From NCBI GenBank assembly GCA_938041455.1, contig CALITO010000004.1:62001-126000 (forward strand): 64,000 nt of DNA. Reading direction: 5' to 3'. Shown piece by piece: positions 1 through 64,000 of the stretch; the first letter of the stretch is position 1; every line of letters starts with the position of its first letter. Under the pieces are notes generated by a model. That model was given only the letters and a program-made list of their open reading frames with translations. It did no database searches and was not told where the DNA came from. The position numbers were made by a program, and so were the translations under genes. The stretch comes from an uncultured bacterium (GTDB lineage Bacteria > Armatimonadota > JACIXR01).

Positions 1-22
1 ATCAATGGGTGATGGACCGGAT

Positions 23-2578
23 ATGAGACGGGTTTGGCTGTTCCTTTTCTTCCTTTCCGGAGCGGCAGGTCTAATCTATGAAGTCGTCTGGCTGAGAATG
101 TTAGGGGTGGTCTTCGGCACTTCCGCCTTGGCTATAAGCACAGTGCTAATCGTTTTTATGGGCGGGATGTCGCTGGGTAGTTTTTTGTTAGGTAAAGTAA
201 CAGACAGGCTAAGAACTCCTTTTCTCTTCTACGGCGTCCTCGAAGGGGGTATAGGTTTACTCTGCCTCCTCGTGCCCTTTGCTCTCTCCAATATAGCGGG
301 GGTATATAGGAGCTTTTATCCCGCAGTCCAAAACTCATACCTTGCTCTATCGCTCACTCGTCTTGCCCTGGTGATAGCTGTTTTGCTCCCCCCAACGTTT
401 CTTATGGGAGGCACATTTCCCGCTTTTTCTTCCGCTTATGCCCAGATAGAAGAAGCGGGAAAGGATTTAAGTATAGTATACGCCATCAATACTGGTGGAG
501 CAGTAGTAGGAACTTTACTCGGGGGATTTGTATTACTGCCTAATTTGGGAATTTCTGCCACTATAAAGGTCGCCGTAGGGATAAACTTCCTCGTTTTCTT
601 CCTTGCTATGCTTTTGGGTAAGAAAGGGGAAAGAATAGAGGAAGTGCCTGCTCTTTCTATCATTTATCCAGCTACCACTGCTACCTTGGCGACAATAGTG
701 ATAGGAGTGTCCGGGTTTTCTGCTATGGCGCTTGAGGTTGCCTGGGCGAGAGCTCTACATATGGTATTTGGTATAACCACCTATGCTTTCACGACGATGC
801 TTGCCTCGTTTCTTTTAGGGTTAGTCATTGGTAGTGCTTTGATTGCCCGCTATATAGAGAGGGTCGAGAACTTACCTTTGCTTTTAGCATATATTGAGAT
901 AGGAGCCGGTTTCTCAGCCCTTCTCTTCTCCCGTGTAATTGATTCACTGCCCATATTATTCCTTTGGCTATTTAAATATATCCAAAATAATTTCTTCCTT
1001 TTTTATCTATGCCAATTCGTCATTTGTTCCCTTGTTCTCCTTATCCCCACCTCCCTGTTCGGTGCATCTTTCCCAATAGCTATGAGAATAGCCCTGAGAA
1101 GTAGGCAGCAGTTTGCCGGTGGAGTGGGCAAAGTATATGCCTTCAACACTTTGGGAAACATATTGGGTTCCTTCCTTTCCGGTTTCATTTTAATAAGACT
1201 GGTGGGAGCAGCAGGGGTGATAGTGATAGCTTCTCTGCTGAATATTCTGGCTGGGGGGATTATGCTAAGGGGGGTTGTGGATGTTCCTAAGCCTCGTCTC
1301 AAGGAAGCCTGGGGCATCTGGGGAGCTGTGCTCTTCTTCGCTCTTATTCCCTTCCGCTGGAATATAGAGAGGCTCACCAGCGGGGTTTACCTTTACGCTC
1401 CTTTGTATTTAGAGAGGGGCTCCTTTAAAGAAGCGAGAGAAGCTATGGAGGGTAGGCCGATTATTTATTATAAGGACAGCATAACTTCCACAATAACCGT
1501 TTTGCAGGGCTCTCAAAATGGTGCTCCCGCCCTTGCTTTACAAATAGATGGTAAAACAGAAGCTTCTTCCCATGGGGACCTTACAACTCAATATATGATT
1601 GCTCATCTCCCCCTCCTTCTTCATCCTTCTCCTAAGAGGGCGATGATCATAGGGCTTGCCAGCGGATGCACTTTGGGCGCTGCTCTCTGCCATCCCCTTG
1701 AAGAGGTGATATGTGCCGAGATAGAGCCGGCGATGATTGAAGCTTCTAAACTATTTAAAGATGTCAACGAGGAATATTGGAAGGACAAAAGAGCAAGGGT
1801 AGTAATTGAGGATGGACGCAATTTCCTTGCCCTCACCTCCGAAAAATATGATTGTATAATCTCCGAACCCTCTAATCCTTGGATATCGGGCTTGGGTAAC
1901 CTTTTCACAAAGGAGTTTTATCAAATTTGTAAGGATCGTTTGGCTGAAGGGGGCATCTTCGCTCTCTGGGTTCCCGCTTACATTACATCCTTAGAGGATT
2001 TTAAGGGGGTAATTGCCACAGTTTGTTCCATTTTTCCCTTTGTTACAATTTGGAATTATCCCCCTATTTATCCGGATGTGGTGATAATCTGCTCCACTAA
2101 ACCCTTCCGTTTCTCTTTGGAGGCTGTGGAGAGAAAAATAAGGGAGAATCCCCGTCTGGCAAGGAGCCTCGAGCGGATAAATATGAGGAATGTCTGGGAT
2201 GTGGTGAAGGGATTTCTTTTACCAGATGCTCGTGTGCGTCAATTTAGCCGAGGTTCCCCTATTAACACCGACGACCTCCCCCGGATAGAGTATTCTGCTC
2301 CTAAATGGCTCTATCGGGGCATAAACTGGGAAGTTATAAACGAACTCTATAACCTTGGGCAGAACTCTCCTCTTCCAGCGGAGATCGAAATCATAAAAAA
2401 TAGGGAAACTTCCTATATCCCCTTGCTCAACTTCACTCTTAGGGGAGATGTTAAGGAAAGCCGGCTTTTAGTCAATAAACACCTGGGTTACAACGATATC
2501 TCTCTTTCCTTAAAAGTTGATGGAAAAGAGATATTGATTAAACCCGTGGATACATCAAAGTCAAAAAAACGGAGGTGA
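23..2578 (+). CDS. Fused MFS-like membrane / spermidine synthase-like protein
   Basis: The N-terminal half (about residues 1-455) is a series of hydrophobic helices of the MFS-like type. The C-terminal half carries a Rossmann methyltransferase-like domain of the spermidine synthase superfamily: a nucleotide-binding stretch IIGLASGCTLGAAL, an acidic residue after the second strand (AEIEP), then the family signature SEPSNPWISGLGNLFT. This fusion is a known architecture whose substrate is not established, so polyamine synthesis should not be assumed. I chose ATG 23 because GGTGAT lies 8 nt upstream and the protein then begins directly with a membrane helix; an in-frame ATG at 5 is also possible. 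It is the first of four tightly packed plus-strand genes that end with a secreted glycosidase. Confidence 0.85.
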   Translation: MRRVWLFLFFLSGAAGLIYEVVWLRMLGVVFGTSALAISTVLIVFMGGMSLGSFLLGKVTDRLRTPFLFYGVLEGGIGLLCLLVPFALSNIAGVYRSFYPAVQNSYLALSLTRLALVIAVLLPPTFLMGGTFPAFSSAYAQIEEAGKDLSIVYAINTGGAVVGTLLGGFVLLPNLGISATIKVAVGINFLVFFLAMLLGKKGERIEEVPALSIIYPATTATLATIVIGVSGFSAMALEVAWARALHMVFGITTYAFTTMLASFLLGLVIGSALIARYIERVENLPLLLAYIEIGAGFSALLFSRVIDSLPILFLWLFKYIQNNFFLFYLCQFVICSLVLLIPTSLFGASFPIAMRIALRSRQQFAGGVGKVYAFNTLGNILGSFLSGFILIRLVGAAGVIVIASLLNILAGGIMLRGVVDVPKPRLKEAWGIWGAVLFFALIPFRWNIERLTSGVYLYAPLYLERGSFKEAREAMEGRPIIYYKDSITSTITVLQGSQNGAPALALQIDGKTEASSHGDLTTQYMIAHLPLLLHPSPKRAMIIGLASGCTLGAALCHPLEEVICAEIEPAMIEASKLFKDVNEEYWKDKRARVVIEDGRNFLALTSEKYDCIISEPSNPWISGLGNLFTKEFYQICKDRLAEGGIFALWVPAYITSLEDFKGVIATVCSIFPFVTIWNYPPIYPDVVIICSTKPFRFSLEAVERKIRENPRLARSLERINMRNVWDVVKGFLLPDARVRQFSRGSPINTDDLPRIEYSAPKWLYRGINWEVINELYNLGQNSPLPAEIEIIKNRETSYIPLLNFTLRGDVKESRLLVNKHLGYNDISLSLKVDGKEILIKPVDTSKSKKRR

Positions 2579-2584
2579 ATGCTG

Positions 2585-3508
2585 ATGGAACACTTATGGA
2601 TAGGAATGGTGAATATAGGGATTGTCCACCCAATGGCATTTCCCGATGCCAAGAGCGACGAGGAGGTGTTGTCCACTATAAGGAAGGTAGTAGAAGACGA
2701 CTTCTTCGGAGCGATAGAAGTATCTAACTTGAGCGACCAACTGGCGGAGAAGGTGGGAGAGATTTTGCGCTCAGCGCATATGGATGTGATTTATGCTGGA
2801 CAACCTCCTCTCCTTCTCGAAGGGGTTAGCCTCAGCAGTTTGACCGAGGAAGAAAGAAGGAAGGCGGTCGAGCTATCCAAGAGAAATATAGATAAGGCTT
2901 ACCTGGTAGGAGCGAGCATTTTAGCAATCCATAGCGGAAAGGACCCGGGAAAGGAGAAACGAGAGGGAGCGAAGAAAGGCCTGATGGACTCTTTAAGGGA
3001 GCTTTGTGCCTATGCCCAGGAGAAAGCAGAGGAGAATATAGTTTCAATATCCTTGGAAAACTTCGACAGGGATATAGACAAGAAATTTCTCATAGGACCT
3101 TCAGAGGAAGCGGGAGAGATAGCGGCAAAAATTAAGGAGGAGTTCAGCAATTTCGGCTTGACCTTAGACCTTTCTCATCTTCCCCTCTTGGGGGAGAAGC
3201 CACACGAAGCGCTCATAGCGGTCTCGGATTATCTTATCCATGTTCATATAGGCAACTGCGTATTAAGAAAGGAAAGTCCATTTTATGGGGATAACCATCC
3301 TCCTTTTGGCATTAGGGATGGGGAGGTAGATGTAGAGGAATTACGGGCTTTTATAGAAGCCCTTATCTACATAGGATACCTTAAGCGCAGCCTGCCAACC
3401 CGTCTACCTGTTATATCATTTGAGATAAAACCTCTCCCTGGGCAAATTCCGGAGGTGGTCATTGCAGGCGCCAAAAGAGCGTTCAGCGAAGCCTGGGCAA
3501 AAATATAG
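2585..3508 (+). CDS. Sugar phosphate isomerase/epimerase-like TIM barrel protein
   Basis: The protein looks like the AP-endonuclease-2/xylose isomerase-like TIM barrel family, whose members isomerise, epimerise or cleave sugars in the cytoplasm using a divalent metal. Candidate metal ligands are in the expected order: Glu in SLENFD, Asp in TLDLSHLP, His in HVHIGN and Glu in SFEIKP near the C-terminus. There is no signal peptide. Two in-frame ATGs exist (2579 and 2585); GGAGG at 2571-2575 is better spaced for 2585. It begins 6 nt after the MFS/spermidine synthase gene and is followed 22 nt later by a polytopic membrane protein, so co-transcription is likely. The substrate cannot be deduced; the context suggests a sugar. 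Confidence 0.8.
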   Translation: MEHLWIGMVNIGIVHPMAFPDAKSDEEVLSTIRKVVEDDFFGAIEVSNLSDQLAEKVGEILRSAHMDVIYAGQPPLLLEGVSLSSLTEEERRKAVELSKRNIDKAYLVGASILAIHSGKDPGKEKREGAKKGLMDSLRELCAYAQEKAEENIVSISLENFDRDIDKKFLIGPSEEAGEIAAKIKEEFSNFGLTLDLSHLPLLGEKPHEALIAVSDYLIHVHIGNCVLRKESPFYGDNHPPFGIRDGEVDVEELRAFIEALIYIGYLKRSLPTRLPVISFEIKPLPGQIPEVVIAGAKRAFSEAWAKI

Positions 3509-3530
3509 GAGGCTCTTTGTATAGGAAGCG

Positions 3531-5444
3531 ATGCGGAAGGCGATAACCTTTAGGGCTGTCCTTATAGCCATTTTACTACTACCTCTTAACTCCTGGTGGG
3601 TTGCCTATATGGAGGTTATCACTTACACCGGTCATCCCACCACTATGTCTCTTTTCTTCAATGTTGTTTTCACCCTCCTCTTTTTGGTTCTCGTCAACTT
3701 CCTACTAAGCAAAATCGCTCCCCGTTATATGTTCAGTCAAGGAGAACTGCTGGTTATTTATTCCATCTTAGCGCTCGGCTCCTGCATGGTAGGGCACGAT
3801 ATGTATCAGGTTCTCATAGCTTGTCTCACTCATCCTTTTTGGTATGCAACACCCGAGAACAAATGGGAAAGCCTTTTCTTTAAATATCTACCAAAGTGGT
3901 TGATGGTTTCAGATAAGAATATATTGGAAGGCTACTTTATGGGGTGGTCAAGTTTCTATATGAAGGAGCATCTACTCGCTTGGCTAAAACCTATACTACT
4001 CTGGACTGGTTTCTTCACTTTGTTAATCATTATTATGATGTGTATAAACATCATCTTCCGAAAGCAGTGGACGGAGAGAGAAAGACTCACCTTCCCAATA
4101 ATCCTTCTTCCCCTGGCGATGACAGAAGAGAACTTCTCCCTTTTCAAGCAGAGGCTAATGTGGGTAGGCTTTGGCATAGCTGCTTTTGTGGACATAATTA
4201 ATAATGTTAACGCTAACTTCCCTGCCGTCTTTCATATACCTATAAGGGACTATAACCTTGGGCAATACATCGTTACACATCCTTGGAATGCTATAGGCTG
4301 GACACCGCTTGCCCTATTCCCCAGCATTATAGGTCTTGGTTTCCTACTTCCTCTCGACCTTTCCTTCTCCTGCTGGTTTTTCTATTGGTATTGGAAATTT
4401 CAAAGGGTATTCAGTGTCGCCTTTAATCTCCATGTGGGGAGACCAGATATGCCCTATATCAACGACCAGTCCGCTGGAGCGTATATAGGGGTCACTTTCT
4501 TCGTAATCTGGATAGCCAGGCACTATCTCAAGGAGGTTTTCAAGAAAGCGTTAGGAATGAAGTCCGAGCTTGACGACTCCGATGAACCGATGTCCTATCG
4601 GACAGCTATATTGGGAATCATTATTTGCTTTCCCTTATCTGCCTACTTCTTCGTAAAAGCGGGGATGAGCTGGAGCGTCTCCCTTGTAGCACTTGCCATT
4701 TTCTTTGTCCTTTCCGTAGCAGTGGCGAGGATGCGAGCGGAGCTCGGTTCCCCTGCTCATGATCTTCACTTCGCTGGTCCAGATCAAATGATAACCCGCA
4801 TATGGGGAGTGGAAAACATCTCCCCCCAAAACCTCACAGTGCTTTCCCTTCACTGGGGATTCAACAGAGCTTATCGTTCTCACCCTATGCCCCATCAAAT
4901 AGAAGGCTTTAAAATAGCGGAGCGCACCCGCACGAGCTATCGCCAATATATGTGGATTATGTTCCTTGCTACTTTCATTGGCTCCTTTGTCGCCTTTTGG
5001 GCGCTTTTAGAACTTTATTATAAGATCGGCGCCGCATCAGCAAAGGTGGTAGGACCCGCTACATGGTTTGGGTGGGAGCCCTATAATAGGCTCTCTTCCT
5101 GGATAGAAACACCTGCTAAGAGGGATCCCCTATGCTCGGTCTTCACGGGGATTGGCTTTGCGGTATGCCTCTTTTTGATATTTATGAAAACTTCCTTTTT
5201 CTGGTGGCCTTTTCACCCTGTGGGTTATGCGGTTTCCTCCTCCTGGAGTATGAGCTGGATGTGGTTTCCCATATTCATCGCCTGGCTCATAAAGTTCACT
5301 ATTATGAAGACGACAGGGTTGAAGGGCTATCGGGTTGCCCTTCCTTTCTTCTTTGGCTTGATATTGGGAGAGTTCACGGTGGGTAGCTTAGCTAACATAA
5401 TCGGCATCCTTTTGGATTGGCGAATATATCATTTTTGGGGATGA
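3531..5444 (+). CDS. Polytopic membrane protein, DUF6785/DUF6784-like
   Basis: A 637-residue protein made almost entirely of hydrophobic helices (roughly a dozen), with cytoplasmic-type basic loops. The segment QWTERERLTFPI after the fifth or sixth helix and the later PYINDQSAGAYIGV segment match my recollection of the DUF6785 (N-terminal) and DUF6784 (C-terminal) families, common in Armatimonadota, Planctomycetota and Verrucomicrobiota. No function is established for them. Its stop codon overlaps the start of a secreted glycosidase (ATGA at 5441-5444), so the two are probably translated together. A role in importing the products of that enzyme is inference. No ABC, PTS or SusCD-type transporter lies nearby. 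Confidence 0.75.
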   Translation: MRKAITFRAVLIAILLLPLNSWWVAYMEVITYTGHPTTMSLFFNVVFTLLFLVLVNFLLSKIAPRYMFSQGELLVIYSILALGSCMVGHDMYQVLIACLTHPFWYATPENKWESLFFKYLPKWLMVSDKNILEGYFMGWSSFYMKEHLLAWLKPILLWTGFFTLLIIIMMCINIIFRKQWTERERLTFPIILLPLAMTEENFSLFKQRLMWVGFGIAAFVDIINNVNANFPAVFHIPIRDYNLGQYIVTHPWNAIGWTPLALFPSIIGLGFLLPLDLSFSCWFFYWYWKFQRVFSVAFNLHVGRPDMPYINDQSAGAYIGVTFFVIWIARHYLKEVFKKALGMKSELDDSDEPMSYRTAILGIIICFPLSAYFFVKAGMSWSVSLVALAIFFVLSVAVARMRAELGSPAHDLHFAGPDQMITRIWGVENISPQNLTVLSLHWGFNRAYRSHPMPHQIEGFKIAERTRTSYRQYMWIMFLATFIGSFVAFWALLELYYKIGAASAKVVGPATWFGWEPYNRLSSWIETPAKRDPLCSVFTGIGFAVCLFLIFMKTSFFWWPFHPVGYAVSSSWSMSWMWFPIFIAWLIKFTIMKTTGLKGYRVALPFFFGLILGEFTVGSLANIIGILLDWRIYHFWG

Positions 5445-7291
5445 AAAGAGGAAAACTTTATTTTCTTCTTCTGTTCTTACTTGCCTCACCTCTAACTCCC
5501 TCTTCAACAAGCCAAGATATCACCTGGTATTGGCGAAAGGAGGATAAGAGAGAGTTCGCTCAACTTTACTATCCCTCCTGCGGATGGGAAATCGTTGCGC
5601 CAGGGGTTAAATTTAAAATGGGAGAAGGAGAAAACGGTTGGCTTAGGGCAAGGATAAGCATTCCAGAAATAATAGATGGCAAGGTGGTAAAGGGCTATCC
5701 AATAGCGCTCCATATTTCAACAGGTGAGGGAGGGGAGATATATGTTGACGGGGATTTGCAAAGTAGATACGATAACGACCATCCTGGCGCTGCCCTCCTT
5801 ACCAAACACGCTGTTGTGGGGGAGACCCATACGGTAGCTATTAGGGTGTTTGGTCCCGTTGCAGGAGAAAAGGATGTGGGCTTTGACCAAGCGGAATTGA
5901 AAATAATCTCCCCCAAAAAGGTTAATATCCCCTGTGAAATCTACATCAATCCCGGTAAGATAACCGGACCCTTACCACATCCTTTATCGGGTTTATCTCA
6001 AGGAGGAGGGATGGTGGATTACGAGCAGGAAACTGCGGAAGCCTTGGCAAAGCTACGCCCCCGCTGGTTCCGTATGGATAATGTGTTAACAGCGGTCGTT
6101 AGGGAGGAAAATGGAAGGTTGGTATACGATTGGTCAGATTTCGATAGGAGGATTGACTTCATTTTTCAGACGGGAGCTGAACCAATTCTCTGCCTTTCTT
6201 ATATGCCTATTCCCTTTGATGCGGTTCCCGATCCCGACCGCCATAGCGCCCCTAAAGATTATGCCTTGTGGGAAGACCTTTGTTATAAAGCGGCGAAAAG
6301 ATGTATAGAACGGGGGAAAAGGGTTCGCTATTGGGAAGTTTGGAATGAGGCAAATGCCAGTTGGTTGAAGCCACCCCCTGGAGAAACTCTCTTAGAAGCC
6401 TATCTTAAACTTTACGAGGCCTCCGCGCGAGGGATAAAAAGAGCTGACCCCGATGCCTTAATAGGGGGACCTTGCAACGCCTCCGGACCTTGGGATTACT
6501 CCCCTGAAAGACCTTATTGTGTTAATGGTGAGACCTTTATGGAAGGATTGGTAAAATTTTGTGCAGAGAAGAAACTGCCTTTAGATTTCATCAGTTGGCA
6601 CGAGTATTTCCATCCTCCAAAAGTTTACATTGAGGAAATGGAGAAAACGAAGTCGATTTTGAGCAAATATCCGGTCATTGCGAAAAAGGTAAAAGGGTTC
6701 TTTATCACAGAGTTCAATTACGCGTGGTGGCACGACCTCGCCCACGATAACGAGGTAGGGGCAGCGTGGGTGGCTAATAATGTTATAAGGGCAGGGATTC
6801 CTATGGGAATAACTGCCCTGTGTCTTTTCTATGCTAAAGATGGGGATAACCGCTTTAGAGGAAGTTGGGGAATTTTGATGGGAGGTAATGTCCCAAAGCC
6901 TTCCTATTTTACTTACCAGTTTTTCTCTATGATGGAGAGTCAGAGGTTAGAAGTTAGAGGGGGAGATGAAGATATATGTGCTCTCGCTTCCCTATCCTCT
7001 AATGGGAAACGTTTGACCATCTTGGTTGTAAATTTCGCTGAGCGCTATGGAGTCCCTCGCAAAATAAAATTAATTATCAACCCTGTGCCCCTCACTCTTC
7101 AAGGGGGAAAGAGCAGGCTATATCTCGTGGACCCTAAACACAACAATATATTCCACACTCCTGAGGTGAGGGAACTGAAATGTAATGGGGAGGGTAAGAT
7201 TCCCCAATCTGATCAATGGAACATAAACTTAACACTTCTCCCCAATAGCGTTGCACTTATAGAGGGAATTAGCTCTCAATTTACTCGTTAG
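5441..7291 (+). CDS. Secreted clan GH-A glycoside hydrolase (GH39/GH5-like)
   Basis: Starting at ATG 5441 (ATGA overlap with the previous gene), the protein opens with MKRGKLYFLLLFLLASPL, a clear signal peptide. A beta-sandwich-like N-terminal region (about residues 25-170) precedes a TIM barrel with the clan GH-A hallmarks. The general acid/base Glu303 lies in VWNEAN and the probable nucleophile Glu424 in FITEFNYAWW. The C-terminus looks like a short beta domain. Retaining hydrolysis of a beta-linked glycan outside the cell is expected; GH39-type xylosidase/arabinosidase activity is one option but the exact family is uncertain. An upstream in-frame start at 5417 would spoil the signal peptide. 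The 3' end overlaps the convergent trmI gene by 11 nt. Confidence 0.82.
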   Translation: MKRGKLYFLLLFLLASPLTPSSTSQDITWYWRKEDKREFAQLYYPSCGWEIVAPGVKFKMGEGENGWLRARISIPEIIDGKVVKGYPIALHISTGEGGEIYVDGDLQSRYDNDHPGAALLTKHAVVGETHTVAIRVFGPVAGEKDVGFDQAELKIISPKKVNIPCEIYINPGKITGPLPHPLSGLSQGGGMVDYEQETAEALAKLRPRWFRMDNVLTAVVREENGRLVYDWSDFDRRIDFIFQTGAEPILCLSYMPIPFDAVPDPDRHSAPKDYALWEDLCYKAAKRCIERGKRVRYWEVWNEANASWLKPPPGETLLEAYLKLYEASARGIKRADPDALIGGPCNASGPWDYSPERPYCVNGETFMEGLVKFCAEKKLPLDFISWHEYFHPPKVYIEEMEKTKSILSKYPVIAKKVKGFFITEFNYAWWHDLAHDNEVGAAWVANNVIRAGIPMGITALCLFYAKDGDNRFRGSWGILMGGNVPKPSYFTYQFFSMMESQRLEVRGGDEDICALASLSSNGKRLTILVVNFAERYGVPRKIKLIINPVPLTLQGGKSRLYLVDPKHNNIFHTPEVRELKCNGEGKIPQSDQWNINLTLLPNSVALIEGISSQFTR

Positions 7292-8051
7292 CCAGGCGGC
7301 GGGCGACCACTAAAAAGCCGGTGTGCGCCACCATTCTCAGCTCTGGTCTTGCTATCCTTTCCTCTATAACCCAGGGACGCACGAGAACCTCTTGAACCCT
7401 TATTTGGGAGAAGCCCCCTATTTCTCGGAGTGTCATAACCAAACGATGCACTTGGAGAATGGTTGGAAGGAAAGAAGCAAAGCAGCCGCCGGGACGGAGC
7501 GCCTTTTTGACCGCTTGCAATACTTTCCAGGGCTCGGGCAAATCCAGAATAACTTTGTCCACATCCTCTTCATCTATGCCCTCTGAAATATCCTTGATTT
7601 TCAAGAGAAAATTTTGTGCGCCCCATCTTTTGAGATTTTCCTCTGCTATTTTCGCAAAATCCTCCCTTATCTCATAAGTGTAAACCATTCCCTGGCTTGC
7701 CTGCCTGCAAAGGAAAAGGGTAAGGGCTCCCGAGCCAGTGCCTGCCTCTACTATTCTATCAGTGGGTTTTATATCGGCTAATGCTCCTATAAGGGCACAA
7801 TCCTTTGCATACATAACTTGCGCTCCCCGAGGCATTTCCAGGATGTATTCCTCTAAGGAAGGGCGAAAGACAAATAGTTTAGCACCAAGAGAGGAAATAA
7901 CTACGCTACCTTCTTCCCTGCCTATTATCTCGTTGTGCGCCACAACTCCGCTATGAAAATGGAAAGCTCCCCCCTCTTGAAGGGTTATAAGATATCTTCT
8001 ACCCCTATTATCGTAGAGAATGACGAGTTCTCCCTCTTGGAAGACAGGCAT
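7281..8051 (-). CDS. trmI: tRNA (adenine-N1-58) methyltransferase TrmI
   Basis: This 256-residue protein has the TrmI layout: a small N-terminal beta domain (about residues 1-70), then an S-adenosylmethionine methyltransferase domain with motif I VEAGTGSGALT, the acidic strand TYEIRED, and the catalytic-loop sequence LDLPEPW. TrmI methylates A58 in the T-loop of tRNAs, a modification typical of thermophilic bacteria and archaea. Its start overlaps the apgM stop by one base (TGATG), and the tRNA-Ala gene lies just upstream of apgM, so a tRNA and a tRNA-modifying enzyme appear to share a transcript. The 3' end runs 11 nt into the convergent glycosidase gene. Confidence 0.93.
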   Translation of the reverse strand: MPVFQEGELVILYDNRGRRYLITLQEGGAFHFHSGVVAHNEIIGREEGSVVISSLGAKLFVFRPSLEEYILEMPRGAQVMYAKDCALIGALADIKPTDRIVEAGTGSGALTLFLCRQASQGMVYTYEIREDFAKIAEENLKRWGAQNFLLKIKDISEGIDEEDVDKVILDLPEPWKVLQAVKKALRPGGCFASFLPTILQVHRLVMTLREIGGFSQIRVQEVLVRPWVIEERIARPELRMVAHTGFLVVARRLANE

Positions 8052-9292
8052 CAGGCACCGAATTTTTCTTGAATAGAAAGGAGGTTGGTGAGGATATTCA
8101 TTATATCAAGGCCCCTTATCCTGCCTAATCCTCCTCGAGCACAGGAACGTTCACCGTAACTATTCACCTCATCAGTGCGAACCCCTTCACCCCAGATAAC
8201 TATCGGCACAGGGTCGCCGGAGTGGTCCTTAACTATTACGGGGGTAGAGTGGTCTGCGGTTAGCACTATTATGGTGTTGTGGGGGGCGATTCCCGAGAGG
8301 ATAGTACCCAACATCCTGTCTATTTTTTCAACAGCCTCTATTTTTTTATAAGGTTCCCCATCGTGTCCAGCTACATCTGGCGCCTTCACATTGCATAGGA
8401 CAAAGTCATTGTTTTTCAAAGCTTCGAGGGAGGCCCGAGCGATGGCTTGCTCATCAGTGTCAAGTGAACCGGTCGCTCCCTCCACATCTATCACATCCAT
8501 CTTGAGATACCTTCCCACACCTTTTAATAAACCTACTTCTACGATACACGCTCCCTTCAAACCATACCTCTCTTCAAAAGACGGTATATGAGGGGCAGTT
8601 CCTGCTCCCCGAGGCAGGACTATATTGGCGGGTGGAAGACCTTGAGATTTCCTTTCTTTATTCAAGGGATGGTCCCGCAGTATCTCAAAGGAACGCTTAA
8701 CGAATTCATTAACGATTCTCGCTGTCTTCTGGGAGGCTATATCGGAAGGGTCAATTGCTTCAACCGTGTGTACCTTTACCCCCTCTTGATGGGGGTCAGC
8801 ATCTATGACCCTATGCCCTAATCCTTCACCTCTCAATACCAATCCTGCCCTATGTTCTACTGATTCCTTGAAGAATATCTTCACACCTTCTATCTCCATA
8901 CCATTTATTGCTTGAGCGAGAAGGTGTGTGCCTTCTCTAATCCTTCCCGCTCTTCTATCTTTCACGATAAATGTATTCTCATCCACTGTGGCGAAATTGC
9001 AGCGAAAGCAGATGTCCCCTTTCTCCACATCCAGTCCGATGCCCGCTGCTTCAAACGCACCCCTTCCCGTGTAATATGCATAGGGGTCATAACCTAAGAT
9101 GGCAAGATGGGAAGTATCTGAACCCGCTCTGATACCGGGGGCTATGGGGTCCATAATCCCACATTCACCTTCCTTAGCAAGCTGGGACATATGGGGTTTA
9201 CGGGCTATCTCGATAGGGGTAAACCCCCCCAGTTCCTTAAGTGGTCTATCGCTCATACCATCTCCGATGACGATTATCGCTTTCTTTTCCAT
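8051..9292 (-). CDS. apgM: Cofactor-independent phosphoglycerate mutase, archaeal (ApgM) type
   Basis: The protein interconverts 3- and 2-phosphoglycerate in glycolysis and belongs to the alkaline phosphatase superfamily. The metal-binding start [12 protein letters not shown], the [15 protein letters not shown] segment with the nucleophilic Ser, and the late ADHSTPV motif are present, as in the ApgM branch found in archaea and many thermophilic bacteria. I chose ATG 9292, preceded by AAAGGAGGT; an open frame continues upstream to 9373 only because it reads through the tRNA gene. It starts 20 nt after the tRNA-Ala CCA end and is followed by trmI with a one-base overlap. Confidence 0.94.
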
Positions 9293-9312
9293 AGCTTTAC
9301 CTCCTTTGGGAA

Positions 9313-9387
9313 TGGTGGAGCCGAGCGGAATCGAACCGCCAATCTCCTCATTGCGAGCGAGGTGTTGTCCCATTCAACTACGGCCCC
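9313..9387 (-). tRNA. tRNA-Ala (anticodon CGC)
   Basis: The minus strand folds into a full cloverleaf: acceptor GGGGCCG/CGGCTCC, D-stem GTTG/CAAC, anticodon stem CCTCG/TGAGG, anticodon loop CTCGCAA, 5-nt variable loop AGATT, and T-arm GGCGG-TTCGATT-CCGCT. Anticodon CGC reads GCG. The acceptor stem contains the G3-U70 wobble pair, the alanine identity element. Discriminator A73 and an encoded CCA are present. A promoter-like sequence lies 34 nt upstream, and the apgM start codon follows 20 nt downstream without a visible terminator, implying excision from a tRNA-mRNA precursor. Confidence 0.96.
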
Positions 9388-9420
9388 GCTAAGAGTGAGA
9401 AAGGATTCCCTACGGAAATA

Positions 9421-9449
9421 AATATACATTCTAAGACTTTTAAAGGCAA
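9421..9449 (-). promoter_or_regulatory. Putative promoter of tRNA-Ala / apgM / trmI
   Basis: On the minus strand TTGCCT (9449-9444) and TATATT (9426-9421) are separated by exactly 17 nt. The predicted transcript would begin near 9414, about 27 nt before the mature tRNA 5' end. The -35 box lies inside the 3' end of the TPR gene, so the unit can be transcribed independently of the secDF-to-TPR run upstream. Confidence 0.6.
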
Positions 9450-10057
9450 CTTTTACTGTAGAACTTGCTTCTGAATTTTCTGAGATTAACCTCGTCATAG
9501 GGACTAAGATTACCTACCAACCAATAGTAAAATCCTGCCTTATTGCTGTCCCCCTTCACATTGTATACATCCCCAAGAAGACAGAGATAGAGGGGATTCT
9601 CTGGTCTTAATTTATGTGCTCTTATAAACTCTCTTTCCGCTTCGTTCAACCGCTTGGCAGAAACGAGAGCCACCCCTAACCAAGCGTGATAAAAATCATC
9701 AAATGGTTCCAATTTTACAGCGGATTCCCAATGATGGAGAACGCCTTGCATATCCCCTACTTCCCAAAGGATCTCTCCCAAAGTGAAATGATAAAACGGG
9801 TCATTGGGCTCTTCCCTTACCACCTCTTGGAGAAGTTGGGCAGCGTCTTTGAATTTCCCCATCTCCTTAAGCAGAAGGGCGAGGCGATATTTATAAAAAT
9901 TTTTGGGAGAAATTTGGATGGCATAGCGATAGAATTTATCAGCTATTCGCAATTTCCCTATAAAGCGGAAGAACTCGCCCAGGTTGAAAAACGCCTCCGC
10001 GGAGGAAAGACCAAATTTGGCAGTCTTTTTTATCATCTTTTGGTGTTTCTTGAGCAT
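9440..10057 (-). CDS. TPR-repeat protein of unknown role
   Basis: About 205 residues composed of tetratricopeptide-like helix pairs, with recognisable units such as AAQLLQEVVREEPNDPFYHF, GVLHHWESAVKLEPFDDFYH and AEREFIRAHKLRPENPLYL, spaced by about 34 residues. There is no signal peptide or membrane segment, so it is probably a cytoplasmic scaffold; no partner can be named. I place the start at ATG 10057; a TTG two codons upstream (10063) is an alternative, and neither has a strong Shine-Dalgarno. It follows dtd by a short gap and is the last gene of the secDF-recJ-rel-dtd run. Confidence 0.78.
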   Translation of the reverse strand: MLKKHQKMIKKTAKFGLSSAEAFFNLGEFFRFIGKLRIADKFYRYAIQISPKNFYKYRLALLLKEMGKFKDAAQLLQEVVREEPNDPFYHFTLGEILWEVGDMQGVLHHWESAVKLEPFDDFYHAWLGVALVSAKRLNEAEREFIRAHKLRPENPLYLCLLGDVYNVKGDSNKAGFYYWLVGNLSPYDEVNLRKFRSKFYSKSCL

Positions 10058-10070
10058 TTTCAAAAGTTTA

Positions 10071-10517
10071 TCATGGTTTATCCCTGCTGTCTATAACTAT
10101 GGTTACAGGGCCATTATTTATTAGGTTTATAAGCATCTTTTTCCCAAATATACCCCTTTTCGTTGGAGCATACTGCTCGAACAAAGAACAGGAAAAAGCA
10201 AATAAATTTTCGGCAACCTGGGGGGAAGCCGCTTCGATGAAATCGGGACGCCTGCCTCTTTTTGTTGAGGCGAGAAGAGTAAACTGAGACACAACTAATA
10301 TCTCCCCTCCGATATCCAATAAGGAGAGGTTCATCTTTCCCTCCTCATCCTCAAAAATGCGAAGGTTCACTATTTTCTCCACGATGTAGCGAGCATCCCT
10401 CTCGTCATCATCTCGGTGCACACCAAGAAGAACCAAGATGCCTTTCCCAATGGCGGAGATCTCCTTTCCCTCTACCATCACCGATGCTTTATCTACTCTC
10501 TGAACCACTGCCCTCAT
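10071..10517 (-). CDS. dtd: D-aminoacyl-tRNA deacylase
   Basis: A 148-residue protein beginning MRAVVQRVDKASV, with the two diagnostic motifs SQFTLLA and NNGPVTI that build the active site at the dimer interface. The enzyme hydrolyses D-amino acids (and glycine from tRNA-Ala) off mischarged tRNAs in the cytoplasm. The start codon overlaps the rel stop (ATGA), as expected for the conserved rel-dtd pair known from Firmicutes. The encoded length is normal for the family and no key residue is missing. Confidence 0.96.
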   Translation of the reverse strand: MRAVVQRVDKASVMVEGKEISAIGKGILVLLGVHRDDDERDARYIVEKIVNLRIFEDEEGKMNLSLLDIGGEILVVSQFTLLASTKRGRRPDFIEAASPQVAENLFAFSCSLFEQYAPTKRGIFGKKMLINLINNGPVTIVIDSRDKP

Positions 10518-12685
10518 AATTTCCTGCCGCCTTGGCTGGAGGTGCCAACCCGATAAATATCTATTACATCACTCAATTTGGCTATCTTTTCCATAACCCT
10601 GTTTAAGTGTTTTACATCCTGGATATCAATAAAGGCGCTTATCGTTGCGGTCTTGTCGCTCCTCGTTTTAACCCTAAGGGAACTGATATTTACTCCTTCG
10701 CTACTTATAATTGCACTTATGTCGGAGAGCAATCCTATCCTATCTATTGCTTCTATCTGCACTGCCACTGGTATAGCTCTCTCTCCCTTCACCCAGTTTA
10801 GTTTTACTAATCTCTCTTTTTCTTGAGGGGGGAGATTTTCCACATTAGGGCAGTTGGAGCGGTGCACTGTTATACCTTTACCCCTTGTGATGAATCCTAT
10901 TACATCTTCACCTGGAAGGGGATAACAGCATTTTGCCCTCTTTATAACAATACCGTCTACCCCTATCTCGGGCAGGCTAACTCGTAGGAGAGCCTGCTGG
11001 GGAGTAGTTATTGGTGGGGGGTATTTCCTCTTGATTTTTTCCAATACATTGTGTATGGAAGTGGAACCATAACCTATGGAAGCTAAAAGGTCCTCCGGGG
11101 AGGCAAATCCGAGACGAGAAGTTAATGCCTCTACTTCCTTTTCCAAGTCAAAGTCAGGGGGGAGATGGCTTATATTTGCCACTTCCTTTAGGAGAAGTGC
11201 CCTACCTTTTTCTATTGCTTCTTCTTTATGCTGTTGTCTGAAGAAACGTTTTATACAGTTTTTGGCGTGGGGGGTTTTAACGAACCTCAGCCATTCTAAG
11301 GAGGGACGAGCGGACGATTTTGTAAGTATTTCAACCTTTTCTCCCGTGCGCAAAATATAATCTAAGGGAACGATTCTTCCATTTACCTTTGCTCCAGCGC
11401 ACTTGTTTCCAACATCTGTATGAACGAGGTAGGCAAAATCTACAGGTGTGGAACCTGCTGGTAGGTCGAAGATGTCTCCTTTGGGGGAGAAGACGAACAC
11501 TCTATCGGAGAAGAGGTCTTCTACAACTGAGCGAAAGAACTCTGCAGGGTCTCCATAGTCTGCCTGCCAGGCGAAGATTTGGCTTCGCAGCTGGCGGATT
11601 CTTTCCAAGAAATCCTTGTCGTCCTTCGCATCCTTCTTGTAATACCAGTGGGCGGCTAAGCCGAACTCTGCCTCCCTGTGCATATCCCAGGTTCTAATCT
11701 GAACCTCCAAGGGTTTGCCCCGTGGGCCTATAACTTTTGTATGAAGGGAACGATAGCCATTGGGCTTGGGGGAAGCGATGAAATCGCTGAACATCCCGGG
11801 AATGGGCGGCCAAGTTTCATGAACTATACTCAGTGCAATGTAACATTGCTCTTTTGTATAGACTATTATCCGTAACGCGACCAAATCGTAGACCTCTTCC
11901 AAAGGAATGCTGTCCCTTTGCATCTTCCTGTAGATGCTCCAGAGGTGTTTCGCTCTCCCATAGACCGTGGCTTCAATGTTTTCCTTTGCCAGTTTATCTC
12001 GTAAAACTTGGGCTGCTTCCTCTACCTCTGCTTCCCGGTCAGCCCTTATCTTCTCCAGTTCTTCTTCCAATTCCTCAAATTCCTGTGGATAAAGATATTG
12101 AAAGGCAAGGTCTTCCAATCGCCATTTGAACTCCCAGATACCCAATCTATTAGCCAATGGGGCAAACACTTGCATCGTTTCCAAGGCTACCTTCTTCTGC
12201 TTATCTGGAGTTAAAGCGTAAAGAGTTTGCATATTATGCAGTCTATCGGCTAATTTTAAAAAGATGACACGTATGTCCTTTGCCATAGCGAGAAAAAGCT
12301 TGCGTATGTTCTCCGCTTGTGTCCTCTCTTCCCGGAAATACTCCTTTTCCGTGTGGGAAAGTTTAGTTACACTCTCCACCAGTTCACCTACTTGTTCCCC
12401 GAAATGCGCCTTTATAAAAGAAAGGTCGAAGTGCTTACCATCTTCCAGCACATCGTGAAGCAAGGCAGAAATGATCACTTCCTCGTCCATAGATAAATCG
12501 GCGAGGATAAGAGCTACATTTAAGGGGTGGAAGATATAGGGTTCCCCTGATTCTCTCTGGGTATCAAGATGTGCTAGACAAGCTATTTGGGCAGCAAGGT
12601 AAATTCGTCCCTCATCTACTGCCTGACCCTTCTGCCTCATTTTATGGATTAACCTTCTTATTAATTCTCTTACTTCTTCCCACAT
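10514..12685 (-). CDS. rel: Bifunctional (p)ppGpp synthetase/hydrolase
   Basis: At 723 residues the protein has the full Rel/SpoT layout. It carries an N-terminal HD hydrolase domain with LLHDVLED, a synthetase domain including the substrate-binding GYRSLHT and EVQIRTWDMHREAEFGLAAHW-like region, a TGS domain (VFVFSPKGDIFDLPAGSTP), a zinc-finger/helical region with KRAKCCYPLPGEDVIGF, and a C-terminal ACT domain (RIGLLSDISAIISSEGVNI). Both catalytic domains look intact, so it should make and degrade the stringent-response alarmone. It starts one base after the recJ stop and overlaps dtd by 4 nt. The secDF-recJ-rel-dtd order resembles Bacillus, but apt is absent and a cation efflux gene sits between secDF and recJ. 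Confidence 0.96.
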   Translation of the reverse strand: MWEEVRELIRRLIHKMRQKGQAVDEGRIYLAAQIACLAHLDTQRESGEPYIFHPLNVALILADLSMDEEVIISALLHDVLEDGKHFDLSFIKAHFGEQVGELVESVTKLSHTEKEYFREERTQAENIRKLFLAMAKDIRVIFLKLADRLHNMQTLYALTPDKQKKVALETMQVFAPLANRLGIWEFKWRLEDLAFQYLYPQEFEELEEELEKIRADREAEVEEAAQVLRDKLAKENIEATVYGRAKHLWSIYRKMQRDSIPLEEVYDLVALRIIVYTKEQCYIALSIVHETWPPIPGMFSDFIASPKPNGYRSLHTKVIGPRGKPLEVQIRTWDMHREAEFGLAAHWYYKKDAKDDKDFLERIRQLRSQIFAWQADYGDPAEFFRSVVEDLFSDRVFVFSPKGDIFDLPAGSTPVDFAYLVHTDVGNKCAGAKVNGRIVPLDYILRTGEKVEILTKSSARPSLEWLRFVKTPHAKNCIKRFFRQQHKEEAIEKGRALLLKEVANISHLPPDFDLEKEVEALTSRLGFASPEDLLASIGYGSTSIHNVLEKIKRKYPPPITTPQQALLRVSLPEIGVDGIVIKRAKCCYPLPGEDVIGFITRGKGITVHRSNCPNVENLPPQEKERLVKLNWVKGERAIPVAVQIEAIDRIGLLSDISAIISSEGVNISSLRVKTRSDKTATISAFIDIQDVKHLNRVMEKIAKLSDVIDIYRVGTSSQGGRKL

Positions 12686-12686
12686 C

Positions 12687-14426
12687 CTATATCAACTCCT
12701 CCCAGAGGAAGAGCTGCCCTAAATAGGGCGTTCTTTCCTCGGAAATAATGGATATTCCCTCCCTAGCCCAACCCTTCAAGATCAATAACGGCTCGTTTAG
12801 TTGCTTGTCAATGTCCAGAGCGTAAATTATAGAGAATTTTTCAGGGAGTTCCTCTGCCAGCTTCGTAGGGCTCAAGCAGGGGAGTTCTTTCCCTTCTTGA
12901 ATTAGGGTGAAGAGGATGTATCTACCGCTTGAAAAAGGCGATGCCTGTTTTACTTCCACACCCTGGCTTATGAATAGTGGTTGGGGATTATCTATCCCAA
13001 AGGGAGCGAGCAAAGACACTTCTTGAGCCAATCTCGGCGTTATTTCCTTAAAAGATAAGATGTGTTCCGCTTCCTGTTTTGGGTAAAGATCCTCAGGGGT
13101 TAGATATTTCCTTGCTATCTCCTTAATTTCTTCTTCAAACTTCGGGAAATTGGCTACTTCCATTTCCACACCAACTGCGGCATTGTGTCCGCCGAAACTG
13201 AGAAGAAGGTAAGAAATCTCTTGTAGGGCTTTGAAAATGTTGAAGGAAGGGATACTCCTGCCCGAACCCTTTATCCTATCCCCATATCTTGAGAGAACGA
13301 AAACGGGTCTCTGATATATATCTACCAAGCGTGAAGCTATTAAACCCAAAAGACCCCTGTTCCAATTCTCCCCTTTAATCACTATCACCAAATCATTGTC
13401 CAACTCTACTTTTGCCAGTTCCTTTTCCATCTCTTCCAAAATCTTATATTCTAAGGAGCGTCGCTCCCTGTTGATTGCTTCCAACTCTTGACAAAGGACT
13501 TCCTTTTGCCCCTCGTTGTTTGTAAGGAGCAATTGCAGAGCCTTAGAGGGACTGCTTATTCTTCCCGGAGCGTTCAACCGAGGGGCAAGGATGAAGCTAA
13601 CCTTGCGGGAATCTACATATTGGTTTAACCCTGTAGCTTTTTTCAAGGCATCGAGCCCATTGGAAGGTCGCTCTCCCAATTTATCCAGACCAAATTTTAC
13701 AAGCACCCTGTTTTCGCCCAGAAGGGATGCTAAGTCTGCTATTGTCCCCACCGCCACGAGGTCCAGTTTGTCGTAAACGAGGCGGCAATCCCTCCCCATT
13801 GTGATAGTCAATGCCTGTGCCAATTTGAAAGCTACTCCCACACCCGTTAGCTCTCTGAAGGGATAGGAATTTCCCGCTTTGGGGTTAATCACCGCTAAAG
13901 CGGGAGGGGGCTCTTCCATCTCATGATGGTCGGTGATTATCACTTGGAGACCGTTGCGGTTCAACTTTTCTACCTGGTGAATGGAAGAACTCCCACAATC
14001 AACTGTTAAAAAAACGCTCGCCCCCAACTCTATCGCCTTCTTAACTGCGTATTCGGAGACGCCGTGTCCTTCCTTGTGTCTATTGGGAATATAGCAGAAA
14101 ACCTTGCCTCCCAAAGCGGTGATTACCTTAGCAAGGAGTGCGGTAGCACAGATACCGTCCACATCGTAATCCCCTTGTAAGAATATAGGATCTTTTTTGA
14201 CTATCGTTTCCCTTAATCTCCCCACTGCTATTTCCATTCCCTCTAATTGAAAGGGATCGTTTAAATGAGAAAGCGCAGGGAAGAGGAATTTCTTAGCTTC
14301 CCCCTCTTCCTCTATACCTCTATTTATGAGCAAGGAAGCGGTAAGGGGGAGTATAAAAAGACGATTAGCTAACTCCCTTGCTTTCTCTGTGTTCTGCCTC
14401 TTTGCTTTCCAAATCTCCTTGAACAT
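12687..14426 (-). CDS. recJ: Single-stranded-DNA-specific exonuclease RecJ
   Basis: The protein is a DHH/DHHA1 family 5'-3' exonuclease that processes single-stranded DNA in recombination and repair. Motif I appears as LQGDYDVDGICATALL, motif III as ITDHHEMEEPP, and the DHHA1 region carries the glycine-rich GGHNAAVG. The 579-residue length is usual for RecJ. The start at MFKEIWK gives a typical RecJ N-terminus leading to LLINRGI, but places the first 62 nt inside the 3' end of the cation-efflux gene in another frame, a rather long overlap. It is followed by rel after one base. Confidence 0.95.
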   Translation of the reverse strand: MFKEIWKAKRQNTEKARELANRLFILPLTASLLINRGIEEEGEAKKFLFPALSHLNDPFQLEGMEIAVGRLRETIVKKDPIFLQGDYDVDGICATALLAKVITALGGKVFCYIPNRHKEGHGVSEYAVKKAIELGASVFLTVDCGSSSIHQVEKLNRNGLQVIITDHHEMEEPPPALAVINPKAGNSYPFRELTGVGVAFKLAQALTITMGRDCRLVYDKLDLVAVGTIADLASLLGENRVLVKFGLDKLGERPSNGLDALKKATGLNQYVDSRKVSFILAPRLNAPGRISSPSKALQLLLTNNEGQKEVLCQELEAINRERRSLEYKILEEMEKELAKVELDNDLVIVIKGENWNRGLLGLIASRLVDIYQRPVFVLSRYGDRIKGSGRSIPSFNIFKALQEISYLLLSFGGHNAAVGVEMEVANFPKFEEEIKEIARKYLTPEDLYPKQEAEHILSFKEITPRLAQEVSLLAPFGIDNPQPLFISQGVEVKQASPFSSGRYILFTLIQEGKELPCLSPTKLAEELPEKFSIIYALDIDKQLNEPLLILKGWAREGISIISEERTPYLGQLFLWEELI

Positions 14427-15294
14427 CTTTCTTTTCCGGTTCCATATGGATAACTACCACCGCTAAGGGGAATATATCCCTTATATCCTTTTCCAAATGC
14501 TCTGATAAATCGTGGGCTTCCTCAAGGGAGAGACCATTGGGAAGAAGGATATGCATATCCATCTGTAAACTATTTCCCGCTCGTCTAACTCTTAGTTTGT
14601 GAAAACCCACTATGTTAGGATAATGCTCTGTCAAGAGCCTTTCCACTCTCCTTTGGATCTCCCGAGGCGCTTTATCCAGTATCTGGTGAAAGGCTTCTCT
14701 ATAGATGATTACAGCGGTCTTAACGAAGAAACCAGCAATGAGTATTGCTATCAAAGGGTCAAAAATGTGGATTCCCAATCCTTTGGCTACAGATAGAGCA
14801 AAGATTATACCCAGCGAATTGTAGAGGTCTCCTTTGAAATTCCCCACCAGAGAGAAAAGGGAAAGGTAACCTGTTTCCTTATAAATTTGGAAGAGGTATT
14901 TTATAAGCATAACCTTGAAAACGATGTTCAACAGAATAACGCCGATGCCGAATTCGGGCAATCTAACAGGCAAATTGTGCAGAATTTTATTCATAGCCTC
15001 AGTGCACAGGATCCCGGCAAATCCCACCATAATGGTAGCCTGGAAAAGGGAAGCTACCGCATCGTATTTACCATGTCCAAAGGGGTGCTCCTCATCAGGG
15101 GGAAGTGCTGCATGTTTGAGGAAAAAAAACATAAGGATAGAAACTAAAAGGTCTAAGAGGGAGTCAAAAGCATCGGCTACCACACTAAGAGAGTAGATAA
15201 GAACTCCTACTACTGCCTTCAGTGAAAGCAGTATTACAGCAGATATTATAGCAATAAGGGTAGCCCTATAGGCCTTCGCCTCCTTGGAAGGCAT
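14365..15294 (-). CDS. Cation diffusion facilitator family transporter
   Basis: A 309-residue CDF protein with an N-terminal block of about six membrane helices. The metal site is seen as VVADAFDSLLD in an early helix and a matching acidic residue in a later helix. The conserved HPFGHGKYD sequence lies after helix two, and a cytoplasmic C-terminal domain (from about residue 205) follows. Such transporters export zinc, iron, manganese or cobalt in exchange for protons; the metal cannot be told from sequence. It lies 9 nt after secDF and overlaps recJ by 62 nt, so it is part of the same transcript. Confidence 0.92.
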   Translation of the reverse strand: MPSKEAKAYRATLIAIISAVILLSLKAVVGVLIYSLSVVADAFDSLLDLLVSILMFFFLKHAALPPDEEHPFGHGKYDAVASLFQATIMVGFAGILCTEAMNKILHNLPVRLPEFGIGVILLNIVFKVMLIKYLFQIYKETGYLSLFSLVGNFKGDLYNSLGIIFALSVAKGLGIHIFDPLIAILIAGFFVKTAVIIYREAFHQILDKAPREIQRRVERLLTEHYPNIVGFHKLRVRRAGNSLQMDMHILLPNGLSLEEAHDLSEHLEKDIRDIFPLAVVVIHMEPEKKDVQGDLESKEAEHRESKGVS

Positions 15295-15303
15295 AATCCC
15301 TAT

Positions 15304-17679
15304 TCATCTTCTCCTTCTTTTCTTCTTTTTCTTTTTAACAACTTTGCTTCCGCTTGAGGTGCTCTGGGGAACGGGGATATAAACAGGTGTGGACTCAGGT
15401 CGGCTTGTTTCCCTCGCTATAGGAATTGGAGCGGGAGTTTCTGCAGGGGCTCTCTTTCCCCGCTTGGTCCAGAGGTAAACGATAGGGGAAGCGTTGAATA
15501 TACTTGAGTAGGTGCCAGTTATTGTGCCTATCAAGAGGGCGATTATGAAATGCTTTATCGTGGCTCCTCCCAAGAAGAGCAGCGCTAAAAGAACCAATAA
15601 AAGGGTCAAGGATGTATTTATGGACCTTACCAAGGTTTGATTTATACTCTTATCCACAACTTCGCCGTAGCTTTCACCCCTCATCCTAAGCCGCCAATTC
15701 TCTCTTATGCGATCGAAGACCACTATAGTGTCGTGAACGGAAAAACCTATCATTGTAAGCACAGCGGTGACAAAAAGCGAGTCTATCTCCATACCCTTCA
15801 GTTTTCCCAGAATAGCAAAGGAGCCGAACATCACAAGGACATCGTGAAGCGTAGCGGATACCGCTCCCACCCCATACTTAAACTCGTTAAATCTAAAGGA
15901 AAGATATAAGAGTATAAGAATGGAGGCGAGGAAAACACCCCAAAACGCCTTCTGCGTCAGTTCTCTGCTAATGGTAGGACCTACAGTATCCACGGAGAGT
16001 TCCTCAAATGTGCCAAATCTTCTTTCCAAAGCTTGCTCTATTTGCTTTCTTGCTTCCACCGTTGCTTCCTTTAATCTGATATATAACTGTTTATTATCTC
16101 TGCTCGTCTGGACGAAGGCGTCGGAGAACCCCGCGGTGGATAAATTCGCCCTCACCTCGGGCAAGGAGACCGGTTTATCAAATTGGAGGGTTATGAGGGT
16201 ACCTCCCGTGAAATCTATCCCTTTACGCAGTCCCTTTATAGGGGGAGTATAGAAAACAATACCGGGCACTATCACAGCGAGACTTATAGCAAACCAGCGT
16301 TTCCAATATTTCACGAATTGAAAATTTATTTTCCTTGTCCGAGGGAATACACCATAAAACTTTACATTGCGAAGGAAAGGGAAAAGGCTCTCAGTAAGAA
16401 TGAGCAATGTCCTGCTCACTGTTATGGCTGTAAACATTGAAAGGATGGTTCCAATCCCCAGAACAAGGGCGAAACCTTGGATGGGCCCAGTTCCAATAGC
16501 ATAAAGAACGATGGCTGATATGACCGTGGTAGTATTGCAATCAAATATCGCCGTAAAAGCACGGTGAAATCCCGCATCTATAGCGGAACGCAGGGTCTTT
16601 CCCGCCCTTAACTCCTCCTTGAGCCTCTCAAATATCAGGATGTTCGCGTCAACGGCCATCCCGATCGTGATAATGAGAGCAGCTATCCCCGGTAGGGTCA
16701 GTGTTACGGGTATCCCCTTGAAGATCGCGAGCATAAAGAGGGCGTAGAGGAGAAGGGCTATGTCGGCGATTAAACCCGGAAAAAGATAGTAGCCGAGCAT
16801 AAACAGCATAACTAAGATAATTCCTAAAATCCCTGCTTTTAAGCTTCTCTCAAGTGAGTCCTGTCCCAGTGTAGGTCCCACTTTTTCTATGGAGGCGATT
16901 TCCAAGGGGACGGGAAGGGTGCCAGCGTTTATTAACTCTGCCAATTGTTGGGCTTCCTTTAAATCGCGGAACCCCCCTTCTATCTTCACTGCTTCGGTAT
17001 AAATGTGCTGTTTAATAATGGGAGCGCTTATGACCTTACCATCTAAAACGATTGCCAAATAATCATTTATATGCCCAGCTGTGAAAGCAGAAAATTTCCT
17101 TTGTCCCTCTGGACTTAGGGAGAAGGCAACCTCTGGTTGGGCAAGGGAACGTTGGGCTCTCGCTCTTTGCTTTGGGTTTAGGTCTTTGCCAGTAAGGATA
17201 ACAGGGGCATTCTCCAAAACTTTGGAATGAGGGACTTCGTTCCCCTTTAAATCGTGAAAGATTACCTCTTCTCTACCTTCCCTCTCAATTATTTCCATCT
17301 TATAGGGAGCGGTGGGATTGTTCGGACTCTGCACATCCTGGAGATAGCGAAACTCCACCATCGCTGTGGATTTTAACATCTTTAGAGCTTCTTCTTCTTT
17401 TTCTATATCAGGAATTTCCACAACTATCTGGGTTGTTCCCTTGGCTTGGATGAGTGGCTCGGTCACACCTAAGGCATCAACCCTTCTCCGAATTATATCC
17501 ATAAGGGTGCGCTGGTGCTCCGCGGTTATATGAGGATTCTCTGGTGTGGGTTTAGCTTCCAACACAAGTCTTATACCACCCGCCAAATCGAGTCCCTTTT
17601 TGAAGGGCTTCTTATATACCACATATCCGCATCCAATTATTAATACAGCCAAAAGAATGAGCGTATACTTCGGTTTCAT
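15304..17679 (-). CDS. secDF: Fused protein-export membrane protein SecDF
   Basis: SecD and SecF are joined in one 791-residue polypeptide that uses the proton gradient to pull secreted proteins out of the SecYEG channel. The SecD half has the membrane anchor, the KKGLDLAGGIRL motif, the large periplasmic domain and a six-helix block containing AVDANILIFERLKEEL. The SecF half begins near residue 450 with RKGIDFTGGTLITLQF and has its own VHDTIVVFDRIREN block. The tail ends in a strongly basic Lys/Arg stretch, probably cytoplasmic. It opens the minus-strand housekeeping run, with AAAGGAGGT before ATG and a near-consensus promoter about 20 nt upstream. A secretome rich in glycosidases fits the need for it. 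Confidence 0.96.
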   Translation of the reverse strand: MKPKYTLILLAVLIIGCGYVVYKKPFKKGLDLAGGIRLVLEAKPTPENPHITAEHQRTLMDIIRRRVDALGVTEPLIQAKGTTQIVVEIPDIEKEEEALKMLKSTAMVEFRYLQDVQSPNNPTAPYKMEIIEREGREEVIFHDLKGNEVPHSKVLENAPVILTGKDLNPKQRARAQRSLAQPEVAFSLSPEGQRKFSAFTAGHINDYLAIVLDGKVISAPIIKQHIYTEAVKIEGGFRDLKEAQQLAELINAGTLPVPLEIASIEKVGPTLGQDSLERSLKAGILGIILVMLFMLGYYLFPGLIADIALLLYALFMLAIFKGIPVTLTLPGIAALIITIGMAVDANILIFERLKEELRAGKTLRSAIDAGFHRAFTAIFDCNTTTVISAIVLYAIGTGPIQGFALVLGIGTILSMFTAITVSRTLLILTESLFPFLRNVKFYGVFPRTRKINFQFVKYWKRWFAISLAVIVPGIVFYTPPIKGLRKGIDFTGGTLITLQFDKPVSLPEVRANLSTAGFSDAFVQTSRDNKQLYIRLKEATVEARKQIEQALERRFGTFEELSVDTVGPTISRELTQKAFWGVFLASILILLYLSFRFNEFKYGVGAVSATLHDVLVMFGSFAILGKLKGMEIDSLFVTAVLTMIGFSVHDTIVVFDRIRENWRLRMRGESYGEVVDKSINQTLVRSINTSLTLLLVLLALLFLGGATIKHFIIALLIGTITGTYSSIFNASPIVYLWTKRGKRAPAETPAPIPIARETSRPESTPVYIPVPQSTSSGSKVVKKKKKKRRRR

Positions 17680-17700
17680 CTTCTACCTCCTTTGGGAAAA

Positions 17701-17729
17701 ATTATAAGTAGCCCGGGAATATAAGTCAA
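17701..17729 (-). promoter_or_regulatory. Putative promoter of the secDF-recJ-rel-dtd run
   Basis: On the minus strand TTGACT (17729-17724) and a perfect TATAAT (17706-17701) are separated by 17 nt. Transcription would begin near 17694, giving a short leader that contains the AAAGGAGGT ribosome-binding site of secDF. This is the best promoter match in the window. Confidence 0.75.
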
Positions 17730-17781
17730 ATTTTTGGAGAGAGGCAATGGGGGTTTTCCTAATTAGACCCTAAAGATTTCT

Positions 17782-17810
17782 TTGACTTGAAGGAGAAGAG
17801 GATGTAAAAT
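17782..17810 (+). promoter_or_regulatory. Putative promoter of the recG-led cluster
   Basis: TTGACT (17782-17787) and TAAAAT (17805-17810) are 17 nt apart. The predicted start, about 17817, lies only some 9 nt before the recG ATG at 17826, leaving no room for a Shine-Dalgarno. The mRNA would be nearly leaderless. It sits back-to-back with the secDF promoter in the 146-nt divergent gap. Confidence 0.65.
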
Positions 17811-17825
17811 AAAAAGAACTCCGAG

Positions 17826-19880
17826 ATGTTGGAGAGCCCAGTTAGATATATAAAAGGTGTTGGAGAGAAAAGAGCTTATGTGCTCTCTAAATTAGGCATC
17901 CATTCAGCCAGAGATCTTCTTTACCATTTCCCACGGCGCTGGGAGGATAGGCGCTATTTCAAGAAGATAGGTGAGTTGATAGATGGGGAGAAGGTTTCAA
18001 TTTTGGGGAGGGTAATCGATGCGGAGAGCACGGTCAGTCGCAAGGGTTTGGTCATAGTAAAAGCGATAATAGATGATAACTCGGGGATAGCTTATCTCAC
18101 CTGGTTTAACCAACCCTATATGAAGGGCAGGTTCAAATCCTTAAAGGGTAAGAGGATAGTTGCCTACGGCACTGTAAAGAGGAGCAAGTGGGGGGTGGAA
18201 ATAGAGAACCCCGAATGGGAAGAGATAGGTGGGGAAGATAGTTTGAACTTGGGAAGGATAGTGCCCATCTATCCCCTTACGGAAGGGATTTCTCAGCTGC
18301 AAATGCGGAAGATAATCAATAGTGCTTTGGAGTTCCTTGCCCCCCAATTAGTAGAGATTATCCCCCCTTCAATAAGGGAAAAGAGGAAGCTAATGCCCAT
18401 CTCGGTCGCTATGAGGGAAATTCATTTCCCAACAAGTGCTAAGGACCTTTCTGAGGCAAGAAGGAGGCTGGTATATGAGGAGTTCTTCCTCCTCCAGGTT
18501 ATCATAGCCTTGAGACAGAAGGAATATAAGGAGGAGAAGGGGAGGAGCTTGGAGTTCGATGTATTTGGAGAACTGGAGAGAGTTTTACCCTTTAAGTTAA
18601 CCGAAGCCCAGAGAAGAGTGATAGAGGAAGTTGCAAGGGATATGAGGGAAGGACATCCGATGAACCGCCTCATACAGGGAGATGTGGGTTCGGGTAAGAC
18701 GGTTGTAGCTCTTGCGGCTATACTCATTGCGGTTCGTTGTGGTTATCAATGCGCCCTTATGGCCCCCACAGAGATACTCGCAGAGCAGCACTTCATCGTT
18801 TTAAGCAATATGCTCTTCCCTTTAGGGATAAGGGTAACCTTATTAGTAGGTGGTTTAACTCAGAGAGAGAAGAAATTGGCCAAACAACTGATAACTCAAG
18901 GGGAAACGGATTTGGTAGTGGGAACCCACGCTCTTCTGGAGGAAGATGTGGAATTTAAGAACCTGGGATTAGTTATTATAGATGAACAGCACAGGTTTGG
19001 GGTTATGCAAAGAGCGACCCTCCGTCAGAAGGGGTTGAACCCCGAGGTTTTAGTTATGACTGCAACACCGATACCCCGGACACTTGCCCTCACGGTTTAC
19101 GGTGATTTAGATATCTCCGTTATAGATGAGCTTCCTCCTGGGCGCCAACCTATAAAGACATTCTGGGTGCCAAAATCCAGGCGGAAGTGGGCTTACTCCT
19201 TCGTTAGGGAACAGATAAAAAAAGGACAGCAAGCTTATGCGGTTTGCCCCTTGATAGAGGAATCGGAAAAGTTGCAGGCTGAGGCGGCGGAGAAGTTGGC
19301 CGGTGATTTATCCCGTCTTCTGCCGGATATAAGAGTAGGACTACTTCACGGGCAAATGCGACCGAAGGAGAAGGAGGAGATAATGCAAGCTTTTAGGGAA
19401 GGTAAAATAGAGCTTCTTGTTTCTACCCCGGTTATAGAAGTGGGGATAGATGTCGCCAATGCCACCGTTATCGTCATAGAGGATGCGGATAGGTTCGGCT
19501 TAGCCCAATTACATCAGCTGAGGGGGAGAGTAGGTAGAGGGGAGAAGCAATCTTATTGTATACTGATTGCTACCCCTCGGGGGGAAGAGGCAAGGAAAAG
19601 ATTGCAAGTTATGACGGAAACAAACGATGGGTTCCGTATAGCGGAGGAAGACTTGGCTATAAGGGGACCGGGAGAGTTTTTTGGCACCCGCCAACATGGC
19701 CTCCCCGATTTGAAGTTGGCGAACATATTAAAAGATGTAAAAATATTAGAGGAAGCGAGAGAAGACGCTATGGAATTAATAGCTAATGACCCTCACCTTA
19801 GAAAGCACGAGCATAGGTTGCTCGCAAGGGAAATAAGGGAACGATTCGGTGAAGCGATAGAAATGTTGGATATAGGTTAA
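17826..19880 (+). CDS. recG: ATP-dependent DNA helicase RecG
   Basis: RecG remodels stalled replication forks and branch-migrates Holliday junctions. The 684-residue protein has the N-terminal wedge/OB domain (about residues 1-240, beginning with the helix-hairpin-like SPVRYIKGVGEKRA). A superfamily 2 motor follows, with Walker A GDVGSGKT, the DExH box IIDEQHRFG, motif III TATPIPRTLAL and motif VI QLRGRVGRGEKQS. The C-terminal region is normal. The start fits family N-termini, but the only obvious promoter leaves almost no leader and there is no ribosome-binding site. It heads a 27-kb co-directional run and is followed one base later by rsmD. Confidence 0.96.
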   Translation: MLESPVRYIKGVGEKRAYVLSKLGIHSARDLLYHFPRRWEDRRYFKKIGELIDGEKVSILGRVIDAESTVSRKGLVIVKAIIDDNSGIAYLTWFNQPYMKGRFKSLKGKRIVAYGTVKRSKWGVEIENPEWEEIGGEDSLNLGRIVPIYPLTEGISQLQMRKIINSALEFLAPQLVEIIPPSIREKRKLMPISVAMREIHFPTSAKDLSEARRRLVYEEFFLLQVIIALRQKEYKEEKGRSLEFDVFGELERVLPFKLTEAQRRVIEEVARDMREGHPMNRLIQGDVGSGKTVVALAAILIAVRCGYQCALMAPTEILAEQHFIVLSNMLFPLGIRVTLLVGGLTQREKKLAKQLITQGETDLVVGTHALLEEDVEFKNLGLVIIDEQHRFGVMQRATLRQKGLNPEVLVMTATPIPRTLALTVYGDLDISVIDELPPGRQPIKTFWVPKSRRKWAYSFVREQIKKGQQAYAVCPLIEESEKLQAEAAEKLAGDLSRLLPDIRVGLLHGQMRPKEKEEIMQAFREGKIELLVSTPVIEVGIDVANATVIVIEDADRFGLAQLHQLRGRVGRGEKQSYCILIATPRGEEARKRLQVMTETNDGFRIAEEDLAIRGPGEFFGTRQHGLPDLKLANILKDVKILEEAREDAMELIANDPHLRKHEHRLLAREIRERFGEAIEMLDIG

Positions 19881-19881
19881 A

Positions 19882-20436
19882 ATGTTGCGAGTTGCCGGCG
19901 GCTCGGCGAAAGGAAGAAAATTGAAAAGTTTGAGAAGCCTGCGTCCCACCGAGGAGCAGGTGCGTTCTGCATTGTTTAATTCCCTAGGGGAAAGTCTCAA
20001 AAATAAGCGCTTCCTCGACCTCTTCGCCGGAACAGGGATTGTGGGAATAGAAGCCTTGAGTAGAGGAGCAAGCCAAGCCTGGTTCGTGGAGAAGGCGAGG
20101 AAATGTGTAGACTTGATTAAAAGCAACCTGCAGGAGTGCCATATGGAAGAAAGGGGGAGGGTTTTTCCTATGGATGTAAGGAGGGCGATCCCCCTCTTCG
20201 CTAAAAAGGGGGAGAAATTCCATTTCGTTTTCTTGGACCCCCCTTACCTAAAGGTAGATGTTCTCTCCCAGAGCTTGCAATTGATAGGAGAAACCGATAT
20301 TTTAGGAGAGGGAGGGGTGTGCATAGTTCAGCATTCTTCCGGCCTGATGCTTCCCCAGCAAATCGGTAGATTGCAAAAGGAGAGCGTCAAGGTATTCGGG
20401 ACGACTACCTTATCTTTTTACCGGAGGGGAATATGA
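19882..20436 (+). CDS. rsmD: 16S rRNA (guanine966-N2) methyltransferase RsmD
   Basis: The N-terminus MLRVAGGSAKGRKLKSL and the following RPTEEQVRSALFN segment are characteristic of RsmD. The S-adenosylmethionine site is FLDLFAGTGIVGIEA, and the catalytic N6/N2-methylase motif DPPY is present in VFLDPPYLK. The enzyme methylates G966 of 16S rRNA in the assembling small subunit. The rsmD-coaD pairing is very common in bacteria and is kept here with an ATGA overlap. The 184-residue length is normal. Confidence 0.95.
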   Translation: MLRVAGGSAKGRKLKSLRSLRPTEEQVRSALFNSLGESLKNKRFLDLFAGTGIVGIEALSRGASQAWFVEKARKCVDLIKSNLQECHMEERGRVFPMDVRRAIPLFAKKGEKFHFVFLDPPYLKVDVLSQSLQLIGETDILGEGGVCIVQHSSGLMLPQQIGRLQKESVKVFGTTTLSFYRRGI

Positions 20437-20921
20437 TAAAAGCGATATATCCAGGAACATTTGATCCACCAACTAATGGGCATCTCGATTTAATAGAGAG
20501 AAGCGCGAGGTTATTCGATGTATTGATAGTGGCTGTGGGGGAACAAGTTGCTAAAATCCCCTTGTTCTCCCTCGAAGAAAGGTTAAGTATGTTGAAGGAA
20601 CTCTGCAAAGGATATCCCAATGTGGAGGTAGACCATTTCAAAGGGCTTTTAGTGAATTATGCGAGGGAGAAAGGAGCCTCCTTGATAATAAGGGGGTTGA
20701 GAGCGGTTTCCGATTTTGAATACGAGATGCAGATGGCCCTGATGAATAGGAAGTTAGCACCCGATATAGAGACTGTTTTCTTGATGACCTCTGAAAGGTG
20801 GTCCTTTCTTTCTTCCAGTTTAGTTAAAGAGATCGCCCTTTTAGGGGGTTGCGTAAAGAATTTAGTCCCCCCTTTAGTAGAAAACTATCTAAGGGAGAAG
20901 AGGAAAAATGCGAGATACTAA
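20433..20921 (+). CDS. coaD: Phosphopantetheine adenylyltransferase
   Basis: This enzyme performs the penultimate step of coenzyme A synthesis, joining 4'-phosphopantetheine to ATP. The nucleotidyltransferase signature is seen at the N-terminus: IYPGTFDPPTNGHLDL with His17 in the (T/H)xGH motif. The C-terminal SSSLVKEIALLGG matches the ISSSxVRE loop that binds ATP. The 162-residue length is typical. It overlaps rsmD by 4 nt and the next gene by 14 nt. Together with panB and panC further downstream it supplies CoA and, indirectly, acyl carrier protein for the fab genes in the same run. Confidence 0.96.
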   Translation: MIKAIYPGTFDPPTNGHLDLIERSARLFDVLIVAVGEQVAKIPLFSLEERLSMLKELCKGYPNVEVDHFKGLLVNYAREKGASLIIRGLRAVSDFEYEMQMALMNRKLAPDIETVFLMTSERWSFLSSSLVKEIALLGGCVKNLVPPLVENYLREKRKNARY

Positions 20922-21393
20922 AGTTGAGCTTTTTAAATTGCTCGACCAGATGGAGGATCTACTTGACTCCTCCCGCCAGCTATTTGGCAAGGCTTTGTTT
21001 GTGGATGTTGAGAAGTTCTTCTTTCTCTTAAACCGCATAAGGGTCAGCCTCCCAGAGGAGATAAAAAGGGCAGTGAAGTTGGAGGAGGAGAGGGAGAAGA
21101 TATTGCAGAAGGCAAGAGAGGAAGCGGAGGAAATATTGAGAAAAGCGAGGGAAGAAGCAGAGCGATTGGTAGAGGAAAGCGAGATAACAAAGAGAGCCCA
21201 GCAAAGAGGAATGGAGATAATAGCCCAGGCCCAGGCAAGGAGTAAGGAGATAATGAGCGGGGCAGAGGAATATGCCAAGGAAGTTTTGGTCAATTTGGAA
21301 AATTACCTTTCCCGTGTTTTGAACGCTGCCCGTAAGGGAATAAGCGAATTAGAGGAAAGATTACAGAGAAAGGAAGGCGGCGAGCAAAAATGA
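20908..21393 (+). CDS. Coiled-coil protein, F-ATPase b/V-ATPase E-like
   Basis: A 161-residue soluble protein dominated by a charged coiled coil (about residues 50-125: repeated KAREEAEEILRKAREEAERL-type heptads), flanked by shorter helices. Database hits for such proteins are usually labelled ATP synthase subunit B-like, but there is no membrane anchor and no ATP synthase gene nearby, so that name reflects coiled-coil similarity only. It overlaps coaD by 14 nt and pta by 4 nt, so it is translated with acyl-metabolism genes. Similar small coiled-coil proteins follow coaD in some Firmicutes. The function is unknown. Confidence 0.75.
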   Translation: MRDTKVELFKLLDQMEDLLDSSRQLFGKALFVDVEKFFFLLNRIRVSLPEEIKRAVKLEEEREKILQKAREEAEEILRKAREEAERLVEESEITKRAQQRGMEIIAQAQARSKEIMSGAEEYAKEVLVNLENYLSRVLNAARKGISELEERLQRKEGGEQK

Positions 21394-22409
21394 ACCCCCT
21401 TCTACGACTAAGAGAAATTGTTAAAAGTAAAAGACAGAGAATTGTTCTGCCCGAAGGCAATGATGGAAGAATTTTAGAGGCGGCGAGAAAGGCCACGGAT
21501 GAGGGGGTGGCGGAGATAGTGGTCTTGGGAGATGAGGACGATATTAAAAAGTTAGCCGAGGAGAAAGGGATAAGCCTAAGGGGGATAGAAATAATCAATC
21601 CTAAAAAATCGGCTAAATTGGAGGAATACGCAAAGCTTCTTTATGAATTGAGAAAACATAAGGGGATGACGCAAGAGGAAGCCTATGAGAAAGCTGCTTC
21701 TTACCTATACTATGGGGTTCTGATGGTTTATAAGGGGGATGCAGATGGTGAGGTCTCAGGGGCAACCCATCCTACGAGTGATACTGTGCGCCCCGCTCTA
21801 CAGGTGATAAGATGTTCTCCTGATGTGGAGTTAGCCTCCGCCTTTTTCGCAATGATAGTTCCTAATTGCCCTTATGGAGAAAACGGTTTCTTCCTATTCG
21901 CTGATTCGGGCCTGGTAGTGGACCCGAATCCCAGAGAACTCGCGCAGATAGCTATTTCTACCGCTGACTCAATGAAGAACCTCTTTGGATATGAACCACG
22001 AGTAGCAATGCTTTCCTTTTCTACAAAGGGTTCAGCCTCGCATTACTTGGTGGACAAAGTGGTGGAAGCAACGAGGATAGCCAAGGAGCGTCGCCCTGAC
22101 ATCATCTTGGATGGAGAGCTACAGGTAGATGCGGCGATCATTCCTTGGGTAGGGGAGAAGAAAGCACCTGGTAGCCCAGTAGGTGGGAGAGCAAATGTGT
22201 TGATATTCCCGGATCTTGACGCAGGTAATATCGCCTATAAGCTTGTTCAGAGGTTAGCTAAAGCAGAAGCCTATGGACCAATCCTACAGGGTTTGAACAA
22301 GCCTGTGAACGACCTCTCAAGGGGTTGTAGTGCCGATGACATAATCAATGTGATAATAATAACAGCTACCCAAGCAATAGTGAGTAAAGAAAAAACGCTG
22401 AGGAGGTAA
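21390..22409 (+). CDS. pta: Phosphate acetyltransferase
   Basis: The protein reversibly converts acetyl-CoA and phosphate to acetyl phosphate. The whole 339-residue chain is the short, single-domain Pta type: IVLPEGNDGRILEAA at the N-terminus, the DGEVSGATHPTSDTVRPALQ core, the SFSTKGSASH loop and DGELQVDAAI. It overlaps the upstream coiled-coil gene by ATGA and is followed 3 nt later by ackA, giving a complete acetate-forming/ATP-yielding pathway as in fermenters. Its position just ahead of fatty-acid genes links acetyl-CoA use in energy and lipid metabolism. Confidence 0.95.
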   Translation: MNPLLRLREIVKSKRQRIVLPEGNDGRILEAARKATDEGVAEIVVLGDEDDIKKLAEEKGISLRGIEIINPKKSAKLEEYAKLLYELRKHKGMTQEEAYEKAASYLYYGVLMVYKGDADGEVSGATHPTSDTVRPALQVIRCSPDVELASAFFAMIVPNCPYGENGFFLFADSGLVVDPNPRELAQIAISTADSMKNLFGYEPRVAMLSFSTKGSASHYLVDKVVEATRIAKERRPDIILDGELQVDAAIIPWVGEKKAPGSPVGGRANVLIFPDLDAGNIAYKLVQRLAKAEAYGPILQGLNKPVNDLSRGCSADDIINVIIITATQAIVSKEKTLRR

Positions 22410-22412
22410 GAA

Positions 22413-23648
22413 ATGAAGGTATTGGTGATAAATTGTGGAAGTTCTTCCCTTAAATATCAGTTAGTGAACCTTGGGGAATACCTCGTTATGGCCAAGGGAA
22501 TAGCTGATAGGGTAGGGCTACAACTCTACGAGAGTGCTTCTCTCACCCATAGGGTGAATGAGAGAGTTTGGAAATATGATGTTGATATGCCAGACCATTA
22601 CAAAGCTATGGAGGAAGTAGTTAAGGTGCTTCTTCACCCCGAGATGGGCGTGATAAAGAGCTTAGAAGAAATAGAGGCAGTGGGGCATCGGGTAGTGCAT
22701 GGAGGTGAGAGGTTCACGGGCTCTGTCCTAATAGATGAGGAAGTGGAAAGAGCGATAGAGGAGTGCGCTGCCCTCGCTCCGCTTCATAATCCACCAAATT
22801 TAACGGGCATTAGAGCGGCAAAGCTTTACCTATCCAATATCCCCCATGTAGCGGTTTTCGATACTGCCTTCCACTCTACCATTCCCCCGCACGCCTATAT
22901 TTATGCTTTGCCTTACCAGTTATATGAAAAACATCGTATAAGAAGATATGGATTCCATGGTACCTCTCACTATTATGTTTCAAGGAAAGCTATGAAATAC
23001 CTGGAGGAAAGATTTGGCATTCCCCCTTTGGATAGTAAGATAATAACCTGCCACTTGGGAAACGGATGTAGTATAACTGCTGTGCTGGGCGGGGAATCGG
23101 TGGATACAAGTATGGGTTTTACTCCCGCGGAAGGACTAGTTATGGGAACAAGGTGTGGAGATATAGACCCGGCTATTGTCCCCTTTATTATAGAGAGGGA
23201 GAATTTATCTCCAAAGGAAGTGGATGATTTGCTGAACAAGAGAAGCGGGCTTCTGGGCATATCTGGACAGACCAATGATATGCGTGATATAGAGGAGGAA
23301 ATAGCCAAAGGTAATAAAAGGGCCAAATTGGCATTTGACATATTCTGTTATCGGGTGAAGAAATATATAGGCGCTTATGCGGCAGCGATGGGTGGTGTGC
23401 ACGCTATCGTATTCACAGGAGGGATAGGAGAGAACGGACCGATGGAAAGAGAAGCTATATGCGAAGGGTTGGAATTCCTAGGGGTTAAGATAAATCCTCA
23501 AAAGAACGAGGAAACGATAAAGGGTAGGGAAGCGGATATAAGCGAGGAAAACGCCGAGGTTAGGGTTTTGGTGATACCTACTAATGAAGAATTAGTAATA
23601 GCGGAGGAGACCCGAAGGGTGGTATCTTTAATGAAAGGAAGCGTTTGA
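22413..23648 (+). CDS. ackA: Acetate kinase
   Basis: Acetate kinase transfers phosphate from acetyl phosphate to ADP. The ASKHA-fold signature VLVINCGSSSLKYQL opens the protein. FDTAFHSTIP, RYGFHGTSH and the TCHLGNGCSITAV phosphate loop follow in order, then the MGFTPAEGLVMGTRCGDIDP segment that contains the family signature. At 411 residues it is full length. The ribosome-binding site GGAGG immediately precedes ATG. It completes the pta-ackA pair and is followed 3 nt later by the DUF177 gene. Confidence 0.97.
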   Translation: MKVLVINCGSSSLKYQLVNLGEYLVMAKGIADRVGLQLYESASLTHRVNERVWKYDVDMPDHYKAMEEVVKVLLHPEMGVIKSLEEIEAVGHRVVHGGERFTGSVLIDEEVERAIEECAALAPLHNPPNLTGIRAAKLYLSNIPHVAVFDTAFHSTIPPHAYIYALPYQLYEKHRIRRYGFHGTSHYYVSRKAMKYLEERFGIPPLDSKIITCHLGNGCSITAVLGGESVDTSMGFTPAEGLVMGTRCGDIDPAIVPFIIERENLSPKEVDDLLNKRSGLLGISGQTNDMRDIEEEIAKGNKRAKLAFDIFCYRVKKYIGAYAAAMGGVHAIVFTGGIGENGPMEREAICEGLEFLGVKINPQKNEETIKGREADISEENAEVRVLVIPTNEELVIAEETRRVVSLMKGSV

Positions 23649-23651
23649 GAA

Positions 23652-24170
23652 ATGAAGCTCGATTTATCGGAATTGATAAAATCGACGGGAGCGGTGATAC
23701 CCTTCCATTTTGAGGGGGAAATCGAAGTTGAAGGTGTGGAACTTCTTAGTCCTGTAGTAGCGGATTTCAAGTTTTCCAATACGCACAGGTCTATAATTAT
23801 AGAAGGCGAATTGGATGTGAGCATCTTAGCGGAATGTGTTCGCTGTCTGAAACATTTCCCTCTCTCTATCCACTTCCCATTTCAAGAAGTATATACACGC
23901 CAGGATTTGATGCTGGATACAAAAGGAAATTTGGTAACGGAAGACGAGGATATACGCTCTATTTTTGAGGGACATAACCTTGACTTAAGCGAGTTTTTGC
24001 GTCAAAATATTATATTGGCTCTTCCCTCTGCGCCCCTTTGTTCTCCCGATTGCAAAGGGCTTTGCCCGATATGTGGAAAAAATTTGAACGAGGGAGAGTG
24101 CCAGTGTGCTCAACAGAAGGTAGACTCCCGCTGGAGGAAACTGCTGGATTACAAGAAAAAGGAGGTATGA
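23652..24170 (+). CDS. DUF177/YceD family protein with C-terminal zinc motif
   Basis: A 172-residue DUF177 (YceD) protein, the usual upstream neighbour of rpmF. The N-terminal part is a predicted beta-rich region with ECVRCLKHFPL. The C-terminus holds four to five cysteines in CSPDCKGLCPICGKNL and GECQC, typical of Gram-positive-type and thermophile members. In plants and some bacteria this family is linked to 23S rRNA accumulation or ribosome assembly. The yceD-rpmF-plsX-fab order is widely conserved and supports the call. Confidence 0.9.
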   Translation: MKLDLSELIKSTGAVIPFHFEGEIEVEGVELLSPVVADFKFSNTHRSIIIEGELDVSILAECVRCLKHFPLSIHFPFQEVYTRQDLMLDTKGNLVTEDEDIRSIFEGHNLDLSEFLRQNIILALPSAPLCSPDCKGLCPICGKNLNEGECQCAQQKVDSRWRKLLDYKKKEV

Positions 24171-24173
24171 AAA

Positions 24174-24359
24174 TTGGCGAATCCCAAGAAGCGATTCTCC
24201 CATTCCAGAACAGCTAAGAGAAAAGCAAATTGGTTGGCCTTAAAGGAGGGAGGGATATCCCTATGTCCCCATTGCCACGCTTTGAAATTGGCGCATCGAG
24301 TTTGTCCTTCCTGCGGTTATTATAAAGGAAACCTGGTGCTCCAAAAAAGTAAAAAGTGA
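24174..24359 (+). CDS. rpmF: 50S ribosomal protein L32
   Basis: Sixty-one codons with the L32 pattern ANPKKRFSHSRTAKRKANW followed by a zinc ribbon formed by CPHC and CPSC. The start codon is TTG at 24174, supported by GGAGG 8 nt upstream and by the fixed N-terminus MANPKK of the family. The protein is part of the large ribosomal subunit near the peptidyl transferase region. Its stop overlaps the plsX start as GTGA. Confidence 0.96.
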   Translation: MANPKKRFSHSRTAKRKANWLALKEGGISLCPHCHALKLAHRVCPSCGYYKGNLVLQKSKK

Positions 24360-25327
24360 AGAAAATAACCATAGCCCTTGATGTTATGGGGGGCGATTTC
24401 GCTCCCCGGGAAATCGTAAAAGGAGCAATTGAAGCCGTAGATTGCGTTGAAAATATCCAAATATTATTGGTGGGAGAACCAGGGGTTATATATAAAGAGC
24501 TGGAGAATACGGGCGAGAGGGATAATATAGAAGTTCTACCTGCTTCCCAAAAGATAGAAGCGTATGAAAAGCCCTCTATTGTAAAGCAGAAAAAGGATTC
24601 CTCCTTGATGGTAGCCCTCGAGGCGGTAAAAGAGGGGAAAGCCGAAGCAGTAGTTACCGCGGGAAATACCGGAGCAGTCCTTTTAGGAGCTCTTCTCAGT
24701 TGGGGTAAAATAGAGGGTATATCTCGTCCTGCATTAGCTGCTTCTATGCCCCATAGAGAAGGTAGATTTATCCTGCTTGATGCTGGGGCTAATGTTGATT
24801 GTAGGCCCCATCACCTCCTCCACTTTGCTATTATGGGCAGTATATATGCCTCTTTAGTTTTGCATATTAACAATCCCCGAGTAGGATTGCTTAATATCGG
24901 GGAGGAGACAGGAAAAGGAAATAGTCTCACCCATTCTGCATATCAGCTATTGGAGAAAGCCCCCTTGAATTTCGTTGGTAATGTGGAGGGGAAGGATATT
25001 TTCGCTGGGACGGCGGATGTGGTAGTATGCGATGGGTTTGTGGGAAATGTGGTTTTGAAAAGTAACGAGGGTTTAGCCCAATTGGCTCTTTACTACCTTA
25101 AGAAATTGGGGATGGATGTTGAGAAGATCATCCCTTATCTGGATTACGCTGAATATGGTGGGGCACCTTTCCTCGGTGTCCCTTATGTGTTGATAAAGGG
25201 TCACGGGAGGTCCAACGCTAAGGCTATAAGGCAAGCAATAGCTGTTGCCAAGGAGGCGGTAGAAGTGGACATAATTGGTAAGATAACCTCCGCATTATCT
25301 CGATTTAAGGGGGGGGTGAGTTTATGA
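24356..25327 (+). CDS. plsX: Phosphate acyltransferase PlsX
   Basis: PlsX makes acyl phosphate from acyl-ACP, the first step toward phosphatidic acid in the PlsX/PlsY pathway. The GTG start (24356) overlaps the L32 stop. The N-terminus VKKITIALDVMGGDFAP, the VTAGNTGAVLLGA motif and the VVCDGFVGNVVLKS segment are family hallmarks. The 323-residue length is normal. It is a peripheral membrane enzyme. It begins the classical plsX-fab order and overlaps fabH by 4 nt. Confidence 0.96.
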   Translation: MKKITIALDVMGGDFAPREIVKGAIEAVDCVENIQILLVGEPGVIYKELENTGERDNIEVLPASQKIEAYEKPSIVKQKKDSSLMVALEAVKEGKAEAVVTAGNTGAVLLGALLSWGKIEGISRPALAASMPHREGRFILLDAGANVDCRPHHLLHFAIMGSIYASLVLHINNPRVGLLNIGEETGKGNSLTHSAYQLLEKAPLNFVGNVEGKDIFAGTADVVVCDGFVGNVVLKSNEGLAQLALYYLKKLGMDVEKIIPYLDYAEYGGAPFLGVPYVLIKGHGRSNAKAIRQAIAVAKEAVEVDIIGKITSALSRFKGGVSL

Positions 25328-26304
25328 GAAAAGTTGGGATAGCGGGTGTCGGAGCCTATGTTCCTTCCAAAATCTTGACCAACAAAGATCTGGAAAAAAT
25401 GGTGGATACAACCGATGAATGGATAACTACTCGCACGGGGATAAAGGAACGGCGGATAGCTGATGATTGGCAAGCTTCTTCTGATTTGGCGTTCCAGGCG
25501 GCTCAATGCGCTTTGGCTGATGCCCGCATGGAACCAAAAGACTTGGATTTAATAATTGTCTGTGGGGTTACCTTTGACTATCCCTTCCCTGCTACTGCCT
25601 GCATCCTTCAGGATAAGTTAGGCGCTACCAAAGCGGGAGCGATGGATATAGAAGCAGGATGCACAGGTTTCATCTATTCCCTATCCGTTGCCTATGGATA
25701 CATCGCTACCGGGATCTATGATAATATCTTGGTGGTAGGGAGCGATGTTCTATCAAAAATAACCGACTGGCAAGACCGTTCCACCTGCATACTCTTCGGC
25801 GATGCGGCTGGGGCGGTGGTCGTTACCCCCTTTCAAGGGCAAGGAGAACTCCTCAATTTTTATCTACGTTCAGACGGTTCCTACAAAGATGACCTGTTAA
25901 TTCCCGCCGGCGGCTCGCGAAATCCTCCCTCCCATAAAACAGTAGATGAGCGCCTCCATTATATGAAGTTAAATGGTCCCGAGGTGTTCCGCTTGGCAGT
26001 GAGAGTCATAGAAGATGCGGTTGTGGCCCTCTTGGAAAGGGCCCACCTTTCAAAGGAGGAGATATCCCTATTCATCCCCCATCAAGCCAATATAAGGATA
26101 ATTCAGACAGCGGCAAGAAACCTTGGTATCCCCCTGGAAAAGTTCTTCATCAATGTGAACCTCTATGGTAACACCTCTGCTGCTTCCATCCCCCTTGCTT
26201 TTTATGAGGCGCTAAAGGAAGACAGAATAAAGAAAGGTGATTATGTTATGCTTGTTGGCTTCGGTGCTGGGCTCACCTGGGGAGCTTATCTAATAAAGTG
26301 GTGA
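25324..26304 (+). CDS. fabH: 3-oxoacyl-ACP synthase III
   Basis: FabH condenses acetyl-CoA with malonyl-ACP to start fatty-acid synthesis. The catalytic triad can be placed: Cys113 in EAGCTGF, His253 in IPHQANIRI and Asn283 in YGNTSAAS. The 326-residue thiolase fold is full length. ATG overlaps the plsX stop (ATGA). Acyl-chain preference (straight or branched primers) cannot be read from the sequence. fabK follows after 6 nt. Confidence 0.97.
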   Translation: MRKVGIAGVGAYVPSKILTNKDLEKMVDTTDEWITTRTGIKERRIADDWQASSDLAFQAAQCALADARMEPKDLDLIIVCGVTFDYPFPATACILQDKLGATKAGAMDIEAGCTGFIYSLSVAYGYIATGIYDNILVVGSDVLSKITDWQDRSTCILFGDAAGAVVVTPFQGQGELLNFYLRSDGSYKDDLLIPAGGSRNPPSHKTVDERLHYMKLNGPEVFRLAVRVIEDAVVALLERAHLSKEEISLFIPHQANIRIIQTAARNLGIPLEKFFINVNLYGNTSAASIPLAFYEALKEDRIKKGDYVMLVGFGAGLTWGAYLIKW

Positions 26305-26310
26305 AAGCAT

Positions 26311-27270
26311 ATGTTCAGAACGAGGATATGCGAACTATTAAATATAAAATATCCCATCCTACAAGGGGGGATGGCTTGGGTCGCCACTGCGGAGTTGGCA
26401 TCTGCAGTATCCCAAGCAGGAGGACTGGGCATCATAGGGGCGGGAAATATGCCGGGCGAACTCCTACGAGAGGAAATAGCGAAAACCCGCTCCTTAACTG
26501 ATAAGCCCTTCGGGGTAAATATAATGCTCCTCTCAGATTATGTGGAGGAACAAATGAAAGTGGTTTTGGAGGAAAGACCGGCGGTAATAACTACTGGAGC
26601 GGGTAACCCCGGACCATATCTACCCGTTTTGAAGGAGAGGGGTATAAAGGTAATCCCGGTGGTAGCTTCTGTCTCTTTGGCAATGCGTCTTGAGAGGATA
26701 GGGGCGGATGCCCTTATAGCAGAGGGTAGCGAGTCAGGTGGACATATTGGGGAGGTCTCCACGATGGCGCTCGTCCCCCAGGTGGTGGATGCGGTCTCCC
26801 TCCCGGTGATAGCAGCAGGGGGTATAGCGGATGGGAGGGGTTTCCTTGCCGCGCTCGCTCTGGGAGCAGAGGGAGTGCAGATGGGCACTAGGTTTGTCTG
26901 CTCCCTTGAATGCACTGCTCATCCCGCTTATAAGCAGGCAATAGTAAAGGCGAAGGACAGGGATACGGTTGTCACAGGTCGCTCTACGGGGCATCCCGTT
27001 AGATGCCTTAGAAATAAACTGACCCGACAATTTGAGGAATTGGAAAACCAATGTGCTCCCCCAGAGGAACTCGAAGAATTAGGAAGGGGAAAGCTTCGCT
27101 TGGCTGTAGTAGAAGGGGATGTGGAATACGGTTCCCTAATGGCAGGGGAGATAAGCGGGTTAATAAAAGATATAAAGCCTGTCAAGGAGATAATAGAAGA
27201 TATACTTAGAGAAGCCGAGGAGCTTCTCGGACTTCTGAACTCTCGTTTTTATAAAAAAGGCGATGAGTAA
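26311..27270 (+). CDS. fabK: Enoyl-ACP reductase II (flavin-dependent)
   Basis: A 319-residue TIM-barrel flavoprotein of the nitronate monooxygenase superfamily. It opens with CELLNIKYPILQGGMAWVA and has the FMN-binding GSESGGHIGE loop, then VIAAGGIADGRG and GAEGVQMGTRF. Position within the fab operon supports FabK, the enzyme that reduces trans-2-enoyl-ACP and replaces FabI; no FabI or FabV is seen in the window. Its stop overlaps the fabD start by 8 nt. Confidence 0.93.
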   Translation: MFRTRICELLNIKYPILQGGMAWVATAELASAVSQAGGLGIIGAGNMPGELLREEIAKTRSLTDKPFGVNIMLLSDYVEEQMKVVLEERPAVITTGAGNPGPYLPVLKERGIKVIPVVASVSLAMRLERIGADALIAEGSESGGHIGEVSTMALVPQVVDAVSLPVIAAGGIADGRGFLAALALGAEGVQMGTRFVCSLECTAHPAYKQAIVKAKDRDTVVTGRSTGHPVRCLRNKLTRQFEELENQCAPPEELEELGRGKLRLAVVEGDVEYGSLMAGEISGLIKDIKPVKEIIEDILREAEELLGLLNSRFYKKGDE

Positions 27271-28192
27271 GAAGGGCGTTGCCCTCCTATTCCCCGGTCA
27301 GGGTTCCCAATATGTGGGGATGGGTAAGTATTTATATGAAAAATTTGAGGGGGTTAAGGAGTTGTTCGATACTGCAAACCGGCTGTTGAGTTTTGATATC
27401 ACAAGGATTTGCTTTGAAGGACCTGAGGAAGAGCTGAGGCGAACATCCATAGCTCAGCCAGCCATATTGACATTAAGCATCGCCCTATGGAGATTAATGC
27501 CTTCCATCTCGTTAAAGTATATAGCTGGACATAGCCTGGGCGAGTATACCGCACTTGTGGTGGGAGGTGTGCTTCCTTTTACGGAGGCGGTCAAACTAGT
27601 TCACAAAAGGGGGAAGTATATGGAAACATCAAGAAAAGGAACTATGTTCGCTATTATGAAGATGCAAAGGGAACAAGTAGAGGAGTTATTAAAGGGATGG
27701 GAGGAAAAATGTGTTATAGCGAATTATAATTCGCCCGAGCAGATAGTTATATCAGGGAGGGAAGAAGCAGTGAGAGAGGTGGCAAGATTAGCGGAGGAAA
27801 AGGGGGCGAGGTGTGTGCAGTTGGCGGTTAGTGGAGCCTTCCACTCTCCTCTAATGGAGGAGGCAAATAATAAGTTTAAAAAGGAATTGGAGAAAGTAAA
27901 GTTCGAAGACAGCTTGGTGCCCATAGTGTGCAATGTCTGGGCTAAGCCACTATCAAAAGGTGAAGAGATAAAGGGAGCTCTCCAACTGCAAATGGTTAAC
28001 CCTGTTCGTTGGGAGGAAAGTATCCGCTTGATGGGGGAGGAGGTTGATACCTTCATAGAAGTAGGTCCGGGCAATGTTTTGAGGAATCTCGCGAAAAGGA
28101 TTTTGCCAGAAGCGAGAGCTTGGAGTATAAATGATAAAGAAAGCTTGGATAAAGTGTTAGAAGAGTTAAGAAGGGAGGGAAAAGCAAGTTGA
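27263..28192 (+). CDS. fabD: Malonyl-CoA:ACP transacylase
   Basis: FabD loads malonyl groups onto acyl carrier protein. The N-terminal LLFPGQGSQYVGMG, the nucleophile Ser91 in AGHSLGEYTAL, the conserved Arg in the following helix region, and His in SGAFHSPLM are all present. At 309 residues the length is normal. It starts within the end of fabK (8-nt overlap) and its stop overlaps the TTG start of fabG. Confidence 0.96.
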   Translation: MSKKGVALLFPGQGSQYVGMGKYLYEKFEGVKELFDTANRLLSFDITRICFEGPEEELRRTSIAQPAILTLSIALWRLMPSISLKYIAGHSLGEYTALVVGGVLPFTEAVKLVHKRGKYMETSRKGTMFAIMKMQREQVEELLKGWEEKCVIANYNSPEQIVISGREEAVREVARLAEEKGARCVQLAVSGAFHSPLMEEANNKFKKELEKVKFEDSLVPIVCNVWAKPLSKGEEIKGALQLQMVNPVRWEESIRLMGEEVDTFIEVGPGNVLRNLAKRILPEARAWSINDKESLDKVLEELRREGKAS

Positions 28193-28932
28193 GATTTCTT
28201 GATAAGGTAGCCCTCATAACAGGTGCGGGAAGGGGGATAGGCAAAGCGATAGCGGAAAGGTTGGCAGAGGAAGGGGCGAAGGTGGCGATTTGTGATATAG
28301 ATAGGGAACTGGTTGAGAAAACCGCGGAGGAAATAAGAAATAGATACCAAACTCAAGCATTAGCTATATATGCTGATGTAGCTAAGGAGGAAATGGTTAA
28401 CGCTATGGTGGATGAGGTTATCAAGACGTTTGGCAAGGTGGATATATTGGTGAATAATGCTGGCATAACCAAGGATAATCTACTCCTGAGGATGAGTGAA
28501 GAGGATTGGGACAAGGTTATAGCGGTGGACCTAAAAAGCGTTTTCCTCTGCACCAAAGCCGTTATTAAATATATGATTAGGCAGAGATATGGAAGGATAG
28601 TAAACATCTCCTCGGTAATAGGTTTGAGAGGAAATGTGGGGCAGACGAACTATGGAGCGGCGAAAGCAGGATTGATCGGTTTTACCAAGTCGGCGGCGCG
28701 AGAATTAGCAGGGCGAAACATAACCGTAAACGCTGTAGCACCGGGATACATTACCACTGAGATGACGGAGAGACTACCCCAGGAGGTAAAGGAAGAAATG
28801 CTTAAACAAGTGCCTTTGGGACGCCCGGGAAAGCCCGAGGATGTGGCGGGGGTGGTGGCTTTCTTATGCTCTGACGATGCCTCTTATATAACCGGAGAGA
28901 TAATAAGGGTTGACGGAGGTATGGCGATGTAG
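28189..28932 (+). CDS. fabG: 3-oxoacyl-ACP reductase
   Basis: A short-chain dehydrogenase that reduces 3-ketoacyl-ACP with NADPH. The cofactor loop is TGAGRGIGKAIA, the NNAGI motif is present, and the catalytic residues are Ser142, Tyr155 and Lys159, spaced exactly as in E. coli FabG. The start is TTG (28189) in a TTGA overlap with fabD, preceded by GGGAGGG. The C-terminus GEIIRVDGGMAM is typical. The DNA encoding this VDGG doubles as a possible -35 box for the acpP unit. Confidence 0.96.
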   Translation: MRFLDKVALITGAGRGIGKAIAERLAEEGAKVAICDIDRELVEKTAEEIRNRYQTQALAIYADVAKEEMVNAMVDEVIKTFGKVDILVNNAGITKDNLLLRMSEEDWDKVIAVDLKSVFLCTKAVIKYMIRQRYGRIVNISSVIGLRGNVGQTNYGAAKAGLIGFTKSAARELAGRNITVNAVAPGYITTEMTERLPQEVKEEMLKQVPLGRPGKPEDVAGVVAFLCSDDASYITGEIIRVDGGMAM

Positions 28933-28938
28933 TTTAAT
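28910..28938 (+). promoter_or_regulatory. Putative internal promoter for the acpP-fabF unit
   Basis: TTGACG (28910-28915, inside the last codons of fabG) and TTTAAT (28933-28938) are 17 nt apart. They precede the widest gap (49 nt) in the whole 27-kb run. Transcription would start near 28945 and give a 37-nt leader with AAGGAGGT at 28963-28970. Extra expression of acyl carrier protein would make sense. The -35 also encodes a conserved VDG, so the match may be chance. Confidence 0.45.
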
Positions 28939-28981
28939 ATTAACAACTTAAATTCTTCACATAAGGAGGTGTATTTATTAA

Positions 28982-29098
28982 ATGGCAACTTGGAAATGCA
29001 AGGAATGCGGTTTTGAGAAGGAAGCTCGTTGTAAGCCTAAGAGTTGTCCTAAGTGTGGAGCGAAGAATACATTTGAGAAAGTGGAGGTGAAAAAGTAA
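28982..29098 (+). CDS. RCKP-type rubredoxin-like zinc ribbon microprotein
   Basis: A 38-codon gene with AAGGAGGT upstream. It reads [19 protein letters not shown] followed by KSCPKCGA, giving paired CxxC motifs (C6/C9 and C22/C25) plus a Cys in the RCKP sequence. Small rubredoxin-like proteins with an ARCKP motif are a recognised family; a single zinc or iron ion is expected. It ends one base before the acpP start, so it is co-translated with acyl carrier protein. The function is unknown; a redox or zinc-structural role is inference. Confidence 0.82.
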
Positions 29099-29099
29099 T

Positions 29100-29336
29100 A
29101 TGGATATCGCGGAACGCGTGCGAAGCATAATTGCGGAAAGGTTGAATGTTAATCCGGAAGAGATCACGCTGGAAACTACCTTTGAAGACCTCGGGGCAGA
29201 TTCATTGGATGTAATGGACCTCATAATGGAGTTGGAACAGGAGTTCGATTTAGAGATACCGGATGAGGATGCGGAAAATATAAGGACGATAGAGGATACA
29301 ATAAATTACATTCGGTCAAGAATCCAAAGTCAATAA
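29100..29336 (+). CDS. acpP: Acyl carrier protein
   Basis: A 78-residue acidic four-helix protein that carries growing fatty-acyl chains on a phosphopantetheine arm. The attachment site is Ser35 in [11 protein letters not shown]. The start ATG lies one base after the upstream zinc-ribbon stop, and the stop overlaps the fabF start as TAATG. It needs CoA as the source of its prosthetic group, made by the pan and coaD genes in the same cluster. Confidence 0.98.
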
Positions 29337-30577
29337 TGCCCCCCAAAAGGGCGGTGATAACTGGGCTATCCCTAATAACGCCGCTTGGCGTAGGGGTAGA
29401 GGAGAATTGGCGTAAATTATTAAAGGGCGAGAGTGGTATCGGGCGAATAACATCCTTTGACCCTGGTGGTTTCTCTACTCAGATAGGGGGGGAAGTGAAA
29501 GACTTCAACTATGAGGATTATATGGATAAGAGGGAAGCGAGGCGTATGGACCGCTTCGCTCAATTCAGTGTAGCGGCAGCGAATATGGCGCTCACCGATG
29601 CAGGCCTCGACTTAAAGGAACTCAACCCTGAAGAGGTGGCAGTGATGATAGGGAGTGGTATAGGGGGTATATCAACTTGGGAAGAACAGCACAGGATTTT
29701 CCTTGAGAGAGGCCCTAATAGGGTGAGCCCATTTTTCATCCCTATGTTGATAGCGAATATGGGAGCCTCTAATACAGCCATAGCTTTGGGGGCAACCGGC
29801 CCCAATTATGCCATCGTAAGCGCCTGTGCCAGCGGAGCGCACTCCATTGGGGAAGCTCTTCGCCTAATAAGGGAAGGTAGAGCGAAGGTAGTAATCGCGG
29901 GAGGAAGCGAAGCTTCAATAACCCCCCTCACTTTAGCTGGTTTCTGTGCTATGAAAGCGCTTTCCACAAGGAATGAGGAACCGGAGAAAGCTTCTCGTCC
30001 ATTTGATGCGAAAAGGGATGGCTTCGTTCTTTCCGAGGGAGCGGGGGTAGTGATAGTTGAGGAATTGGAATTCGCTAAGAAAAGAGGAGCGAGGATCTAC
30101 GGAGAGTTAATAGGTTATGGAATGTCCTGCGATGCTTATCACATAACTGCTCCCGAACCTAATGGTAGGGGGGCCATCCTTTGTATGGAATCTGCCCTCC
30201 AAGACGCGGGCATAAGTAAGGAAGAAGTCGACTACATAAACGCGCATGGAACATCCACCCAGCTTAACGATATAACCGAGACCATAGCGATAAAAAGCGT
30301 CTTTGGGGAGAGAGCTTATAAAATCCCTATCTCTTCCACAAAATCTATGATAGGGCACCTATTAGGGGCCGCTGGAGCGGTAGAGTTCATAGTTTCCCTT
30401 CTCTGTATTAGGGATAACATCGTTCATCCCACAATAAATTACGAATATCCTGACCCTCAATGTGACCTCGATTATGTGCCCAATAAAGCAAGGGAAGCGA
30501 AGGTCAATGTTATTCTCTCCAATTCCTTTGGATTTGGGGGGCATAATGCCACATTAATAGCAAGGAGGTTTGAGTGA
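29336..30577 (+). CDS. fabF: 3-oxoacyl-ACP synthase II
   Basis: FabF elongates fatty acids by condensing acyl-ACP with malonyl-ACP. The catalytic triad is Cys164 (SACASGAH), His304 ([11 protein letters not shown]) and His341 ([10 protein letters not shown]), matching the E. coli positions within one residue. The 413-residue protein is complete, ending in [17 protein letters not shown]. The start is in a TAATG overlap with acpP. In many bacteria rnc follows; here a glycosidase gene begins inside the fabF stop. Confidence 0.97.
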
Positions 30578-32523
30578 AAATGGAACAGTTAAAACTATTA
30601 GGAAGGAAGGGAAAGCCCCTTTATATCCTCGGGGTAAATTATTGGTCCAGGGTAGCTGGTCCCCTAATGTGGCGTAAGTGGGACAGAGAGAAGGTTAGGG
30701 AAGAGATTCGGCAAATGAAAGCCCTGGGTATGAACACCTGCAGGTCCTTCCTTTATATGCCGGATTTTATGCCTCGTCCCGGGGAACTTGACGAGGAGAT
30801 GTTAAAGCGATTCGGAGAGTTTCTCAATATCTGCAAAGAGGAAGGAATCTATACTTTTCCCTCCTTCTTCGTTGGGCATATGTCGGGAGAAAACTGGGAT
30901 GTTCCCTGGCGAGAAGGAAGGAACTTCTATACCGACCCCTGGATGCTTCGCCAAGAGATAGCCTATGTTCAGGGGGTAGTTTCTCGCTTTAAGGACGAGG
31001 AAGCCATCCTCGGCTGGCTTCTCTCCAATGAGATACCTCTCTACGGGGGAAACACTACCCGAGATATAGGCTATATTTGGGTTAGAACAATATGCGAAGC
31101 GATTAGGGAAATAGACCCTAAACATCCTATCTCAACTGGAGACGGCTGTTGGTATTTGAGTGGGGATGATAATGGGTTTAACCTGGACGATTTATCAAGT
31201 ATATTGAACTTCTTCGGTCCTCATTCTTATCCCTCTGAGATAGATTCCCTCCGCCATTCCTTCATCCCTGGAATGCTTATGCAACTAGCGAGGACTTGGG
31301 GATTACCAGTCCTTCTTGAGGAATTTGGTTGTTCAAACGCCCATTGCAGTGAGGAACATCAAGCAGATTATTATCGCACTACCTTTCATTCCGTTCTGAT
31401 AAACGGGGGATGTGGTTGTTTAGGATGGTGCTATTCAGACTTTAATCTCCCCTATCAACGACCCTATTCCCACCACCCCTATGAAATGCTCTTTGGAGTA
31501 ACAAGGGCGGATAAATCCATTAAGCCGGTAGGGTACGAATTCAGCCGATTCTCCGCTATATTGGAAAAGATAGATTTAGAAAAATTACAGCTCCCTACAC
31601 CAAGCACCTACATAATTGTGCCCTCGTTCTTTTTCTATCCTTATCCTTTCTCCTGGTTGGATAAAGGAATGATGAACAGGCTGTTCCTACAGGCTTTCAC
31701 TACCGCAAAAATGGCGAAGATAACCACCGGCTTTTGGAGAGAACCTCCTATCATTTCTAATGTTCCCTATGATATAGAGCTCCATCAAGAAGTCCGGTTT
31801 CCTAAGGAAGCGAAGTTCCTTATTCTCCCCTCCTTCCCTATGCTCACTGCACCTACTTGGGAGGCACTTTATAAATTCGTGGAGGAGGGAGGCACTTTGT
31901 ACTTCTCCTATAGATATCAGCCCTGGATACACAACTTCCAACTCCTCACAGGTTGTAGTCACAAGTTGAGATATGGGATACCCGATATTCCACCTTCTCA
32001 ATTGACCATAAGTTTTGTTAAGGAGGTGCCCGGAATTGAGGCGGGGGAGATATTCAACTTCACAATTCAAGGGTCTCCTTTCCATACCGCTTTTTGCCCT
32101 GTGGAGGTCAAATCCGCAAAAGTTTTAGCCATAGATGAGGAGGGAAATCCTGCCCTCCTTGAGAACGAGATAGGCAAAGGGAGGGTTTTCTTCTCTCCCT
32201 TCCCTCTTGAACAATATGTGGGGGAGAAACCCGAAGGAAATAGGAGCGTTCCTCTTTGGAGGTTATACAAAGCGATGGCGAAGGAAGCGGGAGTAGAATT
32301 CCCCCTTGATTTCACCCATCCTTCGGTGGAAATGGAGACCCTAAAACAGGGAGACGATACCTTACTATGGCTGATCAATCACTCCTGGGAGGTAGTGGAG
32401 GGAACCCTGCTTGGTGATTTCGAGCGGGCCATTGACATAGAAAAGGGGGAAGAAATATGCTTTTCCGGAGAAAAGGATATAATATTACCTAAGAAGGAAA
32501 TAAAAATCCTGAGGATACTTTAA
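30574..32523 (+). CDS. Cytoplasmic clan GH-A glycosidase (GH5-like) with C-terminal extension
   Basis: A TIM barrel opens with [15 protein letters not shown] and has acid/base Glu153 in LLSNEIPL and the likely nucleophile Glu250 in LEEFGCS, an arrangement seen in GH5-type mannosidases and related families. From about residue 360 a Rossmann-like domain ([17 protein letters not shown], then [14 protein letters not shown]) resembles the trimerisation domain of beta-galactosidases, followed by a beta tail. No signal peptide is present, so it should act on imported oligosaccharides. It starts at GTG in a GTGA overlap with fabF (an ATG at 30580 is an alternative), tying a glycosidase to lipid-synthesis translation. 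Confidence 0.82.
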
Positions 32524-32547
32524 ACAAGGAAAAGGGGTGAATTAAAA

Positions 32548-33276
32548 ATGTTAGAATGTAAGTTTTGTGGAGCTGAAAATGAAGAAACAAGGGAGGCGTG
32601 TTGGAACTGTTTCGCCCCCTTGAAGGGTGAAGCTGCGGCTGAGATGAAGGCGCGAGTAGCAAAAATAAGAGAGGCGGTGCCACCGGGGGAGGTGCCCATA
32701 ACGGTAGCGCGCCGCAGGCAACTTTCCCTGGGTTGGCTCGTGGGCATTGTCCTCGTCCTTCTTATAGGTGGAGGTGGATTTTTCTTCTATACAAAGATTT
32801 TCCAAGAGAAACCCCAGCAGGTGGCTAAAGAATTCCTGAATGCCTTCGTGCAAGGGTTGGCTAACCAAGATTTATCCCCGATAAAACCCTATATAGACCC
32901 CGTTGATTCAGCAACCCTACCCACAACGAAGGAGGAACTCAAAGAGAAGGTGATGGGTTACCTTCGCTCAATGGGCACTGCTCTTCCTGAGAAGATAGGG
33001 GGAATGGATATTTTGGACCTGATAAGTTCTCTCAAACCAGCTGTGCAATCCGTGAACACTAACATAGAAAGCACCTCTTTTAGTGAGGCAAAGGTGAAGG
33101 TCCAACTCTCCCTAACTGCTAAGGGGGCTATCCCTCCCCTGGTGGGTCTGCCTCCTTCCTTGCAAGGCTCGACCACTCTCACTTTGGTAAGGAAGGGCCT
33201 TGATTGGAAAGTTAGTTTAAGTAAAACTTTCCCTTCCCCAACTGTGCCAGCAGTTAATATGCCTGTTCCCAAATGA
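32548..33276 (+). CDS. Zinc-ribbon membrane-anchored protein of unknown function
   Basis: A 242-residue protein with an N-terminal zinc ribbon (CKFCGAENEETREACWNC, about residues 4-21), a linker, one membrane helix (LGWLVGIVLVLLIGGGGFFFY, about residues 60-82) and an extracytoplasmic domain of mixed alpha/beta character. That domain begins QVAKEFLNAFVQGLANQDL, resembling the NTF2-like/DUF4878 lipoprotein type. The zinc ribbon would face the cytoplasm. It lies between the two cytoplasmic glycosidases, 24 nt after the first and 41 nt before the second. A sensor or scaffold is possible; nothing indicates a reaction. Confidence 0.72.
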   Translation: MLECKFCGAENEETREACWNCFAPLKGEAAAEMKARVAKIREAVPPGEVPITVARRRQLSLGWLVGIVLVLLIGGGGFFFYTKIFQEKPQQVAKEFLNAFVQGLANQDLSPIKPYIDPVDSATLPTTKEELKEKVMGYLRSMGTALPEKIGGMDILDLISSLKPAVQSVNTNIESTSFSEAKVKVQLSLTAKGAIPPLVGLPPSLQGSTTLTLVRKGLDWKVSLSKTFPSPTVPAVNMPVPK

Positions 33277-33317
33277 ACAATGTTTAAAACGACACACCAA
33301 AAAGGAGGGTTTAAAGA

Positions 33318-35963
33318 ATGAAGAAATGGATTGCTTTGCTCGTTTCCCATACTCATTGGGATAGAGAATGGTATCGGACATATCAGGGCTTCAGGCGGTT
33401 ACTCGTTAGATTAACAGACCGATTGCTTTCCATTATGGAAAGCAATCCACAATATAAGTATTTCGTATTTGATGGTCAAACGATAGTCCTGGAGGATTAC
33501 CTGGAAATCCGCCCCGAAAACGAGGAGAGAATAAGGAAGCTCGTCCAGGAGGGAAGGCTGCATATCGGTCCATGGTATGTGCTTCCCGATGAATTTCTCG
33601 TCTCCGGAGAATCCCTGGTAAGGAATCTTCTTATAGGGCATTTGATAGGTGAGAAATTTGGAAGAGTTATGAAGGTGGGTTACCTACCTGACCCATTCGG
33701 TCATATAGCGCAGATGCCCCAAATCCTTCAAGGATTTGGTATAAAATCCTTTATATTCCACAGGGGATTAGGTGACGAATGGGAAGGTCTTAATACGGAG
33801 TTTTGGTGGGAAGGCTTGGATGGTTCTAAAGTGCTTGCCATTTACCAGATGCACGGCTATTGCAACGCAATGGGTTTGGGTTACGCCCAGGTGTTTGCTG
33901 AGCCGGGAACTGTCCAAGCGGACTTGGACAATGCGGTGGAGCGGATAAAAAGAGAGGTAGCGGATTTGAGCAGATATGCTTCCACGCGCTATATACTCCT
34001 GAATAACGGTTGTGACCATCTGGAACCTCAGCCTGAACTACCTGATATCATAAATTACGCAAATAGCAAACTTGAGGATGTGGAAGTCGTGCATTCCACC
34101 TTTGAAGAATTAGTGGAGAAGATACTGGCTGAGAATCCCAAACTCGGCACTATAAAGGGCGAACTTCATTGGGGGCGATATCACCCCCTTCTCCTCGGCG
34201 TCTTCTCCACCCGCCTATATCTTAAAAAAGAGAACTTCCTAACTCAGCGAGCTTTGGAGAAATATACTGAGCCAGTTTGTTCCCTTGCCTGGCTGAAAGG
34301 CAAACCTTATGAGGGAGCTTTCCTTCTTAAAGCTTGGAAATATCTCGTCTCCAATCATCCTCATGACTCTATCTGTGGATGCTCAATAGACGAAGTGCAT
34401 AGAGATATGCTCCCCCGCTTTGCCGCTGCACGTCAGATAGCGGAGACCCACTTTGAGGAATCGGCAAACTACCTGGCGGGACTAATAAATATGAAGAAAG
34501 AAGGGGCAAGGGGAGCAGTGGTTGTCTTCAATCCCCATAGTTGGGAGGTTACAGATGTAGCGAAAGCACATATCGAATTCCCCATCCCTCCCGATCAAAC
34601 CATTCATAATATCCTTGTGCGCGACGAAACCGGCAGAATTGTCATAAGTCAACTTACAAATGTCAAGATTTCCTCTCCCCGCTTTCCCCATTCCCTTAAT
34701 CAATTGGTATGGGAAGGAGATATCCTTATTTCTGCAGAAAACATTCCCCCCTTGGGTTACAGAACTTATTACCTGGAAGAGGTGCGAGAGCCGAGGAAAC
34801 TTTCGTCCCTCTTAGAGGCTACATCCACAAGCCTGGAAAATGCCTTCCTAAAAGTGGAGGTTAATCCCAACGGCACTATAGATATCACCGATAAGAGAAG
34901 CGGGCAGGTCTATAAGGGATGCAATCTCTTTGAGGATACAGAGGATATAGGCGATGAATACAATTACTCACCCGCGGTAAATTCTGAAACCATAACTTCC
35001 GCAGGAGCCAGTGCTTTAATATCTCTTTTGGAGAGGGGGCCTGTATCCGCCACCATAAAGGTAGAACTGAATCTCAGTTTGCCGAAAGGTATAGACGAAG
35101 GACGAACCTCCCGCTCCAGAGAGTTGGTTTCCTATCCCATAACCTCATATATCACCCTTTATGCCGGCATCCCTCGGGTGGATATAGAAACGGAGATAGA
35201 CAATCGGGTTAAGGACCATCGCTTACGAGTTCACTTCCCCACTAATCTTTATGCTAACGAGTGCATAGCGGATGCCCAATTTGGTGTCTTGCGGAGGAGA
35301 ATCCAGTTACCCAAGGGAGAGGGTTGGATAGAGAAACCGGTTGGCACTAAAGCAATGCAGTCATTTGTCGCGGTTGAGAGTAGAGGTTTAGGGCTATGCG
35401 TTGTTGCCGAGGGCCTACCTGAGTACGAGGCAATAGATACTCCAAATGGTGTAGACTTAGCGATTACCCTGCTTCGCAGCGTTGGTTGGCTATCCCGTGG
35501 CGATTTGCTGACCCGACCTTATAACGCTGGCCCACAATACCCCGCTCCCGAAGCCCAGTGCCTAGGTAAACAAAAGGTCCGCTATGCGGTTATCCCCTTT
35601 ATCAATGCCTTTGAAGAAGCTAAACCCTGGATCCTTGCCTATCAGTTTATCGCTCCCTTGAGGTCGGTGCCTGCTTTACCCCATCAAGGTTCTCTTCCCG
35701 GTGAATTTTCACTCCTCAAGATAGAACCGCGGGAACTTATCCTAAGTGCTCTCAAGAAAGCCGAGAAGGAAGATGCTCTCGTGGTTCGCTTCTATAACAT
35801 TGCCCCTTATGAAGTGGATGGCAATATTACCCTAACTGAAATGCCAAAGAGAGTGGTTTTGGCTAATCTTCTTGAAGAGGATGTAGTAGAACTCAACGCC
35901 AACAAACAGCTGGAGGTGAAAGTTAAGCCATTCCAAATAATAACCCTAAAGCTGTTCTTCTAA
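33318..35963 (+). CDS. Alpha-mannosidase, GH38
   Basis: The 881-residue protein begins with the GH38 zinc-site motif LVSHTHWDREWY. Asp125 in YLPDPFGHIAQMPQIL is the expected nucleophile and zinc ligand, and HDSICGCSIDEVH supplies the later His. The middle helical domain and long beta-sandwich C-terminus are typical. The enzyme releases alpha-linked mannose (or related sugars such as mannosylglycerate) in the cytoplasm; there is no signal peptide. AAAGGAGGG precedes ATG. Its TAA stop shares a base with an ATT that is the best candidate start for rnc. Confidence 0.95.
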   Translation: MKKWIALLVSHTHWDREWYRTYQGFRRLLVRLTDRLLSIMESNPQYKYFVFDGQTIVLEDYLEIRPENEERIRKLVQEGRLHIGPWYVLPDEFLVSGESLVRNLLIGHLIGEKFGRVMKVGYLPDPFGHIAQMPQILQGFGIKSFIFHRGLGDEWEGLNTEFWWEGLDGSKVLAIYQMHGYCNAMGLGYAQVFAEPGTVQADLDNAVERIKREVADLSRYASTRYILLNNGCDHLEPQPELPDIINYANSKLEDVEVVHSTFEELVEKILAENPKLGTIKGELHWGRYHPLLLGVFSTRLYLKKENFLTQRALEKYTEPVCSLAWLKGKPYEGAFLLKAWKYLVSNHPHDSICGCSIDEVHRDMLPRFAAARQIAETHFEESANYLAGLINMKKEGARGAVVVFNPHSWEVTDVAKAHIEFPIPPDQTIHNILVRDETGRIVISQLTNVKISSPRFPHSLNQLVWEGDILISAENIPPLGYRTYYLEEVREPRKLSSLLEATSTSLENAFLKVEVNPNGTIDITDKRSGQVYKGCNLFEDTEDIGDEYNYSPAVNSETITSAGASALISLLERGPVSATIKVELNLSLPKGIDEGRTSRSRELVSYPITSYITLYAGIPRVDIETEIDNRVKDHRLRVHFPTNLYANECIADAQFGVLRRRIQLPKGEGWIEKPVGTKAMQSFVAVESRGLGLCVVAEGLPEYEAIDTPNGVDLAITLLRSVGWLSRGDLLTRPYNAGPQYPAPEAQCLGKQKVRYAVIPFINAFEEAKPWILAYQFIAPLRSVPALPHQGSLPGEFSLLKIEPRELILSALKKAEKEDALVVRFYNIAPYEVDGNITLTEMPKRVVLANLLEEDVVELNANKQLEVKVKPFQIITLKLFF

Positions 35964-36667
35964 TTGAAGAAATAGGGATTCCACCCCGCCATCCCCTGAT
36001 AAAACAAGCTCTTACACATCCCTCTCTGAAACAGGAGGGGAAAGAGGAGTCTTATGAGCGTTTGGAGTTCCTTGGGGATGCCATCTTGGGGGCGATAATG
36101 GCCGAATATCTTTACAAGAGATATCCTTATTTTGACAGCGGGAGACTTTCCCGAGCCAAATCTAATTTTGTCAGTGAGGAATGCCTTGCACAAGTAGCAC
36201 GGAACCTACAATTAGGAGCTCTTATCCAGATGGGAAAAGGGGAGGAGAAAGGAGGGGGGAGAGATAAACCCTCCGTTTTATCCGATGCCCTGGAAGCTTT
36301 GATTGGAGCCATATATCTTCTCGGGGGCTGGAGGAAAGTGAGAAAGTTTGTTAGGAGGGCTTTCGGAGCGGTTTCCCAATTAAAAGGGAATGCTTTCCTC
36401 AAAGATTATAAGAGCCTTTTACAAGAATACCTTCAAGCCCAGGGGAAACCCTTGCCCCATTACCTATTGGTGAAGACAGAGGGTTCCCCCCACGAGAGAA
36501 CTTTCACCGTGCAGGTTAGCATAGAGGGGGAAGTATATGGGGAAGGAAAGGGGAAGACGAAGAAAGAAGCCAGTGTGATAGCGGCGAAGGAAGCTCTGGA
36601 AAAGCTCGGTGTAGCATATAACAACGATGAACGAGGAACTGGAGTTTCTCCTTTATTCAAAAAATAG
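35963..36667 (+). CDS. rnc: Ribonuclease III with a non-canonical start
   Basis: RNase III cuts double-stranded RNA, for example in rRNA maturation. From 35963 the frame encodes 234 residues: IEEIGIPPRHPLIKQALTHP, the signature ERLEFLGD (Glu32, Glu35, Asp39), the second acidic cluster SDALEALIGAIYL, and a C-terminal double-stranded-RNA-binding domain (DYKSLLQEYLQAQGK to the end). No ATG, GTG or TTG occurs in frame between the upstream stop at 35924 and TTG 36062. That TTG lies inside the signature and would remove the first helix and Glu32. The best fit is ATT at 35963 in a TAATT overlap with the mannosidase stop, with no visible Shine-Dalgarno. The gene overlaps the next by 41 nt. The function call is certain; the start is not. 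Confidence 0.9.
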   Translation: MEEIGIPPRHPLIKQALTHPSLKQEGKEESYERLEFLGDAILGAIMAEYLYKRYPYFDSGRLSRAKSNFVSEECLAQVARNLQLGALIQMGKGEEKGGGRDKPSVLSDALEALIGAIYLLGGWRKVRKFVRRAFGAVSQLKGNAFLKDYKSLLQEYLQAQGKPLPHYLLVKTEGSPHERTFTVQVSIEGEVYGEGKGKTKKEASVIAAKEALEKLGVAYNNDERGTGVSPLFKK

Positions 36668-36932
36668 GCTGGAGAAACGAGCCAGGGAATTGGAGAAGAT
36701 CCTGCGCTTGGAGGTGGAGAAGCTGGGACGGGAGATAGAGATGGCGTTGCGCTTGAGGGGCGAAAGCAAGGAAGAAGAAAAACAAAAGGTGGAAAACCAA
36801 TTGAGGGAGATGTTGAGAAATCATCCCAAGGGGGAGAAAGCGAGAGAAATAGCAAGGGAGATAGAGGGAATTAGAGGGAAAATCCGAGAGATAGAAAAAA
36901 TTACTTCCTCGCTTTTAAAAGGAAAGAGGTGA
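36627..36932 (+). CDS. Small coiled-coil protein of unknown function
   Basis: A 101-residue, highly charged protein predicted to be two long helices: about residues 1-60 (LEKRARELEKILRLEVEKLG) and 70-98, separated by NHPKGEK. No known family is recognised. It begins inside the 3' end of rnc in another frame (41-nt overlap) and ends 7 nt before the sugar isomerase. Neither conserved motifs nor a membrane segment is seen. Context does not indicate a role; the overlap with rnc suggests coupled translation. Confidence 0.62.
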   Translation: MNEELEFLLYSKNRLEKRARELEKILRLEVEKLGREIEMALRLRGESKEEEKQKVENQLREMLRNHPKGEKAREIAREIEGIRGKIREIEKITSSLLKGKR

Positions 36933-36939
36933 ATAGGAA

Positions 36940-37773
36940 ATGGATATCGGCATTTTGAGCTTATCTTTCTCTTTTAAGGGATACACCTTCGACAATTTTC
37001 TGGACTCGGCAAAAGAGATAGGCTTCAAAGCTTACGAGCTCTCAACTGCGCCAGGCGCGCATCAGGGCACGCTGCAGTGGGATGACAAGGGAGTGGAGGG
37101 AATAAAAAAGAAATCGTCATCCCTCGGTTTGGAAATATACGCCTTGGGCGGGTATACAAACTTCGTAAGAGTAACGGCTGAGGAACTGAAAGAGGAAGTC
37201 AAAAAAGTGGTTAGGTATTTGGATATAGCGGAGAAATTGGGAGCAAAGGTGATAAGGGTTTTTGGTGGCGAGCCCAATCCTCATATTCCCGAAAGTCAGT
37301 GGGTCGATTTAATCGTCAAAGGTTTGAAAGAATGTGCATCCGAGGCAGAAAAGAAGGGTATCTATCTCGGTCTAGAGAATCACGGTTACATAACAAATAA
37401 TGCAGAGTTGGAGTTGAAAATATTGGAGAAAGTGGATTCTCCATTTGTTAGACTCACCGTGGACACTTCAAATTATTACTGGTATGGACATGATCTACCC
37501 ACGATAGAGCGATTTTACAAGTTGGTTGCTCCCTATTGTGTGCACACTCATTTAAAGGATGGTAGCGTAAAACAAGGGATTAGAGATAAGTATATCTCTC
37601 TTGCCTTGGGCGAGGGAGAACTTCCTCTGAAACTCTTTTTGGATGAACTCCTCAGTTCTGGTTATGATGGGCCACTGTGCATTGAATATGAAGGGGAAGA
37701 GGACGCGAAGATAGGTGCAAGGAAGGGCTACGAGTTTCTCAAAAAGTACCTATCGGAAAGGGAGTGTAGGTAA
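36940..37773 (+). CDS. Sugar phosphate isomerase/epimerase family protein
   Basis: A 277-residue TIM barrel of the xylose isomerase-like family. Metal ligand candidates follow the usual order: Glu in LGLENHG, Asp in LTVDTSNYYW, His in VHTHLKDGS and Glu in CIEYEGEED. GAGGTGAAT precedes the ATG. Relatives include hydroxypyruvate isomerase, inosose dehydratase and keto-glycoside lyases, so the substrate is open. It lies between the rnc region and panB without gaps and could work with the glycosidases 3-6 kb upstream or the Gfo/Idh/MocA pair downstream. Confidence 0.83.
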   Translation: MDIGILSLSFSFKGYTFDNFLDSAKEIGFKAYELSTAPGAHQGTLQWDDKGVEGIKKKSSSLGLEIYALGGYTNFVRVTAEELKEEVKKVVRYLDIAEKLGAKVIRVFGGEPNPHIPESQWVDLIVKGLKECASEAEKKGIYLGLENHGYITNNAELELKILEKVDSPFVRLTVDTSNYYWYGHDLPTIERFYKLVAPYCVHTHLKDGSVKQGIRDKYISLALGEGELPLKLFLDELLSSGYDGPLCIEYEGEEDAKIGARKGYEFLKKYLSERECR

Positions 37774-38628
37774 GTGAAGATAACTATTAGGACGATAAAG
37801 GAGAAGAAAGCAAAGGCTGAGAAGATAGTCGCCCTCACGGCTTACGATTATCCTACAGCGAAGATATTAGACGCAGTGGGTATAGATATAATCCTCGTTG
37901 GCGATTCTCTGGGAAATGTTGTTCTGGGTTATGAGAATACTCTTCCTGTTACAATGGAGGAAATGCTCCATCACACAAGAGCTGTAAAGAGAGGAATTAG
38001 AAACGCACTCCTCGTGGGTGATATGCCCTTCCTTTCCTATCAAACAAGCGTAGAAGAAGGAATAAGAAATGCTGGTCTCTTCATTAAGGCGGGAGCCGAG
38101 GCAGTCAAGATAGAAGGAGGAAGGCAATTCATACCCTTGATAGAGAGGCTTACTCGATCGGGGATTCCTGTTATGGGGCATATAGGGCTCACCCCTCAAT
38201 GGATTCACAGTTTTGGAGGGTATAGGATACAAGGACGCACGGCTAAGGACGCTTTAGCACTTCTTGAGGATGCTCACCTCTTGGAGAAAGCGGGTGTCTT
38301 TTCCTTGGTTCTGGAAGGGGTGCCTGTAGAAGTGGCGAAGTTAATTACAGAGAGTTTATCCATACCCACCATTGGCATAGGAGCAGGAATGCATTGCGAC
38401 GGTCAAATCCTCGTTTTCCACGACCTCTTTGGATGGGGAGATTTCGTTCCCAAACATGCTAAGGTCATGATCGATCTGAAGGCGGTTATTTCGGAGGGAG
38501 TAAGAAGGTATATAGAGGAGGTTAGGCAAGGTATCTTTCCCCAAGAAGATAATGCGGTTTTTATGAATGAGGAAGAGGCGGAAATTCTTAGAAAGGAGTG
38601 GTCGCAACGGAAGTCGTCAGAGGGATAA
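37774..38628 (+). CDS. panB: 3-methyl-2-oxobutanoate hydroxymethyltransferase
   Basis: PanB makes ketopantoate from alpha-ketoisovalerate, the first committed step to pantothenate and CoA. The GTG start directly follows the previous stop. Motifs include LTAYDYPTAKILD, ILVGDSLGNVVLGYENTLPV (substrate/metal site), EAVKIEGG, VMGHIGLTPQ and GIGAGMHCDGQILVFHD. At 284 residues it is full length. It overlaps panC by 31 nt. No panD or panE is visible in the window. Confidence 0.97.
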   Translation: MKITIRTIKEKKAKAEKIVALTAYDYPTAKILDAVGIDIILVGDSLGNVVLGYENTLPVTMEEMLHHTRAVKRGIRNALLVGDMPFLSYQTSVEEGIRNAGLFIKAGAEAVKIEGGRQFIPLIERLTRSGIPVMGHIGLTPQWIHSFGGYRIQGRTAKDALALLEDAHLLEKAGVFSLVLEGVPVEVAKLITESLSIPTIGIGAGMHCDGQILVFHDLFGWGDFVPKHAKVMIDLKAVISEGVRRYIEEVRQGIFPQEDNAVFMNEEEAEILRKEWSQRKSSEG

Positions 38629-39464
38629 AGGAAATGAAGTCCCTAAGCAAAAAATTTAGGGAAGGAGGCGAGGTGATTGGCCTCGTTCCTACCATGGGTT
38701 ATTTCCACGAGGGGCACTTGTCACTTATGAGAAAAGCAAGAGGGGAATGCGAGCGCGTCGTCGTTAGTCTTTTCGTTAATCCTCTCCAGTTCGGTCCTCA
38801 AGAAGACTATCACCTGTATCCCCGAGACGAGGACAGAGACGCTAAGCTGGCGGAAAAAGAAGGAGTGGACATTCTCTTCATTCCTTCTGTTTCCGAGATG
38901 TACCCGGAGGGTTATGCAACTTTTGTAGAGGTAAAGAGATTGACCGAGGGTCTGTGCGGAAGATTTAGGCCGGGACATTTCCAAGGCGTAACCACGGTGG
39001 TTCTCAAGCTCTTCAACATAGTGAAGCCCCATAAAGTTTATTTTGGGATGAAGGACTACCAGCAATTAAAAGTTATAGAAAGAATGACCAGGGATTTGGA
39101 CTTGGACATAGAGATAATACCTTGCCCCACCATTAGGGAAGCGGATGGCTTGGCTATGAGCTCACGAAATTCTTATCTATCAACCGAAGAAAGGAAGGCG
39201 GCAACGGTTATCTACAGGTCATTACTTGAAGCGAAGGAAACCTACCGTAAAGGAGAAACAAAGGCTAAGGTATTAAAGGAGATAGTAGGAGGTATACTTA
39301 GAGGAGAGCCATTGGTCAGGAGGATAGACTATGTGGAGATAGTGCACCCTGAAACTTTGGAACCGTTGGAGGAAGTCGGAGAAGAGGGCGCCATTTTGGC
39401 CGTAGCTTTATATATAGGAAAAGCGAGACTTATAGATAACATTCTTTTGAGAGAGGAGGTATAA
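38598..39464 (+). CDS. panC: Pantothenate synthetase, start uncertain
   Basis: PanC ligates pantoate and beta-alanine using ATP. The HxGH motif is in VPTMGYFHEGHLSL; LFVNPLQFGPQEDY, GLCGRFRPGHFQGVTTVV, YFGMKDYQQL and the late SSRNSYLS loop are intact. The start is unclear. GTG 38598 abuts the only Shine-Dalgarno (AAAGGAG, 38592-38598), leaving no spacing. ACG 38607 sits 8 nt after it and would give EVVRGIKEMK, matching the usual N-terminus. ATG 38634 trims the first helix. Whichever is used, translation begins inside the end of panB. Confidence 0.94.
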   Translation: MVATEVVRGIKEMKSLSKKFREGGEVIGLVPTMGYFHEGHLSLMRKARGECERVVVSLFVNPLQFGPQEDYHLYPRDEDRDAKLAEKEGVDILFIPSVSEMYPEGYATFVEVKRLTEGLCGRFRPGHFQGVTTVVLKLFNIVKPHKVYFGMKDYQQLKVIERMTRDLDLDIEIIPCPTIREADGLAMSSRNSYLSTEERKAATVIYRSLLEAKETYRKGETKAKVLKEIVGGILRGEPLVRRIDYVEIVHPETLEPLEEVGEEGAILAVALYIGKARLIDNILLREEV

Positions 39465-39468
39465 ATGT

Positions 39469-39957
39469 ATGGAGAGGCCCAAAAGCCGCAGGTCTTGGAG
39501 AGAAAAACTGTTAGACCACAGGGACCTACCTAAGGTAGTGCCTGTACCACCTTATATGATAGGCAAATGGGGTTTGAAAGAAGGAGACACTATGGTCATA
39601 CCTGCCCCAATAGAAGTGGACGAGATGATGAAGAAAGTTCCTCCGGGTAAAGTTGTAACTTTGAACGAGATTAGAAAAGCACTGGCAGAAAAGCACGGTG
39701 CCACTACTTGTTGTCCAATGACAACGGGGATTTTTGTGCTCTTCGCTGCAAGAGCCGCCTCGGAATCGGCGAGAGAAGGTGAGACAAACATAACTCCTTA
39801 CTGGCGCACTTTAAAGCCCGGGGGATTAATAAATGAGAGATATCCCGGGGGAGTGGAGTTGCAGAAGCGACTTTTAGAAGGAGAGGGGCACAAAGTCGTT
39901 AAAAAAGGATATAAATTCATAGTGGTTGACCTTGAAGAAAGCCTGATAGAACTGTGA
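39469..39957 (+). CDS. MGMT/ATL-like winged-helix protein lacking the acceptor cysteine
   Basis: A 162-residue protein with the DNA-binding fold of O6-alkylguanine-DNA alkyltransferases: VPPGKVVTLNEIRKALAEKHG aligns with the usual PxGxVxTYGxIA helix region. The stretch ITPYWRTLKPGGLINERYPG aligns with the active-site PCHRV and following hairpin. The acceptor Cys is replaced by Tyr (P110-Y111-W112-R113), so alkyl transfer of the normal kind is not expected; ATL proteins have Trp there. An adjacent pair Cys81-Cys82 in TTCCPMTTG is a distinctive feature. It may bind damaged DNA as ATLs do, or have a different role. GGAGG lies 9 nt before ATG. It sits between panC and nadC, overlapping nadC by 4 nt. 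Confidence 0.78.
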   Translation: MERPKSRRSWREKLLDHRDLPKVVPVPPYMIGKWGLKEGDTMVIPAPIEVDEMMKKVPPGKVVTLNEIRKALAEKHGATTCCPMTTGIFVLFAARAASESAREGETNITPYWRTLKPGGLINERYPGGVELQKRLLEGEGHKVVKKGYKFIVVDLEESLIEL

Positions 39958-40796
39958 ATGTATCTTTTCCCTCCCCTCTATTGATAGAGGAAATTGTTCA
40001 ATCTGCCCTAAAGGAGGATATAGGGTGGCGGGATTTAACATCCTGCCTTATAGAGGATGTTGAGGCAATAGGGGAGATCTCTGCGAAGGAAGAGGGGATT
40101 TTATGTGGTATTGAAGTAGCGAGGAGGGTTTTTAAAGTTCTCCAACCGGACTGTGATTTCAAGGCTTTGTTAAAAGACGGAGATATGCTCTTGCCTGGCA
40201 CCCTCATCGCTGAGGTGAGAGGTGGAGCGAGAGCCCTCCTTGGAGGAGAAAGGGTCGCCCTTAACTTCCTCCAGCATTTATCGGGAATCGCTACCCTCAC
40301 GAGGAAGTTCGTTGATAAAGTCCAAGGGACAAATGCGAAAATACTCGCCACAAGGAAGACAATTCCTCTCCTCAGAGCATTGGAAAAATATGCTGTAGAG
40401 GTAGGAGGTGGCTATTCTCACCGTTTCGCCCTATACGACGGTGTTCTCCTAAAGAATAACCATATATCTCTGGTAGGGGATGTAAAAAGGGCAATTGAGA
40501 GGGCGAGAAAAGGGTTTCCCTATCATAAAATAGAGATAGAGGTAAGGAACTTGGAGGAATTTAGGCTCGCTTTGGAAGCAGGGGCGGACATTATTCTCTT
40601 GGATAATATGGATATTGCGAGCATAAAGGAAGCAGTTAAGCAAGGAAAAGGCAGGGCTTTTTTGGAAGTATCAGGTGGTGTCTCCTTAGAGAACGTGAGA
40701 GAGATTGCGGAGACGGGTGTAGAGTTCATATCCATCGGTGCCATAACTCACTCTGCCAAGGCGATAGATATCCATATGGAGGTGCGCAAATTGTGA
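39954..40796 (+). CDS. nadC: Nicotinate-nucleotide pyrophosphorylase (carboxylating)
   Basis: NadC converts quinolinate and PRPP to nicotinate mononucleotide in de novo NAD synthesis. The start is GTG in a GTGA overlap with the previous stop. Family motifs are KEDIGWRDLTS, ERVALNFLQHLSGIATLT, ATRKTIPLLRALEKYAVEVGG-type substrate loop (positions about 125-145), LKNNH, IEIEVRNLEE and LLDNMD. The length is typical at 280 residues. nadA and nadB are not in the window. It overlaps bioY by 4 nt. Confidence 0.96.
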   Translation: MNVSFPSPLLIEEIVQSALKEDIGWRDLTSCLIEDVEAIGEISAKEEGILCGIEVARRVFKVLQPDCDFKALLKDGDMLLPGTLIAEVRGGARALLGGERVALNFLQHLSGIATLTRKFVDKVQGTNAKILATRKTIPLLRALEKYAVEVGGGYSHRFALYDGVLLKNNHISLVGDVKRAIERARKGFPYHKIEIEVRNLEEFRLALEAGADIILLDNMDIASIKEAVKQGKGRAFLEVSGGVSLENVREIAETGVEFISIGAITHSAKAIDIHMEVRKL

Positions 40797-41344
40797 GCAT
40801 AGCCAGAGAAAGAACCAAAGAGGAGGTAATTCTCAGGAGGCTTTTTTTCTCTTTGCTTTTTGCCTTGGGAACAGGCCTCGGTGCCCAGTTGAGAATTCCT
40901 TTGCCCTTCACACCTGTTCCCATAACTCTGCAAACTTTCTTCGTCCTTTCCTCAGGCGTTGCCCTCGGACCGGTTTGGGGCTCCTTAAGCCAACTCTTTT
41001 ATCTCCTCTTAGGTATAGCAGGTTTCCCTTATTTCGCCGGCTTCTCAGCAGGAGTTAAAACCATGTTAGGACCAACTGGTGGTTATCTTCTTGGTTTTTT
41101 AATCGCCAGTTATATAGTAGGTCTCCTTGCTCAAAAGGGGAAAATTTCAAGAACCTATCTGGCCATGCTCATTGGGGAAATAACAATACTCTTCCTCGGG
41201 ACTACCTGGCTTAGTTTTGTCCAATCCTTATCTCTCTCTCAAGCGCTGGTAAAAGGGGTTCTACCTTTTCTACCAGGTGATGCGGTGAAAATCTTGGCTG
41301 GGGGGGTCTTTGCTACATATATATCACATTGGACGAAAGAGTGA
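40793..41344 (+). CDS. bioY: Biotin transporter BioY
   Basis: The S component of an energy-coupling-factor biotin importer, with about six membrane helices in 183 residues. The conserved regions IPLPFTPVPITLQTFFVLSS and GPTGGYLLGFLIASY are clear. The start is GTG, overlapping nadC (GTGA). No ECF A or T components are seen nearby, so it must use shared ones or act alone. Paired with birA it points to biotin scavenging rather than synthesis, serving acetyl-CoA carboxylase for the fab pathway. Confidence 0.95.
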   Translation: MSIARERTKEEVILRRLFFSLLFALGTGLGAQLRIPLPFTPVPITLQTFFVLSSGVALGPVWGSLSQLFYLLLGIAGFPYFAGFSAGVKTMLGPTGGYLLGFLIASYIVGLLAQKGKISRTYLAMLIGEITILFLGTTWLSFVQSLSLSQALVKGVLPFLPGDAVKILAGGVFATYISHWTKE

Positions 41345-42120
41345 GGAATCCGTCCCTTATTGGAAGGGTAATCCTCCACTTTGAAACTCTGGAATCCACT
41401 CAGGATGTAGCCATTGATTATGCAAAGAAGGGTGAACCTGAAGGGTTGGTAGTTGTAGCAGAGGAGCAGGAAAAGGGGAGGGGAAGATGGGGGAGGAGTT
41501 GGTTCTCCCTTCCTTCCAAGAGTTTGACCTTCTCCATTCTTTTGCGCCCCCCTTTCTCCCCCAAATTCTCCCCCTATCTATCCCTTTTCCCAGCCCTTTC
41601 TTGCGCCCAAGCTATTGAAGAATTGGGCATAGTATGTGGTCTTAAATGGCCTAATGACATCTTGATAGGAAATAAAAAGGTGGGTGGGGTATTGGTGGAG
41701 ATGGAAAGCAGGGGGGAGAAAATAGAGTGGGTAGTTGTAGGGATAGGAATAAATGTCAATTTAGAAGAAGTGGATTTTCAAGGTGAGTTGAGGGAAACCG
41801 CTACCTCGCTTTGCTTGACTTTGGGCAAACAACTTGACATCCAGGAACTGTTACAGGATATTTTAAAAGAACTAAATGAGAAATATTATTTGTGTCTAAG
41901 TGAAGAAGGAAGGGGGAAAATAAGGAATATGTATGAGGAAAGGGATTTGTTAAAGGGGGAAATTTTGGAGGTCATATTAGGCAAGGGGCAGACTTTAAAA
42001 GGTGTAGGAGAGGGCATAGATGAAAGGGGGTTCTTGAGGGTGAGGGTAGGGGAGGATATAATTGTTTTTCCAGCGGGAGATGTCCATCTCCTGAAAAGGG
42101 AAAATCCAAGAAAAATTTAA
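41341..42120 (+). CDS. birA: Biotin-protein ligase, catalytic domain only
   Basis: The enzyme attaches biotin to the carboxyl carrier protein. The catalytic core is recognised by FETLESTQDVA, the biotinyl-AMP loop EKGRGRWGRSWFS, LKWPNDILI and KVGGVLVEM. A small C-terminal beta domain follows. The N-terminal DNA-binding helix-turn-helix of E. coli BirA is missing, so it should not act as a repressor. I start at GTG 41341, in a GTGA overlap with bioY; an in-frame TTG at 41329 is an alternative. The last 90 nt contain a promoter-like sequence for the next gene. Confidence 0.94.
   Translation: MRNPSLIGRVILHFETLESTQDVAIDYAKKGEPEGLVVVAEEQEKGRGRWGRSWFSLPSKSLTFSILLRPPFSPKFSPYLSLFPALSCAQAIEELGIVCGLKWPNDILIGNKKVGGVLVEMESRGEKIEWVVVGIGINVNLEEVDFQGELRETATSLCLTLGKQLDIQELLQDILKELNEKYYLCLSEEGRGKIRNMYEERDLLKGEILEVILGKGQTLKGVGEGIDERGFLRVRVGEDIIVFPAGDVHLLKRENPRKI
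42034..42062 (+). promoter_or_regulatory. Putative promoter of the Gfo/Idh/MocA-flavoprotein unit
   Basis: Inside the 3' end of birA, TTGAGG (42034-42039) and a perfect TATAAT (42057-42062) are 17 nt apart. A transcript starting near 42069 would have a 70-nt leader. It begins with a small hairpin (GGAGAT-GTCC-ATCTCC) and ends with AAGGAGG before ATG 42139. It would separate the last three genes from the cofactor genes. Confidence 0.5.
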
Positions 42121-42138
42121 AAGGAGGTTTGAAAGAAT

Positions 42139-43125
42139 ATGCATAAGGTAGGTTTTATAGGATGTGGTGGCATCGCACATGCTCACGCCCGTGCCCTTTC
42201 CTCGATAGGGGAACGAGTGGAAATGGTTGCTTTCTGCGATATAGAAAAGGAACGGGCAAGATGGTTTTCTCAAAACTATACGGCGGGAAAGGCGAAGTTT
42301 TTCAGTGATTACAGGGAGATGTATGATAAGGTAGATTTGGATATCGTTTATATATGCCTCCCTCCGTTTGCTCACAAGGACGAGGTGGATATAGCGGCGG
42401 AAAAGGGCATCCATATCTTCATTGAGAAGCCCATCGCCCTGGATATGGAGACCGCTAACAGGATGGTGGAAGTTGTGGAGAAGAACAAGGTGAAGTCACA
42501 AGTAGGCTTTATGTTTCGCTTTGGGGATGCGGTGGAGGAGGTAAAAGGGATGCTTTGTAATTATGGCCCCGTCGGGTTGATGATGGGCAGATATATGTGT
42601 AATTCTCTCCATTCCCCCTGGTGGAGAGATAAGTCCAAGAGTGGGGGGCAGATTGTCGAGCAAATAATTCATATCTTTGACCTCATCCGTTTCTTTATGG
42701 GAGAACCAAAGCTTGTTTTCACCCAGATGAATAACATCTTTCACAAGGATATACCCGATTACACCGTGGAAGATGTAAGCGGGACAGTTATCCTTTTCAA
42801 AGACGGCGGCATTGCCACCGTCTCAGCAACTAATGGTGCCATCCCCGGTAAATGGATTGCCCAACTGGACCTTATAGCCAAAGGATTAACCGCTAACTTC
42901 ATAGATGCCAACCATGCCAATGTCTACCTAACCCTCAATCCTTGGGAGAAAAAGGTGGAGATTTCCTCCGGAAAAGATATCTACTTGGCAGAAACTTTGG
43001 ACCTGCTGGATGCCATAGAGCAGGATAGGCCAACCAAAGTACCCATGATTGAAGGTGCAAGAAGTCTCCAACTCGTCCTCACCGCTGCTCGTTCTGGGGA
43101 AGAGGGGAAACCCGTAGAGATGTGA
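42139..43125 (+). CDS. Gfo/Idh/MocA family oxidoreductase (first of pair)
   Basis: A 328-residue NAD(P)-dependent sugar or cyclitol oxidoreductase. The N-terminal Rossmann domain has VGFIGCGGIAHAHA and the conserved IEKPIAL containing the catalytic Lys. The C-terminal alpha/beta domain has SGGQIVEQIIHIFDLIRFF, with His in the position used for proton transfer. AAGGAGG precedes the ATG. Its stop overlaps the start of a second, related enzyme. Substrate unknown; such pairs act on glycosides, inositols or keto sugars. Confidence 0.9.
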   Translation: MHKVGFIGCGGIAHAHARALSSIGERVEMVAFCDIEKERARWFSQNYTAGKAKFFSDYREMYDKVDLDIVYICLPPFAHKDEVDIAAEKGIHIFIEKPIALDMETANRMVEVVEKNKVKSQVGFMFRFGDAVEEVKGMLCNYGPVGLMMGRYMCNSLHSPWWRDKSKSGGQIVEQIIHIFDLIRFFMGEPKLVFTQMNNIFHKDIPDYTVEDVSGTVILFKDGGIATVSATNGAIPGKWIAQLDLIAKGLTANFIDANHANVYLTLNPWEKKVEISSGKDIYLAETLDLLDAIEQDRPTKVPMIEGARSLQLVLTAARSGEEGKPVEM

Positions 43126-44144
43126 TGAACATAGGCATCATCGGTATGGGGGGTATCGCCAGTCCCCACCTTTCTGCATATTCATTGAACAGAAAGGTAG
43201 GGGGGATCTATATCACCGATGTAAGCGAACGAGCTCTTCGCGATGCCCAGGATAAATATCCCAAAGTTAGGGGAACATTTCAAGATTATAGGCAACTGAT
43301 AGAGGAAGCTCCCATAGAGATCGTGGATATTTGCACACCCCATTATCTCCACTATCCTATGGTTATGGAGGCTTTGAGGGCAGGGAAAGATGTGATATGC
43401 GAAAAGCCAATTGCTATGACCTTAGAAGAGGCGGATGAGATGATAGATACTGCGAGAAAGAGGGGACGGCGGCTCTTTATTATGATGAATCAGCGATTTA
43501 TGCCCTACCACAAGGAAGCGAAGAGGTTGATTAATGAGGGAGCAATTGGCAGACCTTTTCTCGCCATCTTCCACATAATGGGGAACGAATTCATAAGGAT
43601 GAACGACCCTAATCACTGGAAGGGAAGTTGGGATAAAGCGGGTGGGGGAGCTATGTTTGACACAGGTTATCATGCCGTCTATATGATGCTTTATTTCTTC
43701 GGCAAGCCCCAGGCAGTCACAGCGGTTGCGAAGAGGCTGATAGTGGAACCCGAAAACAAGGGAGATGATAATACCGTAGCTATCTTGGAATTCGATAACA
43801 ATGTTTTGGGAACGATTGCCGTTTCTTATACTGTCCTTTCAGAATCCTGGAAAGAAACAAGGCATATATACGGAACGGAGGGGTCAATTCACATAAGGGA
43901 TGAAGTTTCAGAGCCCCTTATATTGGTAAAGGATGATAACCCCTTTCCTATCGATATTGAGTTCGGTTCGTTCGAAGATAGTATAAAAAGAGCCCTTGAC
44001 CATTTCATAGATTGTTTATCAGATGGAAAAGAAGCGGAGGTTAGAGCGGAGGAGGCGAGGGATGCCTTGGAAGTATGCCTTGCCATTTATGAAGCCTCAA
44101 GGAGAGGGGAGAAAGTTATTATCAAAGGAGGTGTTAAAGAATGA
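43125..44144 (+). CDS. Gfo/Idh/MocA family oxidoreductase (second of pair)
   Basis: Homologous to the gene before it but not a close copy. It has the Rossmann motif IGIIGMGGIASPHL, the ICEKPIAM lysine motif, and GGGAMFDTGYHAVYMMLYFFG in the C-terminal domain. The start is ATG 43125 in a TGATG overlap with the first enzyme (GTG 43122 is also possible). Two adjacent paralogues could catalyse successive or reverse oxidations of a sugar, or form a heteromer; this is inference. It overlaps the flavoprotein gene by 4 nt. Confidence 0.9.
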   Translation: MNIGIIGMGGIASPHLSAYSLNRKVGGIYITDVSERALRDAQDKYPKVRGTFQDYRQLIEEAPIEIVDICTPHYLHYPMVMEALRAGKDVICEKPIAMTLEEADEMIDTARKRGRRLFIMMNQRFMPYHKEAKRLINEGAIGRPFLAIFHIMGNEFIRMNDPNHWKGSWDKAGGGAMFDTGYHAVYMMLYFFGKPQAVTAVAKRLIVEPENKGDDNTVAILEFDNNVLGTIAVSYTVLSESWKETRHIYGTEGSIHIRDEVSEPLILVKDDNPFPIDIEFGSFEDSIKRALDHFIDCLSDGKEAEVRAEEARDALEVCLAIYEASRRGEKVIIKGGVKE

Positions 44145-44917
44145 AAATTCTGGCTATTTGCGGTTCACCTCATAGGGAGGGTTTATCTCCCGGACTTTTA
44201 AAAGCGGCAGCTGAGGGAGCCAGACTGGCGGGAGCAGAAGTTGAGGTAGTCCTGCTCGCTGAAAAGCGAATAAAACCTTGTATCGCCTGCCCTTCCCCCC
44301 CTTGCTGGACTAGTATGGAATGTAATATTAAGGATGATGATGGATTACATTTAAGGAAGCTCTTTAACGAGTGCGATGGCTTGATAATCTCTGCCCCTGT
44401 GTATTTCCTTGGGCTAAACGGCTTGGTAAAAGATTTCCTCGACAGGATGAGATATTACCATAGTAATGGCAAGCCTGCCCTGCCTATCGCTGCCGCTGGT
44501 GGAACAGGCAAAGGCTGTGTTAAAGCTTTGCAAGATCTTTCTACATCCCTTACGGTTTTCGGCTTTCGCATAGTTATGCCTATGCCTGTAACCCGATATA
44601 ATGCTGAAGAAGCATTTTCTCAAGCAAAGGAGCGAGGTAGAAAATTGGTTGAGGAGTTCTCAGAGCCAAAGCCCCTCTCCAATCTTGGCGAAGGCTATGC
44701 CTGGCTCTATTCCCTTCCCTATATGACTTGGAATCTCGTGGATGAACTCCTCTACCTCTCAAGGATTGCAATTGAAGGGTTGAGGAGGAAAGGGAGAGAC
44801 GACCTCGCGGAAAGCTTATACAGTGAACTGCTTGCCCTGGAAAATTATCCCGAGGATTTGGCTGTGCGAGCTATGGTCCTTCACCAGAAAACGATGCACG
44901 CTTTTAACACTTCATAA
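44141..44917 (+). CDS. NADPH-dependent FMN reductase-like flavoprotein
   Basis: A 258-residue flavodoxin-fold protein with the FMN phosphate loop ICGSPHREGLSPGLL, a cysteine-rich segment CIACPSPPCWTSMEC (compare iron-sulfur flavoproteins) and SAPVYFLGLNGLVKDFLDRM around the flavin ring. The C-terminal 70 residues are a helical extension. It likely transfers electrons from NAD(P)H. It ends the 27-kb plus-strand run; 19 nt separate it from the convergent glycosidase, with no terminator seen. Confidence 0.85.
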   Translation: MKILAICGSPHREGLSPGLLKAAAEGARLAGAEVEVVLLAEKRIKPCIACPSPPCWTSMECNIKDDDGLHLRKLFNECDGLIISAPVYFLGLNGLVKDFLDRMRYYHSNGKPALPIAAAGGTGKGCVKALQDLSTSLTVFGFRIVMPMPVTRYNAEEAFSQAKERGRKLVEEFSEPKPLSNLGEGYAWLYSLPYMTWNLVDELLYLSRIAIEGLRRKGRDDLAESLYSELLALENYPEDLAVRAMVLHQKTMHAFNTS

Positions 44918-44936
44918 TTGGGGGTTTTTCAACTGC

Positions 44937-47468
44937 TCACCTTGAGGGCAAAGAGAACACGAATGTCTCATCGGGTTTTAACTCCTTTTTAATGTGAAAC
45001 TCATATCCCTTCTTATAGCAGGTTATTTCTACAAAGTTCTTATAAACCCTTATTTTGAGGGGTAAATTTTTGTAGCAGAGGTTTTCCACTTCTGCAAAGC
45101 GAAGAGCAGTAGGGAGATTAGGTTTTATTTTGAGTCCTTCAATATCCGCGCTGATCCCCATAATTCCATAAAGGAAAAACGTTGGCACCAGTCCACTTTC
45201 CGGGAAAGGTAAGTCAACACCCACTTGCCCGGGATTTTCTTGTTGGGGTATTTCACCTCTGAAAAGGGGGGGACCACCGCAAAGCTTATCTGGTAAGGAG
45301 TAACGCTCGAGGATTTCCCAAAACCGATGGTATGCGTTGTCAGCTCCGAGATACATTGCACGAGCCATCAAATCATAGAAAGAAGTGTAAAGAATAGCGC
45401 CTCCATCTTGGCATTGGTCACCATATGGCGTGCCGAACCACCCCCAAACCCACCAACTTGGGTAAGGCTCTTGAGGCTCGTTCCTCATCGGGTTATGGAT
45501 GGTATTTGCACGGGGTGCGAAAATCCACTTGCTATAAGTATCGGGGATACCGCTGGAGGTGGGTTCGTTCTCCATCCAATGATAAATCCTCCTCGCTTTT
45601 TCCTCGTCTCCAAGTCCATAAGCAAGTGCTTCCAAATTTAAGAAGGTGAAGCCATAATCGTGCCTAACTCCATTCACATCTATACAACCTATATAGCGTC
45701 CCTTCTCCTCGTCCCAGAAGGTGTAATTGTATGCTTCTTTAGCTTTCTTCATAAGTTCCTCGTAGTAAGAAGCTGGGCGACGAAGTTCGTATTTTTCGCC
45801 CTTTATCCCCTTTCCTTCTAAGAACTTCTCTATTTCCTTCATAGCTTTGAGTGAAGCATAGAAATAAATGTTGCAGTAGCCATCCTTATAGCCAAAGGGT
45901 AGGATATCCCAATAATTTGAGCTCAAATCATCGTGTCTCCCCATAACATTTGGGGAATTGGTTATGATTATTCCTTTTTCACCTTGCAAATTTTTAAGTT
46001 GGTAGTTCATAGCCATTCTTAGCCTTCCTATCTGAGCAATAAGGAACTCCTCATCTCCCGTCCAACAGAACCACCGCCAAACGCCCAGGATAAACTTGGC
46101 ACAAGTGTCAAAGTGGCGTGTATCATAAATAGTTTGGTCCCATAAGGGCCAACCCTTCAAATCACCCCAAGTATAAACATAACCCTCCTCATCAATTTTT
46201 ATACTTTCTAAAGTTCTTCTTTCCCCTTCTTTTAAAGGCGAGCAGGTCCAATCCCTTACGAGAGCATCCCATTCCTTCCAAGTAGGTGAACCACCTCCCC
46301 CCGGAGGATAGGTGAAAGCTCGTTCATAATAGAATCTGTTGAGAAGGGTATCGAGGCGAGGATTTGAGGAACGAAACCTGGGAAAGAAATCGGGAAGCCA
46401 GCCAGAATGAGGGTAGACTGTTATCTTGAAGGAAGCGATTGATATAGCTCCTTTTTTTGAAGGGATGGTGTAAAAGTGGAAATGCATAGTCTCCTCCTCC
46501 ATTGTCCAGGAGAGGGAGATACCTTGCCCACTAAAACTCAAATCATAGTTTCCTGTTCCTGTTGCTCTTACCCAATCGCAGGGGACAATATTGGGGTCGC
46601 TATGAGATCTTCTTTTGAGTTGTTCAATGGGATAATATTGTCCCAGACTGGAGAAGAACCTTCTAAATAGCACACCGCTTTCCTTTGAAACATCATATCC
46701 TGATTTCTTCCAAGGAGTAGCGAAGGGAAAGTAAATCCAGCCGGGTACCTCTTTAAACAAAGCTTCGATTATTAATTCGTTATTTTTAAGAGAAAATTTA
46801 AGGTCAGCTGGCCCCGCCTTTTCCCAACCCTCTATCTTCAAAGCTCTATCAACATCGGGTATGGGTTCTCCCTTTAGGTAGGCTTCCCCTTGAGGAAAAC
46901 GGTCACCCTCGCCACTCCACCAGCCTATCATCCCCTTTGGTTCAGACATCTCTATGTAGTAATCGCCCGGGGGAAGAGGAGGATAGAAGGAAAAGCCCTG
47001 CCAGGAATTGTCGGGAACATTTTCTACCCTTTTGCTGGCAACGATTTCTCCTTGTGGTCCATCTCTTTTAAGTGTCAAGGTAAAAGAAGAATCGCTTGTA
47101 TGCCAAGTAGGAACGAGCACTTCTACTTTCCTTATGAATGTATTGTGCATGCGGAGGGATTGTCCAAGGGAGGTTTTAAGTGGCTCGGCGAAATCTCTGC
47201 TAACCTCTATTTTGGTGGGTTGGCAATAAATTAACCCTTTAAAAATGATTTGCTCTTTCCCTTCCTTCACCTCCTGAGGAGAGCTCAAAAACCAGTTGGG
47301 CAAGAAATCCTTAAGAAAATTATCCCCATATTTTCCTCTACCATTAGGGTCAAAAGCGAGAAAGGGGTTTTCCCCTATCCTGAGTTTTATATAACCATTG
47401 GATAGTTCCCAACCCTTTTGGGCGAAGGCCATAGCAAAAAAGAAAGAAAATAAAGGGAAATATTTCAT
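44937..47468 (-). CDS. Secreted six-hairpin glycosidase-like protein
   Basis: An 843-residue protein opening with the signal peptide MKYFPLFSFFFAMAFAQ. An N-terminal beta-sandwich region (about residues 20-380) leads to an (alpha/alpha)6 barrel (about 390-740). The barrel contains WGDLKGWPLWDQTIYD, GRHDDLSSNYWDILPFGYKDG and SWWVWGWFGTPYGDQCQDGG, all acidic and aromatic stretches typical of GH78/GH95/GH63-like enzymes. The C-terminal beta domain resembles those of rhamnosidases. The exact GH family is not certain. AGGAGGTG lies 8 nt before ATG and a good promoter precedes it, so it is a single-gene unit convergent with the flavoprotein. Confidence 0.78.
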   Translation of the reverse strand: MKYFPLFSFFFAMAFAQKGWELSNGYIKLRIGENPFLAFDPNGRGKYGDNFLKDFLPNWFLSSPQEVKEGKEQIIFKGLIYCQPTKIEVSRDFAEPLKTSLGQSLRMHNTFIRKVEVLVPTWHTSDSSFTLTLKRDGPQGEIVASKRVENVPDNSWQGFSFYPPLPPGDYYIEMSEPKGMIGWWSGEGDRFPQGEAYLKGEPIPDVDRALKIEGWEKAGPADLKFSLKNNELIIEALFKEVPGWIYFPFATPWKKSGYDVSKESGVLFRRFFSSLGQYYPIEQLKRRSHSDPNIVPCDWVRATGTGNYDLSFSGQGISLSWTMEEETMHFHFYTIPSKKGAISIASFKITVYPHSGWLPDFFPRFRSSNPRLDTLLNRFYYERAFTYPPGGGGSPTWKEWDALVRDWTCSPLKEGERRTLESIKIDEEGYVYTWGDLKGWPLWDQTIYDTRHFDTCAKFILGVWRWFCWTGDEEFLIAQIGRLRMAMNYQLKNLQGEKGIIITNSPNVMGRHDDLSSNYWDILPFGYKDGYCNIYFYASLKAMKEIEKFLEGKGIKGEKYELRRPASYYEELMKKAKEAYNYTFWDEEKGRYIGCIDVNGVRHDYGFTFLNLEALAYGLGDEEKARRIYHWMENEPTSSGIPDTYSKWIFAPRANTIHNPMRNEPQEPYPSWWVWGWFGTPYGDQCQDGGAILYTSFYDLMARAMYLGADNAYHRFWEILERYSLPDKLCGGPPLFRGEIPQQENPGQVGVDLPFPESGLVPTFFLYGIMGISADIEGLKIKPNLPTALRFAEVENLCYKNLPLKIRVYKNFVEITCYKKGYEFHIKKELKPDETFVFSLPSR

Positions 47469-47494
47469 AGAAATAGCACCTCCTCTAAATTTAA

Positions 47495-47523
47495 ATTAGA
47501 AGGAATTTACAATGGACAGTCAA
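47495..47523 (-). promoter_or_regulatory. Putative promoter of the six-hairpin glycosidase gene
   Basis: On the minus strand TTGACT (47523-47518) and TCTAAT (47500-47495) are 17 nt apart. They lie about 27 nt upstream of the start codon, with the AGGAGGTG ribosome-binding site at 47484-47477 in between. Confidence 0.65.
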
Positions 47524-47660
47524 ATTTTTAAAAACCGAAATGAGAAGTGAACCTTGGAGGGTTGGAAAGGAGAACTATGAGCAAATTGCCTTTTTCTCCT
47601 TGAGTCTTCTACCAAAGGGAGGGAAACCAAAGTAATGGTCTTTAAATGGGGGCTATTCCC
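47524..47660. other. Non-coding gap with a weak inverted repeat
   Basis: This stretch lies downstream of the small lipoprotein gene and upstream of the glycosidase promoter. AAGGAGAA (47567-47574) and TTCTCCTT (47594-47601) could pair as an 8-bp stem with a 19-nt loop. There is no convincing U-tract on the minus strand, so I do not call it a terminator. No open reading frame here looks real. Confidence 0.35.
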
Positions 47661-48056
47661 TCAGAAAGGGCTGGGAGGAGGTGGAGCTGGAGCGGAAGCT
47701 TGTGCTTTCTCACCTTCTGTTCCTTTCACTACCGCAGATACGAAGTAGGTTATATCCAAAGCATAAAAGTCTTTGGGAATTGTATGGGTGTAGGATTGAG
47801 AACTTACTTCAGCCAAAAAATGGGGAGTGGTTTCATTTTCCCCTTGCCAGTAAAGTTTGTAGCGCTCCGCTCCGTTTACGCTATCCCAGCTAAGCTCCGT
47901 CTTCTGTGATAGGTCCGTTCCCGATTTCACCCACTCTCTTTTTGCGGAGAAGTTCGCCGGAGCGGGAGGCTTAGCCACTCCTCCTCCACCTCCTCCACAA
48001 CTGCTGGTTAGAAGTAAGAACAGCACAACTGCTAAAAGTAAGTGGATATTCCTCAT
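47661..48056 (-). CDS. Lipoprotein with one fibronectin type III-like domain
   Basis: A 131-residue protein starting MRNIHLLLAVVLFLLLTSSC, a lipoprotein signal peptide with the lipobox at Cys20, followed by a run of glycines as a flexible tether. The rest resembles one FN3 beta-sandwich (APANFSAKREWV, ELSWDSVNGAERYKLYW, TYFVSAVVKG) and ends in a Pro/Ala-rich tail. It would be anchored on the outer face of a membrane. Its start overlaps the stop of the 1680-residue protein (ATGA), so the two are almost certainly partners; binding between them is inference. Confidence 0.8.
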   Translation of the reverse strand: MRNIHLLLAVVLFLLLTSSCGGGGGGVAKPPAPANFSAKREWVKSGTDLSQKTELSWDSVNGAERYKLYWQGENETTPHFLAEVSSQSYTHTIPKDFYALDITYFVSAVVKGTEGEKAQASAPAPPPPSPF

Positions 48057-51000
48057 CTTAAAATCACTCCTTTGATAGCTTTCACCATCTGGTTCATATC
48101 GTCCCTTGCGGTTAGTTCTATTATGTAGATGCCAGAGGGCAAATTCCTCCCATCCCAGGACTTACCATCCCAGAATAGGGAGTTAGCACCTGCTGAAGAA
48201 CGCCTCGCTCCCAAATCTCTTACCAATCTCCCATCCGGCGCCCTCACTACCAACTTGACATCGCAATCCTTGTTGATGCTCCAGACTATATTCATACCTC
48301 CCCTATTCGCCCCCACATCCAACATAGAGATAAGAAGGGGAGTGATTAGCCCTTCTCCAACTTCTATCTTAAGCCTTTTCTCACCCTCAACTCTTAAGGC
48401 AGATGTCGTCTTCAAATAGTATCTCTTATCACCATCTTGGAGTATTACCTGCCAACCCTTGGGAAGAAGGGAAAGATTGGGGAAGAGGAGGGTTGCTTCC
48501 CCCTTAACCAAGAGCTCCCATTCCCCTCTTACCCCTTCCTTCCTTACATCAAGGAGGAGGAGCTCGCCATTTCGGAGGAGAGCCATTCTCCTTTGAGCCT
48601 TTTGATAAGGGGGAGGGGGAGGGAAGGGCGAACTTATCTCCTCCTTAGCCATTCCCAAATAGACCTCTTCGCTCGTGCCATCGGGGAAGACGGCCTTGAT
48701 AGGTATGGCAAAGCCGTATTTTGAGGAAGCCCTCACCGCTTTGATGCTCCAGGGTTCCTTGGGGAAGAGGAGCCTACAATCCTCCTTCACTCTAACCCAG
48801 TATCCAAACCAAGGATAGAGGGTATCTTCCATTCCACTGAGAAGCCCAACCTCTTTATATCCTGTTCCATCCCAGCGGAAAAGCATGAGCCCTATCAAGT
48901 TTCCCGCCTCAGAGAACGGTATCTTAACACCGTTCTTTTCTACTTTCACTCCGGAAAGGGGCAAAAGATAGTTCCAGGGCAAGCCTATGGCTTGCCATCC
49001 CTTAGTTAGGGGGATGGATATTTCCTCATCTGCTTCAAGGGCATAACCCATTAGGCGAGTCTTTGAGGGGCTGAATTCCTGGGATGTTTTCAACCAGAAA
49101 CCCTGGAAGGGAGTGATATAGGGGTCGTTGGAATAATTGTAATTCGTCCCTGTCCAAACGGCGGATTGCTCGAACTCCATTAATTGGGAGAGGGATTCGG
49201 TGGGAACAAAGGGCAGGGAGAGGAAGCTTACCTTCTGCTCCAGCTTAGGTGGCAAAACGGTGAAGGAGACGGATACCTCCCCTTTGTTTTGAGAATTATC
49301 CTCAGCGAAAACCTTAAAGGTATGAGAACCTTGGCTGAGTGGCTGAGGGGGAAGGGCGAGGAATTGGTTTCTTTCTCGGTCAATATAGCGATAAATTGGC
49401 TGGACCTCTTTCCCGTCAAGGTAGAACTTAATCGTGCTTTCCTTGAGGTTAGGGTCGGAGATGATAGCGGAGAGGAGGGGGGTTGGTGAAGTCTTTGCGG
49501 AATTCTGGGGCGATATTATAGTTATTTTTGGCGCTTCCCTATCGGGGGGAAGGGAAGCTATGCCAGCTGAGTATGTTCCGGGCTTTTGGGGCGAAGCTTC
49601 CAAAATAGTGGAACTTTGCTTGCGGGTCCTCGTTGTGGTCAACTGATACCAAGTATCATTTGAGGGGTCATACCAGAATATATTTAGGGATTGCCAATCG
49701 GTTGGTGCAAATCCCCTTTCCATTAGTTGGTCATCTCCTACCTCTATCCTCAACCTGTTGGAATTTGGGGGGAAGGAACTGACATAGGAACCATCCCCTT
49801 TCTTTATATTGAGGTTCACCGCATATTTCATTCCCGTGAACTCCCGGGCTGGTTGACGGGATAGCATAACGACATTTGGGGAACGGTAGGGGACGAAACC
49901 GATGGAGTAGCCCCGAGTGGTGGAGAGAAGGCGGGGAGATTTGAGACCGTAGTGAACCATTTCCGCTTGAGGGATTCCTCTACTTATGCTGAAAAAGTCG
50001 GTTACTCCATCAACAACCCACTCTACTCCACCCTCTACCCATTCCACTGTGTTTTCAACGCCCTGTTGAATAGATTGGATGATGGATTTGAAGAAGTTCT
50101 TGAGGCAATTTATGAAGTCTGAAACCGAAAGGGCCCTGTTTATCATCTGGAGGTAAAAATTGGCTATACCCACTGGACCTCTATAATCGGATTGAACTCG
50201 GTTGAACTTTTTGAGGAGGACCCTACCGCCATTTATCAGTTCGCCTTCCTCTGTGGGGTAGGAAGATGATGTTAGCACTTGTCCACTAATTCCTATCCTA
50301 ATTCCACCTCCAATCCCGAGGCTTCCACCTATATCAAGGTTAAAGCCCAACTCGACTTGCGTCGCTTCTTCTATGTTTCTTCTATAGACCGCTTCCCCCT
50401 CAGAGGCGTTTTTAGCTAATAGGTTCTCAAAATTCAGGGCATCCTGGATTACTCGCTGGGGTTGGATTTGTGCTAAATCTCCCGAAACTATAGCATCTAA
50501 AGCGTTATCTACTATTTGTTGGGCAACCTGCTCGCAGAGGTCGGGTTCGCACTCCACTTCGTAACTGTGGATTGTATGTAATTGGGTGAAGGGGATATTC
50601 GTCCCCTCGTCAAGGGTAGCGCAATAGAAGTATTGGGAAGGGTTCTGGATATCCTGACCTCTATAACCGATGGTGAAGGAAGCCTGCCCGCTCTTCCCAT
50701 ATATGAAAGGAACCCCAATGTTACCACCGCAGGCTATTTGGAAAGAATCTTGAAATTTCCAACCTGTGGGATGTAGTTTGGTCAATGTTTCCACTTTTCC
50801 GCTTATGTATGCCCCCAAAACGTCGTTGCTTATCTCGGCTTTGGTCTGTTTCCCAGTTCCTATCGCCAGGGAGAGGACCCCCGCTGAGCCTTCTAATTGT
50901 GCACCGTTAGCGGTTGCATCAGCGTATTGTGCCAGAGGGGAGAAATAGGCGGTGATAGCATCCACGAAGCTTCCCACCCCGGGAGAAACGCTATATCCAA

Positions 51001-53095
51001 AGGAAGAGGCGGAGGAAAGAGAAAGTGCCAAGGCATTGGCAGATTGGTCCGCGTCGTTGAGGGGGTTGGAAAAGAGGTAAAAGTAATCATTAAGGATAGA
51101 AGCAGTTAACCCCTCTTTTAAAGCTGTTAGGTTAATGGGGCCTGCCCCTATTTTCCCCAAACCGCCCTCTATTTTCATACCGGTAGTATTCTTCTGTGTT
51201 ATACCAAGGCCGTAGATGTTATTGGAGTTTGAGATCGCAAAATTGAGTCCTTTCCCACTTATTGCTCCCACAGCCGCCTCGGCTCCCTTCAAACCGAAAT
51301 TAGATATGCTCACCCCTTCCTCTAAATAGATCCCTTCAAAAAGACCAGCATCAAAGGAGAAGTTAACATCTTCTATTGCGTTTACGGTGGGTATAGTTAT
51401 AGTTGTTGAAACTTCGTTACTATCTATAGAGTAACCTTGGTAAGTAAGGGTAGCTTTATTAGATATCTTCTCACCGCCCAATACCTTGACCTTGAATGAG
51501 ACCTTTGTTTCGGAGCCGGCATTCAGGGATGCTATTTGCCAGGTGAGGGTCCTTTTGGAGGTATCGTAGGTGGGATTACCTGTTGCGCTCTCTGCAACAT
51601 ACTCGCAGTTTTGAGCAAGTGCATCAGTTATAACGATATTTAGGAAGGCAATGTTATCATCGTTTTTAAAAGTTATTGTGTAAGTAAGTTGCTCGCCCGT
51701 AACAGTTGATATCTTATCCACTGCTTTGGATATTGAGAGCTGGGGAACTTTAATAATGGTTGAAACTTTATTGCTTGTCTGCGATACACCCGAGTAGATT
51801 AAGGTAGCTTCATTGGAAACTGTTCCTTCTTTTGTTGCCTTTACACTAAAGGAGAGGGAAATTTGTGAACCAGTATCAAGGGATGAAATGGACCATATTA
51901 ATTTTCTTTGTTGAGAATCATAATTGGGATTACCTGTTGCGCTTCCTTCAATATATTCTGTGTTTAAGGGGATTTTATCACTTATAGTTATGTTCTCCAA
52001 CGCTTCGGCACCCTCGTTCTTACAGGTTATAGTATAAGTTAGATTTTCCCCTATAAAAGCCGAGGTTTTATCTACCTTTTTTTGGAAAGAGCTGGGGAAA
52101 GAAGGAAGGAACATATATATATCCCAGTTGTTATTTCTCCAATCTTGCCAAACAACCTTTCCTTCATAGATATTAGGAACTTGTTGAGGGGTAAGATTTA
52201 GGCAGACAGGGATTTCCTTGTTCGTTTTTAAGTCATACATATAGATGTCGGGGTTTGAAGAGATGTTTTGTGGGTCAGCATTCCGGTAGTCAACCCAGAC
52301 TATCTTATCGCCATATATTGCAGGGCGAAATTGAACCTGAGGGTCAATGCAAACTGGAATTTGTTGCTGGCTTTTCAAATCGTATAAGTATACATCCCCT
52401 TTACCAGTTTTTCCGTTAATCCAGACTATTTTATCTTCGTATATGGCAGGAGACCACTGGTCATAACCTTCAATAGGGCGTATCTCCTTCTGTAGGGTTA
52501 AATCATACATAAAAATAACGGGGTTCTTGGATATATCTGGATCACCGTATCTCCAATCCATCCAAACAACTTTATCTCCATAAATGGAAGGAGCTCTCCC
52601 AGGGTCTCCATATGTCCTCCCTATGATGGTGTCTTGCTTAGTAGCGATATCGTATATGTGGATTTCATAGGAGCCAACTACTACCCAAACTATCTTGTTA
52701 TCATAAATAGCTGGATACATTTCGGAAGTATCAGGTGTGTTAGTGATTTGCCTCTCTTCTCCTCTTGATAAGTCATACATATAGATATCCCAGTTGCCAT
52801 TCCTCCTATCCACCCACACGATTTTGTCCTTATAGATAGCAGGGTCATGCTGGTCTGCGGAGTTCTCGCAAATCGCTATTTCCTTTTGCTGGGTAAGGTC
52901 ATACATATAAATGTCCCAGTTGCCCTTTCTATAATCCTGCCAAACTATCTTATCACCCCAAATGACGGGGTTACCTTGGTCCGAAGAATTAGTGCAAATA
53001 GGGACCTCCAAACCAGCATACAGGGGTAACTGGAGGAGAAGAAGTAAAAGGAAAAACAAAGTCCTTTTTCTTTCGTTCTTTTCCGTCTCCAACAT
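48053..53095 (-). CDS. Giant surface protein: seven-blade propeller, DUF11 repeats, FlgD-like tail
   Basis: A 1680-residue exported protein. After a signal peptide (about residues 10-29) there are seven repeats of the pattern P-x-I-Y-x-D-K-I-V-W-x-D-x-R...DIYMYDL, a TolB-like propeller (about 30-335). Two DUF11-type repeats follow (about 338-447 and 453-563). Then comes a long region I cannot assign (about 564-1010), with Gly/Ser/Ala-rich beta-like sequence and Cys-containing SYEVECEPDLCEQV. An Ig-like domain lies at about 1188-1290 (PKITIISPQNSAKTSPTPLL). The last 80 residues match FlgD-type Ig domains (VRAPDGRLVRDLGARR, then LPSGIYIIELTARDD). No catalytic residues are seen; adhesion or glycan capture is likely. 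It has its own promoter and a structured leader. Confidence 0.85.
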   Translation of the reverse strand: MLETEKNERKRTLFFLLLLLLQLPLYAGLEVPICTNSSDQGNPVIWGDKIVWQDYRKGNWDIYMYDLTQQKEIAICENSADQHDPAIYKDKIVWVDRRNGNWDIYMYDLSRGEERQITNTPDTSEMYPAIYDNKIVWVVVGSYEIHIYDIATKQDTIIGRTYGDPGRAPSIYGDKVVWMDWRYGDPDISKNPVIFMYDLTLQKEIRPIEGYDQWSPAIYEDKIVWINGKTGKGDVYLYDLKSQQQIPVCIDPQVQFRPAIYGDKIVWVDYRNADPQNISSNPDIYMYDLKTNKEIPVCLNLTPQQVPNIYEGKVVWQDWRNNNWDIYMFLPSFPSSFQKKVDKTSAFIGENLTYTITCKNEGAEALENITISDKIPLNTEYIEGSATGNPNYDSQQRKLIWSISSLDTGSQISLSFSVKATKEGTVSNEATLIYSGVSQTSNKVSTIIKVPQLSISKAVDKISTVTGEQLTYTITFKNDDNIAFLNIVITDALAQNCEYVAESATGNPTYDTSKRTLTWQIASLNAGSETKVSFKVKVLGGEKISNKATLTYQGYSIDSNEVSTTITIPTVNAIEDVNFSFDAGLFEGIYLEEGVSISNFGLKGAEAAVGAISGKGLNFAISNSNNIYGLGITQKNTTGMKIEGGLGKIGAGPINLTALKEGLTASILNDYFYLFSNPLNDADQSANALALSLSSASSFGYSVSPGVGSFVDAITAYFSPLAQYADATANGAQLEGSAGVLSLAIGTGKQTKAEISNDVLGAYISGKVETLTKLHPTGWKFQDSFQIACGGNIGVPFIYGKSGQASFTIGYRGQDIQNPSQYFYCATLDEGTNIPFTQLHTIHSYEVECEPDLCEQVAQQIVDNALDAIVSGDLAQIQPQRVIQDALNFENLLAKNASEGEAVYRRNIEEATQVELGFNLDIGGSLGIGGGIRIGISGQVLTSSSYPTEEGELINGGRVLLKKFNRVQSDYRGPVGIANFYLQMINRALSVSDFINCLKNFFKSIIQSIQQGVENTVEWVEGGVEWVVDGVTDFFSISRGIPQAEMVHYGLKSPRLLSTTRGYSIGFVPYRSPNVVMLSRQPAREFTGMKYAVNLNIKKGDGSYVSSFPPNSNRLRIEVGDDQLMERGFAPTDWQSLNIFWYDPSNDTWYQLTTTRTRKQSSTILEASPQKPGTYSAGIASLPPDREAPKITIISPQNSAKTSPTPLLSAIISDPNLKESTIKFYLDGKEVQPIYRYIDRERNQFLALPPQPLSQGSHTFKVFAEDNSQNKGEVSVSFTVLPPKLEQKVSFLSLPFVPTESLSQLMEFEQSAVWTGTNYNYSNDPYITPFQGFWLKTSQEFSPSKTRLMGYALEADEEISIPLTKGWQAIGLPWNYLLPLSGVKVEKNGVKIPFSEAGNLIGLMLFRWDGTGYKEVGLLSGMEDTLYPWFGYWVRVKEDCRLLFPKEPWSIKAVRASSKYGFAIPIKAVFPDGTSEEVYLGMAKEEISSPFPPPPPYQKAQRRMALLRNGELLLLDVRKEGVRGEWELLVKGEATLLFPNLSLLPKGWQVILQDGDKRYYLKTTSALRVEGEKRLKIEVGEGLITPLLISMLDVGANRGGMNIVWSINKDCDVKLVVRAPDGRLVRDLGARRSSAGANSLFWDGKSWDGRNLPSGIYIIELTARDDMNQMVKAIKGVILR

Positions 53096-53118
53096 TCTAC
53101 TATACCTTCCTTTCTCTT

Positions 53119-53170
53119 CCTTGCTAATTAAGATTGGGCTTAGTAACCCCCTAATCCTAACTAATCAAGG
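53119..53170 (-). promoter_or_regulatory. Long imperfect hairpin in the leader of the giant surface protein gene
   Basis: On the minus strand CCTTGATTAGTTAGGATT and the downstream arm CCCAATCTTAATTAGCAAGG can form about 19 base pairs (with two G-U pairs, a small internal loop and a bulged A) around a short loop. The predicted transcript start is about 6 nt upstream, so the mRNA would begin with this hairpin. No U-tract follows, so it is not an intrinsic terminator. An mRNA-stabilising 5' hairpin is the simplest reading. Confidence 0.55.
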
Positions 53171-53182
53171 ACAAGTGATGGA

Positions 53183-53211
53183 ATTTTAGCACAACAAATT
53201 TTTATCGTCAA
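53183..53211 (-). promoter_or_regulatory. Putative promoter of the giant surface protein and lipoprotein genes
   Basis: On the minus strand TTGACG (53211-53206) and TAAAAT (53188-53183) are 17 nt apart in an AT-rich gap. The transcript would start near 53176 and have an 80-nt leader containing the hairpin at 53119-53170 and a purine-rich stretch before ATG 53095. Confidence 0.68.
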
Positions 53212-53269
53212 TTTTTCCTGCAAAATTTTAAATTTGGTTTTGTTGAAAAAGGGGAGGCACACTAAAACT

Positions 53270-54976
53270 TTAATTTTTGTCTTGCTCACTGGATAAGAGT
53301 TGAAATTCGTAAATCGTGGGACCTTCCGTGGCTTCGAGGATGTTGAGGCGCCAGTAACGGGCTGTAATAGGGACAAATCTGCGGAGGTAATTTGCACCAA
53401 GCTTAGTCCCCATCAAAATCGTCCTCCATTCGCCCCTTTCCTCTACCTTATATTCCAAAGCGAACTTCCTTACTCTCTCTCCGAATTCCACCACCTCTAT
53501 TATCCTTACTCCGTTTATCTTCTTTGCCTTACCCAAATCCACTTCCAACCAAGCGGAGTATGTGCCGAAATCGGTTGCCCAACGGGTAGTTTCGTTACCA
53601 TCGACCGCTTTATCCGCCCCAAAAGCAGACATATTTTGGAAGATATTGGATGCTTTAGCAGTTATTGAAGGAAAACTTGGTCCGGGACGAGGAGATATAT
53701 ATTTAGCCGGACCATCCAGAACTAACTTTATCACTGACACAAGGTCTGAACGATATCTTGGGGACATCCTCACGGTAATGCCCCTATCACCTTGAACAAC
53801 CTGCGTCTTACCTCCTGTGAGGGCAAGGCTTTTCAAGATCTTCCTATCTATAGGGGGAAATTCTAACTTATCATCGTCCCAATTGAAAATATGGAGGTAG
53901 ATTATGTTATCCTTATAAGTGCTTGCTCCCCAATAGCCAGGCATAAAAGGACCGCCACGAGTTCCGAATATACTTTCTCCATATTTAGCCAACCAAGCTC
54001 CCATTCCCCTTAATATTCTCGCTTGCCTATCCTCAATCTCTCCTTCTGGTGTAGGTCCTATATTGAGGAGCAAGTTTCCATCTCCTCCCGCACACCTGAT
54101 TAGCAACTGGAGAGATTGCTTGAGTGATTTAATGCGGTCATTTGGTTTCCAACTCCACTGAGTTCCAAGGGTAATACAGCTTTCCCAAGCGCGATTTGGG
54201 TTGAAAGTTCCTACTTCTTGCTCTGGCGTAGAATAATCCCCAGGTAAACCAGCCCTATCATTTATTATCGCCTCGGGCAAAATCTGGCGGATAAGTTGGA
54301 AGAGTTCCTGGGAACGCCACTCTTCCGGAGAATGTTCCCAACCTCCATCAAACCAAATTCCATCGGGACGATACCTCTCGCAAAGTTCTTGTATCTGTCC
54401 GAACATAAACTCAAGATAGTGGTTGAAATCCCGTTGGTGTTCCAGGGGATCTTGGATATAAGCAGGTTTAGGTAAATAGTGGGGGTGATACCAATCGCAG
54501 AGGGAGTAGTAGAACATAACTCTTAACCCTTCTTCCCTGCACGCTCTCACCAATTCCCCGATGAAATCCCTCCTGGCTGGTGTATTCATAGAATCGTAAT
54601 CGGTAAGGGCACTATCAAACATAGAGAAACCATCGTGATGTTTGGATACTATGACGACATATTTGGCCTTCGCTTCTTTAAAGAGTTTTGCCCACTGGTG
54701 AGGATTGAATTTGGTCGGGTTGAACTGCTTGTATAAATTATCGTATATTTCTACGGGTATCTGATTTCCTCTTGACCAACCTATCTCCGCTCCCTTTAGA
54801 CTAACGGGTCCCCAATGGATGAAGATTCCAAACTTACCCATCCTCCACCAATCGATTCTTCTCTCATATTGTTTTAGAGTTTCCTCGGGCACACTTGAGA
54901 CGAATTCTTGTGCCTTCAATAAATTGCAACAAAGAAAAAGTAAAATCAGGTTCCAATGGAACTTTCTCCTTCTCAT
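53270..54976 (-). CDS. Secreted alpha-L-fucosidase, GH29, with C-terminal F5/8C domain
   Basis: A 568-residue enzyme beginning with the signal peptide MRRRKFHWNLILLFLCCNLL. The GH29 barrel is clear: MGKFGIFIHWGPVS, YVVIVSKHHDGFSMFDS, and the nucleophile Asp210 in GIWFDGGWE. The C-terminal 140 residues (from about 430) look like a discoidin/F5/8C carbohydrate-binding domain (AVDGNETTRWATDFGTYSAWLEVDLG). It should release L-fucose from glycans outside the cell. GAGGAGG precedes the ATG. It is the last gene of the seven-gene minus-strand operon, directly after a sugar kinase. Confidence 0.94.
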   Translation of the reverse strand: MRRRKFHWNLILLFLCCNLLKAQEFVSSVPEETLKQYERRIDWWRMGKFGIFIHWGPVSLKGAEIGWSRGNQIPVEIYDNLYKQFNPTKFNPHQWAKLFKEAKAKYVVIVSKHHDGFSMFDSALTDYDSMNTPARRDFIGELVRACREEGLRVMFYYSLCDWYHPHYLPKPAYIQDPLEHQRDFNHYLEFMFGQIQELCERYRPDGIWFDGGWEHSPEEWRSQELFQLIRQILPEAIINDRAGLPGDYSTPEQEVGTFNPNRAWESCITLGTQWSWKPNDRIKSLKQSLQLLIRCAGGDGNLLLNIGPTPEGEIEDRQARILRGMGAWLAKYGESIFGTRGGPFMPGYWGASTYKDNIIYLHIFNWDDDKLEFPPIDRKILKSLALTGGKTQVVQGDRGITVRMSPRYRSDLVSVIKLVLDGPAKYISPRPGPSFPSITAKASNIFQNMSAFGADKAVDGNETTRWATDFGTYSAWLEVDLGKAKKINGVRIIEVVEFGERVRKFALEYKVEERGEWRTILMGTKLGANYLRRFVPITARYWRLNILEATEGPTIYEFQLLSSEQDKN

Positions 54977-54992
54977 TCTTGAACTTCCTCCT

Positions 54993-56066
54993 CTATAAAT
55001 TTGGGCTTATCTTGCTGTAGCAGCCATTTTCTATCCTCACTATGTAGGGCTGACCACCTGCTTCCTCTATTGCTTTTGCCACTTCTTTCTCCCTACCAGG
55101 AGCATAAGCTATCATACACCCGCCACCTCCCGAGCCAACCAACTTCGCCCCCAAAGCACCTGCATCCAAGGACGCTTCACAAAGGATGTCTAACTTGGGG
55201 GTTGACACACCCAAAATCCTGAGCATCTTGTGATGTTTAGTTAGAAGTTCACCAATTCTTGGCTCCTCTATTATCCCTCTTTCCAGCATTGCCCTTGCCT
55301 CAAGAAAAATGTCGCGATTGATTATGTTTACATATACCTTATCAGCGAGATCGGCGGGGAGTTGTTTCAAATGATGTTCTACCTCCTTTAGAGGTGTTGT
55401 TCTAAGGTCAAAAGGAGGATAGAGTTCCTTCAATCTTTTTATCCCTTCTTCAGCTTCCTCGTGGGAACGCTTCAGCACTTCCAAAGTCTCCTTTCTCTCC
55501 AAGGTATCCCCTAAAACGAATCCTTCAAGATTCACAGGGAGTGACTGATAGGAAAAGGGAGGCATACAGTCAACGAGAATGGTGTTACCAATGCTGGAGG
55601 TGAAGTGGTCCATCATTCCTCCTGGTTCGTTGAACTCCAAAACCTCTGCCCTGTGTGCTATTCTTGCGAGTTCATCGGGGGGAAGGTCTACTCCTAAATG
55701 GGTCAATAAGAACTTAATCCATCCTACTACCAGGGCTGAGGAACTTGAGACGCCGGCATTTATGGGAAGGTCTCCCCTAACTGTGCATTCTACGGCGAAA
55801 TCTATCTCATAACCCCTCTCCAAAAGGACCTTAACTCCTGCTTTCAAATAATCGCGTGGCTTAGAATATCTAATTTCCTTTTCCAGGTCGATAATTTCCT
55901 CTTCGTTTACATCGGGCAAGTGGATCAGCAATTTCTTCCCTTTGATTTTCTCTCCCTTGATGTGGATATGTAGGTCTATGGCGGAGGCGATGACCCATAG
56001 GTTGAGGAAATCTTGATGTTCTCCGAAAAGGCAAATTCTGCCGGGAGCGATTGTTTCAATGGGCAT
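54993..56066 (-). CDS. GHMP family sugar kinase (galactokinase-like)
   Basis: A kinase of the galacto/homoserine/mevalonate/phosphomevalonate superfamily. Motif 1 is APGRICLFGEHQDF, motif 2 (ATP loop) is PINAGVSSSSALVVG and motif 3 is LVGSGGGGCMIAYA. The GEHQDF form resembles galactokinases more than mevalonate kinases. Given the fucosidase next door, galactose or L-fucose are the likely substrates; this is inference. I start at ATG 56066, better spaced from AAAGGGGG than ATG 56072. It overlaps the MFS gene by 11 nt. Confidence 0.85.
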   Translation of the reverse strand: MPIETIAPGRICLFGEHQDFLNLWVIASAIDLHIHIKGEKIKGKKLLIHLPDVNEEEIIDLEKEIRYSKPRDYLKAGVKVLLERGYEIDFAVECTVRGDLPINAGVSSSSALVVGWIKFLLTHLGVDLPPDELARIAHRAEVLEFNEPGGMMDHFTSSIGNTILVDCMPPFSYQSLPVNLEGFVLGDTLERKETLEVLKRSHEEAEEGIKRLKELYPPFDLRTTPLKEVEHHLKQLPADLADKVYVNIINRDIFLEARAMLERGIIEEPRIGELLTKHHKMLRILGVSTPKLDILCEASLDAGALGAKLVGSGGGGCMIAYAPGREKEVAKAIEEAGGQPYIVRIENGCYSKISPNL

Positions 56067-57222
56067 ATTCATCCCCCTTTCTTAATGAAAATATAGCACA
56101 AATGGCAAAAAGTATGGCAAATAAAAGCAGGACAGAGGGGAGGTTTTTCCAGAGGCTTTGGAGGGATGCACTGAGGAGAAGGGCTATGGCGACGCCGAGG
56201 GAGTTCCAGGCGAGAATAGCGCCAGATGCCAAGTGATAGATGTGCGGTGGAAATCTCCTACCAATCAAAGCGGTTGATACTATGGGGACGATGCTCATCT
56301 GAGAGCCCAATGTCAAGGAAGCGAAGGAGAGGGTGAAAGGAGATGTCCAAAGGAGGGCCAGCCCTAAGCCAAAGGCACTTATAAGGAAAGCCAATGTAAG
56401 AGTGAGGTTCTCACCCCACTTATCCGCAATATATCCACCGGGATAGGCGAGGAAGATGCGCCCTGCGTAGCCAATGAAGGTTATGAAAGTGAGATATGTG
56501 AAACCATAACGGGTTGTTATCCACTCTCCAAAACTGCCGAACATCACCCCTAATGCTAAAGCGGATATGAAGAGATAAAAGCCGGCGAGCCTTCCCGCCT
56601 TCCCGAAGGCGATATTCGCAACTCTCTTAGGAGGCAAGGTAGCCATTGGTATAGGGGGTGAGGGGAGTAAAAAGAAAAGGGCAGTGCCCACTAAAGATAA
56701 GAACAATGCAACGCTGAACATTAATATCTCGCCTCCAAGAGCTTTTAATGCGCCGAGGAGAGCTACGCCTATGGCAAAGCCTACATTCAGTGAGGTGTAA
56801 AGAAATCCGGAATACGAGCCAAATCTTTCCTCTCTTGAAAAAGTGAGGATAACGACAGTTCCCGCTGTCCAATATATCGCCGCTCCCCAACCCCAAATGA
56901 ACATAATGAAAAGGAGCAAAGGGTAGGGGAAATTGAAGAGGAAAGCCGAGGGAAAAAGAACATAGGTTAAGGAACCAAGGAGGAGCGAGGTTTTCAAACC
57001 CAGAGGTTTAACAAACAACCCAGAGAAAAAGCGGAAGAAGGCAAAGGAAAAATAGATGACTATGAGGGGTAGATAACTTCTAAACTCCATCCAGCCCCTT
57101 TGGCGAAGCATAGGGATCACAAACTGCTGTAATGCTCCTGCTCCACAGAAGGTGAAGGCAAAGGAAAAGCAAAGGATAAGAAGGGGCAGGGTTTTTAAGG
57201 CAAAAGGATTTTCTCTATCCAT
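56056..57222 (-). CDS. MFS-family sugar or metabolite permease
   Basis: A 388-residue protein with about twelve membrane helices in two sets of six, separated by a loop around residues 195-215. Conserved charges occur in the loop between helices 2 and 3 (VKPLGLKTSLLLGS) and the equivalent second-half loop (YIADKWGENLTL). It is probably the importer for products of the operon's secreted glycosidases. The start overlaps the end of the giant glycosidase-like gene by 28 nt, and the stop overlaps the kinase gene. Confidence 0.87.
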   Translation of the reverse strand: MDRENPFALKTLPLLILCFSFAFTFCGAGALQQFVIPMLRQRGWMEFRSYLPLIVIYFSFAFFRFFSGLFVKPLGLKTSLLLGSLTYVLFPSAFLFNFPYPLLLFIMFIWGWGAAIYWTAGTVVILTFSREERFGSYSGFLYTSLNVGFAIGVALLGALKALGGEILMFSVALFLSLVGTALFFLLPSPPIPMATLPPKRVANIAFGKAGRLAGFYLFISALALGVMFGSFGEWITTRYGFTYLTFITFIGYAGRIFLAYPGGYIADKWGENLTLTLAFLISAFGLGLALLWTSPFTLSFASLTLGSQMSIVPIVSTALIGRRFPPHIYHLASGAILAWNSLGVAIALLLSASLQSLWKNLPSVLLLFAILFAICAIFSLRKGDEYAH

Positions 57223-60200
57223 TCCTTAGGGGGAGCCTTACCTGTATAGAGGATGCAGGGTGTGAAGCGGAGGTCTCCATCTACCTTCAAGGAATTAAGG
57301 GAGGAAATCCTTCCCAATACTTTCCATTCACCATTTTCTAACTCGCCTATCTCTATGTCGAAGTTTCGGAAAAACTTTATATCTCCTTCCTCAAGGGGGA
57401 TAAGCAAGATAAAATCGGAATCTATCAAGGGCTTCCCATCAAGAGAATAGAGCATTATATGGGGCTGGGATTGAAATATTGTTTTCCCATTTACTTTTAT
57501 AACTCCCTTTCCCACTAATTTAATAGTTCCTTTCTTCGTTATATGGGCAAAGGCTGGCATATTATTACCCACGCTGACCGATATTCTATGGGAGCCACTT
57601 CGGATGAAAATTGTTTTTTCCTCCCCTTGATTGAAGGCTGTTAACACCTCTCCATCCGAGGTGAGTAGACGGAAGCGATGGAGAGATGGGTCATCGGGCT
57701 CTATTTCTTTTATCCTTTCTACGCCGGCGAGTTGAAGGAAACGGAGGTAGATGTCATGCATTGCCTGGGAGGTAGGGCGAAATTCCTCTGCATAGGGTGT
57801 GAAGAACACCTCGCCTTTGCCTACTCTGTTTCGGAAGAGCACATCGCTTCCCAGAACACTTTCGGCTGATAAGGGTTGAACTCTTATCAATGGCTCACCT
57901 GGGGGAAGCTCCTTTAGAGGTTTGACGACTTCCCCTCGGAATTCAACCCCACACAGTTCAAGCAATCTATCTATCCTCGTTCGCTGGCGCGAGTGGTCAA
58001 AGGAGATATCTCCAGAGACAAATAGCTTACCGCCCCGTTTGACGAAAGACTTGAGCCAATTATAAACATCTTCGGGAGGACACAAGGGAATGGGATAAAG
58101 GATGGCTTTAACGCTATCGGGGATGTTTTTTATATGAGGTTCATCTATAACCCAAAAGTCAACGCCCAATGATATGAGCATATCTATGGAGCGGAGGATC
58201 GCGTTATAAATTATATCTCTTCCTCCACTAACTCTGTTCTGGGTGGGGATAAGGAGGTAGAGAGGGGGAGGTGAGGGAGGAACGGGGTTAATTTGTCTAA
58301 GTAGGAAGCCACCCGCCCGCATTACCATAGCAGATTCCTTAGGAACCTCATCGCAAGGATAAAAAAGCCCCCAGGGGAAGATGCTTGAGGAGGGGTCAAG
58401 GAAACACCAATTATTTGCCCTTGTAGTACCCATTCCAAAGGAGTAGAAAATAGCGGCAAGGAAGAGCTTATTCCTGTCTTCTTCGCTTCTTTGGATATGA
58501 TAGCCGATGCCCCCCTGCCAAGCGGGGTGGGTCTTTGCCCCAAACTCGCCGAGGGAGAATGTCTTACCCATCGAACGCAAATCATGATACTTGAGGGTGG
58601 AGGGAAGCTTTACTATATCTTCTCTCGGGGAGCCGAAGTAGCCGATGTTGGAGATGTCGAGGTTGTCTATCTCCTCCCGTAGGTCTATTCCTCCCACAGG
58701 CAACTGGTAGAATTCGCAGGTGGTGGGATGTTGAGGGTCAAGGGATTTCAAAGCATCGGACATAGTGCTGATCCACCCTGTGGAGAGGAAGCCATAGAAC
58801 GATAGAAGATCGGCTGTGGCGGTATCTTCCCAGTTACCCCACTGGGGCTTGGGAAGTTCTATATCTCCCCATTTCCCCTGAGGAGGGGATGTTCTCCAAG
58901 CCCTCTTAAGCTCTTCTTCGTTTTTATATCTCATTTGAAGGAACTGATTGAAAAGGATTTTGTGATATTTTCTGGCGTCATTTTCGTTGAACTGGAGGTC
59001 CCCATTTATGTAATAGATGAGAGATGGGAGGATGCGATATCGTTGGGCAAATTGGGAACAAAGTCTTCTTTGTTTTTCCCTTTCTTCCTCGCTTACCGCA
59101 ACATTGTATCCGCAGAGTATACAAGGGAAGAATATGAGGTCATGCTTTTGGGTGAGAAAAGCAAGGGCATCCGTTCTTCGCCAGATATCCTCGGGAATTT
59201 TGTAATCATACCAAGCTGGGCTTATCCACAAATTCTCGTAGAGGTCAACACCGTAATCCTTAAGCATTCGGAGTTCCTTATCCCAAACAAGGGGATTCAT
59301 TCTCGCGGCAAGAAGGGTATCCGAGTAGTCATCGGTTCCCAGGACGAAGCGAGGTTTTCCATCCAACCAGATATAGTTGCTATGATATGAGAGTTTCTTT
59401 GCCCTTTTAAGAAGGTTCTCGTCTCTCCACATAAAACCGCTTTCCATAGTGTCCCACTTTTCTCCGTTAATATATAGGGTGGCAGATATACGATAAAGGT
59501 TATCATTGAATTTCTCAGTTTGCCAAACGGTGGAGATTTCCTTAGTCTCCCCAAAAGAAAGGGAAAAGTTGAAACTCTTAGTAAAGCATATTTTAGATGT
59601 GTTCTTTTCCTCCACATTCAAAACCAACTTTGCTTCTTTCACATCGTTGCCAAAATTAGAGACCTTAACACTTATTCTCACCGGTTCGCCCTGATTGTAG
59701 ATAAAGAACTCGCTATTTAGATTATGTAGGAAAGTTCCCTGCAGTAGATGCTTGACTATTTTGAGGAAAGCTTTCTGCATATTTTCGTCTTGGAATAAAT
59801 CCTTGTTATCCACGCCGAAAAAAGCCCAACGGGAGGAGGCATAGAAGCCGGCGTAATGATAGAGAAGGGCACCAATACTCCCTCTAAGCCTCCCATACTT
59901 GTCATAGCCTTTTAGCAAAGATACCCAGCGAGCATCATTTGACCCCGTAACACCAGAGGCAGCATAGCCCGAGAACGGACCTTGTAGTCTGAAATCCCAA
60001 TCTATTATCCCTTCCTTGGCGGGTTCAGCATAGGCAACTCTCTCCAGTCTATAGGAGGGGTCGAATATACCTATTTGGAAGGGCTGGACTTGGAGCCCAT
60101 CGAGAGGCTCGCCCTTAGCGGTGTTTATCCTCGTCTCCAATCTTTCCCTGATTTCAAGCGAGGTGAACCAGGCTTCACCTTGCCCCTGATATATTCCGCA

Positions 60201-61424
60201 GCGGACCACGATTCTCTTGGTATTTGGAGGGGGGGAGAAGTCCCAACTAAAGGGTTGCCAATCCGTAGTGCCTATTCCCTTTCCTACATCTCGCCAAAGG
60301 GTGATATTTCCCTCCTCGTCGTAGCAATAGACGGCCGAGAAAGCAAATCCCCCCTTAACATCTCTCGCTTTGAGCCAACCGCTAAAACGATAAAGCCTAC
60401 CTACTGGTAGGCTTATCTCGGTTGACCATTCGCTTGAAGATGGATAAAGAAGAGAAACCTTTGCGGAGGGCTTTCCTTGAAAGGGGTTTTCCCAATCCAA
60501 AAAGCAACCTTCCCCTTTTTTCCATAACTCTTGCTCCCGGAAATCACCCTGGGGAAAGAGGTTGGGTTGAAGTGAATTTGCTTCCTCTTCTCCCAGCCAT
60601 CTATCCCCTACTTTGTAAACAGGGTTCTGGAAAGCATAGCCCCCGGTGGTGAAGAGCGCTCCTCCTTCCCTCAAGAAATTGAAAAGAGCCCCTGCAGACT
60701 CAGCGGGAAAGGACTCCCCCCAGGTGAGAATGAGAAGGTCGAAGTTATCCCGATTTAGTTTAGTATCCAACTCATCAGCGGAAAGGAAGGAGGAAGAAAA
60801 TCCTGCCTTTTGGAGGAGAGAATGGAAGAGTTCGGGGGAAGAGGGGCATTTCGCTGGAATGTCGTCCTTCAGAATGGCGATGCGTCCTTTAGGGGGTAAA
60901 AGTGGTCTATCTTTGGTTGTCATAAGAGGTTCATCTCCTTTTCTAAGAACTAAATCATCAAACCAAGCTGTCCCGCTTGCCTGGAAGAGTCCACAGAAGA
61001 CCGTGATATAGAATGTTCCCGGTAAGGTGGTGAAAGTATAAGAGTAAAATGTCCAATCTTGGGTGTCGGTAGGTGTAGCTATGTCTTTGAAACCGAGCAT
61101 CCTACCGTGGAAATCGTATTGGTAAATAGCGAGAAAGGCATAACCCCCGTTGGCGGTGGGCCTGACATCCTGCGTTTTAATCCAGCCCGATAGGGTCAGC
61201 CTTTCTCCCTCCCCTGTGAATAGAGTGTAAGTTGCACCAACGCTTCCCTCTATTCGCAGAGAAGGAGGGTTGCTTTTGAAGATGGTATAATCTAGCGTTG
61301 CTTGGGGAGGAAATTGCCAACCAGCGGTTACCTCAAATGCTCCCCTTATGAGATTTACATTCTCTCCCCAAAGAGAAAGGCAGAAGAGGAGAAAAAGGGG
61401 AAGATATGTGGTCGCTTTCTTCAT
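57195..61424 (-). CDS. Giant secreted glycosidase-like protein with duplicated binding modules
   Basis: About 1409 residues from ATG 61424, chosen because it begins the signal peptide MKKATTYLPLFLLFCLSLWG; an upstream start at 61487 adds 21 residues ahead of it. Two jelly-roll carbohydrate-binding-like modules flank a Rossmann/GATase1-like domain (RIAILKDDIPAKCPS). The two modules share GWIKTQDVRP.../GWLKARDVKG and end in ...AWFDDL/...AWFTSL. A GH42/GH5-like barrel follows, with IYYINGDLQF (Asp809 where Glu is expected) and nucleophile-like Glu960 in SLGEFGAKTH. Another GATase-like domain (about 1050-1200) and C-terminal beta domains complete it. Activity is uncertain because of the acid/base change. 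Overlap with the permease gene is 28 nt. Confidence 0.75.
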   Translation of the reverse strand: MKKATTYLPLFLLFCLSLWGENVNLIRGAFEVTAGWQFPPQATLDYTIFKSNPPSLRIEGSVGATYTLFTGEGERLTLSGWIKTQDVRPTANGGYAFLAIYQYDFHGRMLGFKDIATPTDTQDWTFYSYTFTTLPGTFYITVFCGLFQASGTAWFDDLVLRKGDEPLMTTKDRPLLPPKGRIAILKDDIPAKCPSSPELFHSLLQKAGFSSSFLSADELDTKLNRDNFDLLILTWGESFPAESAGALFNFLREGGALFTTGGYAFQNPVYKVGDRWLGEEEANSLQPNLFPQGDFREQELWKKGEGCFLDWENPFQGKPSAKVSLLYPSSSEWSTEISLPVGRLYRFSGWLKARDVKGGFAFSAVYCYDEEGNITLWRDVGKGIGTTDWQPFSWDFSPPPNTKRIVVRCGIYQGQGEAWFTSLEIRERLETRINTAKGEPLDGLQVQPFQIGIFDPSYRLERVAYAEPAKEGIIDWDFRLQGPFSGYAASGVTGSNDARWVSLLKGYDKYGRLRGSIGALLYHYAGFYASSRWAFFGVDNKDLFQDENMQKAFLKIVKHLLQGTFLHNLNSEFFIYNQGEPVRISVKVSNFGNDVKEAKLVLNVEEKNTSKICFTKSFNFSLSFGETKEISTVWQTEKFNDNLYRISATLYINGEKWDTMESGFMWRDENLLKRAKKLSYHSNYIWLDGKPRFVLGTDDYSDTLLAARMNPLVWDKELRMLKDYGVDLYENLWISPAWYDYKIPEDIWRRTDALAFLTQKHDLIFFPCILCGYNVAVSEEEREKQRRLCSQFAQRYRILPSLIYYINGDLQFNENDARKYHKILFNQFLQMRYKNEEELKRAWRTSPPQGKWGDIELPKPQWGNWEDTATADLLSFYGFLSTGWISTMSDALKSLDPQHPTTCEFYQLPVGGIDLREEIDNLDISNIGYFGSPREDIVKLPSTLKYHDLRSMGKTFSLGEFGAKTHPAWQGGIGYHIQRSEEDRNKLFLAAIFYSFGMGTTRANNWCFLDPSSSIFPWGLFYPCDEVPKESAMVMRAGGFLLRQINPVPPSPPPLYLLIPTQNRVSGGRDIIYNAILRSIDMLISLGVDFWVIDEPHIKNIPDSVKAILYPIPLCPPEDVYNWLKSFVKRGGKLFVSGDISFDHSRQRTRIDRLLELCGVEFRGEVVKPLKELPPGEPLIRVQPLSAESVLGSDVLFRNRVGKGEVFFTPYAEEFRPTSQAMHDIYLRFLQLAGVERIKEIEPDDPSLHRFRLLTSDGEVLTAFNQGEEKTIFIRSGSHRISVSVGNNMPAFAHITKKGTIKLVGKGVIKVNGKTIFQSQPHIMLYSLDGKPLIDSDFILLIPLEEGDIKFFRNFDIEIGELENGEWKVLGRISSLNSLKVDGDLRFTPCILYTGKAPPKEWIEKILLP

Positions 61425-61458
61425 CTTCACAAAGGATAAAGAAGAGGAAGATTCCCCG

Positions 61459-62514
61459 TCAACCAATTTGTATAGGGTATCTTCCATATTTCATAACGCT
61501 TTCCAACATCGCCTTATAATTTTCCAGGGGCACATACTCGGTTATGCTATTGGAGGAACCGAGACAGTATCCACCTCCTGGGGCGATATCCCTTATCAGC
61601 CTCTTTACCTCCTTCTCTACCTCATCTGGCGTCCCTCTGGAAAGGGGATAGTCCAGATTTAACCCTCCCAGGATGCAAAGTTTATCGCCATATTCTTCTT
61701 TAACCTTCCTTATATCCATTGCTTTGGGTTCTATGGGATGGATGGCGTTAACTCCGCAATCTATGAGGTCATCTAAGATTTCCCAGAGTTTCCCATCAGA
61801 ATGATAAAGATAGGGAACATCGTATTTCTTGCATATATCGCCGAACTTTTCATACCAGGGGAAGAGATACTTACGATAAACCGATGGCGAAAAGAAAGTT
61901 CCTTCGGTATATGCTATGTCGTCGGAAAGCCAGAGAGCGCCAAGGGCATCCCCGCAGAGCTCAGCTGCTATATCCGTTATCTCGGTCAGAATTTCACCTA
62001 CCTTGTGAAAAACTTTCTCCACCAACTTGGGCTCATCGTATAAGGAAATCGCCAGTGTCTCAAAGCCCATAGCGAAGGATGTTTCCTCAAATATCCCTCC
62101 TGTCCCCGTGATAATCTTCATCCCTTGGGGTAAAGCCTTTTTGGTTTCCTCAATAATTGAATAATCCACCTCTTCAGGCGAGGGAAATTCAAAAGATTCG
62201 TATTCTTCTTCGTTAGTTATTGCCCCTTTATGTTCCGCCACCCAGGAGCGGGAGGTTATTTCCTCTCCATACAGGCTGTAAGTATGGTGAGCTTCCTGAC
62301 GCGGGCTGGGGAAATAATAGGGAGGAACGATGTGTATGAAATCATAGCCTGCTTTCCACCAGAATTCAACCCAATCTGCGTATGTCCCTATCGGCTTCCC
62401 CAAGAAGGCGGAAGCGACGCGGTAATCTATCCAACCCTCTACCAATGGCACTCGGTCAGGTTCGCCTTCCAACCGCAGTGCTCTTTCCATTCGGGAAAAA
62501 TCAGGTTTCACCAT
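61459..62514 (-). CDS. Uroporphyrinogen decarboxylase-like (UroD/MtaA family) protein
   Basis: A 351-residue TIM barrel of the UroD superfamily with WLSDDIAYTEGTFFSP, PYLYHSDGKLWEILDDLIDCG and ILGGLNLDYPLSRGTP. The GLN and HSDG segments are those found in the methyltransferase-type (corrinoid or methyl-transfer) branch. True HemE substrate residues are not evident and no heme genes are near. In this setting it may remove or transfer methyl groups on glycan-derived compounds, but that is inference. It overlaps the SIS gene by 7 nt (ATGGTGA) and sits 34 nt before the giant glycosidase-like gene. Confidence 0.85.
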   Translation of the reverse strand: MVKPDFSRMERALRLEGEPDRVPLVEGWIDYRVASAFLGKPIGTYADWVEFWWKAGYDFIHIVPPYYFPSPRQEAHHTYSLYGEEITSRSWVAEHKGAITNEEEYESFEFPSPEEVDYSIIEETKKALPQGMKIITGTGGIFEETSFAMGFETLAISLYDEPKLVEKVFHKVGEILTEITDIAAELCGDALGALWLSDDIAYTEGTFFSPSVYRKYLFPWYEKFGDICKKYDVPYLYHSDGKLWEILDDLIDCGVNAIHPIEPKAMDIRKVKEEYGDKLCILGGLNLDYPLSRGTPDEVEKEVKRLIRDIAPGGGYCLGSSNSITEYVPLENYKAMLESVMKYGRYPIQIG

Positions 62515-63566
62515 ACCCTTGTAATCTTTGTGAGTCCACGAGGTCTATCTGGGTTCAGATTGCGGGAAAGAGCAAGGAAATAGGCAAATAATTGCCCTGC
62601 TATAACCACACTTATGGGCATAATTGTCTCATCTCCTTCAAAGGGGATAGGAATGAAAGTATTGGCTAATCTCCTCATATCGTCACCATTTGAAAGAACT
62701 ATAAGTTCCGCCTTCCGCTTCTTCAAGGTTTTTGCTATTTCTAAAAGATTTTCATAAACCTTTCCCTTGGGGGTAATTAAATATACAGGCGAGCCCCGCT
62801 TCAATACCGCTATAGGACCATGCATAAAATCCACCGAGGAGAAACCATCTGCGTTTATCATAGTGGTTTCCCTTATTTTGAGGGCTATTTCCAGAGCTAT
62901 GGGATAGAAGAAACCGCGAGAGAGGACAGCCATCTCGTCCGTATAGGTATATCGTTGGACGAGTTTTTCTATCAAAGGAGATAAGGAAAGTATTTGCTGA
63001 GCCTGATGATGGACAACGCTTAATTCCTCAAGCTTTTTCCTGTCCTCCGCCCAATGAAAGGAGAGAAGGGCAATGGTCAGCATAGATGTAGTGAAAGTTT
63101 TTGTCGCCGCTACCGCTTCCTCTCTACCGGAGCGAGCAATGAGGGGAAAATGAGCTTCCTCCTGTAGGGGAGAATTCTCCGTGTTAGTGATGGCACAAGT
63201 GAGAGCTCCTTGCTCTTTCGCTCTTCTGAGAAAATAGACGACATCGGGTGTTTCTCCCGATTGGGAGATGCCGACCACAAGTGTCTTATTCAACCTCATA
63301 TAAGCATCGTAAAGGGTATAGAGTGAGGGAGTGGCTGGGGCGACGGGGATGTGGTTTTCATATTGGAGGAGATATCTCCCGTAAGTGGCTACATTATCAG
63401 ATGTCCCCCGGGCGACAACAACTACGCACTCCGGGGAAAAATGTCTTATTTCTTTCCCTATTTCCTCTGCTTTATCTCCCTCTAAAGAGAGGGTATCTTG
63501 CAAACGCTGAGGCTGTTCCTCTATCTCTTTCTGCATCTTATAACTTTCCGCCAAGTCTTCTCTCAA
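62508..63566 (-). CDS. Double SIS-domain sugar isomerase/deaminase (NagB-II/GlmS-C-like)
   Basis: A 352-residue protein equal to the isomerase half of GlmS without the glutaminase half. The first SIS domain has VVARGTSDNVATYG and GISQSGETPDV; the second has LSRGFFYPIALEIALKIRE, DGFSSVDFMHGP and the closing LNPDRPRGLTKI. Such stand-alone forms deaminate or isomerise amino-sugar phosphates (NagB-II, AgaS). The TTG start at 63566 is preceded by GGAGGG but spaced closely; ATG 63536 (MQKEIEEQP) is a reasonable alternative that nearly abolishes the overlap with the upstream gene. Confidence 0.88.
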   Translation of the reverse strand: MREDLAESYKMQKEIEEQPQRLQDTLSLEGDKAEEIGKEIRHFSPECVVVVARGTSDNVATYGRYLLQYENHIPVAPATPSLYTLYDAYMRLNKTLVVGISQSGETPDVVYFLRRAKEQGALTCAITNTENSPLQEEAHFPLIARSGREEAVAATKTFTTSMLTIALLSFHWAEDRKKLEELSVVHHQAQQILSLSPLIEKLVQRYTYTDEMAVLSRGFFYPIALEIALKIRETTMINADGFSSVDFMHGPIAVLKRGSPVYLITPKGKVYENLLEIAKTLKKRKAELIVLSNGDDMRRLANTFIPIPFEGDETIMPISVVIAGQLFAYFLALSRNLNPDRPRGLTKITRVW

Positions 63567-63846
63567 CTCCCTCCACTTTGGAGCGCATCGTTGCTGGTTT
63601 ATCCCTTCTATCGTCTATATGAAGGGAAGTCACAACCCTTTGGCAACCCATTTGGAAAGCGACTTCGTGAATGCGTGCTGAGGCTTCCCAGATTTGTTCC
63701 AAAGTTCCCTCAAAGACGGTGCTCATAGGCGTTATCTCGTATTTGAGCCCCATTTCCTTCAAAACCTTCACGCAACCGGCGATATAATCTCCCACGCTTG
63801 GGGATGCTGTGCCAAGGGGATAGATGCTTATCTCAGCGATGGGCAT
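63538..63846 (-). CDS. MTH1187/YkoF-like thiamine-binding family protein
   Basis: A 102-residue ferredoxin-like-fold protein: MPIAEISIYPLGTASPSVGDYI, YEITPMSTVFEGTLEQIW and RVVTSLHIDDRRDKPATM are hallmarks of the MTH1187 (formerly DUF77) family, some members of which bind thiamine or its precursors. It is cytoplasmic and non-catalytic as far as known. AAAGGAGG lies upstream of ATG, behind a strong promoter. It is the first gene of the glycan operon, where its relation to sugar use is unclear. Confidence 0.9.
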   Translation of the reverse strand: MPIAEISIYPLGTASPSVGDYIAGCVKVLKEMGLKYEITPMSTVFEGTLEQIWEASARIHEVAFQMGCQRVVTSLHIDDRRDKPATMRSKVEGVERRLGGKL

Positions 63847-63879
63847 ATAGCCTTCGCCTCCTTTCTAATTATTTTAGAA

Positions 63880-63908
63880 ATATTAAGAGAAATCCTATAG
63901 ATTGTCAA
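63880..63908 (-). promoter_or_regulatory. Putative promoter of the seven-gene glycan operon
   Basis: On the minus strand a perfect TTGACA (63908-63903) and TAATAT (63885-63880) are 17 nt apart. The transcript would start near 63873, 27 nt before the ATG at 63846, with AAAGGAGG in the leader. All seven genes down to the fucosidase are close or overlapping. Confidence 0.72.
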
Positions 63909-63930
63909 GACCACCTCTATTCTAAAGAAA

Positions 63931-63959
63931 GGGACAAGATTTAAAATACTTTGTATAAT
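63931..63959 (+). promoter_or_regulatory. Putative promoter for the gene starting at 63996
   Basis: GGGACA (63931-63936) and a perfect TATAAT (63954-63959) are 17 nt apart on the plus strand. The start would be near 63966, 30 nt before ATG 63996. It is divergent from the glycan operon promoter, leaving 22 nt between their -35 boxes for a shared regulator. Confidence 0.6.
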
Positions 63960-63995
63960 TAATTTCCAATAAAATATGCAAAGGGGTGATTTTAA

Positions 63996-64000
63996 ATGGA
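63996..64000 (+). CDS. Start of a plus-strand gene, cut by the window end
   Basis: Only ATGGA is present. AGGGGTGAT at 63982-63990 is a good ribosome-binding site and a promoter lies 37 nt upstream. A divergent gene beside a glycan operon is often its regulator, but nothing of the protein is visible. Confidence 0.55.

Follow-up and report, generated by a model that had tools for sequence, protein, structure and literature searches.

Evidence for a near-cognate AUU/AUA start codon of the RNase III gene within the end of an alpha-mannosidase gene in a genus of Armatimonadota

The initiator tRNA can start translation at AUU or AUA codons behind a Shine-Dalgarno (SD) sequence, at a reduced rate and under discrimination by IF3. 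The E. coli gene infC starts at AUU and is autoregulated through IF3. In S. aureus, infC starts at AUA, and two further genes with extended SDs, cvfC1 (AUU) and ccpN (AUA), are expressed at about 10% of the AUG level, with ccpN reaching up to 30% in rich medium (PMC13009471). E. coli pcnB, as cited in the same paper (PMC13009471), has an AUU start. Confirmed rare starts in Listeria are ATT in infC and ATC in rnhC, and rare or flexible starts occur in fewer than 0.3% of the core genes (PMC13068326). In 36 groups of genomes, AUG has very rarely been replaced by AUU (PMC5622118).

Here we analysed a stretch of 64,000 nucleotides (the window) from the draft genome of an uncultured bacterium (G000, 2.2 Mb in 50 contigs), together with the genomes of both other species of its genus (G001 and G002, the sisters). 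Judged from sequence, the RNase III gene rnc in the window is very probably a conserved AUU/AUA-start gene of the infC type, which probably sets a low, IF3-sensitive level of synthesis. It resembles infC, including the infC of the genus itself, in its near-cognate AUU/AUA codon, its strong SD and its conservation in relatives; unlike infC, its proposed start lies within the preceding gene, and RNase III is not known to have any connection with start-codon choice. With cvfC1, ccpN and pcnB it shares a conserved non-canonical start and an extended SD, which go with low expression in those genes. However, the starts of those genes were measured whereas that of rnc is read from the DNA, and pinning of a start by an overlapping gene is not shown for them.

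The rnc frame and its canonical codons

The product of rnc is a full RNase III, which scored 239.1 bits against TIGR02191 (curated cut-off 166.25), matched solved homologues (best, 1o0w) and has the catalytic signature ERLEFLGD in the alignment. One RNase III was found in the genome. The frame runs from 35927 to 36667 on the forward strand, with a TAA (35924-35926) immediately 5' of it and a TAG (36665-36667) at its end. The features of the locus, in window coordinates, are as follows.

33318-35963, forward strand: GH38 alpha-mannosidase gene (open reading frame; Pfam GH38 N, middle, C and C2 domains)
35908-35931, forward strand: invariant 24-nt block AGCTGGAGGTGAAAGTTAAGCCAT, identical in the three species and ending on the AT of the proposed start codon
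35912-35919, forward strand: putative rnc SD GGAGGTGA (complementarity to the 16S 3' end), invariant in the three species
35930-35932, forward strand: proposed rnc start codon ATT, 42 codons before ERLEFLGD in the three-species alignment
35930-36667, forward strand: rnc (RNase III), read from the proposed start as 245 codons and a stop codon (TIGR02191; solved homologues)
35948-35971, forward strand: codons of RNase III helix 1 (KAVLLIEE) in the AlphaFold2 model
35961-35965, forward strand: TAATT, the mannosidase stop overlapping ATT 35963; TAATA in both sisters
36062-36064, forward strand: TTG, first in-frame canonical start codon of rnc; CTT in G002 and thus unconserved

The first-pass annotation had reported that rnc has no usable ATG, GTG or TTG before the TTG at 36062 and that this TTG falls inside ERLEFLGD, and both statements are borne out by the sequence. 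Because NTG makes up 5.8% of the codons inside genes, 45 codons without a canonical codon would occur with P of about 0.07. Such a stretch is not very improbable alone, and the weight of the observation comes from its conservation in relatives. The RNase III proteins of G001 and G002 are 68-72% identical to that of our genome, and in both sisters the overlap between the mannosidase gene and rnc is arranged alike and free of indels, with the upstream TAA and the stop in the same positions. Both also lack a usable canonical rnc start, their first canonical codon being an unconserved TTG 15 codons (G002) or 20 codons (G001) before ERLEFLGD. This alignment of rnc and its upstream region across relatives, which the first-pass annotation had proposed as a check, revealed no ATG and no indel that would restore a start. 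Elsewhere in the phylum, most readable rnc genes start canonically, 36 to 45 codons before ERLEFLGD. Although our genome is a 50-contig draft, loss of the start through a sequencing or assembly error is as good as excluded, since the overlap and the missing start recur, gap-free and in the same arrangement, in three separate assemblies whose proteins are about 70% identical.

The genes fabF and rnc are frequently adjacent in bacteria. In the window (30574-35963), an open reading frame of 649 amino acids, another of 242 amino acids and the GH38 mannosidase gene stand between them, and the mannosidase gene lies directly 5' of rnc in both sisters too. Insertion of these three genes may have removed the original rnc start.

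A putative ribosome-binding site and start in the mannosidase gene

The last codons of the mannosidase gene contain the rnc ribosome-binding site and the proposed start. Where no SD had been noticed at first, a perfect extended one, GGAGGTGA, precedes the ATT at 35930. It pairs along its whole length with the 16S 3' end GGATCACCTCC, and likewise with the 16S 3' end read from our own genome and from G001, GGATCACCTCCTTTCT. The codon at 35930 is ATT in our genome, ATA in G001 and ATT in G002. At 42 codons before ERLEFLGD, it would place the N-terminus where most relatives in the phylum have theirs. It lies 10 nt past GGAGGTGA and 13 nt past GGAGG, the latter spacing being in the tail of the genome's own distribution (13-15 nt in 11 of 197 genes). 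Another long spacing is seen at acpP in the same cluster, where GGAGG is 12 nt 5' of the ATG (window 29083-29102).

Apart from the 24-nt block AGCTGGAGGTGAAAGTTAAGCCAT, the 2,649-nt alignment of the three mannosidase genes has no stretch of 12 nt or longer that is invariant. At the codon level, the 883 mannosidase columns hold a single run of at least four identical codons, CTG GAG GTG AAA GTT AAG CCA, which coincides exactly with the rnc ribosome-binding site, while the codon identity at sites with an identical amino acid in all three species is 22.7%. In a permutation, an identical-codon run of this kind anywhere in the mannosidase gene had a P of about 0.007. Because AGCTGGAGGTGAAAGTTAAGCCAT also codes for mannosidase, its conservation could in part be due to something else.

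The predicted protein structure was consistent with the same start. In the AlphaFold2 model, helix 1 spans residues 7-14 counted from 35930, with a mean pLDDT of 84 for the model and 88 for the block of residues 11-20, and a start at 35930 keeps this helix whole. Between 35951 and 35962, all differences among the three species are synonymous for rnc and nonsynonymous for mannosidase, and it appears that the rnc frame is protein-constrained upstream of 35963; between 35930 and 35950, the pattern is mostly the reverse, with differences that are synonymous for mannosidase and change rnc. This reading-frame test involves about three substitutions and is taken as supporting only.

Taken together, the data make it likely that rnc is translated from the near-cognate ATT at 35930, behind GGAGGTGA, by the ordinary initiator tRNA. 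The SD in the terminal part of the mannosidase gene would hold the ribosome at this codon (ATA in one sister), the ordinary initiator tRNA would read ATT or ATA, presumably with fMet, and initiation that is weak and checked by IF3 would keep the level of RNase III low. The long spacing and the rare start both point to modest expression of rnc. The first-pass annotation had likened the start to the ATT of infC. The likeness holds in that the start is non-canonical and kept in relatives, and the infC genes of the same organisms are themselves without a canonical start; it does not extend to the codon that had been chosen, ATT 35963.

The overlap with the mannosidase gene offers a reason for the absence of ATG. 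The start codon consists of an A followed by the first two bases of the overlapping mannosidase codon, so that a Phe codon TTC yields an ATT start and a Tyr codon TAT yields an ATA start. The residue at this position is aromatic (F, Y or W; in PF, PY, PW or AW) in most readable GH38 proteins. Because any NTG start would demand Cys or Trp (or a stop) in the mannosidase, the overlap helps to freeze the rare rnc start. The pinning is not absolute, since Trp occurs at this position in other GH38 genes, and selection for a low level of RNase III may also help to keep ATT or ATA.

Other ways of making RNase III from this locus

The first-pass annotation had favoured ATT 35963 as the start, reached by ribosomes that terminate at the overlapping mannosidase stop and reinitiate there without an SD. 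The TAATT it described is present, all three species have a stop overlapping an ATT or ATA codon in this position, and fabF in the same cluster does begin at a TAATG overlap, as had been noted. Nevertheless, we consider reinitiation at 35963 quite unlikely. No SD is found nearby, and the codon lies 11 codons downstream of 35930, at -31 relative to ERLEFLGD where most relatives start at -36 to -45. The N-terminus from 35963, which had been regarded as normal, is cut within helix 1 and retains three residues of that helix in the AlphaFold2 model. Furthermore, the rnc frame seems constrained just 5' of this codon, and the invariant SD block would be left unexplained.

The rnc frame is -1 relative to that of mannosidase, and all three species share an A_AAG tetramer, which would be compatible with -1 slippage near CTA AAG to produce a fusion of mannosidase and RNase III. 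This is very improbable, because the site reads C CTA AAG or A TTA AAG and no X XXY YYZ heptamer is present, the RNA fold over 35890-35990 appears unremarkable (z of -1.3), and the conserved SD is about 30 nt upstream, beyond the distance at which an SD stimulates slippage. Nor was a conserved RNA hairpin or an RNase III autoregulatory stem found near the start, where the single-sequence folds of the three species disagree. There is hardly more chance that a shorter RNase III is made from a downstream canonical codon (TTG 36062, or the other TTGs in the sisters): TTG starts are common in our genome (43 of 197 genes), but the positions of these TTGs differ among the species, and the product would lack the N-terminal helices, which are conserved, as well as part of the catalytic signature. 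An initiation at ATT 35930 behind GGAGGTGA accounts best for the locus.

Rare starts elsewhere in the genus

We screened 1.13 Mb of our genome against 1.48 Mb of G001, about half of each genome, which gave 581 orthologue-like pairs; many matches that were overlaps with upstream genes, antisense frames or tRNA shadows were discarded by eye. Five of the 581 pairs (rnc, infC, pyrE, ftsA and pdp) had no canonical start in both genomes, and G002 agrees for all five. The frames outside the window, together with a sixth case, are as follows.

G000:C35 30755-31306, reverse strand: infC, proposed start ATA, with a rare start in both sisters too
G000:C2 98015-98602, forward strand: pyrE, proposed start ATA (GGAGG- or GGGGG-N11-ATA), kept in both sisters
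G000:C2 117159-118445, forward strand: ftsA, proposed start CTG (GGAGG-N7-CTG), kept in both sisters
G000:C2 53174-54433, reverse strand: pdp, proposed start CTG with the SD 9 nt away, kept in both sisters
G000:C3 49926-50321, reverse strand: 131-codon open reading frame of no Pfam family, sixth rare-start case, with homologues in both sisters

The proposed infC start is ATA in our genome, ATT in G001 and ATA in G002, with GGAGG 10-11 nt upstream. In ftsA of G002 an ATG occurs 1 nt past the SD, too close for a likely start. The 131-codon frame has GGGAGGTGA followed by ATT ATC ATA and runs for 53 codons without a canonical start; its homologues in the sisters have similar ATT or ATA codons, with a GTG overlapping the SD in G001. 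As in Listeria, the rare starts of each genome are confined to a few conserved genes, an RNase gene among them. The genes here are others (rnc, pyrE, ftsA, pdp), and five of 581 pairs stands against less than 0.3% of core genes there, two figures that were obtained differently.

A three-codon mini-ORF lies between the SD and the ATA in infC of our genome and G002 (L078, L079) and in pyrE of G002 and G001 (L249, L248), not in all cases. It consists of ATG or TTG, two codons and then a TAA or TAG that overlaps the ATA. Reinitiation from this mini-ORF might occur at infC and pyrE; since the stop arises automatically when A or G follows ATA, the arrangement may be due to chance.

No unusual initiator tRNA was found in the approximately half of each genome that was searched, which contained the ordinary CAT initiator with its 1-72 mismatch. 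The IF3 proteins of the genus (L077-L079) have Glu at a first site (KIREFL) and Lys at a second, which we take to be the sites of E. coli R116 and R147, linked to 30S binding. An altered IF3 as the cause of the rare starts is a weak lead because the first site is likewise Glu in a relative in the phylum (L242). It is rather doubtful that infC, rnc, ftsA, pyrE, pdp and the small open reading frame form a coordinated AUU/AUA/CUG set tuned by the level of IF3 or by start-codon stringency; if they do, ribosome maturation, division and pyrimidine supply would be tuned together.

On this evidence, the genus appears to have at least five rare-start genes. Gene callers that are limited to ATG, GTG and TTG would truncate its RNase III, IF3, PyrE, FtsA and pyrimidine-nucleoside phosphorylase. 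The screen used here, which combines a conserved N-terminus, the absence of NTG and an invariant SD block, is applicable to any genus with a few genomes. RNase III would become one more of the few bacterial genes in which an AUU/AUA start is conserved. The five pairs among 581 suggest that a lineage can carry rare starts as a lasting trait, and not as isolated curiosities.
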